A stretch of DNA of 64,000 nucleotides from Halomonas smyrnensis AAD6 (lineage in GTDB: Bacteria > Pseudomonadota > Gammaproteobacteria > Pseudomonadales > Halomonadaceae). Of this stretch, positions 1-64,000 are shown piece after piece (the first letter of the stretch is position 1; each line of letters begins with the position of its first letter). The position numbers and the translations under genes are program-made. The notes under the pieces are model-generated. The model saw only the letters and a list, made by a program, of their open reading frames with translations. It was not told where the DNA came from and ran no database searches. Location: the NCBI RefSeq assembly GCF_000265245.1, contig NZ_AJKS02000015.1, forward strand, positions 1 through 64,000, given 5' to 3'.

Positions 1-1065
<1,065 letters not shown>

Positions 1066-1083
1066 AACGCTCCCGTGACCCGC

Positions 1084-2535
1084 TCACGAACGGGGAATCC
1101 GCAGCACCTGCCCGACGCGGATCACGTCGCCGTTCAGGGCGTTGGCCTGGCGCAGCTGCGCCACCGGCACGCCATGGCGGGCGGCGATCTCGGAGAGGGT
1201 ATCGCCGGGCTGGATGCGATATTCGTTGCCGCCGGTGTCGCGCCCCTGGTCGCGCTGCCAGGCCAGCAGGCTGGCCGGCGGCGGATTGCGCTGGAAGTGC
1301 GCCCGGACGCCGCCGAACACCGCGTCCATCATCCGCTCCTGATAGCCCGACTGCTGCAGCCGGCGCTCCTCGTCGGGGTTGGAGATGAAACCGGTCTCGA
1401 CCAGCAGCGAGGGAATGTCCGGCGACTTGAGCACCACGAAGCCGGCCTGCTCCACCCGCGGCTTGTGCAGATCGTTGATCCGGCCCAGCCGGTCGAGCAC
1501 CTGTCCGCCGATGGTCAGCGAATCGTTCAGGGTCGCGGTCATGGTCAGGTCGAGCAGCACGCCGCGCAGCACCTCGTCCTTGTCGTCGAGCGACAGGTTG
1601 CCGTCGACGCCGCCGATCAGGTCGGAGCGGTTCTCGCTGGCCGCCAGCCACTGGGCGGTCTCGGAGGTCGCTCCGCTCTGGGACAGCGCGAACACCGAGC
1701 TGCCGTGGGGCCGCGGGCTGCGGAAGGCGTCGGCGTGGATCGAGACGAAGAAGTCGGCCTTCTGCTCGCGGGCGATGCGGGTGCGCTGGCGCAGGCCGAC
1801 GTAGTAGTCGTCGTCGCGGATCAGCACCGCCTTGAAGCCCTCGGCGTCGTTGACCTTGCGCGCCAGCCGCCGGGCCATCTCCAGCACCACGTCCTTCTCG
1901 CGGGTGCCCGAGGGGCCGATCGCGCCGGGATCCTCGCCACCGTGGCCGGCATCCACGGCGATGATGATGTCGCGCTTGGGATGCGGCTGGGCGGGCTCCC
2001 GGGGCGGGGTCGTCGCGGCGGCATCGCGGCCCTGCACCTGGGCCTGGGTCTGGGCGCGGTCGGCGGCGATCTCCTGATCGCGGATCATCGCCTCGATGGG
2101 ATCGATCGGGTCCTCCACGGCGCTCTCGCCGGGATACTCGAGATCGACCACCAGGCGGTGACCGTACTGTTCGTTGGGCGCCAGGCTGAAGTGGCGCGGC
2201 TCGACCTCGCGGTTGAGCTCCAGCACCACGCGCAGGTCATCGCCGTCGCGCACGCCGGTGCGCACGTCGCGGATGGCGCTGCCGTCCAGGTCGAGCCGCT
2301 CGACGTCGGCGGCCAGGCGGGTGTCCGAGAGGTCGATCACCAGCCGGCGCGGATCGTCGAGGCTGAAGACGTTCGCCTCGGCCGCGGACGACAGGTCGAA
2401 CACCAGCCGGGCATGGTCGGGGGCCGCCCACAGGCGCAGGTTGTCGACGCTGGCCGCGAGGGCCGCGGACGGCATCAGCGCCGCCAGCGCCAACAGGCCG
2501 CCGAGCAGGCGGCGGGACACGGTGCCCTGGCTCAT
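1084..2535 (-). CDS. amiB: N-acetylmuramoyl-L-alanine amidase AmiB, periplasmic, with AMIN and LysM domains
   Basis: Zinc amidase that cuts the bond between N-acetylmuramic acid and L-alanine of the stem peptide to split septal peptidoglycan. Of 483 residues, 1-28 form a Sec signal peptide ending ALA-A, about 31-133 an AMIN domain for septal targeting, and about 189-412 Amidase_3. Visible zinc ligands are H198 (VDAGHGG), E213 and H267 (SIHADA), with the catalytic Glu E380 in VETGFISNP. One LysM repeat (about 438-481, YRIQPGDTLSEIA) closes the protein; a Pro/Gln/Ala-rich linker sits at 150-187. The ATG overlaps the tsaE stop as ATGA, so the two are translationally coupled. The longer upstream open frame lacks a signal peptide and is rejected. 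Activation by an EnvC/NlpD-type partner is family knowledge only. Confidence 0.96.
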   Translation of the reverse strand: MSQGTVSRRLLGGLLALAALMPSAALAASVDNLRLWAAPDHARLVFDLSSAAEANVFSLDDPRRLVIDLSDTRLAADVERLDLDGSAIRDVRTGVRDGDDLRVVLELNREVEPRHFSLAPNEQYGHRLVVDLEYPGESAVEDPIDPIEAMIRDQEIAADRAQTQAQVQGRDAAATTPPREPAQPHPKRDIIIAVDAGHGGEDPGAIGPSGTREKDVVLEMARRLARKVNDAEGFKAVLIRDDDYYVGLRQRTRIAREQKADFFVSIHADAFRSPRPHGSSVFALSQSGATSETAQWLAASENRSDLIGGVDGNLSLDDKDEVLRGVLLDLTMTATLNDSLTIGGQVLDRLGRINDLHKPRVEQAGFVVLKSPDIPSLLVETGFISNPDEERRLQQSGYQERMMDAVFGGVRAHFQRNPPPASLLAWQRDQGRDTGGNEYRIQPGDTLSEIAARHGVPVAQLRQANALNGDVIRVGQVLRIPRS

Positions 2536-3068
2536 GAGACGCGGTCGCCTTCCGGGCCCTTCGCCCCGGGCTGCGCTGCCTCGGACTGCTCTGCTGCAGA
2601 CAAAGAGACATCGGCGGCGAGGCGCTCGAGCAGCGCGCGGCCGTGGTCGCTGCCGGCGACCAGCGTCGCCCGGCGGCCCTCGCCGTCCAGGCTCAGCGTC
2701 ACCGTCAGGTCCGGCGTCGGCAGCCAGCCCTCGCCGCGGGCCGGCCACTCGATCACGCACAGCGCGTCGTCGGCCAGCAGGTCGCGGCCGCCGATGAACT
2801 CGAGCTCCTCGGGATCGCCCAGGCGATAGAGGTCGAAGTGGTTCACGCGCACCGTCTCGAGCTCGTAGGGCTCGACCAGGGTGTAGGTGGGGCTCTTGAC
2901 CGCGCCGCGATGCCCGTAGGCGCGCAGGATGCCGCGGGTCAGGGTCGTCTTGCCCGCGCCCAGCTCGCCCTCGAGAAAGAGCAGGCCGTGGCCGCCGAGG
3001 GCCCGGCCGAGGGATTCGCCGAAGGCCACCTGGCGGTCTTCGTCATCGAGTCGCAGCTGCATCGTCAT
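2532..3068 (-). CDS. tsaE: tRNA threonylcarbamoyladenosine biosynthesis ATPase TsaE
   Basis: TsaE is the ATPase that regenerates the TsaB-TsaD complex during synthesis of t6A37 on ANN-decoding tRNAs. The 178-residue protein shows the Walker A loop GELGAGKT at 34-41, a switch region around KSPTYTLVEPY (58-68), HFDLYRL at 77-83 and IEWP at 106-109. The core matches the usual roughly 150 residues; the last 25 are a low-complexity Ala/Glu/Gly tail that looks like an extension. The start ATG lies in an ATGA overlap with the nnr stop, and the stop overlaps the amiB start in the same way, so nnr-tsaE-amiB reads as one coupled operon. TsaB, TsaC and TsaD are not in the window. Confidence 0.95.
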   Translation of the reverse strand: MTMQLRLDDEDRQVAFGESLGRALGGHGLLFLEGELGAGKTTLTRGILRAYGHRGAVKSPTYTLVEPYELETVRVNHFDLYRLGDPEELEFIGGRDLLADDALCVIEWPARGEGWLPTPDLTVTLSLDGEGRRATLVAGSDHGRALLERLAADVSLSAAEQSEAAQPGAKGPEGDRVS

Positions 3069-4570
3069 TCGCCCATCGTCGGGTTGACCAGAATTCGCGC
3101 ACAGGATGCCAGATCGCCGGCTAGCAGGCCACGCTGGCCGCCCGCCGCCGCGGCCTCGTCGGCGGCCAGGGCGTGCACCATCACGCCGACCCGGGCGGCG
3201 GTCTCGCCATCGAGCCCCTGGGCCAGCAGCGCGCCGAGGATGCCGGACAGGGCATCGCCCATGCCGCCGCTGGCCATGCCCGGATTGCCGTAGGGGCACA
3301 CGGCGAGCCCCGAGGGCCCCGCGATCAGGCTGCCGGTGCCCTTGAGCACCACCGTGCCGCCGTAGCGGCGCTGCAGCTCGGCGGCCGCCGCCGGGCGGTC
3401 GGCCTCCACCTCGGCCGCGCTCGTGCCGAGCAGGCGGCCGGCCTCGCCGGGATGCGGCGTCAGCAGCCAGTCGTCCCGGGAAAGGCCGACGAAGCGGCTC
3501 GCCAGCAGGTTGAGGGCGTCGGCGTCGACCACCAGCGGCCGGGCGGCGTCGAGGGCGGCCTGCAGCATCGCCTGGCCCCAGCTGCCCTGCCCCAGCCCGG
3601 GGCCGACCACCAGCACATCGGCCTGCGACGGCAGCTCGCCGAGATCGGCGGCGCCGCGCACGCCGTGGACCATCACCTCGGGGCGACGCACCAGGCTCGC
3701 GGTGACATGCTCCGGCGCGGTGGCCAGGCTGACCTTGCCGGCCCCCAGCCGGGCGGCATGCTCGGCGGCCAGCAGCGCCGCGCCGCCGAAGCCCGGCGCC
3801 CCGCCGAGCACCAACGCATGGCCGGCGTCACCCTTGTGGGCGTCCCGCGGGCGCGGCGGCAGCGCCGCGGCGATGGCGTCGCGGTGCAGCAGCTCGGCCG
3901 CCGGCAGCATGTCGGCCGCGGCCGAGCCGGGGGCGTCGAGCCCGCGGAAGATCACCTCCCCGGTCAGCGCCGGGGCGCGGCCGGTGTGCAGCCCCAGCTT
4001 GTCGCCGATGAAGGTAACCGTACGCGTGGCCTTCACCGCCACGCCCAGCTCGGCGCCGGTGTCGGCGTGCACGCCGGAGGGAATGTCGATGGCCAGCACC
4101 GGCCGCTCGGCCGCGTTGATCGCGGCGATGGCCTCGCGGAAGTCGCCGCGCACCTCGCCGGCAAGCCCGGTGCCGAGCAGCGCATCCACCACCACCTCGC
4201 CGGCAAGCGTGAGCCCCGGCCGCCAGGGCTCGAGCCCCACGCCCGCCGCGGTGGCCATGTCGGCGGCCTGGCGGGCGTCGCCCGTCAGCGCCTCCACCGG
4301 CTTGAGCGCCACGCGCTGCACGGCCCAGCCCTCGGCGGCGGCCAGCGCCGCCAGCACGTGGCCGTCGCCGCCGTTGTTGCCGGCGCCGCACAGCACGCTG
4401 AGCGAGCGGGCCTCTGGCCAGGCCTCGCGCAGCACCTGAAAGGCCGCCGCCGCGGCGCGCTGCATCAGCGCGAAGCCCGCGATGCCGGCGGCGATGGTAC
4501 GACGGTCCAGCTCGCGGACCTGCTCGGCGCGATACAGCGCCCGGCCGGATGCTTCGGACGATGCCGTCAT
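3065..4570 (-). CDS. nnr: Bifunctional NAD(P)HX epimerase / ADP-dependent dehydratase Nnr
   Basis: Repairs hydrated NADH and NADPH: the N-terminal half epimerises R-NAD(P)HX and the C-terminal half dehydrates the S form using ADP. Of 501 residues, the first roughly 215 form the YjeF_N epimerase (CGAGNNGGDG loop near 61-70, DIPSGV near 165). The rest is a ribokinase-like dehydratase with KGDAGHALVLGG, a LTPHPGE motif and the GNPGMASGGMGDALSG nucleotide loop near the end. An AAGGGAG ribosome site sits six bases before ATG, which selects this start over a longer frame running into the divergent queG region. It heads the nnr-tsaE-amiB-mutL operon as in E. coli. Confidence 0.95.
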   Translation of the reverse strand: MTASSEASGRALYRAEQVRELDRRTIAAGIAGFALMQRAAAAAFQVLREAWPEARSLSVLCGAGNNGGDGHVLAALAAAEGWAVQRVALKPVEALTGDARQAADMATAAGVGLEPWRPGLTLAGEVVVDALLGTGLAGEVRGDFREAIAAINAAERPVLAIDIPSGVHADTGAELGVAVKATRTVTFIGDKLGLHTGRAPALTGEVIFRGLDAPGSAAADMLPAAELLHRDAIAAALPPRPRDAHKGDAGHALVLGGAPGFGGAALLAAEHAARLGAGKVSLATAPEHVTASLVRRPEVMVHGVRGAADLGELPSQADVLVVGPGLGQGSWGQAMLQAALDAARPLVVDADALNLLASRFVGLSRDDWLLTPHPGEAGRLLGTSAAEVEADRPAAAAELQRRYGGTVVLKGTGSLIAGPSGLAVCPYGNPGMASGGMGDALSGILGALLAQGLDGETAARVGVMVHALAADEAAAAGGQRGLLAGDLASCARILVNPTMGE

Positions 4571-4682
4571 TCCCTGTCTCCCTTCGAGGCGATGCTTTAC
4601 CATTGACGTTCCACGAAGTGTGTCCTGTCTCCCGCCGCTCGCCAAGCGTCGCGGCGCCTTTCCGAACGGTGTTTCCTCAATC

Positions 4683-5828
4683 ATGACCCAGCCGTCTCCC
4701 GCGGGCGACGCCCCCGATCGTCTCACTCAGCAGACCGACTTGGCTCAGCAGACCGACTTGGCCGAGCTGGCCGAGCGCATCAAGACCTGGGGCCGCGAAC
4801 TCGGTTTCCAGCAGGTGGGCATCGCCGACGTCGACCTGTCCGAGGACGAGGCGCGCCTGCAGCGCTGGCTCGACGCCGGCCATCACGGCGAGATGGGCTT
4901 CATGGCCAAGCACGGCACCAAGCGCACCCGCCCCGAGGAGCTCGAGCCCGGCACGGTGCGGGTGATCAGCGTGCGCCTGGACTACCTGCCGCCGGAGGTG
5001 GAAACCACCAGGATGCTGGCGCGGCCTGAGAAGGCCTACGTCTCCCGCTACGCGGTCGGGCGCGACTACCACAAGCTGATGCGCAAGCGCCTGGCGAGCC
5101 TGGCCAAGCAGATCCAGGCCGAGATCGGCCCCTTCGGCTATCGCGCCTTCGTCGATTCCGCCCCGGTGATGGAGCGCGGCCTGGCGCGCAAGGCCGGGCT
5201 CGGCTGGTTCGGCAAGAACGCCATGTTGCTGAATCCCAAGGCCGGCTCGCTGTTCTTCCTCGGCGAGCTCTACACCGACCTGCCGCTGCCGGTGGACGAG
5301 CCCTTCGAGGCCGAGCACTGCGGCAGCTGCAGCGCCTGCCGCACGGCCTGCCCCACCGACGCCATCGTCGAGGACAAGGTGGTCGACGCGCGGCGCTGCA
5401 TCTCCTACCACACCATCGAGCTGCACGGCGCCATTCCCGAGGAATTCCGCGCCGCCATGGGCAACCGGGTGTTCGGCTGCGACGACTGCCAGCTGGTGTG
5501 CCCCTTCACCCGCTTCACCCGGGCCAGCAGCGAGGCCGACTTCGCGCCGCGCCACGACCTGGACCGCGCCGATCTGGTCGCGCTGTTCGCCTGGGGCGAG
5601 GAGGAGTTCCTGGACAGGACCGCCGGCAGCCCGATCCGCCGGATCGGCTACGAGCGCTGGCTGCGCAACCTGGCGGTGGGGCTCGGCAACGCGCCCTGGA
5701 GCGAGACGGTGGAGGCCGCGCTGCGCGCCCGGCTGGCGTATCCCTCGGACCTGGTCCGCGAGCACGTGCGCTGGGCGCTGGCGCGGCAGCAGCAGAAGAA
5801 GCGGAACACGATCGCCGTCGAGGCCTAG
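4683..5828 (+). CDS. queG: Epoxyqueuosine reductase QueG
   Basis: Cobalamin- and iron-sulfur-dependent enzyme that reduces epoxyqueuosine to queuosine at tRNA position 34. The 381-residue protein carries two [4Fe-4S] sets: C213, C216, C219, C223 (CGSCSACRTACP) and C239, C266, C269, C273 (CDDCQLVCP). The VDSAP segment at 157-161 contains the expected acid near the cobalamin, and GLGWFGKNA is at 172-180. A HEAT-like tail follows. The start is set by homology (ERIKTWGRELGFQQVGI aligns with the E. coli N-terminus); no good ribosome site is visible. The N-terminus holds an exact 18-bp tandem duplication giving two QQTDLA units. It is divergent from nnr and nearly abuts convergent orn. Confidence 0.95.
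   Translation: MTQPSPAGDAPDRLTQQTDLAQQTDLAELAERIKTWGRELGFQQVGIADVDLSEDEARLQRWLDAGHHGEMGFMAKHGTKRTRPEELEPGTVRVISVRLDYLPPEVETTRMLARPEKAYVSRYAVGRDYHKLMRKRLASLAKQIQAEIGPFGYRAFVDSAPVMERGLARKAGLGWFGKNAMLLNPKAGSLFFLGELYTDLPLPVDEPFEAEHCGSCSACRTACPTDAIVEDKVVDARRCISYHTIELHGAIPEEFRAAMGNRVFGCDDCQLVCPFTRFTRASSEADFAPRHDLDRADLVALFAWGEEEFLDRTAGSPIRRIGYERWLRNLAVGLGNAPWSETVEAALRARLAYPSDLVREHVRWALARQQQKKRNTIAVEA
4726..4761 (+). repeat. Two-copy 18-bp tandem duplication inside queG
   Basis: The unit CTCAGCAGACCGACTTGG occurs at 4726-4743 and again at 4744-4761 without mismatch, encoding a duplicated QQTDLA in the poorly conserved N-terminal extension of QueG. An exact multiple of three keeps the frame, and its identity suggests a recent slippage or duplication event. 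Confidence 0.95.
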
Positions 5829-5846
5829 GCCCCGACGACGAACCGC

Positions 5847-6440
5847 TTACTCTTCCTCATCGCCGTCCTCGTCCTCGAGGCGCAGGAAGGTCTGGCGATA
5901 GTGCGACAGCTCGGCGATCGATTCCTTGATGTCGTCCATCGCCAGGTGGACGTTGCGCTTGCTGAAGCCGACCAGCGCGCCCGGATTCCAGCGCTTGGCC
6001 AGCTCCTTGACGGTCGAGACGTCCAGGTTGCGATAGTGGAAGAAGGCCAGCAGCTCTGGCATCTCGCGCTCGAGGAAGCGGCGGTCCTGGTGGATGCTGT
6101 TGCCGCACATCGGCGAGCTGCCCGGCGCCACGTGCTCGCGCAGGAACGCCAGCGTCTCCTGCTCGGCCTTGGCGGTATCGACGGTGCTGGCCTTGACCCG
6201 CGAGACCAGCCCCGAGGCGCCGTGGGTCTTCTGGTTCCAGTCGTCCATGCCCTCGAGCAGGGCATCCGGCTGATGGACGGCGATCACCGGCCCCTCGGCG
6301 ACCACGTTGAGCTCGGCGTCGGTGACCAGGGTGGCCACCTCGATGATGCGTTCGCGGTTCGGGTCGAGCCCGGTCATTTCCAGGTCGATCCACACCAGGC
6401 GCCGGGTGCGCGGATCCTGGGCATCTTGGTTCGCGGCCAT
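5847..6440 (-). CDS. orn: Oligoribonuclease Orn (DEDDh 3'-5' exoribonuclease)
   Basis: Degrades RNA dinucleotides to mononucleotides, including pGpG from cyclic di-GMP breakdown, so it is functionally linked to the diguanylate cyclase encoded near 36-38 kb. All DEDDh residues are present: D19 and E21 (IDLEMTG), D119 (HQDRRF), H165 and D170 ([10 protein letters not shown]), each exactly seven positions beyond the E. coli numbering. The length of 197 residues is normal with a slightly longer N-terminus; the C-terminus is an acidic run. AAGGA lies seven bases before ATG. It is divergent from rsgA, sharing an intergenic palindrome, and convergent with queG with only 18 bases between stops. A 7-bp hairpin (6461-6478) lies in its leader. 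Confidence 0.97.
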
Positions 6441-6460
6441 GGGACGTTCCTTGATCGTGC

Positions 6461-6507
6461 GGCCGGCGACAGCCGGCCCCGTTGATGAGTACAATGCCGC
6501 CATTGTA
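6461..6507. promoter_or_regulatory. Symmetric divergent promoter region of orn and rsgA
   Basis: The perfect 7-bp inverted repeat TACAATG-CCGC-CATTGTA at 6490-6507 places a TACAAT -10-like hexamer on each strand. For rsgA a GCGACA -35-like hexamer lies 18 bases upstream (6466-6471); for orn the best match, TTGCTC (6527-6532 on the minus strand), is 19 bases away and falls inside the rsgA start. A GGCCGGC/GCCGGCC hairpin (6461-6478) is in the orn leader. Promoter activity is inferred from sequence only. Confidence 0.5.
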
Positions 6508-6524
6508 CCGACCTTCGGGCCCTC

Positions 6525-7559
6525 ATGAGCAAACGCAAGTTGACCCGCCAGCAGCGCTGGCGCATCGAGAAGATCCAGGCCGAACGCGCCAAGCGCGCCG
6601 AGAAGCGCGGCCAGCAGGATGCCGACAAGCTCGACGCCGGCGAATACGGCGCCGAACAGCCCGGGCGGGTGATCGCCCACTTCGGCCGCACCCTGGACGT
6701 GCGCCCGGAGGGCGACGGCGACCCGGTGCGCTGCCACCTGCGCGCCAACCTAGAGGGGCTGGTCACCGGTGACCGGGTGATCTGGCGCGCCGGCGAGGAC
6801 GGCAGCGGCGTGGTGGTGGCCCGCGGCGAGCGCGCAAGCGTGCTCGAGCGCCCCGACCCCCGGGGCCAGCTCAAGCCGGTGGCGGCCAACATCGACCAGA
6901 TCCTGATCGTGTTCGCCGTGGAGCCCGAGCCCCACGCCAACCTCATCGACCGCTACCTGGTGGCCGCCGAGGCCACCGGGATCGCGCCGGTGCTGGTGCT
7001 CAACAAGGCCGACCTGCTACCCGAGGACGGCGGCGAGCTCGGCGCGCTGCTGGAACGCTACGCGGCGCTGGGCTATCCGGTGGTGACCACCACTACCGCC
7101 CGCGACGGCGGCCTGGACGCCCTCCATCGGCGGCTGGCCGGGCGTACCTCGGTGTTCGTCGGCCAGAGCGGGGTCGGCAAGTCCTCGCTCATCGACCGCC
7201 TGCTGCCGTTTGATTCGCTGCGCATCGGCGCGCTGTCGGAGGACTCGCGCAAGGGTCGCCACACCACCACCACCGCCCGGCTCTACCGCTTCGCCCCGGG
7301 CGAGCGGGACGCCGACGGGGCCGGCGAGTTGATCGACTCTCCCGGCATCCGCGAGTTCGGCCTGATCCACCTGGACGAGGCTCAGGTCGCCGAGGGCTTC
7401 ATCGAGTTCCGCGAGCACCTCGGTCGCTGCCGCTTCCGCGACTGCCGCCACCGCAAGGAGCCGGGCTGCGCGCTGCTGGCTGCCGTCGAGAGCGGCGAGA
7501 TTCACGCCGACCGCTTTGCCAGCTACCGCCGTATCGTCGATAGTCTCGAAGAGAGCTGA
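6525..7559 (+). CDS. rsgA: Ribosome small subunit-dependent GTPase RsgA
   Basis: Circularly permuted GTPase that checks late 30S subunit maturation. The 344-residue protein has a basic N-terminal tail, an OB fold (about 45-110), then permuted G motifs: NKAD (G4) precedes GQSGVGKS (G1), followed by the threonine-rich switch HTTTT and DSPG (G3). The C-terminal zinc site is [14 protein letters not shown]. The start [14 protein letters not shown] matches the family; no strong ribosome site is visible and the leader is short. It is divergent from orn, with the sulfurtransferase and psd downstream, as in Pseudomonas. Confidence 0.96.
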
Positions 7560-7632
7560 AAGAACAACGGCATGCCCGAGCCGGGCTGATTCAGGCCAGG
7601 ACGTCTAGGCCAGAACGATCAAGGAGAGCCCC

Positions 7633-8463
7633 ATGAGTTCAGAAGACAACCTGCTGCCGCTGATCGTCGAGCCCGAGCGGCTCGAGGCGCAGCTGGACGC
7701 CCCTTCGCTGCTGATCATCGACGTGCCGCTGAAGGCCGAGAGCCATGAGCAGGGCCACGTGCCCGGCGCCGTCTATCTGGACCCCAAGCGGCTGCTGCGC
7801 GGCGAGGGTGACGTGCCCAACGAGGCGCCGGACGCCGAGGCGCTGTCGGCGCTGTTCTCGTCGCTGGGGCTGACCCGGGACACCCACGTGGTGGCCTACG
7901 ACGACGAGGGCGGCGGCTGGGCCGGCCGGCTGCTGTGGACCCTGGAGCTGATCGGCCACACCCGCTACTCCTACCTCAACGGCGGCATCCACGCCTGGCG
8001 CGCCGCCGGACTGCCGACCTCCACCGAGACCAGCGCCCCCGCGCCGAGCGACTATCGGGCCGAGATCCTCCGCCCCGAGGTGGCCATCGACCGCGTCGAG
8101 CTGACCGAGCGCCTAGGCGAGAAGGGCTTCGCGATCTGGGATGCCCGCACCCGCGCCGAATACGACGGCGAGAAGGGCGACAACAAGCGCCTCGGCCACA
8201 TCCCCGGCGCGGTGAACCTGGACTGGCTCGAGGCCATGGACAAGGCGCGCGACCTGCGCATCCGCGACTACGCGGAGCTCATCACCGAGCTCGAGACGCT
8301 GGGCCTGACGCCGGACATGGAAGTGGTCACTCACTGCCAGACCCACCACCGCAGCGGCCTCACCTGGCTGGTGGGCAAGGCGCTCGGCTTCGAGAAGATG
8401 CGCGCCTACCCCGGCTCCTGGAAGGAATGGGGCAACCGCGACGACACGCCGATCGAGAAATAA
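7633..8463 (+). CDS. Two-domain rhodanese-type sulfurtransferase
   Basis: A tandem rhodanese of the thiosulfate/3-mercaptopyruvate sulfurtransferase group (276 residues). The N-terminal domain (about 8-130) is catalytically silent: its active-site loop reads YDDEGGGWAG with Asp where Cys would be. The C-terminal domain (about 145-275) has the catalytic loop C235-QTHHRS. Transfer of sulfane sulfur to a thiophile is the family reaction; the loop is not the classical CRKGVT or CGSGVTA type, so the sulfur donor cannot be assigned. AAGGAG sits seven bases before ATG. The position between rsgA and psd is conserved in pseudomonads, but a role in that context is unknown. Confidence 0.88.
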   Translation: MSSEDNLLPLIVEPERLEAQLDAPSLLIIDVPLKAESHEQGHVPGAVYLDPKRLLRGEGDVPNEAPDAEALSALFSSLGLTRDTHVVAYDDEGGGWAGRLLWTLELIGHTRYSYLNGGIHAWRAAGLPTSTETSAPAPSDYRAEILRPEVAIDRVELTERLGEKGFAIWDARTRAEYDGEKGDNKRLGHIPGAVNLDWLEAMDKARDLRIRDYAELITELETLGLTPDMEVVTHCQTHHRSGLTWLVGKALGFEKMRAYPGSWKEWGNRDDTPIEK

Positions 8464-8615
8464 ACGGCAAGACGCGGCGGCGCCGCTTGAAGCAGGCCGC
8501 CTGAGGAAGGAAGACCGGCGCGTCGCGCCTTGAAGAGGGAAGGCTGCCCCGTCGCTGCCTTGCTTCTTCGCTCCTTCCTCTGATCACTCATGCAACCGAC
8601 CGGAACGTTCCCTTC

Positions 8616-9452
8616 GTGACCCCAGCCAAGCTGTTCGCCCTGATCCAGTATCCCCTGCCCCACCACCTGCTCTCGCGGCTGATCGGCCGGCTCGCCGACT
8701 GCCGGGTGTCCTGGGTCAAGGACCTCGCCATTCGCGCCTTTATCCGCCAGTTCAAGGTGGACATGGGCGAGGCCCACCAGCCGGACCCGAGCGCCTATCC
8801 GAGCTTCAACGCGTTCTTCACCCGGCCGCTGAAGGACGGCGCCCGCCCCATCGGCGAGGGGCTGGTCTCGCCGGCCGACGGCACCCTCTCGCAGTTCGGG
8901 CGCCTCGAGCACGGCCGGCTGATCCAGGCCAAGGGCCACCACTTCACCGCCGCCGACCTGCTGGGCGGCGACCTGGAAGCCGCCGGGCGCTATCGCGACG
9001 GCAGCTTCGCCACCGTCTATCTCTCGCCCAGCGACTACCATCGCGTGCATATGCCGGTGGCCGGCACGCTCCGGGAGATGGTCTACGTGCCGGGCCGGCT
9101 GTTCTCGGTCAACGCCGCCACCACCCACCACGTGCCCAACCTCTTCGCCCGCAACGAGCGCCTGGTGTGCCACTTCGACACCGAGCACGGCCCCATGGCG
9201 CTGGTGCTGGTCGGCGCCATGATCGTCGCGGCCATCGAGACGGTGTGGGCCGGGCAGATCACGCCCCTGCCCCGCGGCGGCGTTCAGCGCATCCGCTTCG
9301 ACATCCCGGTGCATCTCGAGAAGGGCGAGGAGATGGGCCGCTTCCAGCTCGGCTCCACCGTGGTGATGACCTTCGCCGAGCCGGTCGATTTCAACGGCCT
9401 GGACGCGGAACAGACGGTCAGGATGGGCCAGCGACTCGGCGACGTCGGCTGA
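8616..9452 (+). CDS. psd: Phosphatidylserine decarboxylase, pyruvoyl-dependent
   Basis: Makes phosphatidylethanolamine from phosphatidylserine at the inner membrane. The 278-residue proenzyme has the self-cleavage motif LGST, with S247 becoming the pyruvoyl group of the alpha chain; [20 protein letters not shown] and IETVWAG are typical of the E. coli-type enzyme. The start is GTG: an ATG 26 bases upstream runs into a stop after nine codons, overlapping the GTG, and could act as a short coupling ORF. The E. coli enzyme has a longer C-terminal tail that is absent here. It ends just before a strong hairpin terminator. Confidence 0.95.
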
Positions 9453-9497
9453 CACCTAGCCCCCGGCTATCGGGTTCACCCTCGAGCCACCAAAGAA

Positions 9498-9525
9498 CAG
9501 GGCCCACTCGGATGAGTGGGCCCTG
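9498..9525. terminator. Bidirectional intrinsic terminator after psd
   Basis: A perfect 12-bp stem (9498-9509 with 9514-9525, CAGGGCCCACTC) has a GGAT loop. On the minus strand it is followed by TTCTTTGG, so it can end both psd and the converging zinc-ribbon gene. Confidence 0.85.
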
Positions 9526-9566
9526 TCGTGTCCGGCCGATCATGTCACGTCACGATCGCCAGCGGC

Positions 9567-9955
9567 TCAGCTCGAGCGCTCCAGCGTGATCTCGACCGGC
9601 GAGCGCATGGCCTTCCTCGGCTTGCCCAGGATTTGAACGCCCATGGCGACGATGAAGATCCCCGCGAAGACCGGCGTCGGGATCTTGCCGAAGAAGTGCA
9701 GCACCAGGGTGGCCAGGATGATCGGCACCGTCACCAGCACGATACGAGAATACTTCTTCGCCGCCTCTTCCATCTGGCGAAAATGGCCGGACAGCGTCTC
9801 GCGTGACGCCCCCGCCACGAGGTCGTCGGCCCCGCACTTGGGCACTCGGCCGTCTCGTTGCGCAGCAGGCGCAGCGCATGGCGATGCCGCAGGCCGACCC
9901 GTTCCTGGCATGCCGGGCAGACATAGGTGGCGACCTTGCTCCCCGAATCCTTCAT
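9567..9955 (-). pseudogene. Frameshifted zinc-ribbon / two-helix membrane protein
   Basis: Two minus-strand frames together make one coherent protein of about 129 residues. The first (start ATG 9955) gives MKDSGSKVATYVCPACQ and runs to NETAECP. The other frame continues KCGADDLVAGASRETLSGH and ends in ITLERSS. Joined, they form a CxxC...CPKC zinc ribbon followed by two hydrophobic helices (IVLVTVPIILATLVLHFF and VFAGIFIVAMGVQIL). The break lies at a run of three G (9840-9842 on the plus strand), where one more base would restore CPKCG. Either the gene is genuinely inactivated or a base is missing from the assembly. The family is not recognised; a membrane role is inferred. Confidence 0.75.
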
Positions 9956-10042
9956 GATGCGCTTTTCAAGAAATGAATGTGGGCGCCATTGTAACGGCCT
10001 TCCGGCATCGATCGTGCAGATCTCGACGTCAGGCCATGCCGC

Positions 10043-11017
10043 TCAAGCTCGAGGCGTGGCGAAGGCCATCACCTCGGCCACGCTCGCCCTGCCCTGCGCC
10101 AGCTGGAACAGGCGATCGAGCCCCAGGGCCACGCCGCTGCCCGCCGGCATGCCGGCCTCCAGCGCGGCCAGCAGGCGCTCGTCGACGTCGACCTCGTCCA
10201 GGCCGGCGGCGCGGCGGGCGGCGTTGTCCTCCTCGAAGCGGGCGCGCTGCTCCGCGGCGTCGGTGAGCTCGTCGTAGCCGTTGGCGAGCTCGAGGCCGTG
10301 CCGGTAGACCTCGAAGCGCGAGGCGACCCACTCGCCGTCTTCCGGGTCTTGGTGGCGCCTGGCCAGCGCCGCCTGGCTGGCCGGATAGTCCACCACCACG
10401 TCGATGCCGTCGCGGCCCAGGTGCGGCTCGATGGACAGGCTGATCAACAGGTCGAGGCAGTCGTCGCGCGAGGCCGTGGCCATGTCGAGCCCGCCGGTCT
10501 CGGCGGCCCGGCGGCGCAGGGCATCGAGCGGTTCGCGAAAGGGATCGAGCCCGAGGTGTTCGCGAAACAGCTCGCGGTAGCGGCGGCGGCGCAGCGGGCC
10601 GGGATCGAACGGGAGCACCCGGCGGATCAGGGCATCGGTCTCGGCGATCAGGCCGTCCAGGTCGAGGCCCGGGCGGTACCACTCCAGCATGCTGAACTCG
10701 AGGTTGTGGCGCCCGCCCACCTCGCCGTCGCGGAAGCTGCGGGCGATCTGGAAGATCGCTCCGCTGCCGGCGGCCAGCAGCCGCTTCATGTGGAATTCCG
10801 GCGAGGTCTGCAGCCACAGCCGCTCGCGGCCGGCCGGCGTCACCGCCTCGCAGCACAGCGAGGCCAGGTGCACGTCGGTGCTGCCGCCATGGCCGAGCAC
10901 CGGCGTCTCGACCTCCCACACCCCGCGCTCGGCGAAGAAGGCCCGCACCTCGGCCATCAGCCGCGCGCGCTCGCGCAGCGTCGCGATCTCGGCCGTGGGC
11001 CGCCAATCAATGGTCAT
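10043..11017 (-). CDS. epmA: Elongation factor P--(R)-beta-lysine ligase EpmA
   Basis: Class II lysyl-tRNA-synthetase paralogue that attaches (R)-beta-lysine to Lys34 of EF-P. The 324-residue protein is only the catalytic core, without the anticodon-binding domain. Class II motifs are visible: VWEVETPVLG (motif 1 region), TSPEFHMKRLLAAGSGAIFQIARSFRDGE (motif 2) and GVALGLDRLFQLA (motif 3). MTIDWRPT is chosen as start because GGAGAAAG precedes it; a frame ten codons longer would begin inside the efp terminator hairpin. It lies downstream of efp on the same strand but behind a terminator. Confidence 0.96.
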   Translation of the reverse strand: MTIDWRPTAEIATLRERARLMAEVRAFFAERGVWEVETPVLGHGGSTDVHLASLCCEAVTPAGRERLWLQTSPEFHMKRLLAAGSGAIFQIARSFRDGEVGGRHNLEFSMLEWYRPGLDLDGLIAETDALIRRVLPFDPGPLRRRRYRELFREHLGLDPFREPLDALRRRAAETGGLDMATASRDDCLDLLISLSIEPHLGRDGIDVVVDYPASQAALARRHQDPEDGEWVASRFEVYRHGLELANGYDELTDAAEQRARFEEDNAARRAAGLDEVDVDERLLAALEAGMPAGSGVALGLDRLFQLAQGRASVAEVMAFATPRA

Positions 11018-11037
11018 CGATCTTTCTCCACAAACGA

Positions 11038-11065
11038 CAAAGGCCACGACATAGCGTGGCCTTTG
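11038..11065 (-). terminator. Intrinsic terminator between efp and epmA
   Basis: An 11-bp perfect stem (CAAAGGCCACG, 11038-11048, with 11055-11065) has a 6-base loop, followed on the minus strand by TCGTTTG. The uridine tract is weak, so some readthrough from efp into epmA is plausible. Confidence 0.7.
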
Positions 11066-11117
11066 TAGAACACCTTGTTACTTGAGTGATCCACCGGCAA
11101 CGCGGCTTTCCCGAGGG

Positions 11118-11207
11118 CAGGCCTTTGCGGAGGCGCTGTGCCCCCTCCCTGGGCGCTACCGATGCCATCCATGGCATAGGATCTCCGCGCCGGCCTGCCC
11201 TCGGCGC
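11118..11207. repeat. Copy A of dispersed intergenic element
   Basis: The core 11118-11166 (CAGGCCTTTGCGG ... TGGGCGCTACCGATGCC) is shared with copies near 19574 and 62529. The element is bounded by GAGGGCAGGCC (11113-11123) and its exact reverse complement GGCCTGCCCTC (11197-11207), and contains an internal hairpin ATGCCATCCATGGCAT. It fills most of the gap between efp and epmA. No ORF is supported. Confidence 0.7.
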
Positions 11208-11230
11208 CGCTCAGTGCATCACTTCAGGCG

Positions 11231-11797
11231 TCAGGCGCGGGAGACATACTCACCGGAGCGCGTATCGACCTTCAGCACTTCGCCCTGGTTGATGAACAGC
11301 GGCACGCGCACCACGGCGCCGGAGGACAGGGTCGCCGGCTTGGAGCCGCCCTGGGCGGTGTCACCCTTGAGGCCGGGGTCGGTCTCGGTGACCTCGAGCT
11401 CGATGAAGTTCGGCGGGGTCACGGCGATGGCGTTGTCGTTCCACAGGGTCACGGTGTAGACCACCTGCTCCTTGAGCCACTTGTCGGTCTCGCCCAGCGC
11501 CTTCTTCTCGACGGCGTACTGTTCGAAGGAGCCGTCGGTCTTCATGAAGTGCCACATGTCGCCGTCGGTGTAGACGTACTCCATGTCCAGCTCGAGCACG
11601 TCGGCGCCTTCCAGGGACTCGCCGGACTTGAAGGTGCGTTCCCAGACGCGGCCGGTCATCAGGTTGCGCAGCTTGACGCGGTTGAAGGCCTGGCCCTTGC
11701 CCGGCTTGACGTAGTCGTTCTCGAGGATGGCGCAGGGGTCGCCATCCAGCATGACCTTCAGACCGCCCTTGAATTCGTTGGTAGAATAGTTCGCCAT
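11231..11797 (-). CDS. efp: Translation elongation factor P
   Basis: EF-P binds between the ribosomal P and E sites and rescues ribosomes stalled on polyproline. It is 188 residues, exactly the E. coli length, with three beta-barrel domains. The modified lysine is K34 in VKPGKGQAF, the beta-lysylated type, matching the epmA and epmB neighbours; the C-terminal signature [20 protein letters not shown] is intact. The start is the ATG of [12 protein letters not shown]. epmB is divergent about 110 bases upstream and epmA follows downstream, so substrate and both lysylation enzymes are clustered. The hydroxylase EpmC is not in the window. Confidence 0.98.
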
Positions 11798-11905
11798 GAT
11801 GATCGTTCCATATTCCAGCGCGTCGGTGGCCGAAGCCGCGGACGCGAGCAAGCAAATGACAGTGGCCGAGGGGCAAGCCCTCGGCCGCCTCGAAGTGTGC
11901 CCCGC

Positions 11906-12931
11906 ATGATAACCCGAAGCCCGATTCCTTTGCAGTGCCGGCCCGCCACGCCGGCGCCCGGCGCCTGGCAGGCGCAGCTGGCCGGCGCGATCCGCGACCC
12001 GCACGCCCTGTGCCGCCGCCTGGGCCTCGCCCCCGAGTGGGTGTCCGGCGCCGAGGCCGGCCATGCGCTGTTCGAGGTGCGAGTGCCGGAGGCCTACCTC
12101 GCCCGCATCCGACCCGGCGATCCGAGCGACCCGCTGCTGCGCCAGGTGCTGCCGCTCGGCGAGGAGGCCGAGGCCGCGCCCGGTTTCGTCGCCGACCCGC
12201 TCGAGGAGGCCGACCATACCCAGAAGCGCGGGCTGATCCACAAGTACGCCGGCCGGGTGCTGTTGATCGCGAGCCCCGCCTGCGCGGTGAACTGCCGCTA
12301 CTGCTTCCGCCGCCACTTCCCGTATGAAGAGAACGCGCCCTCGCGGGCCCAGTGGGAGGAGACGCTGTCCTACCTGCGCGACGATGCCTCCATCGTTGAG
12401 GCGATTCTCTCCGGCGGCGACCCGCTGGCGGCCAGCGACCGCCAGCTTTCCTGGCTGGTCGAACGGCTGGCGGCCATCCCGCACCTCCGGCGGCTGCGGA
12501 TCCACACCCGGCTGCCGGTGGTGATCCCCGACCGCATCGACGGCGCCCTGCTCGACTGGCTCGGCGGCACGCGGCTGCAGAAGGTCATGGTGCTGCACAT
12601 CAACCACGCCCGGGAAATCGACGAGGCGGTGGTCGAGGCCTGCCGACGGCTGCAGGCCGCGGGCGTGACCCTGCTCAACCAGAGCGTGCTGCTGCGAGGG
12701 GTCAACGACGACGTCGCGTCGCTGGCCGAGCTCTCCGAGCGGCTGTTCGAGGCCGGCATCCTGCCCTACTACCTGCACGTGCTGGACCCGGTGGCCGGCG
12801 CCGCCCACTTCGACGTGAGCGACGAGGCGGCCCGGGCGCTGGTCGCCGAGCTGCGCCGGCACCTGCCCGGCTTTCTGATGCCGACGCTGGTGCGCGAGGT
12901 GCCCGGCGAGGCCAGCAAGACGCCGCTGTAG
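11906..12931 (+). CDS. epmB: EF-P beta-lysylation protein EpmB (lysine 2,3-aminomutase, radical SAM)
   Basis: Converts (S)-alpha-lysine to (R)-beta-lysine, the donor used by EpmA on EF-P. Of 341 residues, the radical SAM cluster is C126-x3-C130-x2-C133 (CAVNCRYC), followed by GGDPL for SAM binding. PLP-binding residues lie in the C-terminal part ([12 protein letters not shown] region). The preceding segment [13 protein letters not shown] is typical of aminomutases. The start MITRSPIP is the first ATG after the divergent efp promoter region. The gene ends at an 18-bp terminator shared with convergent leuA. Confidence 0.96.
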
Positions 12932-12966
12932 GCGGCCAAGCGGCCAAAACATACACCTATCCCCGC

Positions 12967-13008
12967 ACAAGCGAACCCCGAAGGTCGTGGCCTTCGGGGT
13001 TCGCTTGT
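12967..13008. terminator. Bidirectional terminator between epmB and leuA
   Basis: An 18-bp perfect stem (12967-12984 with 12991-13008) has a TCGTGG loop. Its outer seven bases are a unit of the heptad repeat (ACAAGCG/CGCTTGT) that continues toward leuA. There is no long uridine tract on either strand. Confidence 0.8.
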
Positions 13009-13043
13009 CGCTAGGCGCTAATCACTCGGCGCTTGGCGCTCGG
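13002..13043. repeat. Six-unit heptanucleotide tandem repeat at the 3' end of leuA
   Basis: Six consecutive 7-base units start at 13002, 13009, 13016, 13023, 13030 and 13037. All fit C-G/A-C-T-N-N-N, mostly CGCTNGG or CGCTTGT. The array ends five bases from the leuA stop codon and overlaps the right arm of the terminator. Related arrays end at the parE and mdh stop codons. Confidence 0.85.
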
Positions 13044-13048
13044 TACCG

Positions 13049-14755
13049 TTAGGCCAGCGTTTCGGCGGTCACGTTGGCCGCCGGCTCCTCGGTGGAGTGC
13101 TTGCGGTTGATCGCGCTCAGCACGCCCTTGATCGAGGCGCTGGTGATGCTCTCGTCGGTGCCGACGCCGAACACCGCCTCGCCGTTGACGCGCACCTCCA
13201 CGTAGGCGATCGCCTCGGCGTCGGCGCCCTGGCCGCGGGAGTGCTCGTGATAGTCGATGATCTCGACGTCATGGCCCTCGCCGGCCAGCGCCTTGATGAA
13301 GGCCGCCAGCGGCCCGTTGCCCTGGCTCTGGATGACGCGACGCTCGCCGCCTTCCTCGACGGTGGCCTCGAGGGTCACGGTGGGGCTGTCCGGCTCGGAG
13401 GACATGCGGTGGCTGATCAGGGCGAAGGGCTCGCGCTGCTCGAGGTACTCGTCGACGAAGGCCTGGTAGATCATCTCGGAGGTGATCTCCTTACCCAGCC
13501 GGTCGGCCACTTCCTGCACCACCTGGCTGAACTCGATCGACAGGCGGCGCGGCAGCTCGATGCCGTGCTCCTGCTCGAGCAGGTAGGAGACGCCACCCTT
13601 GCCGGACTGGCTGTTGACGCGGATCACCGCCTCGTAGCTGCGGCCCACGTCGAGCGGGTCGATCGGCAGGTAGGGTACCGCCCAGACGGCCTCCGGGTTC
13701 TCGCGGCGCTCGGCCATGCCCTTCTTGATGGCGTCCTGGTGGGAGCCGGAGAAGGCGGTGAACACCAGGTCGCCGACGTAGGGATGGCGCGGGTGCACCG
13801 GCAGCTGGTTGCAATACTCCACTTCGCGCATGATCGGCGTGATGTTGGAGAAGTCGAGGCCCGGGTGCACGCCCTGGGTGTAGAGGTTCATGGCCAGGGT
13901 GACGAGGTCGACGTTGCCGGTACGCTCGCCGTTGCCGAACAGGCAGCCCTCGACGCGGTCGGCGCCGGCCATCACCGTCAGCTCGGCGGCGGCCACGCCG
14001 GTGCCGCGGTCGTTGTGCGGGTGCACGCTGACGATCAGGTGATCGCGATGGGCGACGTGGCGGCAGAACCACTCCACCTGGTCGGCGTAGTTGTTGGGCG
14101 TGGCGCACTCCACGGTGGCCGGCAGGTTGACGATCATCGGCTTCTCGACGCTGCCGCCATAGGTGGCCTCCACGGCATCGACGATCTCCACCGCGAAGTC
14201 CATCTCGGTGGTCGAGAAAAGCTCCGGCGAGTACTGGAAGGTCCAGTGGGTCTCCGGGGCCGCCGCCATGTGCTCGCGGATGCGGGTGGTGGCGTCCACC
14301 GCGATCTGGATGCACTCGGGCTTGCTGACGTTGAACACCACGCGGCGGAACACCGGATCGGTGGCGTTGTAGACGTGAACGATGGCGTTCTTGGCGCCCT
14401 TGAGCGCCTCGAAGGTGCGGTCGATCAGGTGCGGGCGCGCCTGGGTGAGCACCTGGATGGTGACGTCGTCCGGCACCTTGTCCTCTTCGATCAGCGAGCG
14501 CACGAAGTCGAAGTCGGTCTGGGAGGCCGAGGGGAAGCCCACCTCGATCTGCTTGAAGCCGATCTTCACCAGCAGGTCGAAGAAGCGCTGCTTGCGCTCC
14601 TGGTCCATGGGATCGATCAGCGCCTGGTTACCGTCACGCAGGTCGACGGCGCACCACTGGGGCGGCGTCTCGATGCGCTGGCTCGGCCACTGGCGGTCGG
14701 GCAGGTCGACGGCCACGAAGGGGCGGTACTTGGCGGAGGGGTTATCGAGCATCAT
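13049..14755 (-). CDS. leuA: 2-isopropylmalate synthase (long LeuA2-type)
   Basis: First committed step of leucine synthesis: condenses acetyl-CoA with 2-oxoisovalerate. The 568-residue protein is of the long type rather than the roughly 520-residue E. coli form. The HMGL-like catalytic domain has [12 protein letters not shown] (R40, D41) and HPHNDRGTG metal ligands; a linker and a C-terminal allosteric leucine-binding domain follow, ending in the A/S-rich GVLSAINR segment. Start ATG-ATG has GGGAG nine bases upstream. A leader ORF and GC-rich hairpin precede it, suggesting attenuation. The N-terminal [12 protein letters not shown] and [10 protein letters not shown] segments are typical of LeuA2. 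Other leu genes are not in the window. Confidence 0.96.
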
Positions 14756-14784
14756 GGCGGCGTTCTCCCGGGCGTTTATCGGAT

Positions 14785-14937
14785 TCAGAAACGGCGACGC
14801 CCCGCCTGCCGGGGGGCAGACGGGGCGTCGTCGAGGTGTTCGCTCATGACCATCGCGACCCCACGGACCGGTCGGGCGGCGCGTACGACACAGACAGGGG
14901 CAATGTTCATGGGAATGACAGTAGCGGTGCGGGACAT
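14785..14937 (-). CDS. Possible leader peptide ORF upstream of leuA
   Basis: A 50-codon frame starts at ATG with GAGG eight bases upstream and ends 29 bases before leuA. The first 31 codons are rich in Val, Ile, Thr and Ala ([18 protein letters not shown]) and contain no leucine cluster. A 10-bp GC-rich hairpin, CGACGCCCCG with its complement (14795-14804 and 14821-14830), lies inside its 3' part, and the stop codon comes directly after it. This has the outline of a branched-chain-amino-acid attenuator, but the missing Leu codons and weak uridine tract leave it uncertain. Confidence 0.4.
14795..14830 (-). promoter_or_regulatory. Candidate attenuator hairpin before leuA
   Basis: A 10-bp stem (CGACGCCCCG / CGGGGCGTCG) with a 16-base GC-rich loop is followed on the transcript by CCGTTTCTG. 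An upstream GGGGTCG segment (around 14848) could compete for the left arm and form an antiterminator with one bulge. Function is not shown. Confidence 0.4.
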
Positions 14938-15067
14938 GTGACAACCTCGAATTCGACCTGGACAAAAGGGCGATGCAGGCGGCATCACCCGGCGCGCTCA
15001 GCGGCGGGCTAGTAGTCGTAGGTCGAGGACGAGGCTGTACGATGTCATGTTCATGGCCCCTAGAAAA

Positions 15068-15922
15068 TCAGCCTGGGGGTCGCTTGTCAAGCTCGCGCGC
15101 CTCGCCGGCCTGCAGCAGGCCCTCCATGCGGGTCAGCTGGTCGCGCATCTGGTGCACGTCGGCGCGCAGGGCCTGGAGCTCCGCCGTCTCGCCCTCGCCG
15201 TTCTCCAGCGCCATCTCGGCGCTCTCCTTCTGCATCACGTCGAGCACGATGCCGATCATCATGTTGAGGAAGATGAAGGCGGTCAGGAAGATGAACGTCA
15301 GGTAGTACAGCCAGCTCCAGGCATGCAGCTCCTGGGTGGCGTACATCACGTCGGTCCAGTCCTCGAAGGTGGCGATGCGGAACAGCGTCAGCATGGCCGT
15401 GGCGATGTTGCCCCACAGGAAATCGTCGACCTCGGCGAACAGGAAACTGCCGATGGCGGCGTAGATGTAGAAGATGATGAACATCAGCAGCGCCACGTAG
15501 CCCATGCGCGGGATCGACTTGACCAGCGCCGCCAGCAGCACCCGCAGCTCGGGGATCATCGACACCAGGCGCAGCACCCGGAAGATGCGCAGCAGCCGCG
15601 CCAGCAGCACCATCTCCGACTCGTCGAGCGGGATCAGGCTGGCGGTGACGATCAGGAAGTCGAAGACGTTCCAGCCCTTCCTGAAGAAGTCCCGCAGCCG
15701 CCGCTCGGCGCCCATGCGGATCAGGATCTCCACCAGGAAGAACACCGTCACCGCCGTGTCCAGCGCCAGCAGCCAGTGCTGGATGTGGCTGGACTGCTCG
15801 TAGGTCTTGGCGCCGATCAGCAGCGCCGAGACGATGATGATGGCGATCACCAGCGTCTCGAACACCTTGTTGGCGCGCAGCCGCTCGAAGCGGTCGCGCC
15901 AGGTCAGCAGATCAGCGCTCAC
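15068..15922 (-). CDS. Voltage-gated ion channel, bacterial NaChBac/Nav superfamily, with calcium-channel-like filter
   Basis: A single-repeat six-helix voltage-gated cation channel (284 residues) expected to form tetramers in the inner membrane. S1-S3 span about 20-98. S4 (about 107-120) carries four arginines at three-residue spacing: R109, R112, R115 and R118. S5 is about 140-163, S6 about 203-230, and a C-terminal heptad coiled coil at 246-272 (LQALRADVHQMRDQLTRMEG) is typical of tetramer assembly. The pore loop reads FRIATFEDWTD: filter residues T185-F186-E187-D188-W189-T190-D191, more acidic than the sodium filter TLESW. The start is GTG, overlapping the serB stop by 11 bases. Ion selectivity cannot be proven from sequence. 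Confidence 0.88.
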   Translation of the reverse strand: MSADLLTWRDRFERLRANKVFETLVIAIIIVSALLIGAKTYEQSSHIQHWLLALDTAVTVFFLVEILIRMGAERRLRDFFRKGWNVFDFLIVTASLIPLDESEMVLLARLLRIFRVLRLVSMIPELRVLLAALVKSIPRMGYVALLMFIIFYIYAAIGSFLFAEVDDFLWGNIATAMLTLFRIATFEDWTDVMYATQELHAWSWLYYLTFIFLTAFIFLNMMIGIVLDVMQKESAEMALENGEGETAELQALRADVHQMRDQLTRMEGLLQAGEARELDKRPPG

Positions 15923-17147
15923 CGCGTCCTTCCTCCAGGTCGCCTTGGCGATAGCCGATCAGGTAGAGCACCGCGTCCAGCCCCAGGGTCGAGAGCGAGT
16001 GCCGGGCCTGCTGGCGCACCAGCGGCTTGGCCCGGAAGGCGATGCCGAGGCCGGCCGCGGCCAGCATCTTCAGGTCGTTGGCGCCGTCGCCCACGGCGAT
16101 GGTCTGCTCCATGGACAGCCCCTCGCGCTCGGCGATCCGGTACAGCAGCTCGGCCTTGCGGTCGGCGTCGACGATCGGCTCGCGCACCTCGCCGGTAACC
16201 TTGCCGTCCTCGATCACCAGCTCGTTGGCGTGGACCTCATCGAAGCCGAGGCGCTCCTGCAGGTAGTGGGCGAAGTAGGTGAAGCCGCCGGACAGGATCG
16301 CGGTGCGATAGCCGAGCCGCTTGAGCTGGCGCATCAGCCGCTCCAGGCCGTCCATCAGCGGCAGTTCCTCGGCGATCTCGGCCAGCACCGACTCGTCGAG
16401 GCCGCGGAGCTTCGCCATGCGCTCACGGAAGCTCTGCTGGAAGTCCAGCTCGCCGCGCATGGCCCGCTCGGTGACCTCGGCCACCTCGTCATAGACGCCG
16501 TGACGGCGCGCCAGCTCGTCGATCACCTCGGCCTGGATCAGGGTCGAATCCATGTCGAAGCACACCAGGCGACGGTGGCGGCGCCAGATGGAGTCCTCCT
16601 GCAGGGCGATGTCGACGCCGTGGGCCGCGCCCAGCGCCAGCGCCTTCTCGCGCAGGGCCTCGAGGTCGACGTTGTCGCCGCGCAGCCAGCACTCCACGCA
16701 GGCGCCCTGGATGGCGTCATGCTCGCCGGGCACGCCGCCGTCCAGCGGCTCGCGGCCGGAGAGCCGGTGGATCAGCTCCACCGTCAGGCCCTGCTCGGCG
16801 GTCAGCGCGCCGACCTCGGCCAGGATGCCGGCCGGCAGGTGCGGCGCCAGCAGGGTCAGGATCAGCCGCGGCTGGCTGGCCTGCACGCTCCAGCGGTGAT
16901 AGTCCTCGGCGCCGATCTGGATCGCCTGGACATCGAGCCCCAGCCGGTCGCCGGCGGCGGACAGCGCGCCCTCCAGGTCGCTGTCGTGGTCGAGCCCCAC
17001 CAGGGCCTCCAGCGACACGATGCCGAAGGTCACGCTCTGGTTGATGTCCAGCAGCCGCGCGCCGCTCTGGGCCAGGGCACGGCCCAGGCCGGCCAGCTGG
17101 CCGGCCTGGGCGGCGCCGGTGGCGCGGATCAGGAGTCGTCTCGTCAT
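15912..17147 (-). CDS. serB: Phosphoserine phosphatase SerB
   Basis: Last step of serine synthesis, phosphoserine to serine. The 411-residue protein has two N-terminal ACT-like regulatory domains (about 1-80 and 92-178), as in pseudomonad and mycobacterial SerB, then a HAD phosphatase with DMDST (nucleophile D198, acid D200), the substrate-loop Ser in LSGGF and GDGANDLKML. GAGG lies before the chosen ATG. Its end overlaps the channel gene, so channel expression is probably coupled to serB. Confidence 0.95.
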   Translation of the reverse strand: MTRRLLIRATGAAQAGQLAGLGRALAQSGARLLDINQSVTFGIVSLEALVGLDHDSDLEGALSAAGDRLGLDVQAIQIGAEDYHRWSVQASQPRLILTLLAPHLPAGILAEVGALTAEQGLTVELIHRLSGREPLDGGVPGEHDAIQGACVECWLRGDNVDLEALREKALALGAAHGVDIALQEDSIWRRHRRLVCFDMDSTLIQAEVIDELARRHGVYDEVAEVTERAMRGELDFQQSFRERMAKLRGLDESVLAEIAEELPLMDGLERLMRQLKRLGYRTAILSGGFTYFAHYLQERLGFDEVHANELVIEDGKVTGEVREPIVDADRKAELLYRIAEREGLSMEQTIAVGDGANDLKMLAAAGLGIAFRAKPLVRQQARHSLSTLGLDAVLYLIGYRQGDLEEGRGER

Positions 17148-17230
17148 GTCATCCTCGATGCTTGTGCAGCCGGTCGGCCGGGCGAGCCTCGCTGCCTTCG
17201 AGGCCGAAGGCGCGGGCTCGCCCCACCGCC

Positions 17231-19489
17231 CTATTTCTTTTCTTCTGTCTCGAGCCGGTCGACCTTCTGCAGGCCCCGGGGCAGCTTGCTGCCGCGCCGG
17301 CCACGCTCGCCTCGATAGTAGTCGAGATCGTCGGCCTTGAGCGTCAGCTTGCGCTTGCCGGCATGCACCACCAGCGCCTCGCCGGGCGCCAGCAGCGTCA
17401 GGTCGCGCAGGAACTCCTCGCGCCGCGCGGCCCGGGCGCCGGGGATGTCGAGCATCTTGTTGCCCTTGCCCTTGGCCAGCTCCGGCAGCTGCTCGAGCGG
17501 GAACACCAGCAGCCGCCCCTCGTTGGAGACCGCCGCCACGCTGACGCCCTCGCCCTCCGGAATCGACCGCGGCGCGATCACGTTGCAGCCCTGGGGCACG
17601 CTGAGCACCGCCTTGCCGGCCTTGTTCTTGCCGGTCAGCCCCTCGAGGCGGGCGACGAAGCCGTAGCCGCCGTCGGTGGCCAGCAGGTAGCGGGTGGTCG
17701 GCGGCGCCAGCAGCACCCCGGCCATGTGGGCGCCGGCGGCCACGTTGACCCGGCCGGTGACCGGCTCGCCCTGGCTGCGCGCGCTGGGCAGGTTGTGGGC
17801 GGTCAGCGTGTAGGCGCGGCCGGTGTCGTCGAGCAGCACCAGCGGCTGGTTGGTCTTGCCGCGGGCGGCCAGGTGGAAGCGGTCGCCGGCCTTGTAGGAG
17901 AGCCCCTCGGGGTCGATCTCGTGGCCCTTGGCGGCGCGGATCCAGCCCTTCTCGGAGAGCACCACCGTGATCGGGTCGGCGCCGAGCAGCTCGACCTCGG
18001 ACAACGCCTTGGCCTCCTCGCGCTCGACCAGCGGCGAGCGACGCGCGTCGCCGTAGTCGGTGGCGGCCTGGCGCAGCTCCTCCTCGATCAGGTCGGTGAG
18101 CGCGGCCTCGGAGCCGAGCAGCTCCTCCAGGCGGGCGCGCTCGGCCTCGAGGTCGTCCTGCTCGCCGCGGATCTTCATCTCCTCGAGCTTGGCCAGGTGG
18201 CGCAGGCGCAGCTCGAGGATCGCCTCGGCCTGGCGCTCGCTGAACCCGAAGGCCTCGATCAGCGCGGCCTTGGGCTCGTCCTCCTCGCGGATGATGCGGA
18301 TCACCTCGTCGATGTTGAGGTAGGCCGTGAGCAGGCCCTCGAGGATATGCAGGCGGTCCTGGACCTTGCCCAGCCGATGCTCGAGGCGCCGGCGCACGGT
18401 GCTGCGGCGGAAGCGCAGCCACTCGCCGAGCAGGTCCGGCAGCGGCATGACCCGCGGCCGGCCGTCGAGGCCGATCACGTTCATGTTGACGCGCACGTTC
18501 TTCTCGAGGTCGGTGGTGGCGAACAGGTGCGCCATCAGCGCCTCGATATCGACCCGGTTGGAGCGCGGCTCGATGACCAGCCGGGTGGGCTCCTCGTGGG
18601 TCGACTCGTCGCGCAGGTCGGCCACCATGGGCAGCTTCTTGGCCTGCATCTGGGCGGCGATCTGCTCGAGCACCTTGGCGCCGCTGACCTGGTAGGGCAG
18701 CGCGGAGATCACCACGCTGCCCTCCTCCAGGCCGTAGCGGGCACGCATCTTCACCGAACCGCGGCCGCTCTCGTAGATCTTGCGCAGCTCGCGATGCGGG
18801 GTGATGACCTCGGCGGCGGTGGGGAAGTCCGGCCCCGGCAGGCGCTCCATCAGGTCGACGGTGGTGGCCTCGGGGTGGCGCAGCAGGTGGCAGGTGGCCT
18901 CGACCACCTCGCCCACGTTGTGCGGCGGGATGTCGGTGGCCATGCCCACGGCGATGCCGGTGCCGCCGTTGAGCAGCACGTGGGGCAGCCGCGAGGGCAG
19001 CACCACCGGCTCCTGCATGGTGCCGTCGAAGTTGGCGGTCCAGTCCACGGTGCCCTGCCCCAGCTCGCTGAGCAGCGTCTCGCTGAACTTGGACAGCCGC
19101 GCCTCGGTGTAGCGCATGGCGGCGAAGGACTTGGGATCGTCGGGGCTGCCCCAGTTGCCCTGGCCGTCCACCAGCGGATAGCGATAGCTGAACGGCTGCG
19201 CCATCAGCACCATGGCCTCGTAGCAGGCGCTGTCGCCGTGGGGGTGGAACTTGCCGAGCACGTCGCCGACGGTACGCGCCGACTTCTTGTACTTGGCGTT
19301 GGCGTTCAGCGACAGCTCGCGCATGGCGTAGACGATGCGCCGCTGGACCGGCTTCATGCCGTCGCCGATGTGCGGCAACGCCCGGTCGAGGATGACGTAC
19401 ATCGAGTAGTCGAGGTACGCCTTCTCGGTGTACTCGCGGAGGGACAGGCGCTCGACGTCGCCCTCCGCCACCTGGATATCCATGGTCAT
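17231..19489 (-). CDS. parC: DNA topoisomerase IV subunit A
   Basis: Breakage-reunion subunit of the decatenase. Of 752 residues, the winged-helix/tower region has catalytic Y127 ([11 protein letters not shown]), with the DNA gate and coiled coil up to about 490. The C-terminal beta-pinwheel carries degenerate GyrA-box blades ([24 protein letters not shown]). The quinolone-determining region reads [12 protein letters not shown] with Ser87 and Glu91, equivalent to E. coli S80 and E84, so it looks wild type. It lies downstream of parE on the same strand, separated by about 210 bases that contain repeats. Confidence 0.97.
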
Positions 19490-19573
19490 GGCAATTCGAC
19501 CCTATTCACGATCGTGGAATCGTACTGAAAACGTATCGGCACCGGTGGCCGCTTATCGCGGCTGTGCTGTCGC

Positions 19574-19640
19574 CAGGCCCTCGCGAGGACGCGGAAAACC
19601 CGCCCCTGGGCGCTCCCTTTTTCCTCCCTGAAAAAGGAGC
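19574..19640. repeat. Copy B of dispersed intergenic element plus hairpin, between parC and parE
   Basis: Positions 19574-19616 (CAGGCCCTCGCGAGGACGC ... CCTGGGCGCTCCC) align with the cores at 11118 and 62529. Immediately after comes an imperfect hairpin, GCTCCCTTTTTC with GAAAAAGGAGC (19612-19640), that may serve as a terminator for parE. The 210-base gap holds no convincing gene. Confidence 0.6.
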
Positions 19641-19668
19641 CTCGCTCAGACCTGCCTCAGCGCCGCTC

Positions 19669-21595
<1,927 letters not shown>

Positions 21596-21619
21596 CTATG
21601 CATGTTCGAATCCGCGCGC

Positions 21620-22246
21620 TCAGCCGCGGGGCGCCACCCGCCCGGCTTCCAGGGCATGGCCGCCCTGGGCGAAGATCGCCGGCAGGTAGTCGGCCAGCGT
21701 CGAGAAGCCGTGATCGCCGCCGGGCTCGAGGATCGTCCGGGCGCCGCGATAGAGCGCGAAGGCGTCGCGGGCGTCCAGGGTCTCGTCGGCGGTGCCCAGC
21801 AGCAGCAGGTAGCGTGCCGGCGTGACCCGCTCGGGCGCCAGCGTCTCCAGCGCCTGCCGATGGGCGATGCCCACCGTGAAGCGCTGGCCGTGGTAGGGAT
21901 TGACGAAGACCTCGCCGATCCAGGCCTCGACCAGCCGCGCCGGCGCCACCGCCGGGTTGATCAGCGCCGCCGGCAGGTCGTGGCGCTCGGCGAGCACGGT
22001 GGCCAGGAAGCCCCCCATCGAGCTGCCGACCACCAACGGGCGGTCGCCCAGCTCACCGAGCCGGGCCTCGGCCTCTTCCAGGGCCCGCTCGGGGCGGTGA
22101 GGCAGGTCCGGCGCGGCGCAAGGCAATCCTAGCGCCTCGCAGGCCTCGCGCATCAGCGCCGCCTTGGGCGAGGCGGCGCCGCTGTTGAAGCCGTGCAGGT
22201 AGAGCACGCCGCTGGCCGGCACGCGCGGCAGAGCGGCGCTCAGCAT
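21620..22246 (-). CDS. yqiA: YqiA-family alpha/beta-hydrolase esterase
   Basis: Small serine esterase of the UPF0227 family (208 residues). The triad is visible: S76 in GSSMGG, an Asp in GTADETLD and a His in GGDHGF. YLHGFNS near the N-terminus builds the oxyanion side, and INPAVAP and NPY-GQ segments match E. coli YqiA. Its N-terminus is longer by about ten residues. The natural substrate is unknown; short-chain acyl ester hydrolysis is known for the E. coli protein. It lies 39 bases upstream of parE on the same strand, so co-transcription is likely. Confidence 0.88.
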   Translation of the reverse strand: MLSAALPRVPASGVLYLHGFNSGAASPKAALMREACEALGLPCAAPDLPHRPERALEEAEARLGELGDRPLVVGSSMGGFLATVLAERHDLPAALINPAVAPARLVEAWIGEVFVNPYHGQRFTVGIAHRQALETLAPERVTPARYLLLLGTADETLDARDAFALYRGARTILEPGGDHGFSTLADYLPAIFAQGGHALEAGRVAPRG

Positions 22247-22301
22247 ACCCGAACCCCTGTATAAATGGCCAGCCCGACACGAGGAACGGGCGCCATGACG
22301 C

Positions 22302-23990
22302 TCACGCGTCCGCCTGGGGCTCGGCCGCCCATACCGCCTCGATCAGCCCGCGGGTGGAGTCGTCCATGCCCTCGAGGCCGGCCTCGTGCTGCAGGATGCG
22401 CTGGGTCTCGCCGGCCATGGTCTTGCCCAGTTCCACGCCCCACTGGTCGAAGGGATTGATGTCCCAGATCGTCGCCTGCACGAACACCTTGTGCTCGTAG
22501 AGCGCCACCAGCGCGCCCAGGGTCTGGGGCGTGAGGCGATCCAGCAGCAGGGTGCTGGAGGGCTGGTTGCCGCGATAGCGGCGGTGGCCCGGGCGCGGGC
22601 CGTCCTCGTCGTCGGCCACGGCGGCGTCGCCGAGCATCAGCGCCCGGGACTGGGCGAAGCAGTTGGCGAGCGTCAGCCGGTGCTGGCCCATCAGGTGGTC
22701 GCGGGTGGCCGGGTCCGGCACGTCGTCGTAGCGCACCTTGGGCGCGATGAAGTCGCACTCCACGGCCTGGGTGCCCTGGTGCAGCAGCTGATAGAAGGCG
22801 TGCTGGGCGTTGGGCCCGAGCTGGCCCCACAGCACCGGGCAAGTGGAGTAGCTCACGCTCTCGCCGTCGTGGGTCACCGACTTGCCGTTGGACTCCATCT
22901 CCAGCTGCTCGAGGTAGGCGGCGAAATACTCGAGCCGGCCGTCGTAGGGCAGGATGGAATGGGCGCGGATGTCGAGGAAGTTGACGTTCCAGATGCCGGC
23001 CAGCGCCAGCAGCACCGGCAGGTTGTCGGCAAGCTCCGCCTCGCGGAAGTGGCGGTCCATCTCGTGGGCGCCGGCCAGCAGGCCGCGGAAGTGCTCCATG
23101 CCGACCACCAGCGCGATGGGCAGGCCGATGGCGCCCCACAGCGAGTAGCGCCCGCCGACCCACTCCCAGAACTCCAGCTGGTGATCGTCGGCGATGCCCC
23201 ACTCGCTCATCTTCTCGGGGCTGGCCGAGACGCCGATGAAGTGCTGGCGCATCAGCAGCGCCTCGTCGACGCCCTCCTGGCCGCTGCCCAGTAGCCGCGC
23301 CTTGAGCCAGTCTCGCGCGGTGCGCGCGTTGGACAGGGTGTCGATGGTGGTGAAGGACTTCGACGACAGCACGAACAGCGTGGTCTCGGGATTCAGCCGC
23401 GCCAGATAGTCGGCCAGCTGGGAGCCGTCCATGGTCGAGGCGAAGTGCACATCGATGCGCTGCTCGACGTCGGGACGATAGTCGGCCAGGGCATGGGTGA
23501 CCATCAGCGGCCCCAGATCGGAGCCGCCGACCCCGAGGTTGACCACGTCGCGGATCGGCTTGCCGGTGGCGCCGCGCCACTGGCCGTTGTGGAAGCGCTC
23601 GACCATGGCCTCCATGCGATCCAGGGTGGCGTGGACCGAGGCGACCAGGTCCTGGCCCTCGACCTCGAGGCGGGCATCGGCGGGCAGGCGCAGCGCGGTG
23701 TGCAGCGCCGGGCGGTCCTCGCTGCGGTTGACGCGCTCGCCGGCCAGCAGGCCGCGGATCGCCTCGGGCACGTCGGCCTCGCGGGCCAGGTCGAGCAGCA
23801 GCTCGAGGGTCTGGTCGGTCCAGCGCTGCTTGGAGAGGTCGAGGGTCAGCCCCGCGGCGCTGCGGCCGAAGGTCTCGTAGCGGCTCGGCTGCTCGACGAA
23901 AAGATCGCGCAGGTGCCGGCGCCCCATGCCGGCGGCATGCTCGGCGAGGGCACACCAGGCCCTCTGCTGATCGATGGGGGTATGGCTCAT
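22302..23990 (-). CDS. pgi: Glucose-6-phosphate isomerase
   Basis: Interconverts glucose 6-phosphate and fructose 6-phosphate. The 562-residue protein has the family signatures VNLGVGGSDLGPLMV, SSKSFTTIDTL, GGRYSLWGAIGLP, GQLGPNAQHAFYQLLHQGT with the catalytic His, and DINPFDQWGVELGK with the catalytic Lys. AGGAGA precedes the ATG; upstream in-frame ATGs lack such a site and overlap the cmoA leader. It is divergent from cmoA with only about 50 bases between starts. In pseudomonads and Halomonas the enzyme mainly serves gluconeogenesis and recycling, which is general knowledge. Confidence 0.97.
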   Translation of the reverse strand: MSHTPIDQQRAWCALAEHAAGMGRRHLRDLFVEQPSRYETFGRSAAGLTLDLSKQRWTDQTLELLLDLAREADVPEAIRGLLAGERVNRSEDRPALHTALRLPADARLEVEGQDLVASVHATLDRMEAMVERFHNGQWRGATGKPIRDVVNLGVGGSDLGPLMVTHALADYRPDVEQRIDVHFASTMDGSQLADYLARLNPETTLFVLSSKSFTTIDTLSNARTARDWLKARLLGSGQEGVDEALLMRQHFIGVSASPEKMSEWGIADDHQLEFWEWVGGRYSLWGAIGLPIALVVGMEHFRGLLAGAHEMDRHFREAELADNLPVLLALAGIWNVNFLDIRAHSILPYDGRLEYFAAYLEQLEMESNGKSVTHDGESVSYSTCPVLWGQLGPNAQHAFYQLLHQGTQAVECDFIAPKVRYDDVPDPATRDHLMGQHRLTLANCFAQSRALMLGDAAVADDEDGPRPGHRRYRGNQPSSTLLLDRLTPQTLGALVALYEHKVFVQATIWDINPFDQWGVELGKTMAGETQRILQHEAGLEGMDDSTRGLIEAVWAAEPQADA

Positions 23991-24039
23991 GGAATTTCTC
24001 CTGGACATCCTGTCGTGTAGCCGACAACAGGGGAGTAGA

Positions 24040-24816
24040 ATGTCGGGCTTCCAGCCCATGAATCCCTGCGATATGAGTGACGCATCTTACCGTGACGCCA
24101 TCTTTTCCACACCCCTGGACCGGGTGGCGCGCTTTTCGTTCGACGAGCGGGTGGTCTCCTGCTTCCCCGACATGATCCGGCGTTCGGTGCCGGGCTATGG
24201 CCAGATACTGGCCATGCTCGGCCCGCTGGCCCGGCGCCACCTGCGCCACGGCGGCCACGTCTATGACCTGGGCTGCTCGCTGGGCGCCTCCGGGCTCGCC
24301 CTGGCCGGCCAGCTGCCGCCGGCGGCCTTCCGCTATACCGGGGTCGACCTGTCCCCGGCCATGGTCGAGCGCGCCCGCGAGACGCTTTCCACCGAGAGCC
24401 CGGACCACGACCTGACGGTGATCGAGGGCGACATCCGCGCCCTCGACTACGCACCGTCGGGGATGATCCTGCTCAACTTCACCCTGCAGTTCCTGGCGCC
24501 GGAGGATCGCGACGCCGTGATCGCGAGGCTCTATGAGGCCCTGGAGCCCGGCGGCGTGCTGGTGCTCTCCGAGAAGATCAAGGCCGCCGACGAGCAGGAG
24601 AACGCCTGGCTGGTGGAGCGCTACCACGACTTCAAGCGCGCCAACGGCTACAGCGACCTGGAGATCAGCCAGAAGCGCACCGCGCTGGAGAACGTGCTGG
24701 TGCCGGACACCCTGGACGCGCACAAGGAGCGGCTGGCCCGCGCCGGCTTCTCGCGCTCGCTGGTGTGGTTCCAGTACCTGAACTTCGCCTCGCTGATCGC
24801 CTTCAAGGAAGACTGA
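24040..24816 (+). CDS. cmoA: Carboxy-S-adenosyl-L-methionine synthase CmoA
   Basis: Makes carboxy-SAM from SAM and prephenate for wobble uridine modification. The Rossmann SAM-binding motif VYDLGCSLGASGL, VDLSPAMVERAR, NFTLQFL and the C-terminal HDFKRANGYSDLEISQKR match E. coli CmoA closely. Two starts are possible: this ATG with GGGAG five bases upstream (258 residues), or ATG 24073 (MSDASYRDAIF), which matches the E. coli N-terminus but lacks a ribosome site. The cmoB GTG begins two bases after the stop, so the pair is one operon. Confidence 0.95.
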   Translation: MSGFQPMNPCDMSDASYRDAIFSTPLDRVARFSFDERVVSCFPDMIRRSVPGYGQILAMLGPLARRHLRHGGHVYDLGCSLGASGLALAGQLPPAAFRYTGVDLSPAMVERARETLSTESPDHDLTVIEGDIRALDYAPSGMILLNFTLQFLAPEDRDAVIARLYEALEPGGVLVLSEKIKAADEQENAWLVERYHDFKRANGYSDLEISQKRTALENVLVPDTLDAHKERLARAGFSRSLVWFQYLNFASLIAFKED

Positions 24817-24817
24817 C

Positions 24818-25810
24818 GTGCCGATTCCCGACGCCCATCGCCCGCTCTATCGGGCCTTCCTCGACCAGGGGCTCGATACCTGGCTGGCCCGGCTGCCCGA
24901 GCAGCTGGCCCGCGGCCTCGACCGCTCGCGCTTCGGCGACCTGCCGGCCTGGGAGAAGGCGGTGGCCAAGCTGCCGCCGCTGCCGGAGGGCCGCGAGGTG
25001 CGCCTCGATGCCGACCACGTCACGGTGGACGCCGAGCTGGACGCCTCGCGCCGCCGCCAGAGCGAGAGCCTGCTGCGCGTGCTGGCGCCGTGGCGCAAGG
25101 GGCCGTACAGGCTCGGCGGGGTGACCATCGACACCGAATGGCGCTCCGACTGGAAATGGCAGCGGGTGGCGCCGCACCTGGCGCCGCTGGCCGGCCGGCG
25201 GGTGCTCGACGTAGGCGGCGGCAACGGCTATCACGCCTGGCGCATGGCCGGCGACGGCGCCGACTTCGTGCTGGTGATCGACCCCTCGCCGCGCTTCTAC
25301 TGGCAGTTCCAGGCGGTGCGCCACTTCGTCGGCGACGCCGACGGCGGCGCGGTGCACTTCCTGCCGGTGGGCATCGAGGACGTGCCGGAGGAGCTGGCCT
25401 TCTTCGACACCGTGTTCTCGATGGGCGTGCTCTACCACCGCCCCTCGCCGCTGGAGCACCTGGCCCAGCTCAAGGCCGCGCTGCGCCCCGGCGGCGAGCT
25501 GGTGCTGGAGACCCTGGTGGTCGAGGGCGACGCCACCACGGTGCTGCTGCCGGGCGAGCGCTACGCCGCCATGCCCAACGTCTACTTCCTGCCCTCCTCC
25601 GCCGCGCTGTGCGGCTGGCTCGAGCGCGCCGGCTTCGACAACGTGCGGGTGGTCGACGAGGCCGACACCTCGCTCGACGAGCAGCGCGCCACCGAGTGGA
25701 TGACCTTCCAGTCACTGGCCGACTTCCTCGACCCCGACGATCCGACCCGGACCCGCGAGGGTCATCCCGCGCCGCGCCGCGCGGTGCTGGTCGCCAACCG
25801 GCCACGCTGA
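24818..25810 (+). CDS. cmoB: tRNA U34 carboxymethyltransferase CmoB
   Basis: Transfers the carboxymethyl group from carboxy-SAM to 5-hydroxyuridine 34, giving cmo5U in tRNAs that read four-codon boxes. The 330-residue protein has a helical N-terminal part and a Rossmann domain with RRVLDVGGGNGYHAWRM, VIDPSPRFYWQFQAV, FDTVFSMGVLYHRPSPLEHL and the C-terminal WMTFQSLADFLDPDDPTRT. The start is GTG with AAGGA nine bases upstream inside the cmoA end. It works directly with CmoA, and CmoM is encoded near 34 kb. A hairpin terminator follows. Confidence 0.96.
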   Translation: MPIPDAHRPLYRAFLDQGLDTWLARLPEQLARGLDRSRFGDLPAWEKAVAKLPPLPEGREVRLDADHVTVDAELDASRRRQSESLLRVLAPWRKGPYRLGGVTIDTEWRSDWKWQRVAPHLAPLAGRRVLDVGGGNGYHAWRMAGDGADFVLVIDPSPRFYWQFQAVRHFVGDADGGAVHFLPVGIEDVPEELAFFDTVFSMGVLYHRPSPLEHLAQLKAALRPGGELVLETLVVEGDATTVLLPGERYAAMPNVYFLPSSAALCGWLERAGFDNVRVVDEADTSLDEQRATEWMTFQSLADFLDPDDPTRTREGHPAPRRAVLVANRPR

Positions 25811-25853
25811 TACCGCTTTCCGCTGCCCCGGCGGTCATTCTTCAGCCTTGGCC

Positions 25854-25866
25854 GGGGTCTGACCCC
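25854..25866. repeat. GGGGTCTGACCCC palindrome
   Basis: A 13-base near-perfect palindrome downstream of cmoB. From general experience the same sequence recurs in proteobacterial intergenic DNA, often near REP-type elements. Only one copy is seen here. Confidence 0.5.
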
Positions 25867-25884
25867 ATAAAGCCCTCGGAAACA

Positions 25885-25918
25885 ACGAGGCCCCGCCGCT
25901 TGCGCGACAGGGCCTCGT
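25885..25918. terminator. Hairpin terminator between cmoB and cysN
   Basis: A 9-bp stem, ACGAGGCCC (25885-25893) with GGGCCTCGT (25910-25918), and a 16-base GC-rich loop, placed between convergent cmoB and cysN. There is no clear uridine tract. Confidence 0.6.
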
Positions 25919-25943
25919 GCTACCCGCAGGGCGGATCAGGGCA

Positions 25944-27371
25944 TCAGCGGCCGAGCAGCTGGCTGATGTCCTTGGCCTCCCAGTGCGGGAAGTACTTGCG
26001 CACCAGGGCGTTGAGCTCGACCTCGAAGCCGGCCCAGTCGACCTCGCCCGCGGCCACGCCGCCGGCCTCGGCCGCGCCGCGGATCATGCCCGCGCCCACG
26101 GTGATGTTGGACAGCCGGTCGATGACGATGAAGCTGCCGGTACCCGGGCTGCGGTCGTAGCTGTCGATCGGCACTTCGCCGGTCAGCGCCACGCGGCAGC
26201 GGGCGATGGCGTTGAGCTCCAGGCGCTCGGCCTGATGCTGCTCCAGGGTGTTGACGTCGACCTGGTAGTGGATGGTGTCGACGCTGCCCGCCACCGAACG
26301 GCCGGCGAGGCGGATGTCGACCTGGCGGCCCGGCTCGAGGGCCTGCTCGCTCATCCACACGATGTCGGCGTCGAAGGCCGCGGCCTCGGTCACCTCGGCA
26401 TCGGCGGCCACGATCCAGTCGCCGCGGGAGATGTCGATCTCGTCCTCGAGGGTCACGGTGATCGCCTGCCCCGGGTAGGCGTCGTCCAGATCGCCGTCGA
26501 AGGTGACGATGCGCTCGACCGAGGAGGTCTTGCCGGACGGCAGCACCTTGACCGCCTGGCCGGGGCGCAGCACGCCCGCTTCCAGGGTGCCGGCGTAGCC
26601 GCGGAAGTCCAGGTTCGGGCGGTTCACGTACTGCACCGGCAGGCGCAGGTCGGTGAGGTTGTGATCGGCGCGGACCTCGACGCTCTCGAGCAGCTCGAGC
26701 AGCGCCGGGCCGTCGTACCACTCCATGGTCTCGCTCTTGTTGACGACGTTGTCGCCCTTGAGCGCGGACAGCGGCACGAAGCGGATGTCGTCGGCGCCCA
26801 GCTGCTCGGCGAAGGCGCGGTACTCGGCGACGATCTCGTCGAAGCGCGCCTGGCTGTACTCGACCAGGTCCATCTTGTTGACCGCGATCACCAGGTGGCG
26901 GATGCCCACCAGGTCGGCGATGAAGCTGTGGCGCTTGGTCTGGGTCTGCACGCCGTAGCGGGCGTCGATCAGGATCACCGCCAGGCCGGCGGTGGACGCC
27001 CCGGTGGCCATGTTTCGGGTGTACTGCTCGTGGCCCGGGGTGTCGGCGATGATGAACTTGCGCTTGTCGGTGGAGAAGAAGCGATAGGCCACGTCGATGG
27101 TGATGCCCTGCTCCCGCTCGGACTGCAGGCCGTCGACCAGCAGCGCCAGATCCACCTCTTCACCGGTGGTGCCGCTCTTCTTCGACGCCTGGGTGATAGC
27201 CGCCAGCTGATCGTCGAAGATCATCTTGGAGTCGTGCAGCAGCCGGCCGATCAGGGTCGACTTGCCGTCGTCGACGCTGCCGCAGGTGATGAAGCGCAGC
27301 AGGTCCTTGTTCTCGTGCTCGTGCAGGTACTGCTCGATGTTGTCGGCGATGAGTTCGGACTGATGTGACAT
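25944..27371 (-). CDS. cysN: Sulfate adenylyltransferase subunit 1 (GTPase CysN)
   Basis: GTPase subunit that drives APS formation by CysD during sulfate activation. The 475-residue protein has G1 GSVDDGKST near 31-39, G3 DTPGHEQY and G4 NKMD, followed by two EF-Tu-like beta barrels. It is CysN alone without a fused APS kinase, and no cysC is nearby, so sulfate may go to APS reductase directly or cysC may lie elsewhere. It starts two bases after the cysD stop. Confidence 0.97.
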
Positions 27372-27373
27372 GT

Positions 27374-28351
27374 TTAGAAATACCCCTCGCGCTTCTTCTT
27401 CTCCATCGAGCCGGCCTGGTCGTGGTCGATGGCACGGCCGCTGCGCTCGCTGGTGCGGGTCAGCAGCATCTCTTGGATGATCTCGGGCAGCGTGGTGGCG
27501 GTGGATTCCACCGCGCCGGTCAGCGGGTAGCAGCCGAGCGTGCGGAAACGCACCCACTTCTCTTCCGGCACCTCGCCCTCCTCGAGCGGCAGGCGGTCGT
27601 CGTCGACCATGATCTGCATGCCGTCGCGCTCGACCACCGGACGCGGCGCGGAGAAGTACAGCGGCACGATGTCGATGTTTTCGAGATAGATGTACTGCCA
27701 GATGTCCAGCTCGGTCCAGTTGGAGAGCGGGAAGGCGCGGATCGACTCGCCCTTGTTGATGCGAGCGTTGTACAGGTTCCACAGCTCGGGGCGCTGGTTC
27801 TTCGGGTCCCAGCGGTGGTGCTTGTCGCGGAAGGAGAACACCCGCTCCTTGGCGCGGCTGGCCTCTTCGTCGCGGCGCGCGCCGCCGAAGGCGGCATCGA
27901 AGCCGTACTTGTCCAGCGCCTGCTTGAGCGACTGGGTCTTCATCACGTCGGTGTAGCCGCTGGAGCCGTGATCGAAGGGGTTGATGCCCGCCTCGACGCC
28001 TTCCTCGTTGATGTGCTCGATCAGCTCCATGCCGGATTCCGCGGCCATGCGGTCGCGGAACTCGATCATCTCGCGGAACTTCCAGGTGGTGTTGACGTGC
28101 ATCAGCGGGAACGGCGGCGGCCCGGGATAGAAGGCCTTGCGCGCCAGGTGCAGCATCACCGAGGAGTCCTTGCCGATGGAGTAGAGCATCACCGGGTTGG
28201 CGAACTCGGCGGCCACCTCGCGGATGATGTGGATGGACTCGGCTTCCAGCTGCTGCAGATGCGTCAGCCGCCGCGGCGTCAGGCCCGCAGCGGCACTGCT
28301 GCCCTCGGCCGTGACGGCACTATCGCGTGTCGGTGCATGAAGACTGTTCAT
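27374..28351 (-). CDS. cysD: Sulfate adenylyltransferase subunit 2 CysD
   Basis: ATP sulfurylase catalytic subunit: ATP plus sulfate to APS. The 325-residue protein has the PP-loop [13 protein letters not shown], the [16 protein letters not shown] segment and [11 protein letters not shown]. The N-terminal roughly 25 residues ([17 protein letters not shown]...) exceed the E. coli start, and GAGG lies ten bases before the ATG. Upstream is the most AT-rich stretch of the neighbourhood (28411-28455), typical of a CysB-type activated promoter. cysN follows immediately. Confidence 0.97.
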
Positions 28352-28416
28352 GGCCCGGCTACCTCGCATGACGTGGGCGGAAAAAGGATCATGCGCCAGA
28401 GGGTACCCCGAGGGCG

Positions 28417-28455
28417 ATAATAACGTAAAAGAATTAATATCTATCTTTTTAGACA
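28417..28455 (-). promoter_or_regulatory. AT-rich candidate cysDN promoter
   Basis: On the minus strand a TATTAT -10-like hexamer (28417-28422) lies 17 bases from a poor -35 (GATAGA, 28440-28445) inside an AT-rich tract. A weak -35 in an AT-rich region suits activation by a CysB-like regulator; no CysB site is proven. Confidence 0.35.
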
Positions 28456-28490
28456 CAAAAGCGCTATCGCCAATCGGGCTCGACGACCGC

Positions 28491-29225
28491 TCAGAGTTCG
28501 ACGCGCTCCACCCAGGTCGCGAACGCGCCGCGACTTAGGTCGACGACCCGGAAGCCGGGGCGCGAGGCCTCGTCGACGGCGAAGTCCTCGGCACCGGGCA
28601 GGAACTGATCGCTGGTCGAGGGACAGCCGTAGACGGGGACGCCGCCGGCGGCCTCCGGGCCGCGGCCGGCGAAGGCCTGATGGATATGTCCGCAGAGCAC
28701 CGCCTCGACGTGCGCGTGGTCGGCCACGACGTCCCAGAAGGCCGCGGCGTCGGTCAGGCCGAGCGCGTCCATCCAGGCGGAGCCCACCGCCACCGGCGGA
28801 TGGTGCATGAGCACGAGCGTCGGCCGGTCGTCCTCGGCGAGCCGGGCGGCGAAGGCCGCCAGCCGCGCCTCGCCGAGTTCGCCGGCCTCCTGGCCGATGC
28901 GCTGGGTGTCGAGCAGCAGCAGGCGGCGCGCGTCCAGGTCCACGGCATCGAGGAAGGGCCGGCAGTCGGCCATCAGCCCGGGGTCGTCGTGGTTGCCGGG
29001 CAGCCAGAACCAGGGGCAGTCGAGCGGCGCCAGCAGGCGCTCGGCCTCGGCGTAGGAGGCGGCGGTGCGGTCCTCGCTGATGTCGCCGGTCAGCAGCACC
29101 ATGTCGGGCCGCAGGCCGGCGGCGGCGGCCACCACGCGTTCGAGCTGGCGATGCGGCAGGCCGGTGCGGCAGCGGGCGGCAGGATCGGCGTGCAGGTGGC
29201 AGTCGGTGATCTGGATCAGTCGCAT
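28491..29225 (-). CDS. cpdA: 3',5'-cyclic-AMP phosphodiesterase CpdA
   Basis: Metallophosphoesterase that hydrolyses cAMP and so tunes CRP/Vfr-type regulation. The 244-residue protein shows the five calcineurin-fold motifs: D8 and H10 (TDCHLH), D48 (GDISEDR), GNHDD, MHHPP and CGHIHQ. The start at [10 protein letters not shown] agrees with the family. It is followed on the opposite side by the cysD promoter and preceded by yqiB and nudF in the E. coli order nudF-yqiB-cpdA, giving a three-gene operon. Confidence 0.93.
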
Positions 29226-29292
29226 CGGGCCGGGGCATCCTCGATGACGGCCCTGTGGCGGGGCCTGGGTGTTTCCGGGGTCATGCGGCGCT

Positions 29293-29739
29293 TCACGGCA
29301 GTTCGGGCAGGTCCATGGAATGGCCGTGGGCCAGGCCGTGATCGAGCCATTCGCCGAGGAAGCGGTTGAGCTGCAGCTTCTCGTCGGGCTGGTGCATGCG
29401 CGCGTTGGGATAGCGATAGCGGCCGTCGAAGTGGCGCTGGCGCTGGAAGTCGTTGACCTCGGCCATGCGCACGTCGTGATAGAGGTGCACGCGCATGCGC
29501 GGCGCCTCGAGCACGCCGTCGAGCACCCCGCGCTGGGACACCCGCACGATGCTGGTGTAGGGCGCTCGCTCGAGGAGCTCCAGGCACAGCGCGCCGACGC
29601 GGCGCCCATGGCTGACCAGCTCCACCTCGCGAGTCTCGCCGACCTCCATGTCGCCCAGCAGACGGGTCAGCCGCACGTAGTTGGCGGTGCACTCGCCCTG
29701 CAGGGTCTTCAGGTCAGTCACATAGGCGTTTCTCGACAC
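29293..29739 (-). CDS. yqiB: DUF1249 family protein YqiB
   Basis: A conserved 148-residue cytoplasmic protein of unknown function. Visible family features are NYVRLTRLLGDM, RAPYTSIVRVSQ, RMRVHLYHDVRMAEVNDFQRQRHF and YPNARMHQPDEKLQLNRFLGEWLDHG. The start is GTG with a strong GAGGAGG four bases upstream, directly after the nudF stop, so translation is probably coupled. Conserved linkage to nudF and cpdA suggests nucleotide signalling, but no activity can be read from the sequence. Confidence 0.9.
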   Translation of the reverse strand: MSRNAYVTDLKTLQGECTANYVRLTRLLGDMEVGETREVELVSHGRRVGALCLELLERAPYTSIVRVSQRGVLDGVLEAPRMRVHLYHDVRMAEVNDFQRQRHFDGRYRYPNARMHQPDEKLQLNRFLGEWLDHGLAHGHSMDLPELP

Positions 29740-29740
29740 G

Positions 29741-30388
29741 CTACCTCCTCGCTCGCAATGAGGCCCGCTCCGCCGCCAGCCAGTGGAAGGCGATCAGGCA
29801 CATGGCATTGTCGAGTCTTCCGGCCAGCATGAGTTCCCAGGCCCGGGGGAAGGGCATCACGTGCACGCGGATGTCCTCGTGCTCCTCGTCGAGGCCGTGA
29901 ATGCCGCCCAGGCCCTGGCTGTCGATCAGCCCGCAGAACAGCGTGACCCGCTCGTCGCAGGCCCCCGGGCTGGGGTAGTAGGTATGCAGCTCGATCAGCT
30001 CGCCCACCGGGCAGCCGGCCTCTTCCTCGGCCTCGCGGCGGGCGACGTCGGCGCGGCTCTCGCCGTGCTCGACCAACCCCGCCACGACTTCCAGCTTCCA
30101 GGGCGAGGCCGGATCGTCCAGGGCGCCGGCGCGGAACTGCTCCACCAGCGCCACGGCGTCCCGTTCCACATCGTAGAGCAGCACGCCCACGGCGTCATGC
30201 CGGCGATGCACCTCGCGCGTGACCGGCGCGCTCCAGCCGCCCTCGAACAGGCGGTGGCGCAGGTGCATCTCCTCGAGGCGGAAGAAGCCCTGATGCAGGC
30301 AGCGCCGCTCGATCATCTCCACGTCGCCGGCATCGAAGGGCGCGGCATCGAGCGCATCGGCGGCGTGCTGTGGATCCTGTTCCGACAT
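29741..30388 (-). CDS. nudF: ADP-ribose pyrophosphatase NudF
   Basis: Nudix hydrolase that splits ADP-ribose to AMP and ribose 5-phosphate. The 215-residue protein has the complete Nudix box GLVEHGESRADVARREAEEEAG, the substrate-binding WKLEVVAG segment and the C-terminal AMCLIAFHWLA region. GGAGAG precedes ATG; a frame 19 codons longer has no such support. First gene of the nudF-yqiB-cpdA set. Confidence 0.92.
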   Translation of the reverse strand: MSEQDPQHAADALDAAPFDAGDVEMIERRCLHQGFFRLEEMHLRHRLFEGGWSAPVTREVHRRHDAVGVLLYDVERDAVALVEQFRAGALDDPASPWKLEVVAGLVEHGESRADVARREAEEEAGCPVGELIELHTYYPSPGACDERVTLFCGLIDSQGLGGIHGLDEEHEDIRVHVMPFPRAWELMLAGRLDNAMCLIAFHWLAAERASLRARR

Positions 30389-30486
30389 GAACTCTCCGGT
30401 GATCGCGAAAGCGCCCATTATCCCGGTGCGACGGAATCCTGCCAAGCTCGCCGCTCGCCTCGCCCTTCATGCCGATAGGCGCCCGC

Positions 30487-31140
30487 CTACTCCTCGAGTC
30501 GAGCGACCATGGCCCTGGCCTCGTCGCGCAGCGCCGCATCGGAGGCCTCGCGCCCCTGGCGAGCCACCCCTTCGGCCGCCCGCCGGGCATGCGCCAGCGC
30601 CTCGGCGTCCCGCCCCTCGTCCTCGAGGAAGGCGGCGTAGTAGAGGTGGACGTCGATGCCGTCGGGGCGGATGGCCTCGGCGCGGCGGAACATGCGCTCG
30701 GCGGTCTCCTCGTCGCCGAAGGCCACCGGCCAGCCCGGGGCACGATCATAGAGCGCCCCCAGGGTCACGTAGGCCGAGCCCTGGAGCCCTCGAGGGGCCC
30801 GCTCGAGGGCCGATTCCAGCACCCGGCGCGCCTCCTTGGCCGCCCCCAGGGCGTCGAGGCCACCGCTCTCCCGGGCCAGGGAGGCCAGGATGATGCCGCG
30901 CCAGACGCTCGCCTCCGTGCTCTCGGGGTGAGACTCGGCCAGCGTCTTCGCCTCCGCGGCGAGGGACGCGAGGGCATCGACGCGACGCGCCTCCGGCATC
31001 GCGGTGGTGGTGTGCTCCCAGCGGCTGCGCAGCGAGAACAGCTCGTCCTGCGGGGCCTGGGCCTGAGCTTGGGCCTGGAACAGCGGGGCGAACACGAGCC
31101 CCATTCCGAGAACGAGAGTCGGCAGGCGGCGTGTGGACAT
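30487..31140 (-). CDS. Exported TPR-repeat protein of unknown function
   Basis: A 217-residue protein with a Sec signal peptide (hydrophobic LPTLVLGMGLVFAPLF, then AQAQAQA) and no lipobox Cys. The mature part is helical with TPR-like pairs (EASVWRGIILASLARES..., GSAYVTLGALYDRAPGWPVAFGDEETAERMFRRA, IDVHLYYAAFLEDEGRDAEALAHARRAAE). The GWP-FGD motif in the second repeat is reminiscent of periplasmic TPR proteins found in marine gammaproteobacteria. GAGGAAAG before ATG supports the start. It is divergent from greB by about 150 bases. The function is not known; protein-protein interaction is the general TPR role. Confidence 0.78.
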   Translation of the reverse strand: MSTRRLPTLVLGMGLVFAPLFQAQAQAQAPQDELFSLRSRWEHTTTAMPEARRVDALASLAAEAKTLAESHPESTEASVWRGIILASLARESGGLDALGAAKEARRVLESALERAPRGLQGSAYVTLGALYDRAPGWPVAFGDEETAERMFRRAEAIRPDGIDVHLYYAAFLEDEGRDAEALAHARRAAEGVARQGREASDAALRDEARAMVARLEE

Positions 31141-31290
31141 GGCGCTTTCCTCATGCGTTGTGATTGTGGTTGTCCGGATGACGCCATGAAAATGTAACGA
31201 ACGTTTGAATCAATCGCCAATCTAGCCTCGACTGCCTCCTCGCCTCACAATGGAAGCCTTTGCTTCGCATCCCACAGGAGGGCGCCGACG

Positions 31291-31824
31291 ATGAAAGGCC
31301 GCAACATGACCCGCTGGCGCGATCCCGCCAAGGACCCGCGCCAGGAACCCAAGAGCAACCTGATCACCGCCGAGGGCGCCGATCGCCTGCGCGGCATCCT
31401 CGACCACCTGTCGCGGGTCAAGCGCCCCGCCCTCTCGACCAAGGTCGGCGAGGCCGCCGCCCTGGGCGATCGCAGCGAGAACGCCGACTACACCTACAAC
31501 AAGAAGGAGCTGAACCGGGTGATCGCCCGGATCCGCTACCTGACCAAGCGCCTCGACGAACTGCAGGTGGTGGACCGGCTGCCCGAGGACACCGACCGGG
31601 TATTCTTCGGCGCCTTCGTGACCCTGGAAGACGAACACGGCGAGGAGATGCGCCTGCGCATCGTCGGCCACGACGAGACCGACACCGGCAAGCACTGGAT
31701 CAGCGTCGACGCGCCGCTGGCCAAGGCCCTGCTCGGGCGCCCGCTGGACGACGAGGTGACGGTGGCCGCACCGGGCGGCGAGACCACCTATATCATCACC
31801 GAGATCGACTATCGCCGGCCCTGA
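31291..31824 (+). CDS. greB: Transcription elongation factor GreB
   Basis: Binds the RNA polymerase secondary channel and stimulates cleavage of backtracked transcripts. The 177-residue protein has an N-terminal coiled coil with the acidic tip GDRSENADYTYNKKELNRV (Asp and Glu at the tip) and a C-terminal FKBP-like domain (VFFGAFVTLED..., TYIITEIDY). The start MKGRNMTRW has GGAGGG seven bases upstream; ATG six codons later is an alternative. Nothing else shares its strand nearby, so it is probably monocistronic. Confidence 0.94.
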   Translation: MKGRNMTRWRDPAKDPRQEPKSNLITAEGADRLRGILDHLSRVKRPALSTKVGEAAALGDRSENADYTYNKKELNRVIARIRYLTKRLDELQVVDRLPEDTDRVFFGAFVTLEDEHGEEMRLRIVGHDETDTGKHWISVDAPLAKALLGRPLDDEVTVAAPGGETTYIITEIDYRRP

Positions 31825-32119
31825 GCGGCCTCCCTCCCGCGTCACCGGTGAGCGATGTCGCGGCGATACGCGCGATGGCGACAGCAACAAAACCTTTGAT
31901 ATCAGTCACCTGAACGAAGAATGAACGACAGACCGTCGCCGGGGGCCAACGCTTACGGTCACCACGGGACCATGCAGGCTCGCCACGTGCCGGCACAGAT
32001 CGAGCCAAGTGACTGTTATGGCGGGAAATATCATACCGATGGCATGGCGCTGGCTTGAGAGAAGGCAGACGAGCCCATCGGCTCGTGGTACGCCAAGCAC
32101 GCATCCCAGGAGGAATCCC
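31825..32119. other. Intergenic leader between greB and EF-hand gene
   Basis: These 295 bases show no supported gene. They include an AACAAAACCTTTGATATC stretch near 31885 and a small hairpin ACGAGCC-CATC-GGCTCGT (32069-32086) about 35 bases before the EF-hand start. No confident promoter or terminator could be called. Confidence 0.5.
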
Positions 32120-32539
32120 ATGAAGACGCTGCTGAAGACGACCCTGCTTCCCCTCGCCCTGCTCGGCGCCGGTGCCGCCATCGCCAACCCGCCGTCCTTC
32201 GACCGGCTGGACCTCAACGGCGACGATATCCTGAGCGCCGAGGAGGCCCTCGTCGTGGACGGCATCGACCTCGAGAGCGCCGACACCAACGGCGACGGCT
32301 CCCTCAGCCGCGAAGAGTTCGAGGCCGCGCGTCAGACGCTGCCCGGCGGCGCCGAGGGCGGCATGAGCGGTTCCGGCGAGATGGGCGGCTCGGCCGGCAT
32401 GGGCACCGGCGGCATGGGCGGTTCCGGCAACATGTCCGGCTCGGGTGACATGAGCGGTGCCGGGAACATGAGCGGCACCGGCGAGATGGGGGGCTCCACG
32501 GACATGAACAGCCACGGCGGCCAGACCACCGCCCAGTAA
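32120..32539 (+). CDS. Exported EF-hand protein with Met/Gly hexad-repeat tail
   Basis: A 139-residue protein with a signal peptide (cleavage near AIA-N, residue 22). Two EF-hand loops follow: D31-LNGDDILSAE-E42 and D55-TNGDGSLSRE-E66. The tail from about residue 80 is almost only Gly, Ser and Met with scattered Asp, Glu and Asn; methionines fall at 82, 88, 94, 99, 105, 111, 117, 123 and 129, every six residues with one slip. AGGAGGA sits six bases before ATG. Calcium binding is likely from the loops; the tail may bind metal or be disordered. It ends at a very strong terminator. Confidence 0.85.
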   Translation: MKTLLKTTLLPLALLGAGAAIANPPSFDRLDLNGDDILSAEEALVVDGIDLESADTNGDGSLSREEFEAARQTLPGGAEGGMSGSGEMGGSAGMGTGGMGGSGNMSGSGDMSGAGNMSGTGEMGGSTDMNSHGGQTTAQ

Positions 32540-32565
32540 GCCCTCACCCGGCCATCGGGCCCGCT

Positions 32566-32605
32566 CGACCCAGGCCCGCCGGGGACGCCCGGCGGGCCTG
32601 GGTCG
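32566..32605. terminator. Strong bidirectional terminator, EF-hand gene and rsmC
   Basis: A perfect 18-bp GC-rich stem (32566-32583 with 32588-32605) and a GACG loop between convergent genes. There is no uridine tract, so it could also act as an mRNA 3' stabiliser. Confidence 0.75.
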
Positions 32606-32626
32606 CATCGTTCGTGAGCGCGTCGC

Positions 32627-33643
32627 TCATGACGTTCGCCCGGCCTGGACGCGGGCCGAATAGACTCGGAAACGTCGATCGTCGGCCAGCACCTCGAAGC
32701 CGCCGAAGGCCCGCTCCAGCAGCTCGGGATACGGCAGGAAGGCGTTGGCCACCAGCACCAGCCGCCCGCCCGGGCGCAGGTGCTTCGGCGCCTCGGTGAT
32801 CAGCCGCCCCGCGGGGCCGTAGTCGATGGCCCGCTCCTGATGGAAGGGCGGGTTACTGACGATGGCATCGAAGCGTCGGGCGCCGAGGCCGTCGAAGACA
32901 TCGCCGGCCAGCACCTCGCCGTCGAGGCCATTGGCGGCCAGGGTGCGCCGGGTGGCCTCGACGGCGAAGCCGTTGACGTCGACGGCGGTCACGCCATGGC
33001 CGCGGTGCGCCAGCCAGGCGGCGAGGATGCCGTCGCCGCAACCCAGGTCCAGCACTTCCCCCGTCGCCGGCAACGCCTCGGGCAGCCGCTCGAGCAGCAA
33101 CCGGGTGCCGTCGTCCAGCTTGCCGTGACCGAACACGCCCGGATGGCTGGCCAGGGTCAGGCGTTCGCGGCCGAGCTCCGCCTCGAACGAGGTCCAGGCC
33201 GCGTCGGGGTCGAGGGCGACACGGTCGAGGCTCGAGGCGAACAGGGTGCAGCGCCGCGCGCTGTCGACCTTGCGGCACCCGAGGCCCAGCGCCGCCAGCA
33301 CCTTGAGCACCCGCTTGATGCCGCCCTGATTCTCGCCCACCACCTGCAGCGGCGTGCCTGCCGGCAGCCGCGCGCACAGCCACAGCAGCCACCATTCGCC
33401 CAGGGCGTGGGCCTTGGGCCAGAACAGCACCACGCCGGGCGGCGCCGGGGTATCGTCGTCGAAGGGCGAGAGCGCCGGCCGGCCGCGCCGGCGCCAGGCC
33501 GTCAGCACCGCCTGGTCGGCGGCCAGCAGCACGCCCTCGCCGCCCTCCAGCCAGGCATCGCGGGGCGGCGCCACCCACAGCCAGCCGCGATAGTCGGCGT
33601 CCTGGCGCTGCAGCAGCTGGCAGACGGGGGTCTCGGCATTCAT
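32627..33643 (-). CDS. rsmC: 16S rRNA (guanine1207-N2)-methyltransferase RsmC
   Basis: Methylates G1207 of 16S rRNA on 30S subunits. The 338-residue protein has the duplicated two-domain build: the N-terminal non-catalytic domain retains VVGENQGGIKRV and KVDSARRC, almost as in E. coli, and the C-terminal Rossmann domain has VLDLGCGDGILAAW and the amino-methylase motif SNPPFH. VANAFLPYP near the end is also shared. GAGGAG precedes the chosen ATG. The ATG overlaps the cmoM stop by four bases, so the two rRNA/tRNA methyltransferases are coupled. Confidence 0.92.
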   Translation of the reverse strand: MNAETPVCQLLQRQDADYRGWLWVAPPRDAWLEGGEGVLLAADQAVLTAWRRRGRPALSPFDDDTPAPPGVVLFWPKAHALGEWWLLWLCARLPAGTPLQVVGENQGGIKRVLKVLAALGLGCRKVDSARRCTLFASSLDRVALDPDAAWTSFEAELGRERLTLASHPGVFGHGKLDDGTRLLLERLPEALPATGEVLDLGCGDGILAAWLAHRGHGVTAVDVNGFAVEATRRTLAANGLDGEVLAGDVFDGLGARRFDAIVSNPPFHQERAIDYGPAGRLITEAPKHLRPGGRLVLVANAFLPYPELLERAFGGFEVLADDRRFRVYSARVQAGRTS

Positions 33644-34437
33644 CGCACGGGCTCCTCGGGGCGAATCAGGGTGTAGAGCAGGTAGCGGCCCAGCCGCCAG
33701 TGGGGATCGACGCGGCAGTACTGCCACTCCAGCGCCAGCAGATCGCGGCGCTCGGCCTCGGTCTGGGGCGGCTGGCGAAGGTAGTCATGGAAGACGCGCA
33801 CGCCGGCCGTGGCGCGCACCTCGAGCCCCATCTCGGCGGCCCAGGCCACGACCTGATCATGGGTCAGCGGCGAGATCGGCGTCAGGCGCTTGCGCTGGCC
33901 CTTGCCCTCCAGCCGGTCGGCCAGGGCCTTCTCGAGGTTGCCCTTGAACACGTTGGACAGCCTGAGCGCATCGCGATTGAAGACCATCAGCGACAGCTGG
34001 CCGCCGGGGGCCAGCAGCCCGGCCAGGGTAGCCAGCGCCGCCCGCGGATCGCCCAGCCATTCGAGCACCGCGTGGCAGGTGATCAATGGCCAGGGGCCGG
34101 GAGCCGCCTCGGGCAGCGACTGCAGCGGTGCCTCCATGAAACACACCGGATGGTCGGCCAGCGCCTGCCGGGCGCGCTCGCGCATCTCGTCGGCGGGCTC
34201 GCACAGGGTGACGGCATGGCCGCGCTCGACGAGCCAGCCGGCCAGTTGACCGAGTCCGCCGCCGACCTCAAGCGCCGGCTGGCCGTGCAGGTCGAGCATC
34301 TCGGGCAGCAGGCGGTCGAGCAGCGCCAGGCGCAGCTCGCCGCGCAGGCCCCCGTAGAGGCTGGCGGCGAACTTGTCGGCCAGGCCATCGAAGTGGCGGT
34401 CTCCCGCCGGGGAAAGAAAGGAGGACGGCTCGGGCAT
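33640..34437 (-). CDS. cmoM: tRNA 5-carboxymethoxyuridine methyltransferase CmoM (SmtA-like)
   Basis: Methylates cmo5U34 to the methyl ester mcmo5U in some tRNAs. The 265-residue SAM methyltransferase matches E. coli CmoM in FDGLADKFAASLYGG, LEVGGGLGQLAGWLVERGH, CHAVLEWLGDPRAAL, LSLMVFNRDALRLSN, GVRVFHDYL and YCRVDPHWRLGRY. With CmoA and CmoB encoded about 10 kb away, the late part of the pathway is present in this window. The start is the only reasonable ATG; the ribosome site is weak. Confidence 0.9.
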   Translation of the reverse strand: MPEPSSFLSPAGDRHFDGLADKFAASLYGGLRGELRLALLDRLLPEMLDLHGQPALEVGGGLGQLAGWLVERGHAVTLCEPADEMRERARQALADHPVCFMEAPLQSLPEAAPGPWPLITCHAVLEWLGDPRAALATLAGLLAPGGQLSLMVFNRDALRLSNVFKGNLEKALADRLEGKGQRKRLTPISPLTHDQVVAWAAEMGLEVRATAGVRVFHDYLRQPPQTEAERRDLLALEWQYCRVDPHWRLGRYLLYTLIRPEEPVR

Positions 34438-34508
34438 GCCACTTCATCCGCATCGGTGATGACGGCATTCTACCCGGGAAGGCGCCGCCACGGCACCGCC
34501 GTGACGGG

Positions 34509-34537
34509 TTTATCTTGCCAGCTCAGGCGCTTATACT
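34509..34537 (+). promoter_or_regulatory. Candidate tRNA-Arg promoter
   Basis: TATACT (34532-34537) is a good -10, with a weak TTTATC (34509-34514) 17 bases upstream and a GC-rich discriminator (AGCGCTCG) typical of stable RNA promoters just before the tRNA. Confidence 0.5.
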
Positions 34538-34549
34538 AGCGCTCGTTTC

Positions 34550-34626
34550 GCCCCTATAGCTCAGCTGGATAGAGCGTCCCCCTCCTAAGGGGAAGGTCTC
34601 AGGTTCGAATCCTGATGGGGGCGCCA
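34550..34626 (+). tRNA. tRNA-Arg (anticodon CCU)
   Basis: A 77-nt cloverleaf with encoded CCA. The acceptor GCCCCTA pairs with TGGGGGC (one G-T pair); the D arm is TAGCTCAGCTGGATAGAGC; the anticodon stem TCCCC/GGGGA encloses loop CTCCTAA with anticodon CCT; the T arm is TCAGG-TTCGAAT-CCTGA and the discriminator is G. It reads the AGG codon, which is rare in this GC-rich genome. No integrase gene or duplicated tRNA 3' end is seen next to it, so it does not look like an occupied attachment site. Confidence 0.97.
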
Positions 34627-34770
34627 CGCCCTTCCCCCCTGCCTTATCTCTCGATGCCCCGCTATCGACAGGACGCCTGTCCTGCTCGCGGGTGAAGCCG
34701 CGCGTTTATCGGCAGCCACGTCGATGGTCCCGACCGCCGACGCCGCAGCGCCGACGGCCGGCAAGGCGAC

Positions 34771-35898
34771 TCAGCCCTCGCTGCCCAGACGGTCGTGGCC
34801 GTTGTCGAGGAACGGATAGTCGGTATAGCCCTCGGCCCCGCCGCCATAGAAGGTCTCCGGATTCGGCTCGTTCCAGGCCGCCCCGGTGCGGATGCGCTCG
34901 ACCAGATCGGGGTTGGAGATATAGGGCCGACCGATGGCCACGGCATCGGCGATGCCCGCCTCGATCAGGCGCTCGGCACGCTCGGCGTCGTAGTGGCCGC
35001 AGAAGATCAGGCTGCCGGCGAAGCGCTCGCGCATGCTGCGGCGGAAGTCGTCGGTGAACTGGATCTCGCCGCCGGCCCAGTCGGGCTCGTTGAGATGCAG
35101 GTAGGCGATGCCGCGCGCGGACAGCTGCTCGGCCAGATAGTGCGCCATGGCCTCGGACTCGTCATCGGTGAGGCCGAACAGCTCGATGAAGGGCGTCAGC
35201 CGCACGCCGACACGCTGCGGCCCGACCTCCTCGGCGACGGCATCGATGACCTCCAGCGGGAAGCGCGCCCGGTTCTCGAGCGAGCCGCCGTAGCGGTCGG
35301 TGCGATGGTTGGTGCCGGTGGCCAGGAACTGGTTGAGCAGGTAGGCGTTGGCCGCATGCACCTCGACCATATCGAAGCCGGCGCGATCGGCGCGCTTGGC
35401 CGCCTGGCGATAGTCCTCGACGATGCCCGGCAGCTCGTCGGTCTCGAGCGCACGGGGCTTGCTGGTGGGATGGCGGCCGGCGCTGCCGTCCGGGAACTCG
35501 ACGAAGCACTGCGCGCCTTCCGCGTCCATCGCGCTGGGCGCCACCGGGGCCTGACCGTCCGGCTGCACCCATTCATGAGAGACGCGGCCGACGTGCCACA
35601 GCTGCAGCGCGATGCGCCCGCCCTTGGCGTGGACCGCCTGGACGACGCCCTTCCAGCCGGCCTCCTGCTCGTCGGTCCAGATGCCCGGCGTATAGACGTA
35701 GCCGCGCGCGGTGGGCGAGATGTTGGTCGCCTCGCTGATGATCATGCCGGCACCGGCCCGCTGGCCATAGTAGGCCTGCTGCGCCTCGCCGGGCACGCTG
35801 TCCGGCGTGCGGGCGCGGGTCAACGGCGCCATGAGAATTCGGTTGGGCAGCGTCAGTTCGCCGAGGCGAAACGGGGTCAACAGGGTATCGACGGACAT
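34771..35898 (-). CDS. nemA: Old Yellow Enzyme family ene-reductase (NemA-like)
   Basis: FMN-dependent NAD(P)H oxidoreductase that reduces activated C=C bonds and electrophiles such as N-ethylmaleimide or nitroesters. The 375-residue TIM barrel has the FMN motif PNRILMAPLTRART, the substrate-binding pair in VEVHAANAYLLNQF (His and Asn), the RTDRYGGSLENRARF signature and VAIGRPYISNPDL at the phosphate site. AAGGAG lies seven bases before ATG. It is monocistronic, and no NemR-like repressor is adjacent, unlike E. coli. The physiological substrate is unknown. Confidence 0.9.
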   Translation of the reverse strand: MSVDTLLTPFRLGELTLPNRILMAPLTRARTPDSVPGEAQQAYYGQRAGAGMIISEATNISPTARGYVYTPGIWTDEQEAGWKGVVQAVHAKGGRIALQLWHVGRVSHEWVQPDGQAPVAPSAMDAEGAQCFVEFPDGSAGRHPTSKPRALETDELPGIVEDYRQAAKRADRAGFDMVEVHAANAYLLNQFLATGTNHRTDRYGGSLENRARFPLEVIDAVAEEVGPQRVGVRLTPFIELFGLTDDESEAMAHYLAEQLSARGIAYLHLNEPDWAGGEIQFTDDFRRSMRERFAGSLIFCGHYDAERAERLIEAGIADAVAIGRPYISNPDLVERIRTGAAWNEPNPETFYGGGAEGYTDYPFLDNGHDRLGSEG

Positions 35899-36035
35899 GT
35901 CGCGTCTCCTTGCACAGCATCGGTTGAGCGGCATCGCGACGCCGGGAGCCTACGGACACCCCTTGGCGCGCGTCGCGATTTGCCAGGGATATGGAGACGA
36001 CGAGCCGATCGCACAACCCCTTCACACGCTTATTT

Positions 36036-38042
36036 TTACTTCAGCAACGAACCGTCATCCGATGCCTCATGGCAGACCACGGCGCGGTTGCGACCTGCTC
36101 GCTTGGCACGATAGCTGGCGGCATCGGCGCGTTCGATCACGGCGGCGATGCGCTGGTCGCCCTCGCGCAAGCTGGTCAGTCCCAGGCTCAGCGTGACCCG
36201 ATACGTTCGGCCTTCGTGTTGAACGTCGACGCGTCCCACGGCATCGACCAGGGCCCGGGCGATCTTCTCGGCGTGCTGCGGCGTACAGCTGGGCAGCAGC
36301 ACCGCGAACTCGTCGCCGCCCTGGCGCGCCACGTGATCGCTGCCGCGCACCTCCCGGTCGATCACCCGGGCAATACGCCTCAGCATCTCGTCGCCGAGGG
36401 CATGCCCCCCCTCGTCGTTGATCGGCTTGAAATGATCCAGATCGAACAGGATCAGCGAGGACGGCGTGCCCGTCTTGCGCCAGTCGACCAGCGCCTCCTC
36501 GAGGCGGCGCTCGAAGCCGCGACGATTGAGCAGCCCCGTCAGCGGATCGTGTTCGGCCTCCCACTGGCGCATCGCCTCCTCCTCGCGCCGCGCGGTGATG
36601 TCCTTCACCGTGCCGACGAAGCCCAGCGCCTCGCCCCCGTCGGCCACCGGCCCCGCATGCACCTCGAGCCACAGCAGCTCACCGCCCTGCCGGCAATAGC
36701 GGAACTGCTGCTTGAGGCCCTCGCCACTCGCCATGTGATACCGCCAGAGCTCCAGCAGGGTATCCCGGTCATCGGGATGAACGTATGCCGCCCATTCCCT
36801 CCTGGCGTCATCGACCCGCGAGAAGCCGGTCAGCTCGATCAACACCGGATTCATGTACGTCATGTTGCCCGCCGTGTCGGTCACGAACATGCCGACGGGC
36901 GAGCTGGCCAGCACCGCGTCGAGGAAGGCCTGTCGCTGCTGCAGGCTGATCAGCGCCTGACTGCGCTCCACCTCGACGCGGTTGAACGTGTCCGCCACCT
37001 GCTGAAGCTCGTGCATCCGGGTCTTCAGCGTCACCCGCTTGCGCAGCCCACGGCCGACCTGCTCGATCTGCCGCTCGAGGCGCATGAGCGGCCTAAGCGT
37101 CAGCCACAGCACCCAGCCGATCATCGGCAGCAGCAGGCAGGCGACCGGCAGGAACCACCACCCCAGGCGCTGCAACCAGCCCGCCAGCGGCGCCATGACC
37201 TGATCGCGGGGCAGCGTCACGCTGACGATCCAGTTGGCCGGCCAGATCTGGCGATAGGCCCGGTAGCCGATGCCGTGATCGGGCAAGGGCTCACGCACCT
37301 CGCCCTCCCAGCCGAGCAGGGCCAGGGCCCGCGCGTCGCTCCGCTCGTCCTCCGGCACCGTGCGCAGCACCTGATCGTCCTCCGGGTGATAGAGATAGGT
37401 GCCGCCAACGCTCATCACGCTGGCATAGCCCTGGTCGCCCAGTCTCAGGCGATCCAGGCGCCGGAAGAGGCGATCGCCGTTCAGATGGATGGCACCCCCG
37501 ACCACCCCCATGAAGCGCCCCTGCACATCCAGCCGCGGCACCGTGAACATGACCATCGGGATTTCGCTCATGAACGATACGAAGGGTTCGCTGACGTAGG
37601 GCTGACGGAAATCGCGCACCTGCCGGAAGTAGTCGCGGTATGACAGGTCGACGCCCTGCGTGCCTGTCATTTCCGGCCATACCGCCATCACGCGGCCGTC
37701 GGCTCCCATGACGACGAGCCGATCGAACCACTCCAGCAGGGCAGCGTTGCGATGGAGTTGATCCTGGACGGTGGCCGCGCCATGTCCGTCATCGAGCTCG
37801 GCGCCCAGACGCTCCAGGGCACCGAGGCGCGACTGCGCCTGGTTCGTCAGGTCGTCGGCGATCAGCCGTGCCTCATAGCGCAGATGCGTGTTGTTGGAGG
37901 ACTCCAGCAAGTCATCGCCGGTTCGCCAGCCGAACAGGAGCAGCAGGGCCATCACCACGATCCAGGTAGCCACCAACCCCAGCATCAGGCGCCCCTTCAG
38001 CGACTGGGCGTGACGCCGGTAGGACGAGAATGGATACGGCAC
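36036..38042 (-). CDS. Membrane diguanylate cyclase with Cache sensor, HAMP, PAS and GGDEF
   Basis: Predicted cyclic-di-GMP synthase of 668 residues. TM1 is about 16-38, followed by a periplasmic Cache-type sensor (about 45-290, with YRDYFRQVRDFRQPYVSEPF and VMFTVPRLD); TM2 is about 294-316. A HAMP-like linker (317-370) leads to PAS (about 373-487, with a PAC motif ending VGTVKDITARREEE) and GGDEF (about 495-660). The active loop is intact: GGDEF at 575-579. R566-G-S-D569 is a complete inhibitory RxxD site five residues before it, so product inhibition is expected. There is no EAL or HD-GYP domain. The ligand of the Cache domain cannot be deduced; Orn in this window would finish degradation of the product. 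Confidence 0.93.
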   Translation of the reverse strand: MPYPFSSYRRHAQSLKGRLMLGLVATWIVVMALLLLFGWRTGDDLLESSNNTHLRYEARLIADDLTNQAQSRLGALERLGAELDDGHGAATVQDQLHRNAALLEWFDRLVVMGADGRVMAVWPEMTGTQGVDLSYRDYFRQVRDFRQPYVSEPFVSFMSEIPMVMFTVPRLDVQGRFMGVVGGAIHLNGDRLFRRLDRLRLGDQGYASVMSVGGTYLYHPEDDQVLRTVPEDERSDARALALLGWEGEVREPLPDHGIGYRAYRQIWPANWIVSVTLPRDQVMAPLAGWLQRLGWWFLPVACLLLPMIGWVLWLTLRPLMRLERQIEQVGRGLRKRVTLKTRMHELQQVADTFNRVEVERSQALISLQQRQAFLDAVLASSPVGMFVTDTAGNMTYMNPVLIELTGFSRVDDARREWAAYVHPDDRDTLLELWRYHMASGEGLKQQFRYCRQGGELLWLEVHAGPVADGGEALGFVGTVKDITARREEEAMRQWEAEHDPLTGLLNRRGFERRLEEALVDWRKTGTPSSLILFDLDHFKPINDEGGHALGDEMLRRIARVIDREVRGSDHVARQGGDEFAVLLPSCTPQHAEKIARALVDAVGRVDVQHEGRTYRVTLSLGLTSLREGDQRIAAVIERADAASYRAKRAGRNRAVVCHEASDDGSLLK

Positions 38043-38381
38043 GAATCATCTCCATATGACGGGCCACTGCCACTCTATCAGACCACGCGGAGTTTTCTGA
38101 CCTCCCCTTTTGTCGACGCCTTGGGGCACCGATCCTCCTGCACCCGCTGTTGGCCGGCGACGCCGTAAGAAAGGCGGGAAGGCAGGCGGAACAACCGGGG
38201 CGAGACAGCATCGACAGGCCCGATGCGGAAAAGGCCTGGCGACCCGCCTCGGTTCGGCGCTCGGCGGGTATCGGCACTATCAGGCTCGAACACCCTGTAA
38301 GGAAGGCGATGGCGGTGACACTAATCAGGCAAGACCCGGCGACGGGTCCGGTGCCCTACTCCACGAACCTAGAGGTGTCCC
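38043..38381. other. Intergenic region between diguanylate cyclase and small exported protein
   Basis: About 340 bases separate divergent genes. I see no ORF with a credible start, no tRNA-like fold and no recognisable riboswitch. It must hold both promoters. GACCCGGCGACGGGTC near 38334 is a short hairpin in the leader of the plus-strand gene. Confidence 0.5.
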
Positions 38382-38600
38382 ATGAACATCAAGATGATGA
38401 TCGCAGGCTTCCTGACCATGCTGATGATGGGCGGCGCCGCCCACGCCATGGATTCCGAGGTGCTTCAGGAGAAGATGAACGAGATCAACCAGCGGGCCGA
38501 TGAAGCCGCCGCCGAGGATCGCGTCGAGGCGCTGGAGCAGCAGGTGAAGGAGCTCCAGGAGCTGATCCACATGATGATGGAGGAGGAGACGGACAGCTGA
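38382..38600 (+). CDS. Small exported coiled-coil protein (72 aa)
   Basis: The first 22 residues are a Met-rich signal peptide ending AHA. The 50-residue mature part is acidic and fully helical, with a heptad pattern in VEALEQQVKELQELI, as in short Lpp-like or ybgF-like coiled coils but without a lipobox Cys. GAGGT sits seven bases before ATG and an intrinsic terminator follows the stop, so it is a real monocistronic gene. Its family is not recognised. Confidence 0.75.
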   Translation: MNIKMMIAGFLTMLMMGGAAHAMDSEVLQEKMNEINQRADEAAAEDRVEALEQQVKELQELIHMMMEEETDS

Positions 38601-38620
38601 CGCACCGGCCGACAGTGAAC

Positions 38621-38640
38621 GGGGCGCCGAGCGGCGCCCC
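38621..38640. terminator. Terminator after the 72-aa gene
   Basis: An 8-bp stem, GGGGCGCC-GAGC-GGCGCCCC, followed by TCTGTT on the plus strand; on the minus strand it follows the convergent exported-protein gene. Confidence 0.7.
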
Positions 38641-38652
38641 TCTGTTCGACGC

Positions 38653-39690
38653 TCAGCGCTTCTCGACGCGAAGCTCGTAGTTGTTGACGCCTTCACGCGC
38701 GTTACCGAATTTCTGACCCTGCACCCGGATGCGATAGCGTCCCGGGGCCAGCTCGGTGGTCATGTCCACGTCACCGTCGAAGCCCTGACCGGCGCCCTCG
38801 GCCACCACGCTGCCCGAGGCGTCGAGCACTTCCAGCTCGATCCGGTAGGTGTCCTCGTAGCCGGTGGGGAAGGTCGAGGTGGTGATGGCGATGCTGCCCT
38901 GCTCGGCCACGTTGAAGGTCAGCACCTCGCCGCGGGCACGGATCTTCACGTCGGTCACGATGGTCTCGAAGCCGGCGCGCTGCGCAGGCTCGGCCTCCGG
39001 GGCCTGACGGGTGTCGCTTGCCGCCGAGTCGACGCTGCCGGAAGCGGCACCGGCCGCGGCAGAGCCGGCCGCCGAATCGCCGGACGTCGCCGCCTGAGAG
39101 GCCGCGGCTCCGCCACCGAGGGTCGCCACGGCATCGCCACCGCGCACGAAGACGGAATCGCCGCCCTGGCGGTTCTGGCCGGTGAAGAAGATGCCCTCGC
39201 CGTCATTGACGCTGTCCTCGATGACGCGCCCCTGGTCGTCCAGCCCGGCCACATGCACGGAAAAGCCATCGCCGGCCTTGCCGCGCGTGCCGAAGCGCCG
39301 CCCCTCCACACGCAGCACATAGTCGCCCGGCGCCAGCTGCTGGCGCATCTCCAGACCGCCGTTCTGGCCCAGCGCCTCGCTGCGGGCGATCACCTCACCG
39401 CGCTCGTTCTCGAGCACCGCGGCGATGCGATAGTCATCGGAGTAGCCGGACGTTACCCGACTGGTGAATCGGTAACGCCCCGCCTCGTCCACCGTGAAGG
39501 CATGCTCGTTGACGCCACCGAACTTGAAGCTGCGGCTGTGCGCATCGGTCTGGGCATTGAAGAAGCCCGTCAGGTCCATGCCCTTGCCTTCCTCGCGGAA
39601 GCGCTCTTCCATCTCGCTGGCCAGCACCGGGGCGGCGGAGAGCGTCACGCCCAGTGCCAGCAGGCTCGCGGTCACGATCGGCCGTTTCAT
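38653..39690 (-). CDS. Exported protein with two duplicated beta-rich domains and an Ala/Ser linker
   Basis: A 345-residue protein with a signal peptide (cleavage near VLA-S, residue 24). Residues about 62-149 and 247-344 are two copies of one beta-sandwich-like domain. Parallel landmarks are GYSDDYRI versus GYEDTYRI, QQLAPGDYVLRVEGRRFG versus TELAPGRYRIRVQGQKFG, and FSVHVAGL versus YELRVEKR. Between them is a low-complexity linker (190-238) of Ala, Ser, Gly and Asp. The fold resembles pre-peptidase C-terminal (PPC) domains, but there is no catalytic domain. Function unknown; a soluble periplasmic or surface role is inferred. Confidence 0.75.
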   Translation of the reverse strand: MKRPIVTASLLALGVTLSAAPVLASEMEERFREEGKGMDLTGFFNAQTDAHSRSFKFGGVNEHAFTVDEAGRYRFTSRVTSGYSDDYRIAAVLENERGEVIARSEALGQNGGLEMRQQLAPGDYVLRVEGRRFGTRGKAGDGFSVHVAGLDDQGRVIEDSVNDGEGIFFTGQNRQGGDSVFVRGGDAVATLGGGAAASQAATSGDSAAGSAAAGAASGSVDSAASDTRQAPEAEPAQRAGFETIVTDVKIRARGEVLTFNVAEQGSIAITTSTFPTGYEDTYRIELEVLDASGSVVAEGAGQGFDGDVDMTTELAPGRYRIRVQGQKFGNAREGVNNYELRVEKR

Positions 39691-39725
39691 AACACCTCGC
39701 TTGCTCGCTTGTTGCCCTCAATAAA

Positions 39726-39751
39726 AAAGCCGATCCCGGGGGATCGGCTTT
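39726..39751 (-). terminator. Porin terminator
   Basis: An 11-bp stem (AAAGCCGATCC, 39726-39736, with 39741-39751) and a CGGG loop; on the minus strand the stem runs straight into a six-T tract. Confidence 0.92.
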
Positions 39752-39790
39752 CGATATCAACCCTGCAGCAGGATACCCCTGCCGGCGGGA

Positions 39791-40846
39791 TTAGAACAGG
39801 TAGGTGATACCCACGCCAACGCCGTCGTCTTCATCGTTCTCCTTGTCCAGCCACTGAGCCTCGGCCCAGGTGTACATGGCATCGGAGATGTTGTAGGTGG
39901 CACCGATGATGACTTCGTCGCGATCGTCGTCAGAAGCATCCGAATCGACGTTCTGATAGGCGCCGTAGACGTCGCCCATGCCGTAGCCATAGCGAGCACC
40001 CAGAGCGGCGAATTCAATATCGTCATTCTCGAAGTCGGAATCGAACTTCTCGTACTTGGCGGCCAGACGCAGGCTGTCGATGGTGTACTGAGCGGTCACA
40101 CCGTAGCGGTCGCCAAACTCATCACGAGCTTCGGAATCATCATCCTGAACAATCTGACCGGAATCTTGGTCGATGGAGTAAGAACCGGTGTATTCACCAG
40201 CAGTACTCTCATAAGTGTCGAGATTGTCGTAGACGGCGGCAATGGAGAAGGCGCCGACCGCGTACTTGACACCACCGAAGAAGGAGGCGTCACCGGAATC
40301 GGTAACGTTCTCGGACTCGGCGCTGCCTTTGAACTGGGTACCCACGGCGAACTGCAGGCCGCTGAAGACGGGAGAGGTGTAGGTGACCTTGTCGGTCTCT
40401 TCGGCACCGCCGACGTAGGTATCGGAAACGTCGAAGCCTTCGTTGTTGGTGATCGGGTCCTGGACCCAGTCATCAATCAGGGAATCGTAGGAACCGATCC
40501 GGACGTCACCGAAGTTGCCCTTCAGGCCGACATAGGCGGTGTCACCGGAATCATCGTTGTCGATGTCGGTTTTCATCTCGTCGGCTTTGATGTCGTCGAA
40601 CTCGAGCTTCAGGTAGCCGACCAGGCCGTCGTAGATGACGTGCTCGGCGGCGAAGCCGAAGGTGGTACCGTTGTCGGTAAGCTCATCCTGGCCGTCGCCG
40701 TTTTCATCCTTAAGATCGTAGTAGGCCAGCTGGATGTTGCCGTAGATGTCGAGCTTGGTGCCGTCCTGGTTGTAGACGGTGGCGGCCTGGGCGCCGGAGG
40801 CGGCCATGGCACCGGCGATGGCAGTCGCTAACAGTGTCTTTTTCAT
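39791..40846 (-). CDS. Outer-membrane porin, general bacterial (OmpC/OmpF-like) type
   Basis: A 351-residue beta-barrel porin. The signal peptide is 1-21 (MKKTLLATAIAGAMAASG..., AQA cleavage). The mature N-terminus ATVYNQDGTKLDIYGNIQLAYY and the C-terminal Phe (GVGITYLF) are standard for trimeric porins. It is extremely acidic, with runs such as DEMKTDIDNDDSGD and QDDDSEARDEFGD in the loops, fitting a halophilic host and suggesting cation preference. AAGGA precedes ATG. The gene is less GC-rich than its neighbours, as is usual for highly expressed porins. It has a roughly 150-base leader and a strong terminator. Confidence 0.93.
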   Translation of the reverse strand: MKKTLLATAIAGAMAASGAQAATVYNQDGTKLDIYGNIQLAYYDLKDENGDGQDELTDNGTTFGFAAEHVIYDGLVGYLKLEFDDIKADEMKTDIDNDDSGDTAYVGLKGNFGDVRIGSYDSLIDDWVQDPITNNEGFDVSDTYVGGAEETDKVTYTSPVFSGLQFAVGTQFKGSAESENVTDSGDASFFGGVKYAVGAFSIAAVYDNLDTYESTAGEYTGSYSIDQDSGQIVQDDDSEARDEFGDRYGVTAQYTIDSLRLAAKYEKFDSDFENDDIEFAALGARYGYGMGDVYGAYQNVDSDASDDDRDEVIIGATYNISDAMYTWAEAQWLDKENDEDDGVGVGITYLF

Positions 40847-41323
40847 TGCGATAATCCTTTTGACTAGCTTGCTGTTTCGATCGATGTCCGCGCGCTCTTT
40901 TCGAGTCTTTGCGGCGGGTTTGCCGGTCTTGTTGCCGGTTCTCGTTGGTGCTCGGTCCCTCACGGGGAGCGGCAGCAGCGAGCCTGACCACGGCGAAACC
41001 TTGTTATAGTCCAATGCTCGCAGAAGGAACTCTATACCGGGATTTACGGGAGCGCAACAAGAAAAAAACACTGTTTTCCTTCGTTACATCACCCGATCGC
41101 CGCCCGTTCCCACCACGATCGCGGCCAAGGCGCCTCATGACGCCCCACCGCCGCCACCTTCGTCAGACCAGACATGACGTCGGTGCATCACGCCACGATT
41201 CAACCTGTCCTAAAACAGTGTTCGGTAGCGATGAGCGAACTCATCATGCCGCGGCGATATGACGGTTTCAAGTCAGACAAACGACGGAATGCCCCGCCAG
41301 CGTCAACGCTGGCGGGGATGAGT
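40847..41323. promoter_or_regulatory. Long upstream region of the porin gene with paired 11-bp sites
   Basis: About 480 bases without a supported gene. A TATAAC -10-like element (41003-41008, minus strand) has a poor -35, implying a leader of about 150 bases. The 11-mer AACACTGTTTT occurs at 41067-41077 and in reverse orientation at 41212-41222; the first copy lies in the palindrome AAAACA-C-TGTTTT (41065-41077). These are candidate operator sites for the porin. The regulator is unknown. Confidence 0.4.
41292..41317. terminator. Hairpin after the ProQ-like gene
   Basis: An 11-bp perfect stem, CCCCGCCAGCG-TCAA-CGCTGGCGGGG, seven bases past the stop of the minus-strand gene. No uridine tract. 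Confidence 0.7.
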
Positions 41324-42364
41324 TCAACGCGCGTTGTGGCGGGCCATCAGCTCACCGAGCTTGCGATGAAGCCGATCGTCGGCGGGCTCGTCCGGAGCAG
41401 AAGGCTCCACGGCGGCGGCTCGGGAAGGGGAAGGCGTCGCGGGATCGGACGCTTGGGCGTCGCCCGTCGAGGCAGGGGATGAAGCAGGATCGTTGCGCGA
41501 CTTGTGCGGCTTCTTGCGGGGCCTGGCCGGCTTGCGCTGACGCTCGGCCTGGAGCTTCTCCAGCTTCCTGTGGGCATGATCGGCGGCACCGCGATCGACG
41601 CTGCCGGCAGGCGCACCCTCGAGGTCGATGCGCTCGGCGCCCTCGCGCACCGACTTGAGATAGCGCGGCAGGTTCACGTAGCAGGCCAGCGCACGGCGCA
41701 CCAGCTTCTCGGGCCAGGGCTCGAGGGCGCTGAGGTCCTCGTGAATACCGACCTTGAGCGGCCGGGTATGGCCCTTGAAGAAGGCATCGCCGTAGCGCTG
41801 ATACCACTGCGCCAGCAGCGCCTGGGGCGATGGCGTCTCCTGCTCGGCAGGCTCACCGGCCGACGGCGCAGGGGCCGCATGCTGCTCATCGGCCTCCTCC
41901 GCCTTGTCGGCGGCGGGCGTCGCGGCACGATGATGATTCATCAGGGCGGAGAGCCCCCTGGCCTGACGATGCGGCGTCTCGGAAGGTTCCGCCCCCTTCT
42001 CGTCGAGCCGAGCCTGAAGCCGCCGGCCGTGAGCCTCGAGCTCGCGGCTCTGCTCGTCGAGCTCGCGATTTTCCTCGGCCAGCTCCAGCCTCGCCTCCTC
42101 GGACTCGACCAGCATCGCCTCGACCGCCTTGAGACGGCCTTCCAGCTCATCGCGCTGCGTCTGGGCCGCCTCGGCTCTCGCCTGCAGCTCGGCGTTGCGC
42201 GCCTCCAGGGCCTGACGGCCCTGCTCCAGCTCGGCCAGCCGGGTCTGCAGGGCCTGATGCTGCACCCGATCCTCGGCGCGCGCCTCGAGCAGTGCGTCGA
42301 GGCGAGATTCCAGGGCCGTCAGCAGACGACGGGGGCGTTCATCGATCAACTCCGGATCCTCCAT
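41324..42364 (-). CDS. ProQ/FinO-domain RNA chaperone with N-terminal coiled coil
   Basis: A 346-residue protein. Residues about 15-122 are a continuous coiled coil rich in Glu, Arg, Leu and Ala. A linker (123-177) leads to a ProQ/FinO domain at about 178-275 (PLKVGIHEDL at 202-211, LVRRALACYVNLPRYLKSV, RIDLEGAPAG). A very basic stretch (276-292, KPARPRKKPHKSRN) and an acidic/Ala tail follow. FinO-domain proteins bind sRNA 3' terminators and mRNA duplexes. Canonical ProQ has FinO first and a Tudor-like C-terminal domain, both different here. The start is the first ATG after the folA end region; no clear ribosome site is visible. RNA partners are unknown. Confidence 0.85.
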   Translation of the reverse strand: MEDPELIDERPRRLLTALESRLDALLEARAEDRVQHQALQTRLAELEQGRQALEARNAELQARAEAAQTQRDELEGRLKAVEAMLVESEEARLELAEENRELDEQSRELEAHGRRLQARLDEKGAEPSETPHRQARGLSALMNHHRAATPAADKAEEADEQHAAPAPSAGEPAEQETPSPQALLAQWYQRYGDAFFKGHTRPLKVGIHEDLSALEPWPEKLVRRALACYVNLPRYLKSVREGAERIDLEGAPAGSVDRGAADHAHRKLEKLQAERQRKPARPRKKPHKSRNDPASSPASTGDAQASDPATPSPSRAAAVEPSAPDEPADDRLHRKLGELMARHNAR

Positions 42365-42436
42365 GCATGCCCGGGGGAAGACAACATCCTTCGCGCGATC
42401 GACCCGCAGGCCGGCGGCGCCAGTCGTCAGTCTGTG

Positions 42437-42976
42437 TCACTCCGGGGAGTCTGGCAAACCCCGGCGCTGGTATTGCACGAAGTCATAGGCCGGCTGCCCC
42501 TCGGCGGGCTGCCCCGGCACGCGCTGGCGCTCTTCCCACTCGGCCGCGTCCAGCTCGGGGAAGCGGGCATCGCCCTCCACCTCGACGCCCACCTCGGTCA
42601 GGTAGAGCCGGCTCGCCTTCGGCAGCGCCTGGGCGTAGATCTGGCCGCCGCCCATCACCATGATCTCGTCGACGCCGTCGATGGTGGCCTGCCGGTCGGC
42701 CAGCGCCAGCGCCGCATCCAGGTCGTGGCAGACACGCACGCCCTCGGGCTGGAAGGCGGGATCGCGGGTGACGACGATGTTGAGCCGCCCGGGCAGCGGC
42801 CGGCCGATGGACTCGAACGTCTTGCGGCCCATGACCAGCGGCTTGGCCTGGGTCATGCGCTTGAAGAACTTCAGGTCCTCGGGCAGGTACCAGGGCAGCT
42901 GGTTGTCCACGCCGATGACGCGGTTCGCGGACAGCGCGGCGATCATCGCCACCGGGACGAGCGTATCGTCGTTCAT
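42437..42976 (-). CDS. folA: Dihydrofolate reductase
   Basis: Regenerates tetrahydrofolate from the dihydrofolate that ThyA produces. The 179-residue protein has the [23 protein letters not shown] active-site region with the catalytic acid in the LPEDLK segment, [16 protein letters not shown] for NADPH, and [12 protein letters not shown]. It overlaps the thyA stop by four bases (ATGA), so the enzyme that consumes and the enzyme that restores the folate cofactor are translationally coupled. Confidence 0.96.
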
Positions 42977-43800
42977 ACGGCCACCTCTGCCTTGATGTGG
43001 GGATGCGGATCGTAGTCCTCGATGGCGATGTGCTCGAAGCGGAAGTCGAACAGATCGGTCACGCTCGGATCGAGCACCAGTCGCGGCGCCGGGCGCGGGT
43101 CACGCGACAGCTGCTCCCGGGCCTGGTCGAGGTGATTCAGGTAGAGGTGGGCGTCGCCCAGAGTATGCACGAAGTCGCCGGGCTCGAGGCCCGCCACCTG
43201 GGCGATCATCTGCGTCAGCAGCGCGTAGCTGGCGATGTTGAAGGGCACGCCGAGGAAGATGTCGGCGCTGCGCTGGTATAGCTGGCAGGAGAGCCTGCCG
43301 TCGGCCACGTAGAACTGGAACAGGCAGTGGCACGGCGGCAGCGCCATCTCGTCGACCAGCGCCGGGTTCCAGGCCGAGACGATCAGCCGCCGCGAGCGCG
43401 GGTTGGTCCGCAGCTGCTCGAGCAGGTGGGCGATCTGATCGACGTGGCCGCCGCGCGGGTCCGGCCAGCTGCGCCACTGGTAGCCATAGACCGGGCCCAG
43501 TTCGCCGTTCTCGTCGGCCCACTCGTCCCAGATGCGCACCCCGTTGTCCTTGAGGTAGGCGATGTTGGTGTCGCCGGCCAGGAACCACAAGAGCTCGTGG
43601 ATGATCGAGCGCAGGTGCAGCTTCTTGGTGGTGACGAGCGGGAAGCCGCGGGACAGATCGAAGCGCATCTGGTGGCCGAACAGCGAGCGGGTGCCGACGC
43701 CGGTGCGGTCGTCACGCTCCACGCCGTGATCGAGCACGGCGCGCATCAGGTCCAGATAGGGCTGTTCGAGGGCGGGAAGGGCGTTGGCGGTCACGGGCAT
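42973..43800 (-). CDS. thyA: Thymidylate synthase
   Basis: Methylates dUMP to dTMP with methylene-tetrahydrofolate. The 275-residue protein carries the catalytic Cys in [13 protein letters not shown], the phosphate-binding [30 protein letters not shown] and [12 protein letters not shown] at the end. The start is taken as ATG of MPVTANALP; a GTG eight codons upstream is possible, and neither has a clear ribosome site. It follows lgt at 78 bases, past a hairpin, keeping the conserved lgt-thyA order. Confidence 0.95.
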
Positions 43801-43839
43801 GGTCGACGGCTGAAAATGGGCCACACATTCTACATGCCC

Positions 43840-43870
43840 GGGCGGTGGCCGCCCATAGCGGCCACCGCCC
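43840..43870. terminator. Hairpin between lgt and thyA
   Basis: A 13-bp perfect stem, GGGCGGTGGCCGC (43840-43852) with 43858-43870, and a five-base loop. It lies nine bases from the lgt stop with no uridine run, so it may be a leaky terminator or an RNA 3' stabiliser. Confidence 0.65.
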
Positions 43871-43878
43871 CGCTGTGG

Positions 43879-44679
43879 TCACGACTCGGCGTCGACCCTG
43901 GCATCCACCGGCCGGCCGCGAGACCAGGCCATCAGTGCCGCCCCGGCGATGATCATCGGCAGCGACAGCAGCATGCCCATGGTCAGCCAGTCGAAGGCGA
44001 TGAAGCCGAGCTGCGGGTCCGGGCGGCGCACGAACTCCACGCCGAAGCGGAACACGCCGTAGAGGGTCAGGAACAGCCCCGAGACCAGGCCGCGACGCCG
44101 CGGCGTGGCCGAGACCCACCACAGCACCGCGAACAGCACCGCCCCCTCCAGCACCGCCTCATACAGCGACGACGGATGACGCGGCTCCGGCCCCTGACCG
44201 GGGAACACCAGCCCCCAGGGCAGATCGGTGACCCGGCCCGGCAGCTCGTGGTTGATGAAGTTGCCGATGCGCCCCGCGCCCAGGCCGATCGGCACCAGCG
44301 GCGCGACGAAGTCGGTGAGGGTGAAGAACGCCAGTTGCTTCTTGCGGGCGAAGTAGAGCGAGGCCAGCAGCACGCCGATCAGGCCGCCATGGAAGCTCAT
44401 GCCGCCGTCCCAGACGCGCAGGATCCACAGCGGGTCGGCCAGCCACTGGTCGAGGCCGTAGAACAGCGCATAGCCCAGCCGCCCACCGAGCACCACGCCC
44501 AGCGCGGCACAGAAGATCAGGTCGCCCACGTCGTCGCCGTTCAGGCCGATGCGAGGCGCGCGGCGGCGCCCCAGCCACCAGGCGGCGAGGAAGCCGATGA
44601 CGTACATCAGGCCGTACCAGTGAACCTGGAGCGGCCCGAGCGAGATGGCCACGGGATCGATATCGGGGTAGCGCAGCAT
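43879..44679 (-). CDS. lgt: Prolipoprotein diacylglyceryl transferase
   Basis: Inner-membrane enzyme that attaches diacylglycerol to the lipobox Cys of prolipoproteins. The 266-residue protein has seven predicted helices, the HGGL motif ([11 protein letters not shown]) with its essential His, and the Lgt signature [16 protein letters not shown] with catalytic Arg. [12 protein letters not shown] and [15 protein letters not shown] are also typical. The ptsP ... lgt-thyA grouping is conserved with E. coli and Pseudomonas. The start is at [11 protein letters not shown]. Confidence 0.96.
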
Positions 44680-44748
44680 GAAATCCTCGAACGATGCGGG
44701 GAAGGAAGGACGATCAGGAGACCGGCCGCGGCGGCGCCGCGGCCGCGA

Positions 44749-45543
44749 TCATAGCAGGAACTTGAGGCCGACCAGCACCAGCAGGCCGGCGAAGGCCAGG
44801 CGCAGCAGGCGCGCGGGCAGGCGATGCGCCAGCTTCACGCCGACCCGGGCGAAGGGCACGCTGGCGATCACGATGCCGAGAAGGGCCGGCAGCATCACGT
44901 AGCCCATGGCCCCCGCGGGCAGCTCGGGCTGACCCCAGCCGACCACGATGAAGGTCGCCGCCCCGAAGGCGGCGATCGGCAGGCCACAGGCCGAGGAGGT
45001 GCCGACGGCGCGGGTCATGGGGGCGCCGCAGCGGGTCAGCCAGGGCACGCTCAGGGTGCCGCCGCCGATGCCGAACAGCGCCGAGACGCCGCCGATCACC
45101 ACCCCGGCCAGCGCCATCGCGCCGCGGCCGGGCTGCAGCTGCCCGGGGCGCGGGCCGCGTCCCAGCGCCATCTTGGCGGCCACCGCCATCAGGAAGACGC
45201 CGAACAGCGTGCCCAGGGCGCCGCCGGACAGGCTGCCGGCGACGAACACCCCGGCGATCGCGCCCAGCACCAGCCCCGGCAGCAGCGCCAGGAACCAGCC
45301 GCGGTGGACGCTGCCGCGCCGATAGTGCCCCCAGGCCGACGAAGACCCGGTCACCACGATGGTCGACAGCGAGGTGCCCACGGCCAGATGCATGATCACC
45401 TCGGGCGCCACGCCCTGCAGCTCGAAGGCGAACACCAGCGCCGGCACGATGACCAGCCCGCCGCCGATGCCGAACAGCCCCGCCAGGGTGCCGGCCAGGC
45501 CACCCAGCAGCACATAGCCCGCCCAGATCAGCAGCGCACTCAT
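44749..45543 (-). CDS. TSUP/TauE-SafE family membrane permease
   Basis: A 264-residue inner-membrane protein with eight predicted helices and the two related halves of TSUP transporters: GGLAGTLAGLFGIGGGLVIVPAL near the N-terminus and VIGGVSALFGIGGGTLSVPWL in the middle, the repeated FGIGGG loops being diagnostic. Family members move sulfite, sulfoacetate or related anions; the substrate here cannot be assigned. Its ATG overlaps the stop of the receiver-domain protein by four bases. A similar permease occurs between ptsP and lgt in P. aeruginosa. Confidence 0.88.
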   Translation of the reverse strand: MSALLIWAGYVLLGGLAGTLAGLFGIGGGLVIVPALVFAFELQGVAPEVIMHLAVGTSLSTIVVTGSSSAWGHYRRGSVHRGWFLALLPGLVLGAIAGVFVAGSLSGGALGTLFGVFLMAVAAKMALGRGPRPGQLQPGRGAMALAGVVIGGVSALFGIGGGTLSVPWLTRCGAPMTRAVGTSSACGLPIAAFGAATFIVVGWGQPELPAGAMGYVMLPALLGIVIASVPFARVGVKLAHRLPARLLRLAFAGLLVLVGLKFLL

Positions 45544-46694
45544 GCCTCCTCCTCCCGCGCCAGCCGCCCGGGCAGCCAGTGATCGACCCGATCCAGCAGG
45601 TCCTGGGGTCGATAGGGCTTGGCCAGGTAGTCGTCCATGCCGGCCTCGCGGAAACGCTGCCGGTCCGCCTCGCCGGCGTTGGCGGTCAGCGCCACCAGCA
45701 CGCTGCGTGCGCCGTCGCCCCGCTCGGCCTCGCGGGCCCGCCAGGCGCGACAGGTCGCAACGCCGTCCATGTCGGCCATGTAGATATCCAGGAACACCAG
45801 GTCGAAGGGCGCCGCTTCGAGGTTGTCGAGCGCCTCACGGCCGCTGGTGGCGGTGACCACGTCCAGCCCCTGCCCCTCCAGCACCTTGCGCGCCAGCATC
45901 AGGTTGACCGGGCCGTCATCGACGACCAACACCCGGGCGGGCGCCGGCGGTGGCGGCATCGGCGCCCCCGCCTCGCGGGGGTCGGGGTCGCCGAGGTTCT
46001 CGAGCAGCACCGCGGTCTCCGACAGTCGCTCGCGCAGCCCCTCCAGGGCCTCTCGCTCCGCCTCATCGTCGGCGCGCTGGAAGCGCTCCCCCTTCAGCAC
46101 CTCCGACACGGAGGCCATCAGCGGGTTGAGCATCTGCTGAAGATGGCTGAGATAGCCGGACTTGAGCCGCGATTCCTGCTGGGCGCGCACGCGCCCGGTC
46201 TCGAGCCGGGCCAGGCGCCCCTGCTGGGCCTGCAGGTCATCGCTGAGCCGGCGCTCCACGCCGCGCACGGCCTCGAGCTCGGCCTGCCAGCGCTCGATCA
46301 GGGCATCGCAGCCTTCGGCCACGCTCTCGAGGCGTCGATGCAGCGGCAGGTCGGGGTCGGCGACACGCCCGGCGCCGACGGCATCGTCGCCGCCACCGAC
46401 CGTCAAGCGCTCACCGATCCTGGCGAAGGCCGCATCGACCCTCGCTTCCTCACCGCGCAGGCGCTGGCGCAGCAGCATCAGGAAGGCCGTCACGTTGAGG
46501 CCACTGCCGACCAGCAGCACCAGCAGCCACCAGAAGGTATCGCCCCAGGGGGCCGGCGAGAGGACCAGCCAGCGGCCGCTCAGGCCGACCGCCAGCCACA
46601 GCCCCACCATCACCACCTGCAGCGTCAGCAGCGGCCATAGTATGGGGGTGACCAGGCAGTACCAGGCCCGCTCCTTGTCTGTCTCGACACTCAT
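45540..46694 (-). CDS. Membrane protein with degenerate histidine-kinase dimerisation helix and C-terminal receiver domain
   Basis: A 384-residue protein with two N-terminal membrane helices (about 16-37 and 55-75), a long helical region (130-235) and an intact receiver domain (254-375): acids D259 and D260, phospho-acceptor D303 (FLDIYMADMDG), T337 and K359. The helix LKSGYLSHLQQMLNPLMASVSEVL resembles a kinase H-box, but Gln replaces the phosphorylated His and there is no ATPase domain. It therefore looks like a hybrid kinase reduced to scaffold plus receiver, needing another kinase. AGGG lies six bases before this ATG; an ATG two codons upstream is possible. Coupled to the TSUP gene. Confidence 0.82.
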   Translation of the reverse strand: MSVETDKERAWYCLVTPILWPLLTLQVVMVGLWLAVGLSGRWLVLSPAPWGDTFWWLLVLLVGSGLNVTAFLMLLRQRLRGEEARVDAAFARIGERLTVGGGDDAVGAGRVADPDLPLHRRLESVAEGCDALIERWQAELEAVRGVERRLSDDLQAQQGRLARLETGRVRAQQESRLKSGYLSHLQQMLNPLMASVSEVLKGERFQRADDEAEREALEGLRERLSETAVLLENLGDPDPREAGAPMPPPPAPARVLVVDDGPVNLMLARKVLEGQGLDVVTATSGREALDNLEAAPFDLVFLDIYMADMDGVATCRAWRAREAERGDGARSVLVALTANAGEADRQRFREAGMDDYLAKPYRPQDLLDRVDHWLPGRLAREEEA

Positions 46695-46802
46695 CGTCAT
46701 CCCTGTACCGCGTCGATTGTCGTCAGCAGAGTGTACGATGCCGAACGGGCCCTGTCATGACGGGGCTTTCCGCACGCCGGCCTCCGGGTTAGGCTAGCGG
46801 CC

Positions 46803-47597
46803 ATGTGCCTGATCGCCCTCGCCCACCATCCCGATGCCTCCGTCGCGCTGCGCCTGGTGGCCAATCGTGACGAGTTCCACGCCCGCCCGACCGCGCCGCT
46901 GGCCGCCTGGGACGACGCTCCTGGCATCGTCGGCGGCCGCGACCTCGAGGCCGGCGGCGGCTGGCTCGCCGTGCACCGGCGCGGCCGCTTCGCCGCGGTG
47001 ACCAACGTGCGCGATCCCTTCCTCGACGCGCCCGACGACGCCCCCAGCCGGGGCGACCTGGTGCGCTCGGCGCTCGAGTGCGATGACCTCGAGGGCTGGC
47101 TGGCCGCGCTCGCCGACGGCGGCGCCCGGCGCTACGCCGGCTTCAACCTGCTGGCCGGCGACGGCCGGCGACTGTGGTATCTGCACCGGGGGCGCGACAA
47201 GGTGCGGCTCGAACGCCTGACCACCGGCCTGCATGGCCTCTCCAACGCCGAGCGGGACACCCCCTGGCCGAAGCTGGTGGCCGCCCGCCGCGGACTCGAA
47301 CACAGCCTGGAAGATGGCCGCTGGCCGGAAGATGCGCTGACGCCTCTCGCCGACTCGCGCGAGGCCGAGGAGGCGCGGCTGCCGGACACCGGCGTGGGGC
47401 AGGAACTCGAACGCCGCCTCTCGGCGGCGTTCATCGTCGGCCCGGACTATGGCACCCGGGCCACCAGCTGGCTGGAGTGGCGCGCCGACGGTCGGCTGAC
47501 CCTCGGTGAGCGACGCTTCGGCCCCGGCGGCGTCGCGCTCGGCGACACGCAAATGACGCTCGACACGCCACCGCTGTCCGAGGTCTGCAGAGGCTGA
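46803..47597 (+). CDS. NRDE-family protein (TANGO2-like)
   Basis: A 264-residue cytoplasmic protein of the NRDE/TANGO2 family, recognised by Cys2 directly after the start (MCLIALAHH, an Ntn-hydrolase-like N-terminus), the eponymous VANRDEFHARPT, GGRDLEAGGGWLAV, AAVTNVRDP, SRGDLV and GLSNAERDTPWPK. TANGO2 homologues are linked to haem trafficking and lipid homeostasis in other organisms; the bacterial reaction is not settled. It stands alone on the plus strand between two minus-strand genes. Confidence 0.88.
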   Translation: MCLIALAHHPDASVALRLVANRDEFHARPTAPLAAWDDAPGIVGGRDLEAGGGWLAVHRRGRFAAVTNVRDPFLDAPDDAPSRGDLVRSALECDDLEGWLAALADGGARRYAGFNLLAGDGRRLWYLHRGRDKVRLERLTTGLHGLSNAERDTPWPKLVAARRGLEHSLEDGRWPEDALTPLADSREAEEARLPDTGVGQELERRLSAAFIVGPDYGTRATSWLEWRADGRLTLGERRFGPGGVALGDTQMTLDTPPLSEVCRG

Positions 47598-47605
47598 GGC
47601 CGGCG

Positions 47606-49888
47606 TCAGGCGTCCTTGGGCGGCAGCAGGTGAGCGAGTTGCCACTCGTTCATGCGCGCTTCCAGGCAGCGCCGTACGCCCAGCGGCGAGGCCTCGGCCA
47701 GCACTTCCTCGACCAGCGCCTGCGCCGACGTCTGACTGACGCGGCGGATGGCGGCGCGCACCTTGGGCAGGCTCGGCGCGTTCATCGACAGGGCATCGAA
47801 GCCCATGCCCATCAGCAGCAGGGCACCGGCCGGGTCCGCGGCCAGCTCGCCGCACACCGAGATCGGCACCTCCAGCACCGACGCCTCCCGCGCCAGTCGC
47901 GCCATGGCCGACAGCACCGCCGGATGGCAGGCATCGTAGAGCTCCGCCACCCGTGGATTGTTGCGATCCACCGCCAGCAGGTACTGGGTCAGGTCGTTGC
48001 TGCCCACCGAGAAGAAGTCCACCCGCTCGGCCAGCGCATCGAGCTGATAGAGGGTCGCCGGCACCTCCAGCATCGCCCCGACCCGCGGCCTGGCCACCTG
48101 GACGCCGTCCTCGCCGAGCTCGCGAATGGCCCGGTCCAGCAGCTTCAACGCATCGTCGACCTCGTCGACATTGGTGATCATCGGCAGCAGGATCTGCAGG
48201 TTGTCGAGACCCTGGGAGGCGCGGAGCATGGCCCGCAGCTGGACCATCAGCACCTCGGGGTGATCGAGGGTGACACGGATGCCGCGCCAGCCGAGGAAGG
48301 GGTTGGCCTCCTCGATGGGAAAGTACGGCAGGTCCTTGTCGCCGCCGATGTCCAGGGTGCGCATCACCACCGGCAGCGGCGCGAAGCCCTCGAGCTGCTC
48401 GCGGTAGAGTTTGGTCTGCTCCTGCTCGCCGGGGAAGCGCTCGGTGATCATGAACGGCACTTCGGTGCGATACAGCCCCACCCCGGCGATGCGCGACTTG
48501 AGCGACGCCATGGCATCCACCGCCAGGCCGGTATTGACCAGCAGCGGCACGTCGTGACCGTCCGGGGTGCGACTGGGCAGGTCCTGCTCGTTCTCTAGCA
48601 GCTCGGAGAGCGCCCGCTCCTCCTCGATCAGCCCCTCGTAGTGGCTCTCGATATCGGGGCTCGGGCGCACGAACAGCCGCCCGCGGTGCCCATCGAGCAC
48701 CAGCCGGGCGCCGTTGAGCCGCGGCAGCGGCAGATCGACCATGCCCAGCACGGTGGGAATGCCCATGGCGCGCGCCACGATCGCCACGTGGGCGGTGCTG
48801 GAGCCGCGCACCGAGACGATGCCCGCCAGCTTGTCCCGCGGCACCTCGCCGAGCATGGCCACGCTGATCTCGTCGCTGACCAGCACGGTGCGCTCGGGGT
48901 ACACATCGGGCGTCGCGGAGGTGTTTTCCTGAAGGTGGGCCAGCACCCGACGCCCCAGGTCGCGCACGTCGGCCGCGCGCTCGCGCAGATAGTCGTCGTT
49001 CACTCGCTCCAGGTACTGCACATGGCGACGCACCACGTCGGCCAGCGCCCCGGGGGCCCACTGCCCCTCGCGGATGCGCTTGACCACCTCCTGGAACAGC
49101 GCCTCCTCGCCCAGCATCTGCTGATAGACGTCGAACAGCGCCAGCTCCTGGGCGGAGATGCGATTGGCCAGGCGCTCGCCCGCCGCACGGATCTCGTCAC
49201 GGACCCGGCCGATCGCCTCCTTGAGGCGCGCGATCTCGTATTCCTCGTCGGTGGGGATGAGGTCGGGCACGCTGTCGAGATCGGCCGGCGGCGCGATCAC
49301 CACCGCCTCGCCGATGGCCATGCCCGGCGAAGCGGCGACCCCGGTGAAGGTGGCCTGACCGCCGGGCAGCGACGGCCGGGTCAGGCTGCCGGTGGCCAGC
49401 GCATGGGCCAGTACCCCGGCCAGCTGGGCGGCCATGGTGACCAGGAAGGCCTCGTCGGCCTCGTCGAAGCGGCGCTTGTCGGACTGCTGCACCACCAGCA
49501 CGCCGAGCATGCGGCGCTGGTGGATGATCGGCACGCCGAGGAAGCTGGAATAGCGTTCCTCGCCGGTGGTCTCGAAATAGCGGAAAAAGGGATGGGCGCG
49601 GGCATCTTCCAGGTTGAGGGGCTCCTCCCGCTGGGCCACCAGCCCGACCAGCCCCTCCCCGATCGGCAGGCTCACGTGGCCCACGGCCTGGGTCCGCAGG
49701 CCGATGGTCTCCATCAGCACCAGGCGGTCGAGCTGGGTATCGAAGAGGTAGAAGGAGCATACGTCGGTGCGCATGGCCTTGCGGATGCGCCGCACCATGG
49801 TCGACAGGGCGGCCTCCAGATTGCGAGCCCCGTTGACCTCCAGGATGATGCGGCGCAGCACCTCGAGCATCGGCGTCTTGCTGTCCAT
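47606..49888 (-). CDS. ptsP: Phosphoenolpyruvate-protein phosphotransferase PtsP (enzyme I-Ntr)
   Basis: First enzyme of the nitrogen PTS: takes phosphate from PEP and passes it to NPr. The 760-residue protein has an N-terminal GAF domain (about 15-165) that in E. coli senses glutamine and 2-oxoglutarate. The EI part has phospho-acceptor H367 (RGSSTAHVAIVAR), PEP-binding LDIGGDKDLPYF, GSNDLTQYLLAVDR and the catalytic Cys in SVCGELA. Length and domain order equal the E. coli protein. rppH lies 57 bases upstream on the same strand, giving a conserved rppH-ptsP operon. Confidence 0.96.
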   Translation of the reverse strand: MDSKTPMLEVLRRIILEVNGARNLEAALSTMVRRIRKAMRTDVCSFYLFDTQLDRLVLMETIGLRTQAVGHVSLPIGEGLVGLVAQREEPLNLEDARAHPFFRYFETTGEERYSSFLGVPIIHQRRMLGVLVVQQSDKRRFDEADEAFLVTMAAQLAGVLAHALATGSLTRPSLPGGQATFTGVAASPGMAIGEAVVIAPPADLDSVPDLIPTDEEYEIARLKEAIGRVRDEIRAAGERLANRISAQELALFDVYQQMLGEEALFQEVVKRIREGQWAPGALADVVRRHVQYLERVNDDYLRERAADVRDLGRRVLAHLQENTSATPDVYPERTVLVSDEISVAMLGEVPRDKLAGIVSVRGSSTAHVAIVARAMGIPTVLGMVDLPLPRLNGARLVLDGHRGRLFVRPSPDIESHYEGLIEEERALSELLENEQDLPSRTPDGHDVPLLVNTGLAVDAMASLKSRIAGVGLYRTEVPFMITERFPGEQEQTKLYREQLEGFAPLPVVMRTLDIGGDKDLPYFPIEEANPFLGWRGIRVTLDHPEVLMVQLRAMLRASQGLDNLQILLPMITNVDEVDDALKLLDRAIRELGEDGVQVARPRVGAMLEVPATLYQLDALAERVDFFSVGSNDLTQYLLAVDRNNPRVAELYDACHPAVLSAMARLAREASVLEVPISVCGELAADPAGALLLMGMGFDALSMNAPSLPKVRAAIRRVSQTSAQALVEEVLAEASPLGVRRCLEARMNEWQLAHLLPPKDA

Positions 49889-49945
49889 TGTCGTTATGCC
49901 TCGCTGAGGGTATTGCCGGGGCCGTCCCCGGCGCGTGTCGTGGCG

Positions 49946-50440
49946 TCAGCCATGCCCCAGGGCGAGGCGCTGGGCGCGCGGCGACAGCTCGCGCAGCGCG
50001 CGCCGATAGACCTCGCGCTTGAAGGGCACCACCTGGCCCAGCGGATACCAGTAGCTGACCCAGCGCCAGCCATCGAATTCCGGCTTGGCCGCACCGCCAT
50101 CCATGCTGATACGGGTCTCGCCACAGCGGATCCTGAGCAGGAACCACTTCTGCTTCTGGCCGATGCATACCGGCCGGGAACGGGTTCTCACCATGCGGCG
50201 CGGTAGGCGGTAGCGCAACCAGCCTCGAGTACAGGCAAGCACCTCGACGTCGTCGGCGGTCAGGCCGACCTCCTCGTAAAGTTCGCGAAACAGTGCCTGT
50301 TGGGGTGTTTCGTTCGCCTTGATGCCTCCCTGGGGAAACTGCCAGGCGTTCTGCCCTACGCGACGCGCCCATAGCAGTTGCCCTGCGTCGTTGGCGAGGA
50401 TGATGCCAACGTTGGGGCGAAAGCCATCTGCGTCGATCAC
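49946..50440 (-). CDS. rppH: RNA pyrophosphohydrolase RppH
   Basis: Removes pyrophosphate from triphosphorylated or diphosphorylated mRNA 5' ends, opening them to RNase E. The 164-residue Nudix protein has [11 protein letters not shown] at the start, [12 protein letters not shown], and the full Nudix box [52 protein letters not shown] matches the RNA-specific C-terminal part. The start is GTG with AAGGTG nine bases upstream; ATG-initiated alternatives would need an unrelated N-terminal extension. Confidence 0.95.
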
Positions 50441-50605
50441 GGACTTCACCTTATGAATCCAGTCTTCACTGCATTCTTCCACAAGGCCGTGAAACGTATC
50501 AATACGCCAATGGGGCCACGCTCGTAGGGGACCGGCGCTTCTGCCATAATCGCCAGCTCGACGTGCCCCCGACAACGATGCGACCCGACCGACAAGAGGA
50601 AAGCC

Positions 50606-51262
50606 GTGAGCCTCGCCATCTTCGACCTGGACAACACCCTGCTCTCCATCGACAGCGACCACGCCTGGGGAGAATTCCTGCTCGAGCAGGGCGCCGTGGA
50701 CCCGGTAGCCTACAAGGAAGCCAACGACCGCTTCATGGCCGACTACGAGGCCGGCACCCTGGACATGGGCGAATTCCTGGCGGTGGCGCTCAAGCCGCTG
50801 GCCGAGAACTCCCCGGCGCAGCTGGCGGCGTGGCATCAGCAGTTCATGGCCAGCAAGATCGAGCCGCACATCCTGCCCCGCGGCGAGGAGCTGATCGCGC
50901 GCCACCGGGCCAGCGGCGACACCCTGCTGATCGTCACCGCCACCAACCGCTTCATCACCGGCCCGATCGCCGAGCGCCTGGGCGTCGACGACCTGATCGC
51001 CGTGGAGCCGGAAATGGTCGACGGCCGCTACACCGGCCGCGTCAGCGGCGTGCCCAGCTTCCGCGAAGGCAAGGTGACACGCCTGGAGCAGTGGCTCGAG
51101 CAGCGCGAGCTCTCGCTGCACGGCGCCTGGTTCTACAGCGACTCCCACAACGACCTGCCGCTGCTGGAGCTCGTCGACCACCCGGTGGCCGTGGATCCGG
51201 ACGCCTCGCTGCGCGAGGCCGCCGAGCGGCGCGACTGGCGGATCATCAGCCTGCGCGACTGA
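50606..51262 (+). CDS. HAD-IB phosphatase, possible histidinol-phosphatase-type
   Basis: A 218-residue phosphoserine-phosphatase-like hydrolase: nucleophile and acid in FDLDNTLL (D7 and D9), cap helices 15-90, [11 protein letters not shown] for the Ser/Thr motif, Lys in REGKVTRL, and [13 protein letters not shown] for the metal acids. In P. aeruginosa the same gene sits divergent to rppH-ptsP, and a homologue has been proposed as a histidinol-phosphate phosphatase; that assignment here is by context. The start is GTG with AGAGGA eight bases upstream. It is divergent from rppH and converges on mdh through a terminator. Confidence 0.82.
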
Positions 51263-51325
51263 GCCGGCCCGGCGTCGCCGGAAACCGCAGGCGGCAAGGC
51301 GACGGCGTGAAACGGCTGGAAGCAA

Positions 51326-51360
51326 AAGAAAACCCGAAGGCCATGGCCTCGGGTTTTCTT
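51326..51360. terminator. Bidirectional terminator between HAD gene and mdh
   Basis: AAGAAAACCCGA-A-GGCC pairs with GGCCTCGGGTTTTCTT through a 16-bp stem with one bulged A. TTTTCTTG on the plus strand and A-rich sequence on the other side support termination in both directions. Confidence 0.85.
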
Positions 51361-51390
51361 GTCACTCGGCGCTTGTCGCTCGGCGCTCAG
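51356..51390. repeat. Heptanucleotide tandem repeat at the 3' end of mdh
   Basis: Units begin at 51363, 51370, 51377 and 51384 (CACTCGG, CGCTTGT, CGCTCGG, CGCTCAG), with a degenerate unit before them that merges into the terminator. The mdh stop codon (51387-51389) lies inside the last unit. Confidence 0.8.
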
Positions 51391-52361
51391 CCCAGCAGGT
51401 GCTCCACTGCGGCGCGCTCTTCGCGCAGCTCGTTCTCGGTGGCGGTCATGCGCTCGCGGCTGAAGTCGTCGACCGCCAGGTCCTGCACTATCTCGTACTT
51501 GCCGTCCTTGCAGACCACCGGGTAGGAATACATGATGCCCGGCTCGATGCCGTAGCTGCCGTCGGCCGGGATGCCCATGCTGACGATGCCGTCGCTGCCC
51601 AGCGCCCAGTCACGCATGTGGTCGATGGCCGCGGACGCCGCGGACGCCGCGGAGGAAGCACCGCGGGCCTTGATGATGGCCGCGCCGCGCTGCTGCACGG
51701 TGGGGATGAAGTCGTTCTCGTACCAGTCGCGCTCGACCAGTTCGAGGGCCGGCTTGCCATCGACCTTGCAGTGGGCCAGGTCCGGATACTGGGTGGCGCT
51801 GTGGTTGCCCCACACGATCATCGAATCGACGTCGGTGCTGTGCTTGCCGGTCTTCTGGGCCAGCTGGGTCAGGGCGCGGTTGTGGTCCAGACGCATCATC
51901 GCGGTGAACTGGCCGGCATCGAGGTCCGGCGCGTTGCAGGACGCGATCAGGGCGTTGGTGTTGGCCGGGTTGCCCACCACCAGCACGCGCACGTCGCGGC
52001 TGGCGACGTCGTTCAGGGCCTTGCCCTGGGCGGAGAAGATCGCGGCGTTGGCTTCCAGCAGGTCCTTGCGCTCCATGCCCGGACCGCGCGGACGGGCGCC
52101 GACCAGCAGGGCGAAATCGGCATCCTTGAAGGCGACGTTGGGGTCGTCGGAGGCGACGATGTCCTGCACCAGCGGGAAGGCGCAGTCGTTGAGCTCCATC
52201 ACCACACCGTTGAGCGCATCCATGGCCGGCGTGATCTCGAGCAGCTGCAGGATGACCGGCTGGTCCTTGCCGAGCATGTCGCCGGAGGCGATGCGGAACG
52301 CCAGGGAGTAGCTGATCTGGCCGGCAGCGCCGGTAATGGCAATACGGACGGGGTCTTTCAT
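51387..52361 (-). CDS. mdh: Malate dehydrogenase (cytosolic-type, about 325 aa)
   Basis: NAD-dependent malate/oxaloacetate interconversion in the TCA cycle. The 324-residue protein belongs to the MDH type related to eukaryotic cytosolic MDH, as in Neisseria and Burkholderia, not the 312-residue E. coli type. Features are [16 protein letters not shown] for the dinucleotide, [16 protein letters not shown] with substrate-binding Arg residues, [24 protein letters not shown] and the catalytic His in [18 protein letters not shown] precedes ATG. A 9-bp repeat encodes SAASAASAA (around 51631-51652). The stop lies in a heptad-repeat array. Confidence 0.95.
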
Positions 52362-52499
52362 CGTGGCTCCTTCGGTTGTCGCCGTGAGGATCGGCCGGGG
52401 CGCCTGGGCGGCCCGGCCAGGATCAAAACCGAGGGAAATGGTATGCCTGCGCTGCACAAAACTCAATTCGACGTGCGACGCACGCGCAGCAGGCAGGCA

Positions 52500-52991
52500 T
52501 CAGGCGCCGCTGGACGCCCTCGCTTCGGGGGCATGGGCGGCGTGGAGCCGTGCGATCAGGCGGTCTTCCAGCGAGAAGCGCTCACCCAGGCCCTTGGACA
52601 GGCGGTCCAGCCAGGCCGGCAGCCGCGTCAGGTAGTGCTGACAGCGCACCGGCGTGGCGTAGTCCTCGTCGAAGGCCAGCACCAGCTCGGTGGACATCTC
52701 GAGGCGTTCGAGCAGGCGCTCGGCGAGGTCGAGGGCGCCGCCGTCCTCGAAGGCCTCGGCCTCGGCCTTGAGCTGGGGGTAGATCTCGAAGTGCCCGGCG
52801 CTGATGTAGTCCATCAGCAGCTCGCTGAAGGCATCGATGCGCGGCTTGGTGACCTCCTCCGGGTCGGCATCACAGGCCGCCTTGAGCTCGTCGAAGTTCG
52901 CCAGCAGCGTGCGCCGCTCGCCAAGCCAGCGATCGATCAACCTGTGAACGCCCCCCCAGCGCTCCTGCGCGCTCTTGCAGTCTTCCAGCAT
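52500..52991 (-). CDS. rsd: Regulator of sigma-70 Rsd/AlgQ family
   Basis: A 163-residue helical-bundle protein of the Rsd/AlgQ family, which binds region 4 of the housekeeping sigma factor and favours alternative sigmas in stationary phase. Family traits are the N-terminal CKSAQERWGGVHRLIDRWLGERRTLL, the LMDYISAGHFEIYPQLKAEAEAF core and FDEDYATP. GAGGGA precedes ATG. It stands alone between mdh and dsbB. Assignment rests on sequence pattern, not on any visible sigma gene. Confidence 0.88.
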   Translation of the reverse strand: MLEDCKSAQERWGGVHRLIDRWLGERRTLLANFDELKAACDADPEEVTKPRIDAFSELLMDYISAGHFEIYPQLKAEAEAFEDGGALDLAERLLERLEMSTELVLAFDEDYATPVRCQHYLTRLPAWLDRLSKGLGERFSLEDRLIARLHAAHAPEARASSGA

Positions 52992-53076
52992 GGTGCTTCC
53001 CTCGCTCGATGGAACCGACCGCGGACACCCAACCGCCCGGTCTGGAGACTCAGAGTCCTCCCTGGGGCGGGCGCTG

Positions 53077-53628
53077 TCAATCCTGCTTCGCCTCCTCCGA
53101 CCAACGATAGCCATGATGGGAATGCAGGGCCCGCCACATCAGGCCCAGCGGCGCCAGCGCCAGCACCACGAAGCCGATCAGCGTCCAGCCCGGCAGCGAC
53201 AGTCCGAGGAAGCGCGCGCTGATCTCGGCGCACTCGCCGGAGGCGCTGAGCACCATGGTCACTACCTGCTGCAGCGGCAGCACTTCCATCATGTAGTCGA
53301 GGCCGGGGCCGCAGGTCGGCACCTGGTCGGCGGGCAGCGACTGCAGCCACAAGTGGCGGCCGGCCAGGCCGATGCCGGTGCCCACCGCCAGCAGCGAGAG
53401 CAGCCCGTAGAGCGCCGCCCCGAGCCGGCCCTTGGGATCGTGCAGCGCCGCCACGGCGAACACCACGCCGGCCGAGATCACCGCCACCCGCTGGAAGATG
53501 CACAGCGGACAGGGCTCGAGCCCGCCGATATGCTCCAGCCCCAGGGCCACCGCCATCATCAGCACGCAGAAGGCCAGGCCGGCCAGGCTCCAGCAGCGCA
53601 CGCGCGCCTCGCGCAGCGTCTCGATCAT
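53077..53628 (-). CDS. dsbB: Disulfide bond formation protein DsbB
   Basis: Four-helix inner-membrane quinone reductase that reoxidises periplasmic DsbA. The 183-residue protein has the first redox pair C40-PL-C43 in the first periplasmic loop and the second pair C106 and C133 in the longer second loop, plus the quinone-site Arg in CIFQR. Helices lie at about 14-32, 45-62, 70-90 and 146-166. GGGAG precedes the ATG, which overlaps the gshA stop by four bases: an unusual coupling of cytoplasmic thiol synthesis and periplasmic disulfide oxidation. Confidence 0.95.
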   Translation of the reverse strand: MIETLREARVRCWSLAGLAFCVLMMAVALGLEHIGGLEPCPLCIFQRVAVISAGVVFAVAALHDPKGRLGAALYGLLSLLAVGTGIGLAGRHLWLQSLPADQVPTCGPGLDYMMEVLPLQQVVTMVLSASGECAEISARFLGLSLPGWTLIGFVVLALAPLGLMWRALHSHHGYRWSEEAKQD

Positions 53629-55256
53629 GTCCGTTCTCCCGAACGCAGCGGGCTGAAGGCGCGCGACTCCCGCGCCCGGGCGAAGTAGTCGGCCAGGAAG
53701 TCGGCGAAGGACTCGACGTCGGCGGCCTCGATGTCGCCCTGCTGGTGATGGGAGGTCTCCACCAGCTGGTCGAACAGCGCCCCGCGGGCGCGCTCGATGG
53801 GCTCCTCGCGCAGGCGCTCGCCCTGCTCGCCGGCCAGCGCCAGGATCGCCTCGACGAACTCCTCGCCGCTGCTCTCCAGGCGTTCGAGCAGGCGGCCGGA
53901 CGGCGTCAGCGACGGATCCTCGAGCCGCGGCGCCAGCGCCGCCAGGGCGTCGGCGTGGGGCGTGCCCTGCTCGAGGCGATCCAGCAGCGCGGCGATCTCG
54001 CCGAGCCCCTCGAAGATCTCGCCGCCCCAGTCGGCAATCGAGCGCTTGGCGCCGTGGTGGTCGAGGCGCAGCTCCGGGTCGCGCCCGCGGGACACCACCA
54101 GGCGACGGTTGAAGTCCAGGTGCTCGCACTCCTCGTCGGAGATCCAGGGGCTGTCGGTGAGCAGGCACCACAGCAGGAAGACGTCGATGAAGCGGCTCTG
54201 GTGGGCGTCGATGCCCAGCGGGTCGAAAGGATTGAGGTCCAGGCAGCGCACCTCGATGTACTCCACGCCGCGAGCCTCCAGCGCCTGACTGGGCGTCTCG
54301 TCGTGACGCGCCACTCGCTTGGGCCGAATGTCGCTGTAGTACTCGTTCTCGATCTGCAGGATGTTGGCGTTGAGCTGGTACCACTCGTCGTCCACCCGCA
54401 CGCCGCGGGCCTCGTAGTCGGGCCAGGGCGTGAAGATGGCGTGGCGCAGGGTGTTGACGTAGTTCGACAGCGAGTTGAAGCAGATCTTGAGCTGCTCCTG
54501 CACCTTGTTCTGGTAGCCCAGGTCGGACATGCGCAGGCTGGTCGCATGGCGCGAGACCAGCGTCTCGTCGCCGTGGGCCTCGAGCCCCTCCGGCACCCGG
54601 CCGTCGGGCAGGAAGCTGCGGTCGACCGCCGGCGAGGCGCCGAACAGGTACAGCAGCAGCCAGCTGTGGCGGCGGAAGTTGCGGATCAGCGCGAAATAGC
54701 GCGCCGAGCGATAGTCCTGCATCGCCGTCTCGCCCTCGCCGTCCAGCTCGCGCAGCAGGGTGAACAGGTCGTCGGGTAGCGAGACGTTGTAGTGCACCCC
54801 GGCGATCGCCTGCATGATCCGCCCGTAGCGCACGTCCAGGCCACGGCGATAGACGTGCTTCATGCGCCCCACGTTGGAGTCGCCGTAGTCGGCGATCGGC
54901 ACGCTGTCGTTGCCGTCGAGCCGGGCCGGCATGCTGGCCGGCCAGATCCGCTCCTCGTCCAGCTGGCGATAGCTGAAGCGGTGCAGGTCGGCGAGGAAAT
55001 CCAGGGCGTCTTCCGGGCGGCTGTAGACCGGCGTGATGTACTCCAGCAGCGCCTCGGAGTAGTCGGTGGTGATGTGCGGATGGGTGAGCTTGGAGCCCAG
55101 CGCCCGGGGATGCGGGCTCTGGGCGATGCGCCCCGCGGCGTCGACGCGCAGCCCTTCCTTCTCGATGCCGCGGCGCAGACGACCGAAACGCCCCTGGTCG
55201 GCCAGCCGGCCGAGGCGCTCGATGTGGGGGGAAAGCGGTTCGGACAAGGTGATCAC
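53625..55256 (-). CDS. gshA: Glutamate-cysteine ligase GshA
   Basis: First and rate-limiting step of glutathione synthesis. The 543-residue protein is of the gammaproteobacterial type: GIEKEGLRVDAAGRIAQSPHPRALGSKLTHPHITTDYSEALLEYITPV, ERIWPASMPA, YGRIMQAIAGVHYNVSLP, ASPAVDRSF and YIEVRCLDLNPFDPLGI. The start is assigned to GTG (VITLSEPLSPHIERL) because no ATG lies in the right place; a TTG three codons on is an alternative. dsbB is coupled downstream. Confidence 0.95.
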   Translation of the reverse strand: MITLSEPLSPHIERLGRLADQGRFGRLRRGIEKEGLRVDAAGRIAQSPHPRALGSKLTHPHITTDYSEALLEYITPVYSRPEDALDFLADLHRFSYRQLDEERIWPASMPARLDGNDSVPIADYGDSNVGRMKHVYRRGLDVRYGRIMQAIAGVHYNVSLPDDLFTLLRELDGEGETAMQDYRSARYFALIRNFRRHSWLLLYLFGASPAVDRSFLPDGRVPEGLEAHGDETLVSRHATSLRMSDLGYQNKVQEQLKICFNSLSNYVNTLRHAIFTPWPDYEARGVRVDDEWYQLNANILQIENEYYSDIRPKRVARHDETPSQALEARGVEYIEVRCLDLNPFDPLGIDAHQSRFIDVFLLWCLLTDSPWISDEECEHLDFNRRLVVSRGRDPELRLDHHGAKRSIADWGGEIFEGLGEIAALLDRLEQGTPHADALAALAPRLEDPSLTPSGRLLERLESSGEEFVEAILALAGEQGERLREEPIERARGALFDQLVETSHHQQGDIEAADVESFADFLADYFARARESRAFSPLRSGERT

Positions 55257-55383
55257 CCCGTGTCGGGGACGCCGGTGCCGGCGTCCCGGTGGACGTTTCG
55301 GGCGCCTCGGCACCCGCAAAGACCTCAGATTATGGTGCCGAAACTCGGCGATTCAAGGTAAGCCGGCTAATCGACCGCCCGGC

Positions 55384-57756
55384 CTACTTATCCTTCCTGG
55401 CCTTGAGCATCGCCGCGCCCAGAGCACCGAGCTGGCCGTCGTTCTGGCCGCCACCCTGCTGCCCCTTGCCGCCCTGCCCCTGGCCGCGACCGCCGCCGCC
55501 CTTGCGCGGGGCCTTGCGGCCCTGGCGCTCGCCGCCACGCCTGGTCGGCTGGCCGTCCTCGCCGGGCTGGTCGTCGAGGCGCATGGAGAGCCCGACGCGG
55601 GCGCGCTCGAGATCCACGCTCATCACCTTGACCTTGACGATGTCGCCGGCCTTGACCACCGAGCGCGGGTCCTCGACGAAGGTGTCGGACAGCGCCGAGA
55701 TGTGCACCAGGCCGTCCTGATGCACGCCGATGTCGACGAAGGCGCCGAAGTGGGTGACGTTGGTGACGCTGCCCTCGAGCACCATGCCGGGCTCCAGGTC
55801 CCTGAGCGTCTCGACGCCCTCGCGGAACTCGGCCGCCTTGAACTCGGGGCGCGGGTCGCGGCCCGGCTTGTCGAGCTCCTTGAGGATATCGCTGACGGTG
55901 GGCACGCCGAAGCGCTCGTCGGCGAAGTCGGCGGGCTTCAAGGCCTTGAGGGTGGCGCTGTCGCCGATCAGCCCGCCCAGCTCGCGCCGGCTCCGTTGGG
56001 CGATGCGCTCGACCAGCGGATAGGCCTCGGGGTGCACGGCGCTGGCGTCCAGCGGATTGTCGCCGCCCATGATGCGCAGGAAGCCGGCGCACTGCTCGAA
56101 GGTCTTGGGCCCCAGGCGGCTGACGTCGAGCAGCTGCTTGCGGCTGGCGAAGGCGCCCTCGGCGTCGCGGCGGGCGACGATGTTCTCGGCCAGCCCCGCA
56201 TTGAGGCCGGCGACCCGCGACAGCAGCGCGCTGGAGGCGGTATTCAGATCGACGCCCACGGCGTTGACGCAGTCCTCGATCACCGCCTCCAGGCTGCGCG
56301 AGAGCTGCACCTGGGAGACGTCGTGCTGGTACTGGCCGACGCCGATCGACTTCGGCTCGATCTTGACCAGCTCGGCCAGCGGATCCTGCAGCCGGCGGGC
56401 GATGGAGACCGCGCCGCGGATGGTCACGTCGAGCTCGGGCAGCTCCCGGGCGGCGTATTCCGAGGCCGAGTACACCGAGGCGCCGGCCTCGCTGACCATG
56501 ACCTTGGACAGCCGCCGCTTGTCGGCCAGCGCCTTGACCAGATCGCCGGCCAGCCTGTCGGTCTCGCGGCTGGCGGTGCCGTTGCCCACCGCCACCAGGG
56601 CCACGTCGTGCTTGTTCACCAGCCGCGCCAGCACGGCCAGCGACTCGTCCCACTGGTTGCGCGGGGCATGGGGGAAGATGGTGGCGTGCTCGAGGAAGCG
56701 GCCGGTGGCGTCGACCACCGCCACCTTGCAGCCGGTGCGCAGGCCCGGGTCGATGGCAAGCGTGGCCTTCTGGCCCGCCGGCGCGGCCAGCAGCAGGTCC
56801 TTGAGGTTGGCGGCGAACACCTCGATGGCCTCGAGCTCGGCGCGCTCGCGCAGCCGGCCCATCAGCTCGGTCTCGAGATGGGTGTAGAGCTTGACCCGCC
56901 AGGTCCAGCGCACCACCTCGGCCAGCCAGCGATCGGCGGGACGGCCCTGATCGGCGATCTCGAAGTGCTTTGCGATCGCCACCTGGGCCGGATGCACGGC
57001 GGCCTCCTCCTCGCCGGGCAGGCGCAGGGTCAGCGCCAGCACGCCCTCGTTGCGGCCGCGGAACATCGCCAGCGCCCGGTGCGAGGGCGCCTTGGCCAGC
57101 GGCTCGTCGTGCTCGAAGTAGTCGGAGAACTTGGCGCCCTCCTGCTCCTTGCCGGCGATCAGCCGCGAGGAGAGCTCGCCGTCGCTCCACAGCCGCTCGC
57201 GCAGCCGGCCGACCAGCTCGGCCTCCTCGGCGAAGCGCTCCATCAGGATCTGCTTGGCGCCGTCCAGGGCGGCCTTGGCGTCCTCGATGGCGGGAATATC
57301 GCCGTCGGCGGCACGCAGGTAGTTCGCGGCCTCGGCCTCGGGGTCGCGCGAGGGGTCGGCCAGCAGCGCGTCCGCCAGCGGCTCGAGGCCGGCCTCGCGG
57401 GCGATCTGCGCCTTGGTGCGACGCTTCTTGCGATACGGCAGATAGAGGTCTTCCAGGCGCTGCTTGGTGTCGGCGGCGCGGAGGCTGGCGGTGAGCTCGG
57501 GCGTCAGCTTGCCCTGCTCGTCGATGCTGGCCAGCACCGCCTCGCGGCGCTCCTCCAGCTCGCGCAGGTAGCCCAGCCGCTCGTGCAGCTGGCGCAGCTG
57601 GGTGTCATCCAGCCCGCCGGTGACTTCCTTGCGGTAGCGGGCGATGAAGGGCACGGTGGCCCCGCCGTCGAGCAGTTCCACGGTGGCCGACACCTGGGGC
57701 CCGCGAACGCCGAGCTCTTCGGCGAGACGATCGATGATCTTGGCTTGTGCGTCCAT
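55384..57756 (-). CDS. tex: Tex-family transcription accessory RNA-binding protein
   Basis: A 790-residue nucleic-acid-binding protein of the Tex/Spt6 family. Domains in order are an N-terminal HTH and helical region ([23 protein letters not shown]), a YqgF/RuvC-like domain ([19 protein letters not shown]), helix-hairpin-helix repeats ([20 protein letters not shown]), and an S1 domain near 645-720 ([31 protein letters not shown]). A Gly/Arg/Gln-rich tail follows. AAGGA precedes ATG. It is monocistronic between gshA and msrB. Confidence 0.95.
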
Positions 57757-57842
57757 GTAATCCTTGGCAATCCGGGACAGACGATCGCGACAAGGTACCA
57801 CACCCCCGGCGGCGCCGGGAGGCGCCGCGGCTCGCGCTTCGC

Positions 57843-58349
57843 TCAGGCGCCCGAGGCGGGCACGAAGCGCAGCGCCAGGCCGTTGTTGCACCAGCGCAGC
57901 CCGCTGGGCTCGGGGCCGTCCTCGAACACGTGGCCCTGATGGCCGCCGCAGCGGGCGCAGTGGTATTCGGTGCGCGGGATCAGCAGGACCAGATCCAGCT
58001 CCGTCAGCAGATGCCCCTCCACGTGGGTGAAGAAGCTCGGCCAGCCGGTGCCGGAGTCGTACTTCATGTCGCTGGTGAAGAGCGTCAGATCGCAGCCGGC
58101 ACAGCGGTACTCGCCCTCGCGGGTCTCCTTGTCCAGGGGGCTCGAGAACGCTGGCTCGGTGCCGGCCTCGCGCAGGATCTCGAAGCGCGCCTCGGACAGC
58201 CGCTCGCGCCATTCGGCCTCGCTAAGCTCGAGCGTCTCGAGGCCGGAAGCAGGCTCGAGGTCGAGCTTGGGCCGCGCCAGGGCCAGGCCCGGCAGCACGC
58301 CGGCCAGGCCGCCGATCCCCAGCAGTCCCAGGAAATTGCGTCGTTTCAT
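57843..58349 (-). CDS. msrB: Methionine-(R)-sulfoxide reductase MsrB with Tat-type signal peptide
   Basis: Reduces methionine-R-sulfoxide. The N-terminus [21 protein letters not shown] carries a twin-arginine motif (RRNFLG) followed by a mild hydrophobic stretch ending ALA, so export through Tat is predicted. The catalytic domain has two zinc pairs, C83/C86 and C131/C134, GTGWPSFF, and resolving/catalytic C154 in [13 protein letters not shown]. The usual motif is RYCINS, so the NNG after Cys is a mild variant. 168 residues. Cytoplasmic MsrB lacks such a leader; a periplasmic repair role is inferred. Confidence 0.88.
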
Positions 58350-58427
58350 GATGCGCCTCCGTTGATACGAGATGGCCCTTGGTCGGCCCCGCCACCACAT
58401 CCTTACCTTCACGGCGGACTCACGGCC

Positions 58428-58462
58428 AAAAAAGGAGGGAGCCGCCGGATGGCGCCTCCCTC
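58428..58462 (-). terminator. Intrinsic terminator after pckA
   Basis: A 12-bp stem with one mismatch (58435-58446 with 58451-58462) and an ATCC loop; on the minus strand it is followed by six T residues (58433-58428). A second, tight 8-bp hairpin CCGGCGCC/GGCGCCGG lies at 58469-58486. Confidence 0.88.
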
Positions 58463-58498
58463 TGGGACCCGGCGCCGAGGCGCCGGTTCATCGAACGA

Positions 58499-60046
<1,548 letters not shown>

Positions 60047-60281
60047 GTGGCGATTCCTGGGCCTCGAGGCCCTTCTCTCTCGTTTGCCGGGCGTCCGCGA
60101 TGCGGTCTCGTCCCATCCCCGGAGGCCGCTTGCGGTTGACCGTCTTGTGAGGCGACGACCGGAACGCGGATGAGTCCGGGGAGTATGACAAACAAGTCGA
60201 GTGGCAGGAAATGCCGCCAGATCAACGACTTTCTCGTAATTTTACTAGCGCCGACGACCCTGGCGACGCGCCGGCGCCGGC

Positions 60282-61157
60282 TCAGTGGACGGTCGGGGGC
60301 GGGCCCTCGGGGTCCTCGAGCATCGCCTCCACCTCGGCGAGGGTGAACTCGTAGCGGGTGTGGCAGAAGTGGCACTGGGTGGCGATGCCGCCCTGCTCGG
60401 CGAGGATGTCGCGCAGCTCGGCGCTGCCCAGCGACAGCAGGGCGCCGGCGATGCGCTCGCGGGAGCAGGTGCAGGCGAAGCGCAGCGCCTTGGGCTCGAA
60501 GACCCGCACGGTCTCCTCGTGATAGAGACGGTGCAGCAGCTCGCGCTGTTCGACCCCGAGCAGCTCGGCGTCGGACAGGGTCGAGGCCAGGTGCACGGTG
60601 CGCTCCCAGGCGTCGTCGTCCTGGTTCTGCGCCTCGTCGGGCAGGCGCTGCAGCAGCAGGCCGGCGGCACGCTGGCCGTCGTCGGCCAGCCACAGGCGGG
60701 TGGGCAGCTGCTCGGACTGGGCGAAGTAGTCCTCCAGGCAGCCGGCCAGGCTGTCGCGGGTCAGCGCCACGATGCCCTGATAGCGATGGCCCTCGCGCGG
60801 GTCCAGGGTGATGGTCACCTTGCCCTGGCCGACCAGCTCGGTGAAGCTCGCGTCCTCGGCGGGGATCGCCGCGTCCTCGTCCAGCCGGGCGATGGCGCGC
60901 AGCTCGCCGCCGGGGTTGGACTCGGCCATCAGCAGCGACAGCGGGCCGTCGCCGCGGACCTCGATGCTCATGGTGCCGTCGAGCTTGACGGTCTCGGTAA
61001 GCAGGGCCACCGCGGCCAGCAGCTCGCCCAGCTGGCGGGTCACCGCCGGGGGATACTCGTGGCGCTCCATGACCTCGGCGTGCGCCTCCTGGAGGGTGAC
61101 GATCTCGCCGCGGACATTGGTCTCCTCGAAGAGGAAACGCTGAATCTGATCACTCAT
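60282..61157 (-). CDS. hslO: Redox-regulated chaperone Hsp33 (HslO)
   Basis: Holdase chaperone switched on by oxidation and unfolding. The 291-residue protein ends with the zinc-coordinating redox switch C229-x-C231 and C262-xx-C265 (CTC and CHFC). The N-terminal substrate domain has [30 protein letters not shown] and [19 protein letters not shown]. The start [12 protein letters not shown] has AGG upstream. hslR is 135 bases further upstream on the same strand. Confidence 0.95.
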
Positions 61158-61292
61158 GATGCTTGCCTGATCGTAATGAAATCGGGAAGTCGGGATGGAT
61201 ATAGGATAGGGAAGACGATGACCCCAGGGCGCGGAAGGTGCGCCCCGCGCGTCTTCCCGCGCCGGCGACACCGGTGTCTCGCGCCGCTCGGC

Positions 61293-61669
<377 letters not shown>

Positions 61670-61673
<4 letters not shown>

Positions 61674-62347
61674 GCGCCCTCCTCGTCGCCGGGCCGCTCC
61701 TGGGGCAGGATGGCGGCGAAGCGGTCGAGGGCGATGAACTCCTCGAGTGCCTTCTCGGGCCGCCGGCTGTCGGGCTGCTTGATGCCCAGCAGGTGGCGGA
61801 TGCCGTACTCGCGGGCGCTCTCCAGCACCGCCGCGTTGTCGTCGATGAACAGCGTGCGGGCCGGGTCGAAGGGCTCGACCTCCTGCAGCGAGAACCAGAA
61901 CTCCTGGGCCTCCTTGGGCACGCCGAGATCGGCGGAAGAGACGATGGCGTCCAGGTAGTCCTCCAGCCCGGTCAGCGGCAGCTTCAGCGCCAGGCTCTCG
62001 CGGTCGGCGTTGGTGGCCAGCACCACGCGTGGATGGGCGCGCTTCAGCCAGCGCAGGAAGTCCAGGGCGTCGCTGCGCAGGCCGATCAGGTGCTGAACCT
62101 CGCGCTTGAGCGCCAGGATGTCGACGTCCAGCTCGTGGCTCCAGTAGGCCAGGCTGTACCAGTTGAGCGTGCCCTGCTCGCGCAGGATGCGCGCGCGGAT
62201 CGCCTCCTGACTCGCCTCGTCGAGCCGGTGAAGCTCCACGTAGCGGCGCGGCAGGTGCTCCAGCCAGAAGTGGCTGTCGAAGTGCAGGTCCAGCAGGGTG
62301 CCGTCCATGTCGAGAAGGACGGTATCGATGGCGCGCCAGTCGATCAT
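61670..62347 (-). CDS. yrfG: GMP/IMP nucleotidase YrfG (HAD family)
   Basis: A 225-residue HAD-superfamily 5'-nucleotidase. The catalytic motif is DMDGTLLDLHFDSHFW (the DLHFD run is characteristic of YrfG), motif II Thr is in LATNADRESL, the Lys motif is GVPKEAQEFW and metal acids are in [18 protein letters not shown] sits six bases before ATG. E. coli YrfG prefers GMP and IMP; specificity here is by homology. Coupled to hslR. Confidence 0.92.
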
Positions 62348-62749
62348 GGGACTCCTTAGGGATGGACGCCTGTCGGGCGGGTCGGCGACGACGCGGTGAC
62401 GTCCGCCGGGGGAAAGACGTGGTAGTGTACCCAAACGATGCCGAGGACGCATTCCAGCGCCCGACCGCCACGGGCTATCGCCCCGATTGTCGCTATCAAT
62501 TTAGTGGATGATGAGGCTGGTCCGTCGACAGGCCTTCGCGAGGGCGCTGTAAACCCTTCCATGGGCGCCACCGACGCCCTGCGGCGCTTAAGCTTCCTGC
62601 GCCGCTGGCAGGGCCGGTGCTGGCCATCCATGGCCAGCCCGTTCGAAGCAGTGCTTCTCACCCCTGGCGTAGGACCCTCGCTTCGACCTGTCCACGGCGT
62701 CTCTCATCATGTTCCACTGCAATGGCCCCGCCGAACGACCGGAGATCCC
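62348..62749. repeat. Intergenic region with copy C of the dispersed element
   Basis: About 400 bases between divergent yrfG and nudE. Positions 62529-62578 (CAGGCCTTCGCGAGGGCGC ... TGGGCGCCACCGACGCC) match copies at 11118 and 19574. Further on, GCTGGCCAT-CC-ATGGCCAGC (62619-62638) is a hairpin equivalent to the ATGCCATCCATGGCAT hairpin of copy A. GACCTGTCCACGG near 62689 is an imperfect complement of the left end. No gene is supported here. Confidence 0.65.
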
Positions 62750-63337
62750 ATGACCGACGACCATGCCCCCCACAAGCCGCACGTCCTGGCCCGGCGCAGC
62801 GTCGCCCGCAGCCGGCTGTTCAACGTCGAGGAGATGGAACTGCGCTTTTCCAACGGCGCCGAGCGCACCTTCGAGCGGCTGGGCGGCACCGGGCGCGGCG
62901 TCGGCGCGGTGATGATCGTGGCCATGCCCGACCCCGAGCACGTGCTGCTGATCCGCGAGTACGCCGCCGGCGTCGAGGACTACGCCCTGACCCTGCCCAA
63001 GGGGCTGGTGGATCCGGGCGAGGACCTGGTCACGGCGGCCAATCGCGAGCTGATGGAGGAATGCGGCTTCGGCGCCCATCGCCTGGAGCCGCTGGTGGAG
63101 CTGACCCTGGCGCCGAACTACATGCGTCACCGCATGCAGGTGATGCTGGCCACCGATCTCTACCCGAAGCGCCTGCCCGGCGACGAGCCGGAGCCGCTGA
63201 TCGTCGAGACCCACGCCATCGACGAGATCGGCGCACTGCTGGCCCGGGAGGACTTCCACGAGGCCCGCGCCATCGCGGCCCTCTACATCGCCCGTGACAA
63301 GGTGCGCACCGAGAACGCCAGCCCCTCGATCTGGTAG
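62750..63337 (+). CDS. nudE: ADP compounds hydrolase NudE
   Basis: Nudix hydrolase acting on ADP-ribose, NADH and Ap3A in E. coli. The 195-residue protein has the box GLVDPGEDLVTAANRELMEECGF, preceded by VLLIREYAAGVEDYALTLPK, and APNYMRHRMQVMLATDLYP as in the E. coli protein. GGAGA seven bases before ATG fixes the start against a much longer upstream frame that runs through the repeat region. It is divergent from yrfG as in E. coli. Confidence 0.94.
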   Translation: MTDDHAPHKPHVLARRSVARSRLFNVEEMELRFSNGAERTFERLGGTGRGVGAVMIVAMPDPEHVLLIREYAAGVEDYALTLPKGLVDPGEDLVTAANRELMEECGFGAHRLEPLVELTLAPNYMRHRMQVMLATDLYPKRLPGDEPEPLIVETHAIDEIGALLAREDFHEARAIAALYIARDKVRTENASPSIW

Positions 63338-63346
63338 GCCCGACCG

Positions 63347-63382
63347 AAAAACGCCGCTTCCCCGGCACACGGGGAAGCGGCG
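63347..63382. terminator. Bidirectional terminator after nudE
   Basis: A 12-bp perfect stem (63352-63363 with 63371-63382) and a 7-base loop; A5 on the left gives a T5 tract for the converging minus-strand oxidoreductase. Confidence 0.88.
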
Positions 63383-63403
63383 AGCTGGTGAGGCCTTGGC
63401 GTC

Positions 63404-64000
63404 TCAGCCCCTGGCGTGCAGCCGGCGCGGCAGGCTGCCGCCTTCCTTGAGCTTGACCCAGCGTCCCTGGCGATAGCTGTCCAGCCCCGCCTCGAGCAGG
63501 CTCATCACGTCCAGCGCCTCGTCGACGCTCACCGGCGGCGGCGTGCCGCGCAGCAGGGTGCGGGCGATGGCGTCGTAGTAGGCGCGGTAGTCGCCCGGCA
63601 CGGCCTCGACCTCCTCGCGCACCAGCGAGACGGCCTCGCCCTCCCCTTCGTTCAGCGTCAGCCGCCCCGGCGACGGGTCGACGCCCCAGGCCGGCTGCGG
63701 AATCTCGCCGGCCTTGAGCCAGTCTTCCTGCGGGTCGAGGCCGTACTTGATGAAGCTGCCGCGGGTGCCGTTGACCCGCCAGCGCGGCGTGGGCTCGGCC
63801 ACCAGGGTGCTGGCCTTGAGCGTGACGCGCAGTCGGTCGTATTCGAGCACCGCCTGGAAGTCGTCGTCGATCTCGGCGCCGTCACGCAGCGTGGCGAGCT
63901 CCAGCAGGATGGCGCGGGGCATGCCGAACAGCGCCCGGGCCTGATCGAGCAGGTGCGGCCCCAGGTCGAACCAGATACCGCTGCCGGGGCGATGCTGCTC
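63404..64000 (-). CDS. Gfo/Idh/MocA family oxidoreductase, C-terminal part (cut by window edge)
   Basis: The last 198 residues of an NAD(P)-dependent oxidoreductase; the frame stays open to the window edge. The visible part is the C-terminal beta-sheet domain, with SGIWFDLGPHLLDQARALFG (the His of the catalytic GxHxxD-like region), FIKYGLDPQEDWLKAG and a terminal SLLEAGLDSYRQGRWVKL, typical of the YdgJ/YhhX-like branch. The Rossmann nucleotide domain lies outside, so the cofactor and substrate (often a sugar or polyol) cannot be stated. Confidence 0.85.
   Translation of the reverse strand, partial: EQHRPGSGIWFDLGPHLLDQARALFGMPRAILLELATLRDGAEIDDDFQAVLEYDRLRVTLKASTLVAEPTPRWRVNGTRGSFIKYGLDPQEDWLKAGEIPQPAWGVDPSPGRLTLNEGEGEAVSLVREEVEAVPGDYRAYYDAIARTLLRGTPPPVSVDEALDVMSLLEAGLDSYRQGRWVKLKEGGSLPRRLHARG

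Follow-up and report, generated by a model that had tools for sequence, protein, structure and literature searches.

Seven-base repeat arrays adjoin a dispersed, terminator-like hairpin between convergent genes in a Halomonas genome

Among the tandem repeats of bacteria, heptameric units are over-represented; the explanations put forward are hypotheses only, one being that seven bases is the DNA segment held by the polymerase (PMC4692102). The units described in that paper are GGGAATC in Xanthomonas and GGGGA(C/T)T in Nostoc, present in arrays of 2-26 units within one species. These arrays are mostly intergenic, prefer positions within 50 bp of stop codons (on the sense strand) or start codons (on the antisense strand), and are under-represented between divergent genes; arrays of opposite orientation often lie close together, and long arrays occur at different genes in two related species. 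The Xanthomonas unit is G-rich and has been studied as quadruplex-forming, and a role in transcription termination has been examined (PMC4692102). In Beggiatoaceae, TAACTGA direct repeats with a fixed unit lie mostly just upstream of starts (PMC4679880). Dispersed elements are also known: Pseudomonas fluorescens carries stem-loop repeats with a tail-repeat-tail bias, for which a terminator role has been suggested (PMC2718517), and REPINs are linked to RAYT transposases (PMC3116915).

We analysed a 64,000-nt stretch (the window) of a 3.56-Mb Halomonas genome, in which an earlier note had described three heptad arrays at the ends of leuA, parE and mdh, all on one strand relative to the gene, and none at any further gene end. 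The three arrays are present as stated, and no other array of the pattern was found in the window. The features are as follows.

11549-12931, + strand: ORF containing epmB, facing leuA (convergent); TIGR03821, family match from residue 140, and ORF listing
12967-13008, no strand assigned: terminator-like hairpin common to leuA and epmB; sequence, spacer fold (L096) and core model match
13002-13043, - strand: leuA 3' spacer array of six heptads, sense unit RAGCNNC, + strand CGCTNGG; sequence and pattern matching
13049-14755, - strand: leuA, 2-isopropylmalate synthase; NCBIfam NF002991, TIGR00970
17231-19489, - strand: parC, topoisomerase IV subunit A, downstream of the parE array; NCBIfam TIGR01062
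19669-19703, - strand: parE array in the parE-parC tandem spacer, without the terminator core; sequence, pattern matching, Tandem Repeats Finder and relatives
19700-21580, - strand: parE, topoisomerase IV subunit B; NCBIfam TIGR01055
50606-51262, + strand: histidinol-phosphatase (HAD-IB) gene, facing mdh (convergent); NCBIfam NF052360 on L093:808-1464
51326-51360, no strand assigned: hairpin between mdh and the histidinol-phosphatase gene, resembling a bidirectional intrinsic terminator; sequence, terminator scan and core model
51356-51390, - strand: mdh heptad array; sequence, pattern matching and Tandem Repeats Finder
51387-52361, - strand: mdh, malate dehydrogenase; NCBIfam NF003916

On the + strand the leuA array reads CGCTTGT CGCTAGG CGCTAAT CACTCGG CGCTTGG CGCTCGG and lies five bases from the leuA stop codon (13049-13051, - strand). 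The mdh array reads TTCTTGT CACTCGG CGCTTGT CGCTCGG CGCTCAG, with the mdh stop codon inside its last unit, and the parE array, composed of three clean units (19676-19696) with degenerate units on both sides, overlaps the parE stop. All three overlap a stop codon or lie five bases from one, as had been claimed. Since leuA, parE and mdh are on the - strand, the + strand unit CGCTTGT/CGCTCGG reads RAGCNNC in the sense of the gene (AAGCGCC, GAGCGAC etc.). Tandem Repeats Finder reports all three arrays, with a period of 14 or 7. Two of them, at leuA and mdh, run into a hairpin, again in agreement with the earlier description, and the first unit of each is shared with the hairpin arm (at leuA the right arm includes the heptad at 13002-13008).

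A 20-base pattern of three units, allowing up to three mismatches, matched the window 33 times against a mean of 18.6 in dinucleotide shuffles; at no more than one mismatch there were six matches, five in the three arrays and one (18028) within parC. Genome-wide and with at most one mismatch, this pattern gave 39+30 matches against 1+3 for a reversed control, and a related pattern gave 141 against 10. The longest arrays in the genome comprise ~16 CGCTTGG heptads at C33:251803 and ~24 heptads, with the 14-bp unit CGCTTGTAGCTCGG, at C21:40870. Tandem tracts scoring at least 16 at periods 4-15 were sought in a sample of 464 kb (the window and 20 stretches spread across four large contigs): none occurred at 8 of the 12 periods, including 7 and 14, and one or two each at periods 6, 9, 11 and 12, but the three window arrays score below this cut-off, and long arrays occur too seldom to show up in a sample of that size.

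The Halomonas arrays resemble the Xanthomonas and Nostoc heptamers in being intergenic tandem repeats of a seven-base unit with variable positions, and they share with those of Xanthomonas inverted array pairs, length variation and a similar geometry. The statement in the earlier note that no described family exists was thus too strong, in that the GGGAATC heptamers (PMC4692102) have a similar geometry and a different unit. In contrast to GGGAATC, RAGCNNC lacks G-runs, and by eye AAGCTGC, AAGCGGC, GCGCCGAGCTACAA, GCACCTC and further units lack GGG, nor do the Halomonas units contain, by eye, a G-tract able to form a G-quadruplex. With the TAACTGA repeats of Beggiatoaceae (PMC4679880) they have in common a seven-base intergenic tandem unit, many sets per genome and a patchy distribution; unlike them, they adjoin stop codons in this genome and their unit varies. 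We found no description of RAGCNNC heptads in the literature searched, which took in few subscription papers, and none of the paper texts searched contained the exact heptad strings. The main text of PMC4692102 never uses the word "terminator", and coupling to a conserved terminator core appears, on the basis of that text, to be undescribed for Xanthomonas and Nostoc. The Halomonas arrays are heptameric intergenic repeats of a known type with a different unit, coupled to a family of terminator-like hairpins.

Two of the three window arrays, those at leuA and mdh, belong to this dispersed family, and the parE array is without the core. A covariance model of the core, built from 14 copies, gave at least 26 separate genomic matches at E<=0.05, with 150 of 2368 first-look candidates scored; 22 of the matches exceeded 63 bits. 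The matches at leuA/epmB (12943-13018, 65.7 bits) and mdh (51299-51372, 68.2 bits) are to copies that were among those building the model. Around most of the arrays the order is stop codon, heptad array, hairpin, conserved flank, often a second array, and the stop codon of the facing gene; the hairpin has the form AAAACCCCGAAGG-loop-CCTTCGGGGTTTT, and the array units differ by side, with GCGCCGAGCTACAA on one and AAGCTGC on the other. According to a simple gene caller, 22 of the 23 inspected copies sit between the stop codons of convergent genes, as do all nine inspected copies from outside the model-building set, against a background of 65 convergent pairs among 414 neighbouring gene pairs in the 464-kb sample. 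The caller is a rough tool, and its wrong call of epmB in the window was put right from the ORF listing and NCBIfam. The exception, L083, has its core after the 3' end of one gene and before the start of a gene resembling TatD (the name being our own reading). By extrapolation, perhaps one convergent pair in twenty carries the core, and most of the other convergent spacers listed have, by eye, different hairpins or none visible. In their preference for convergent spacers these dispersed stem-loop elements are like the P. fluorescens repeats (PMC2718517). An Rfam search over the window returned tRNA only. Two heptad arrays without a core match, both in convergent spacers, were seen by eye at L041:4004-4118, where the array adjoins a different hairpin, and at L031:2194-2224. 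Beside a gyrB-like gene (L097, G000:C32:384059), a core copy has an adjoining palindrome, GATGTTTCACGTGAAACATC.

Bidirectional intrinsic terminators are hairpins with an A-tract and a T-tract that lie between convergent genes. The Halomonas hairpin has the same tracts and the same setting; unlike independent terminators of this kind, its copies share flanks beyond the hairpin and therefore look related. With 72 copies aligned, taken from this genome and from nine relatives, pairing holds in 95.2% of the hairpin cells, compared with 43-65% in controls in which the hairpin was slid along. Both sides have changed in 8 of the 18 pairs, a level reached in 0 of 500 shuffles, with an alignment that was fitted to the model and so favours the structure. 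The covarying, GC-rich stem is followed, as in intrinsic terminators, by a T-tract, which is good at mdh and interrupted at leuA. A simple terminator scan called the mdh hairpin on the - strand and did not call that of leuA, where the T-tract is interrupted; the scan carries little weight, since its sites were no more frequent than in shuffles (1 versus 4.0; 3 versus 3.8). As judged from sequence, the hairpins probably end transcription from both sides. The proposal that the arrays are tied to terminator-like hairpins is supported by the core copies, the parE array being the one in the window that is not attached to a core.

We fetched 51 loci from the core copies of relatives and, using both flanking proteins, established 35 orthologous pairs that cover 18 of 23 loci here and seven genomes including this one. 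All 35 pairs agree in the two genes that flank the element and in its orientation (a near tie in one pair); the relatives' loci were picked for having a core, so core losses are not counted. The position is constant and the length is not: the longest array at orthologous loci ranges from 0 to 207 bp, and of the 25 pairs with an above-threshold tract on one or both sides, 24 differ in the length of the longest tract. Lengths are equal in 11 of the 35 pairs, 10 of these being without a tract above threshold on either side, and the difference over all 35 has a median of 19 bp and a maximum of 172 bp, with degenerate arrays such as that of leuA scored as zero. The suggestion that the arrays are slippage-prone is borne out by these differences. 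Units also vary by locus (AAGCTGC, AAGCTGA, AAGCGGC and GCACCTC, the last three at single or few loci).

Among 74 core loci, three were at contig edges, leaving 71 spacers, 63 called convergent and 8 tandem; three of the latter are the TatD locus in three genomes, and one (L141) is a caller error at epmB. Dropping one spacer with a run of N (L119) left 70, chosen by the core and not by arrays. Tandem tracts in these 70 spacers have periods of 7 (31 tracts), 14 (33) and 21 (22), and none was found at any other period from 3 to 20. The step therefore stays at seven while the unit changes. The 29 tracts in convergent spacers comprise 27 with RAGC in the sense of the gene, none antisense, and two unassignable (GCACCTC and an N run). 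The Xanthomonas/Nostoc placement preference is seen here too: 27 of 29 tracts in convergent spacers are sense, and in relatives 13 of 14 arrays near a start are antisense and 1 of 49 intergenic arrays is divergent. The preference at stops holds in this genome and its near relatives only; in relatives farther off, 20 arrays nearest a stop are sense and 15 antisense.

The heptads also occur outside this genome. At least three GCTYG heptads in register occur in 104 of 201 Halomonadaceae genomes and 14 of 24 genera, although single matches may be chance, and a reversed control for this count is invalid because GCTCG reads the same backwards. The 14-bp form is present in records of Halomonas getboli, beimenensis, rhizosphaerae, lysinitropha, urmiana, ventosae, saccharevitans and sp. 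25-S5. Across the class, three GCTTG heptads were found in 16 of 369 genomes and the reversed control in 10, as counted from the matches listed, so that single matches beyond G000, G362, G487 and perhaps G323 mean little. Longer arrays exist in another genus of the family, one of 481 bp (L332, G124:C1:119742-120222) and a chain of 614 bp with gaps of up to 40 bp (L335), and RAGCNNC is common to most units across genera. Of 51 arrays in relatives, 15 are in convergent, 33 in tandem and one in divergent spacers, and two were called inside a gene. G487 belongs to another family of the class; its inverted array pairs, whose starts are often 114-120 bp apart, are mostly found in tandem spacers, and two arrays that stand alone lie between a stop codon and a terminator-like hairpin. 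The rule of gene ends on one strand is limited to this genome and its near relatives. The one-sidedness that had been reported at gene ends thus stands for these (27 sense, 0 antisense) and not for relatives farther off, where placement differs. A 3'-UTR element as such, also proposed earlier, is not supported, given the 33 of 51 relatives' arrays in tandem spacers and the 13 of 14 nearest a start that read the other way, and the relatives' tandem and near-start arrays rule out the arrays as a general mark of gene ends. The IMG/VR collection holds the heptad pattern in 77 stretches (L255-L331).

On balance, we favour a reading in which the function rests with the hairpin, and slippage in place, within tolerant sequence between convergent genes, has produced the arrays. 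The whole would be a dispersed intergenic element between convergent genes, with a hairpin at its centre that ends transcription from both sides, and the stretch between the hairpin and each stop codon would be under little constraint. Heptad arrays there would grow and shrink in place, in 7-bp steps, by replication slippage or unequal recombination, each forming the final part of the transcript of its gene, with a length that is nearly free. The sequence comparisons point to slippage as the process and suggest that the arrays are dispensable, and an array may have no function of its own. Two observations run against the slippage reading: a constraint on RAGC, as free products should decay evenly, and the 27-to-0 sense orientation. 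With many orthologous loci in which the unit changes while the step stays at seven beside a hairpin, slippage and recognition are separable. Should the hairpins terminate as expected, they would provide Halomonas with bidirectional terminators of natural origin; the arrays, being variable, are candidates for typing markers.

The constraint on RAGC is evidence for a fairly unlikely alternative, that the arrays are read, a protein (or RNA) recognizing RAGC at a 7-nt or 7-bp pitch in DNA or at the mRNA end, with array length tuning the binding. We compared the third with the second unit in chains of RAGC heptads, requiring RAGC in the first two units only and a chain of opposite direction close by. 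For parE spacers of Halomonas, which were picked through the ParE protein, identities at positions 1-4 were 14, 16, 16 and 17 of 18, and at positions 5-6 they were 8 and 3 of 18 (overall 63/72 versus 11/36, p 4e-9, a value too small given that the species are related). G487 gave 30, 32, 30 and 31 of 35 at positions 1-4 versus 14 and 8 at 5-6 (123/140 versus 22/70, p 1.8e-16, inflated because a four-unit pattern was used to pick the loci); once the arms so picked were dropped, the 12 chains left gave 31/48 versus 6/24 (p 0.002). The three chains scored in G362 had no clear pattern. An evenly decaying repeat would not give such a constraint, for which the evidence is modest: it is clear in one data set, weaker in another, and not explained by slippage. 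The one-sided orientation and the recurrence of RAGCNNC across genera also favour arrays that are read. Against them stand the range of 0 to 207 bp in longest array at orthologous loci, the GCACCTC tract, which keeps the period and loses RAGC, and the differing placement relative to genes in relatives. Self-folding of the RNA, relative to mononucleotide shuffles, is strong for AAGCTGC (z -4.7), AAGCGCC (-4.1) and TACGAGC (-3.6) and not special for GCGCCGAGCTACAA (z -1.0) or GAGGTGC (z -0.4). RNA folding as a common function is disfavoured by this difference between units. A broader form of the idea, which we hold as distinctly doubtful, makes RAGC at a 7-bp pitch a recognition code for a factor acting at gene ends or where inverted pairs surround hairpins. 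Halomonadaceae would share this code with two or more further lineages of Gammaproteobacteria, array length would serve as a rapidly evolving dial, and seven would be the pitch of the factor or of the replicative polymerase.

It is also unlikely that the core with its heptad ends is a miniature mobile element, mobilized like REPINs or MITEs, with the heptads as terminal repeats. The copies are dispersed and asymmetric, and the paired arrays of G487 form inverted arms at a frequent spacing. Mean core identity between orthologues (0.696, 62 pairs) is no higher than between copies in the same genome (0.700, 531) and close to that of unrelated copies between genomes (0.685, 2108), and for 16 of the 55 cores that have an orthologue, some other copy is more similar than the best orthologue by >0.12. 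Orthologous cores being hardly more alike than other copies, cores appear to turn over faster than their neighbours, through conversion between copies or renewed insertion; ectopic gene conversion accounts for the same pattern without mobility, and the orthologue is the nearest copy in 12 of 55 cases versus 1.7 expected. Also against mobility is the shared orientation in 35 of 35 orthologous pairs, at loci chosen for holding the core. The REP-associated tyrosine transposase family PF01797 had no match in this genome (assembly 95.93% complete) and was detected in 5 of 14 control genomes; the element differs from REPINs (PMC3116915) in that no RAYT transposase was found, and from both REPINs and the P. 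fluorescens repeats (PMC2718517) in its tandem heptads, which are not described in the text of those reports. Plasmid and phage collections gave no match, with one query each. The parE locus, examined in 30 species of the genus, bears on mobility through its compact spacers, under 25 bp and array-free, in six of the 30. At least three sense heptads are present in 10 of these loci and antisense heptads in 7; in 5 of the 30 the parC start was not found by motif.

That heptads arise by accident from the composition of a GC-rich genome is refuted by the genome-wide reversed control (69 versus 4), the arrays of ~16 and ~24 heptads and the window shuffles (0 of 100 reaching 33 matches), even if short, degenerate arrays such as that of parE are near the limit when taken singly.

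In H. getboli, whose ParE fragment is 99% identical, the units in the parE spacer are different and inverted. After the parE stop in L393, L396 and L399, the heptads directly adjoin another palindromic repeat of dispersed occurrence, GGCGCCGGGGACAGG ... AGCGCCCAGGGATGGGTTCACAGCGCCTCC, similar copies of which lie at L168 ~13251, L170 ~3227 and L175 ~18960, with a degenerate one in the window at ~19520-19668. A MITE-like palindrome, GGGGTCAGACCCTTAAG...CTTAAGGGTCTGACCCC, lies within the terminator spacers of some relatives (L120, L121 and, in part, L125), and a half related to it is present in the window at ~25810-25943.
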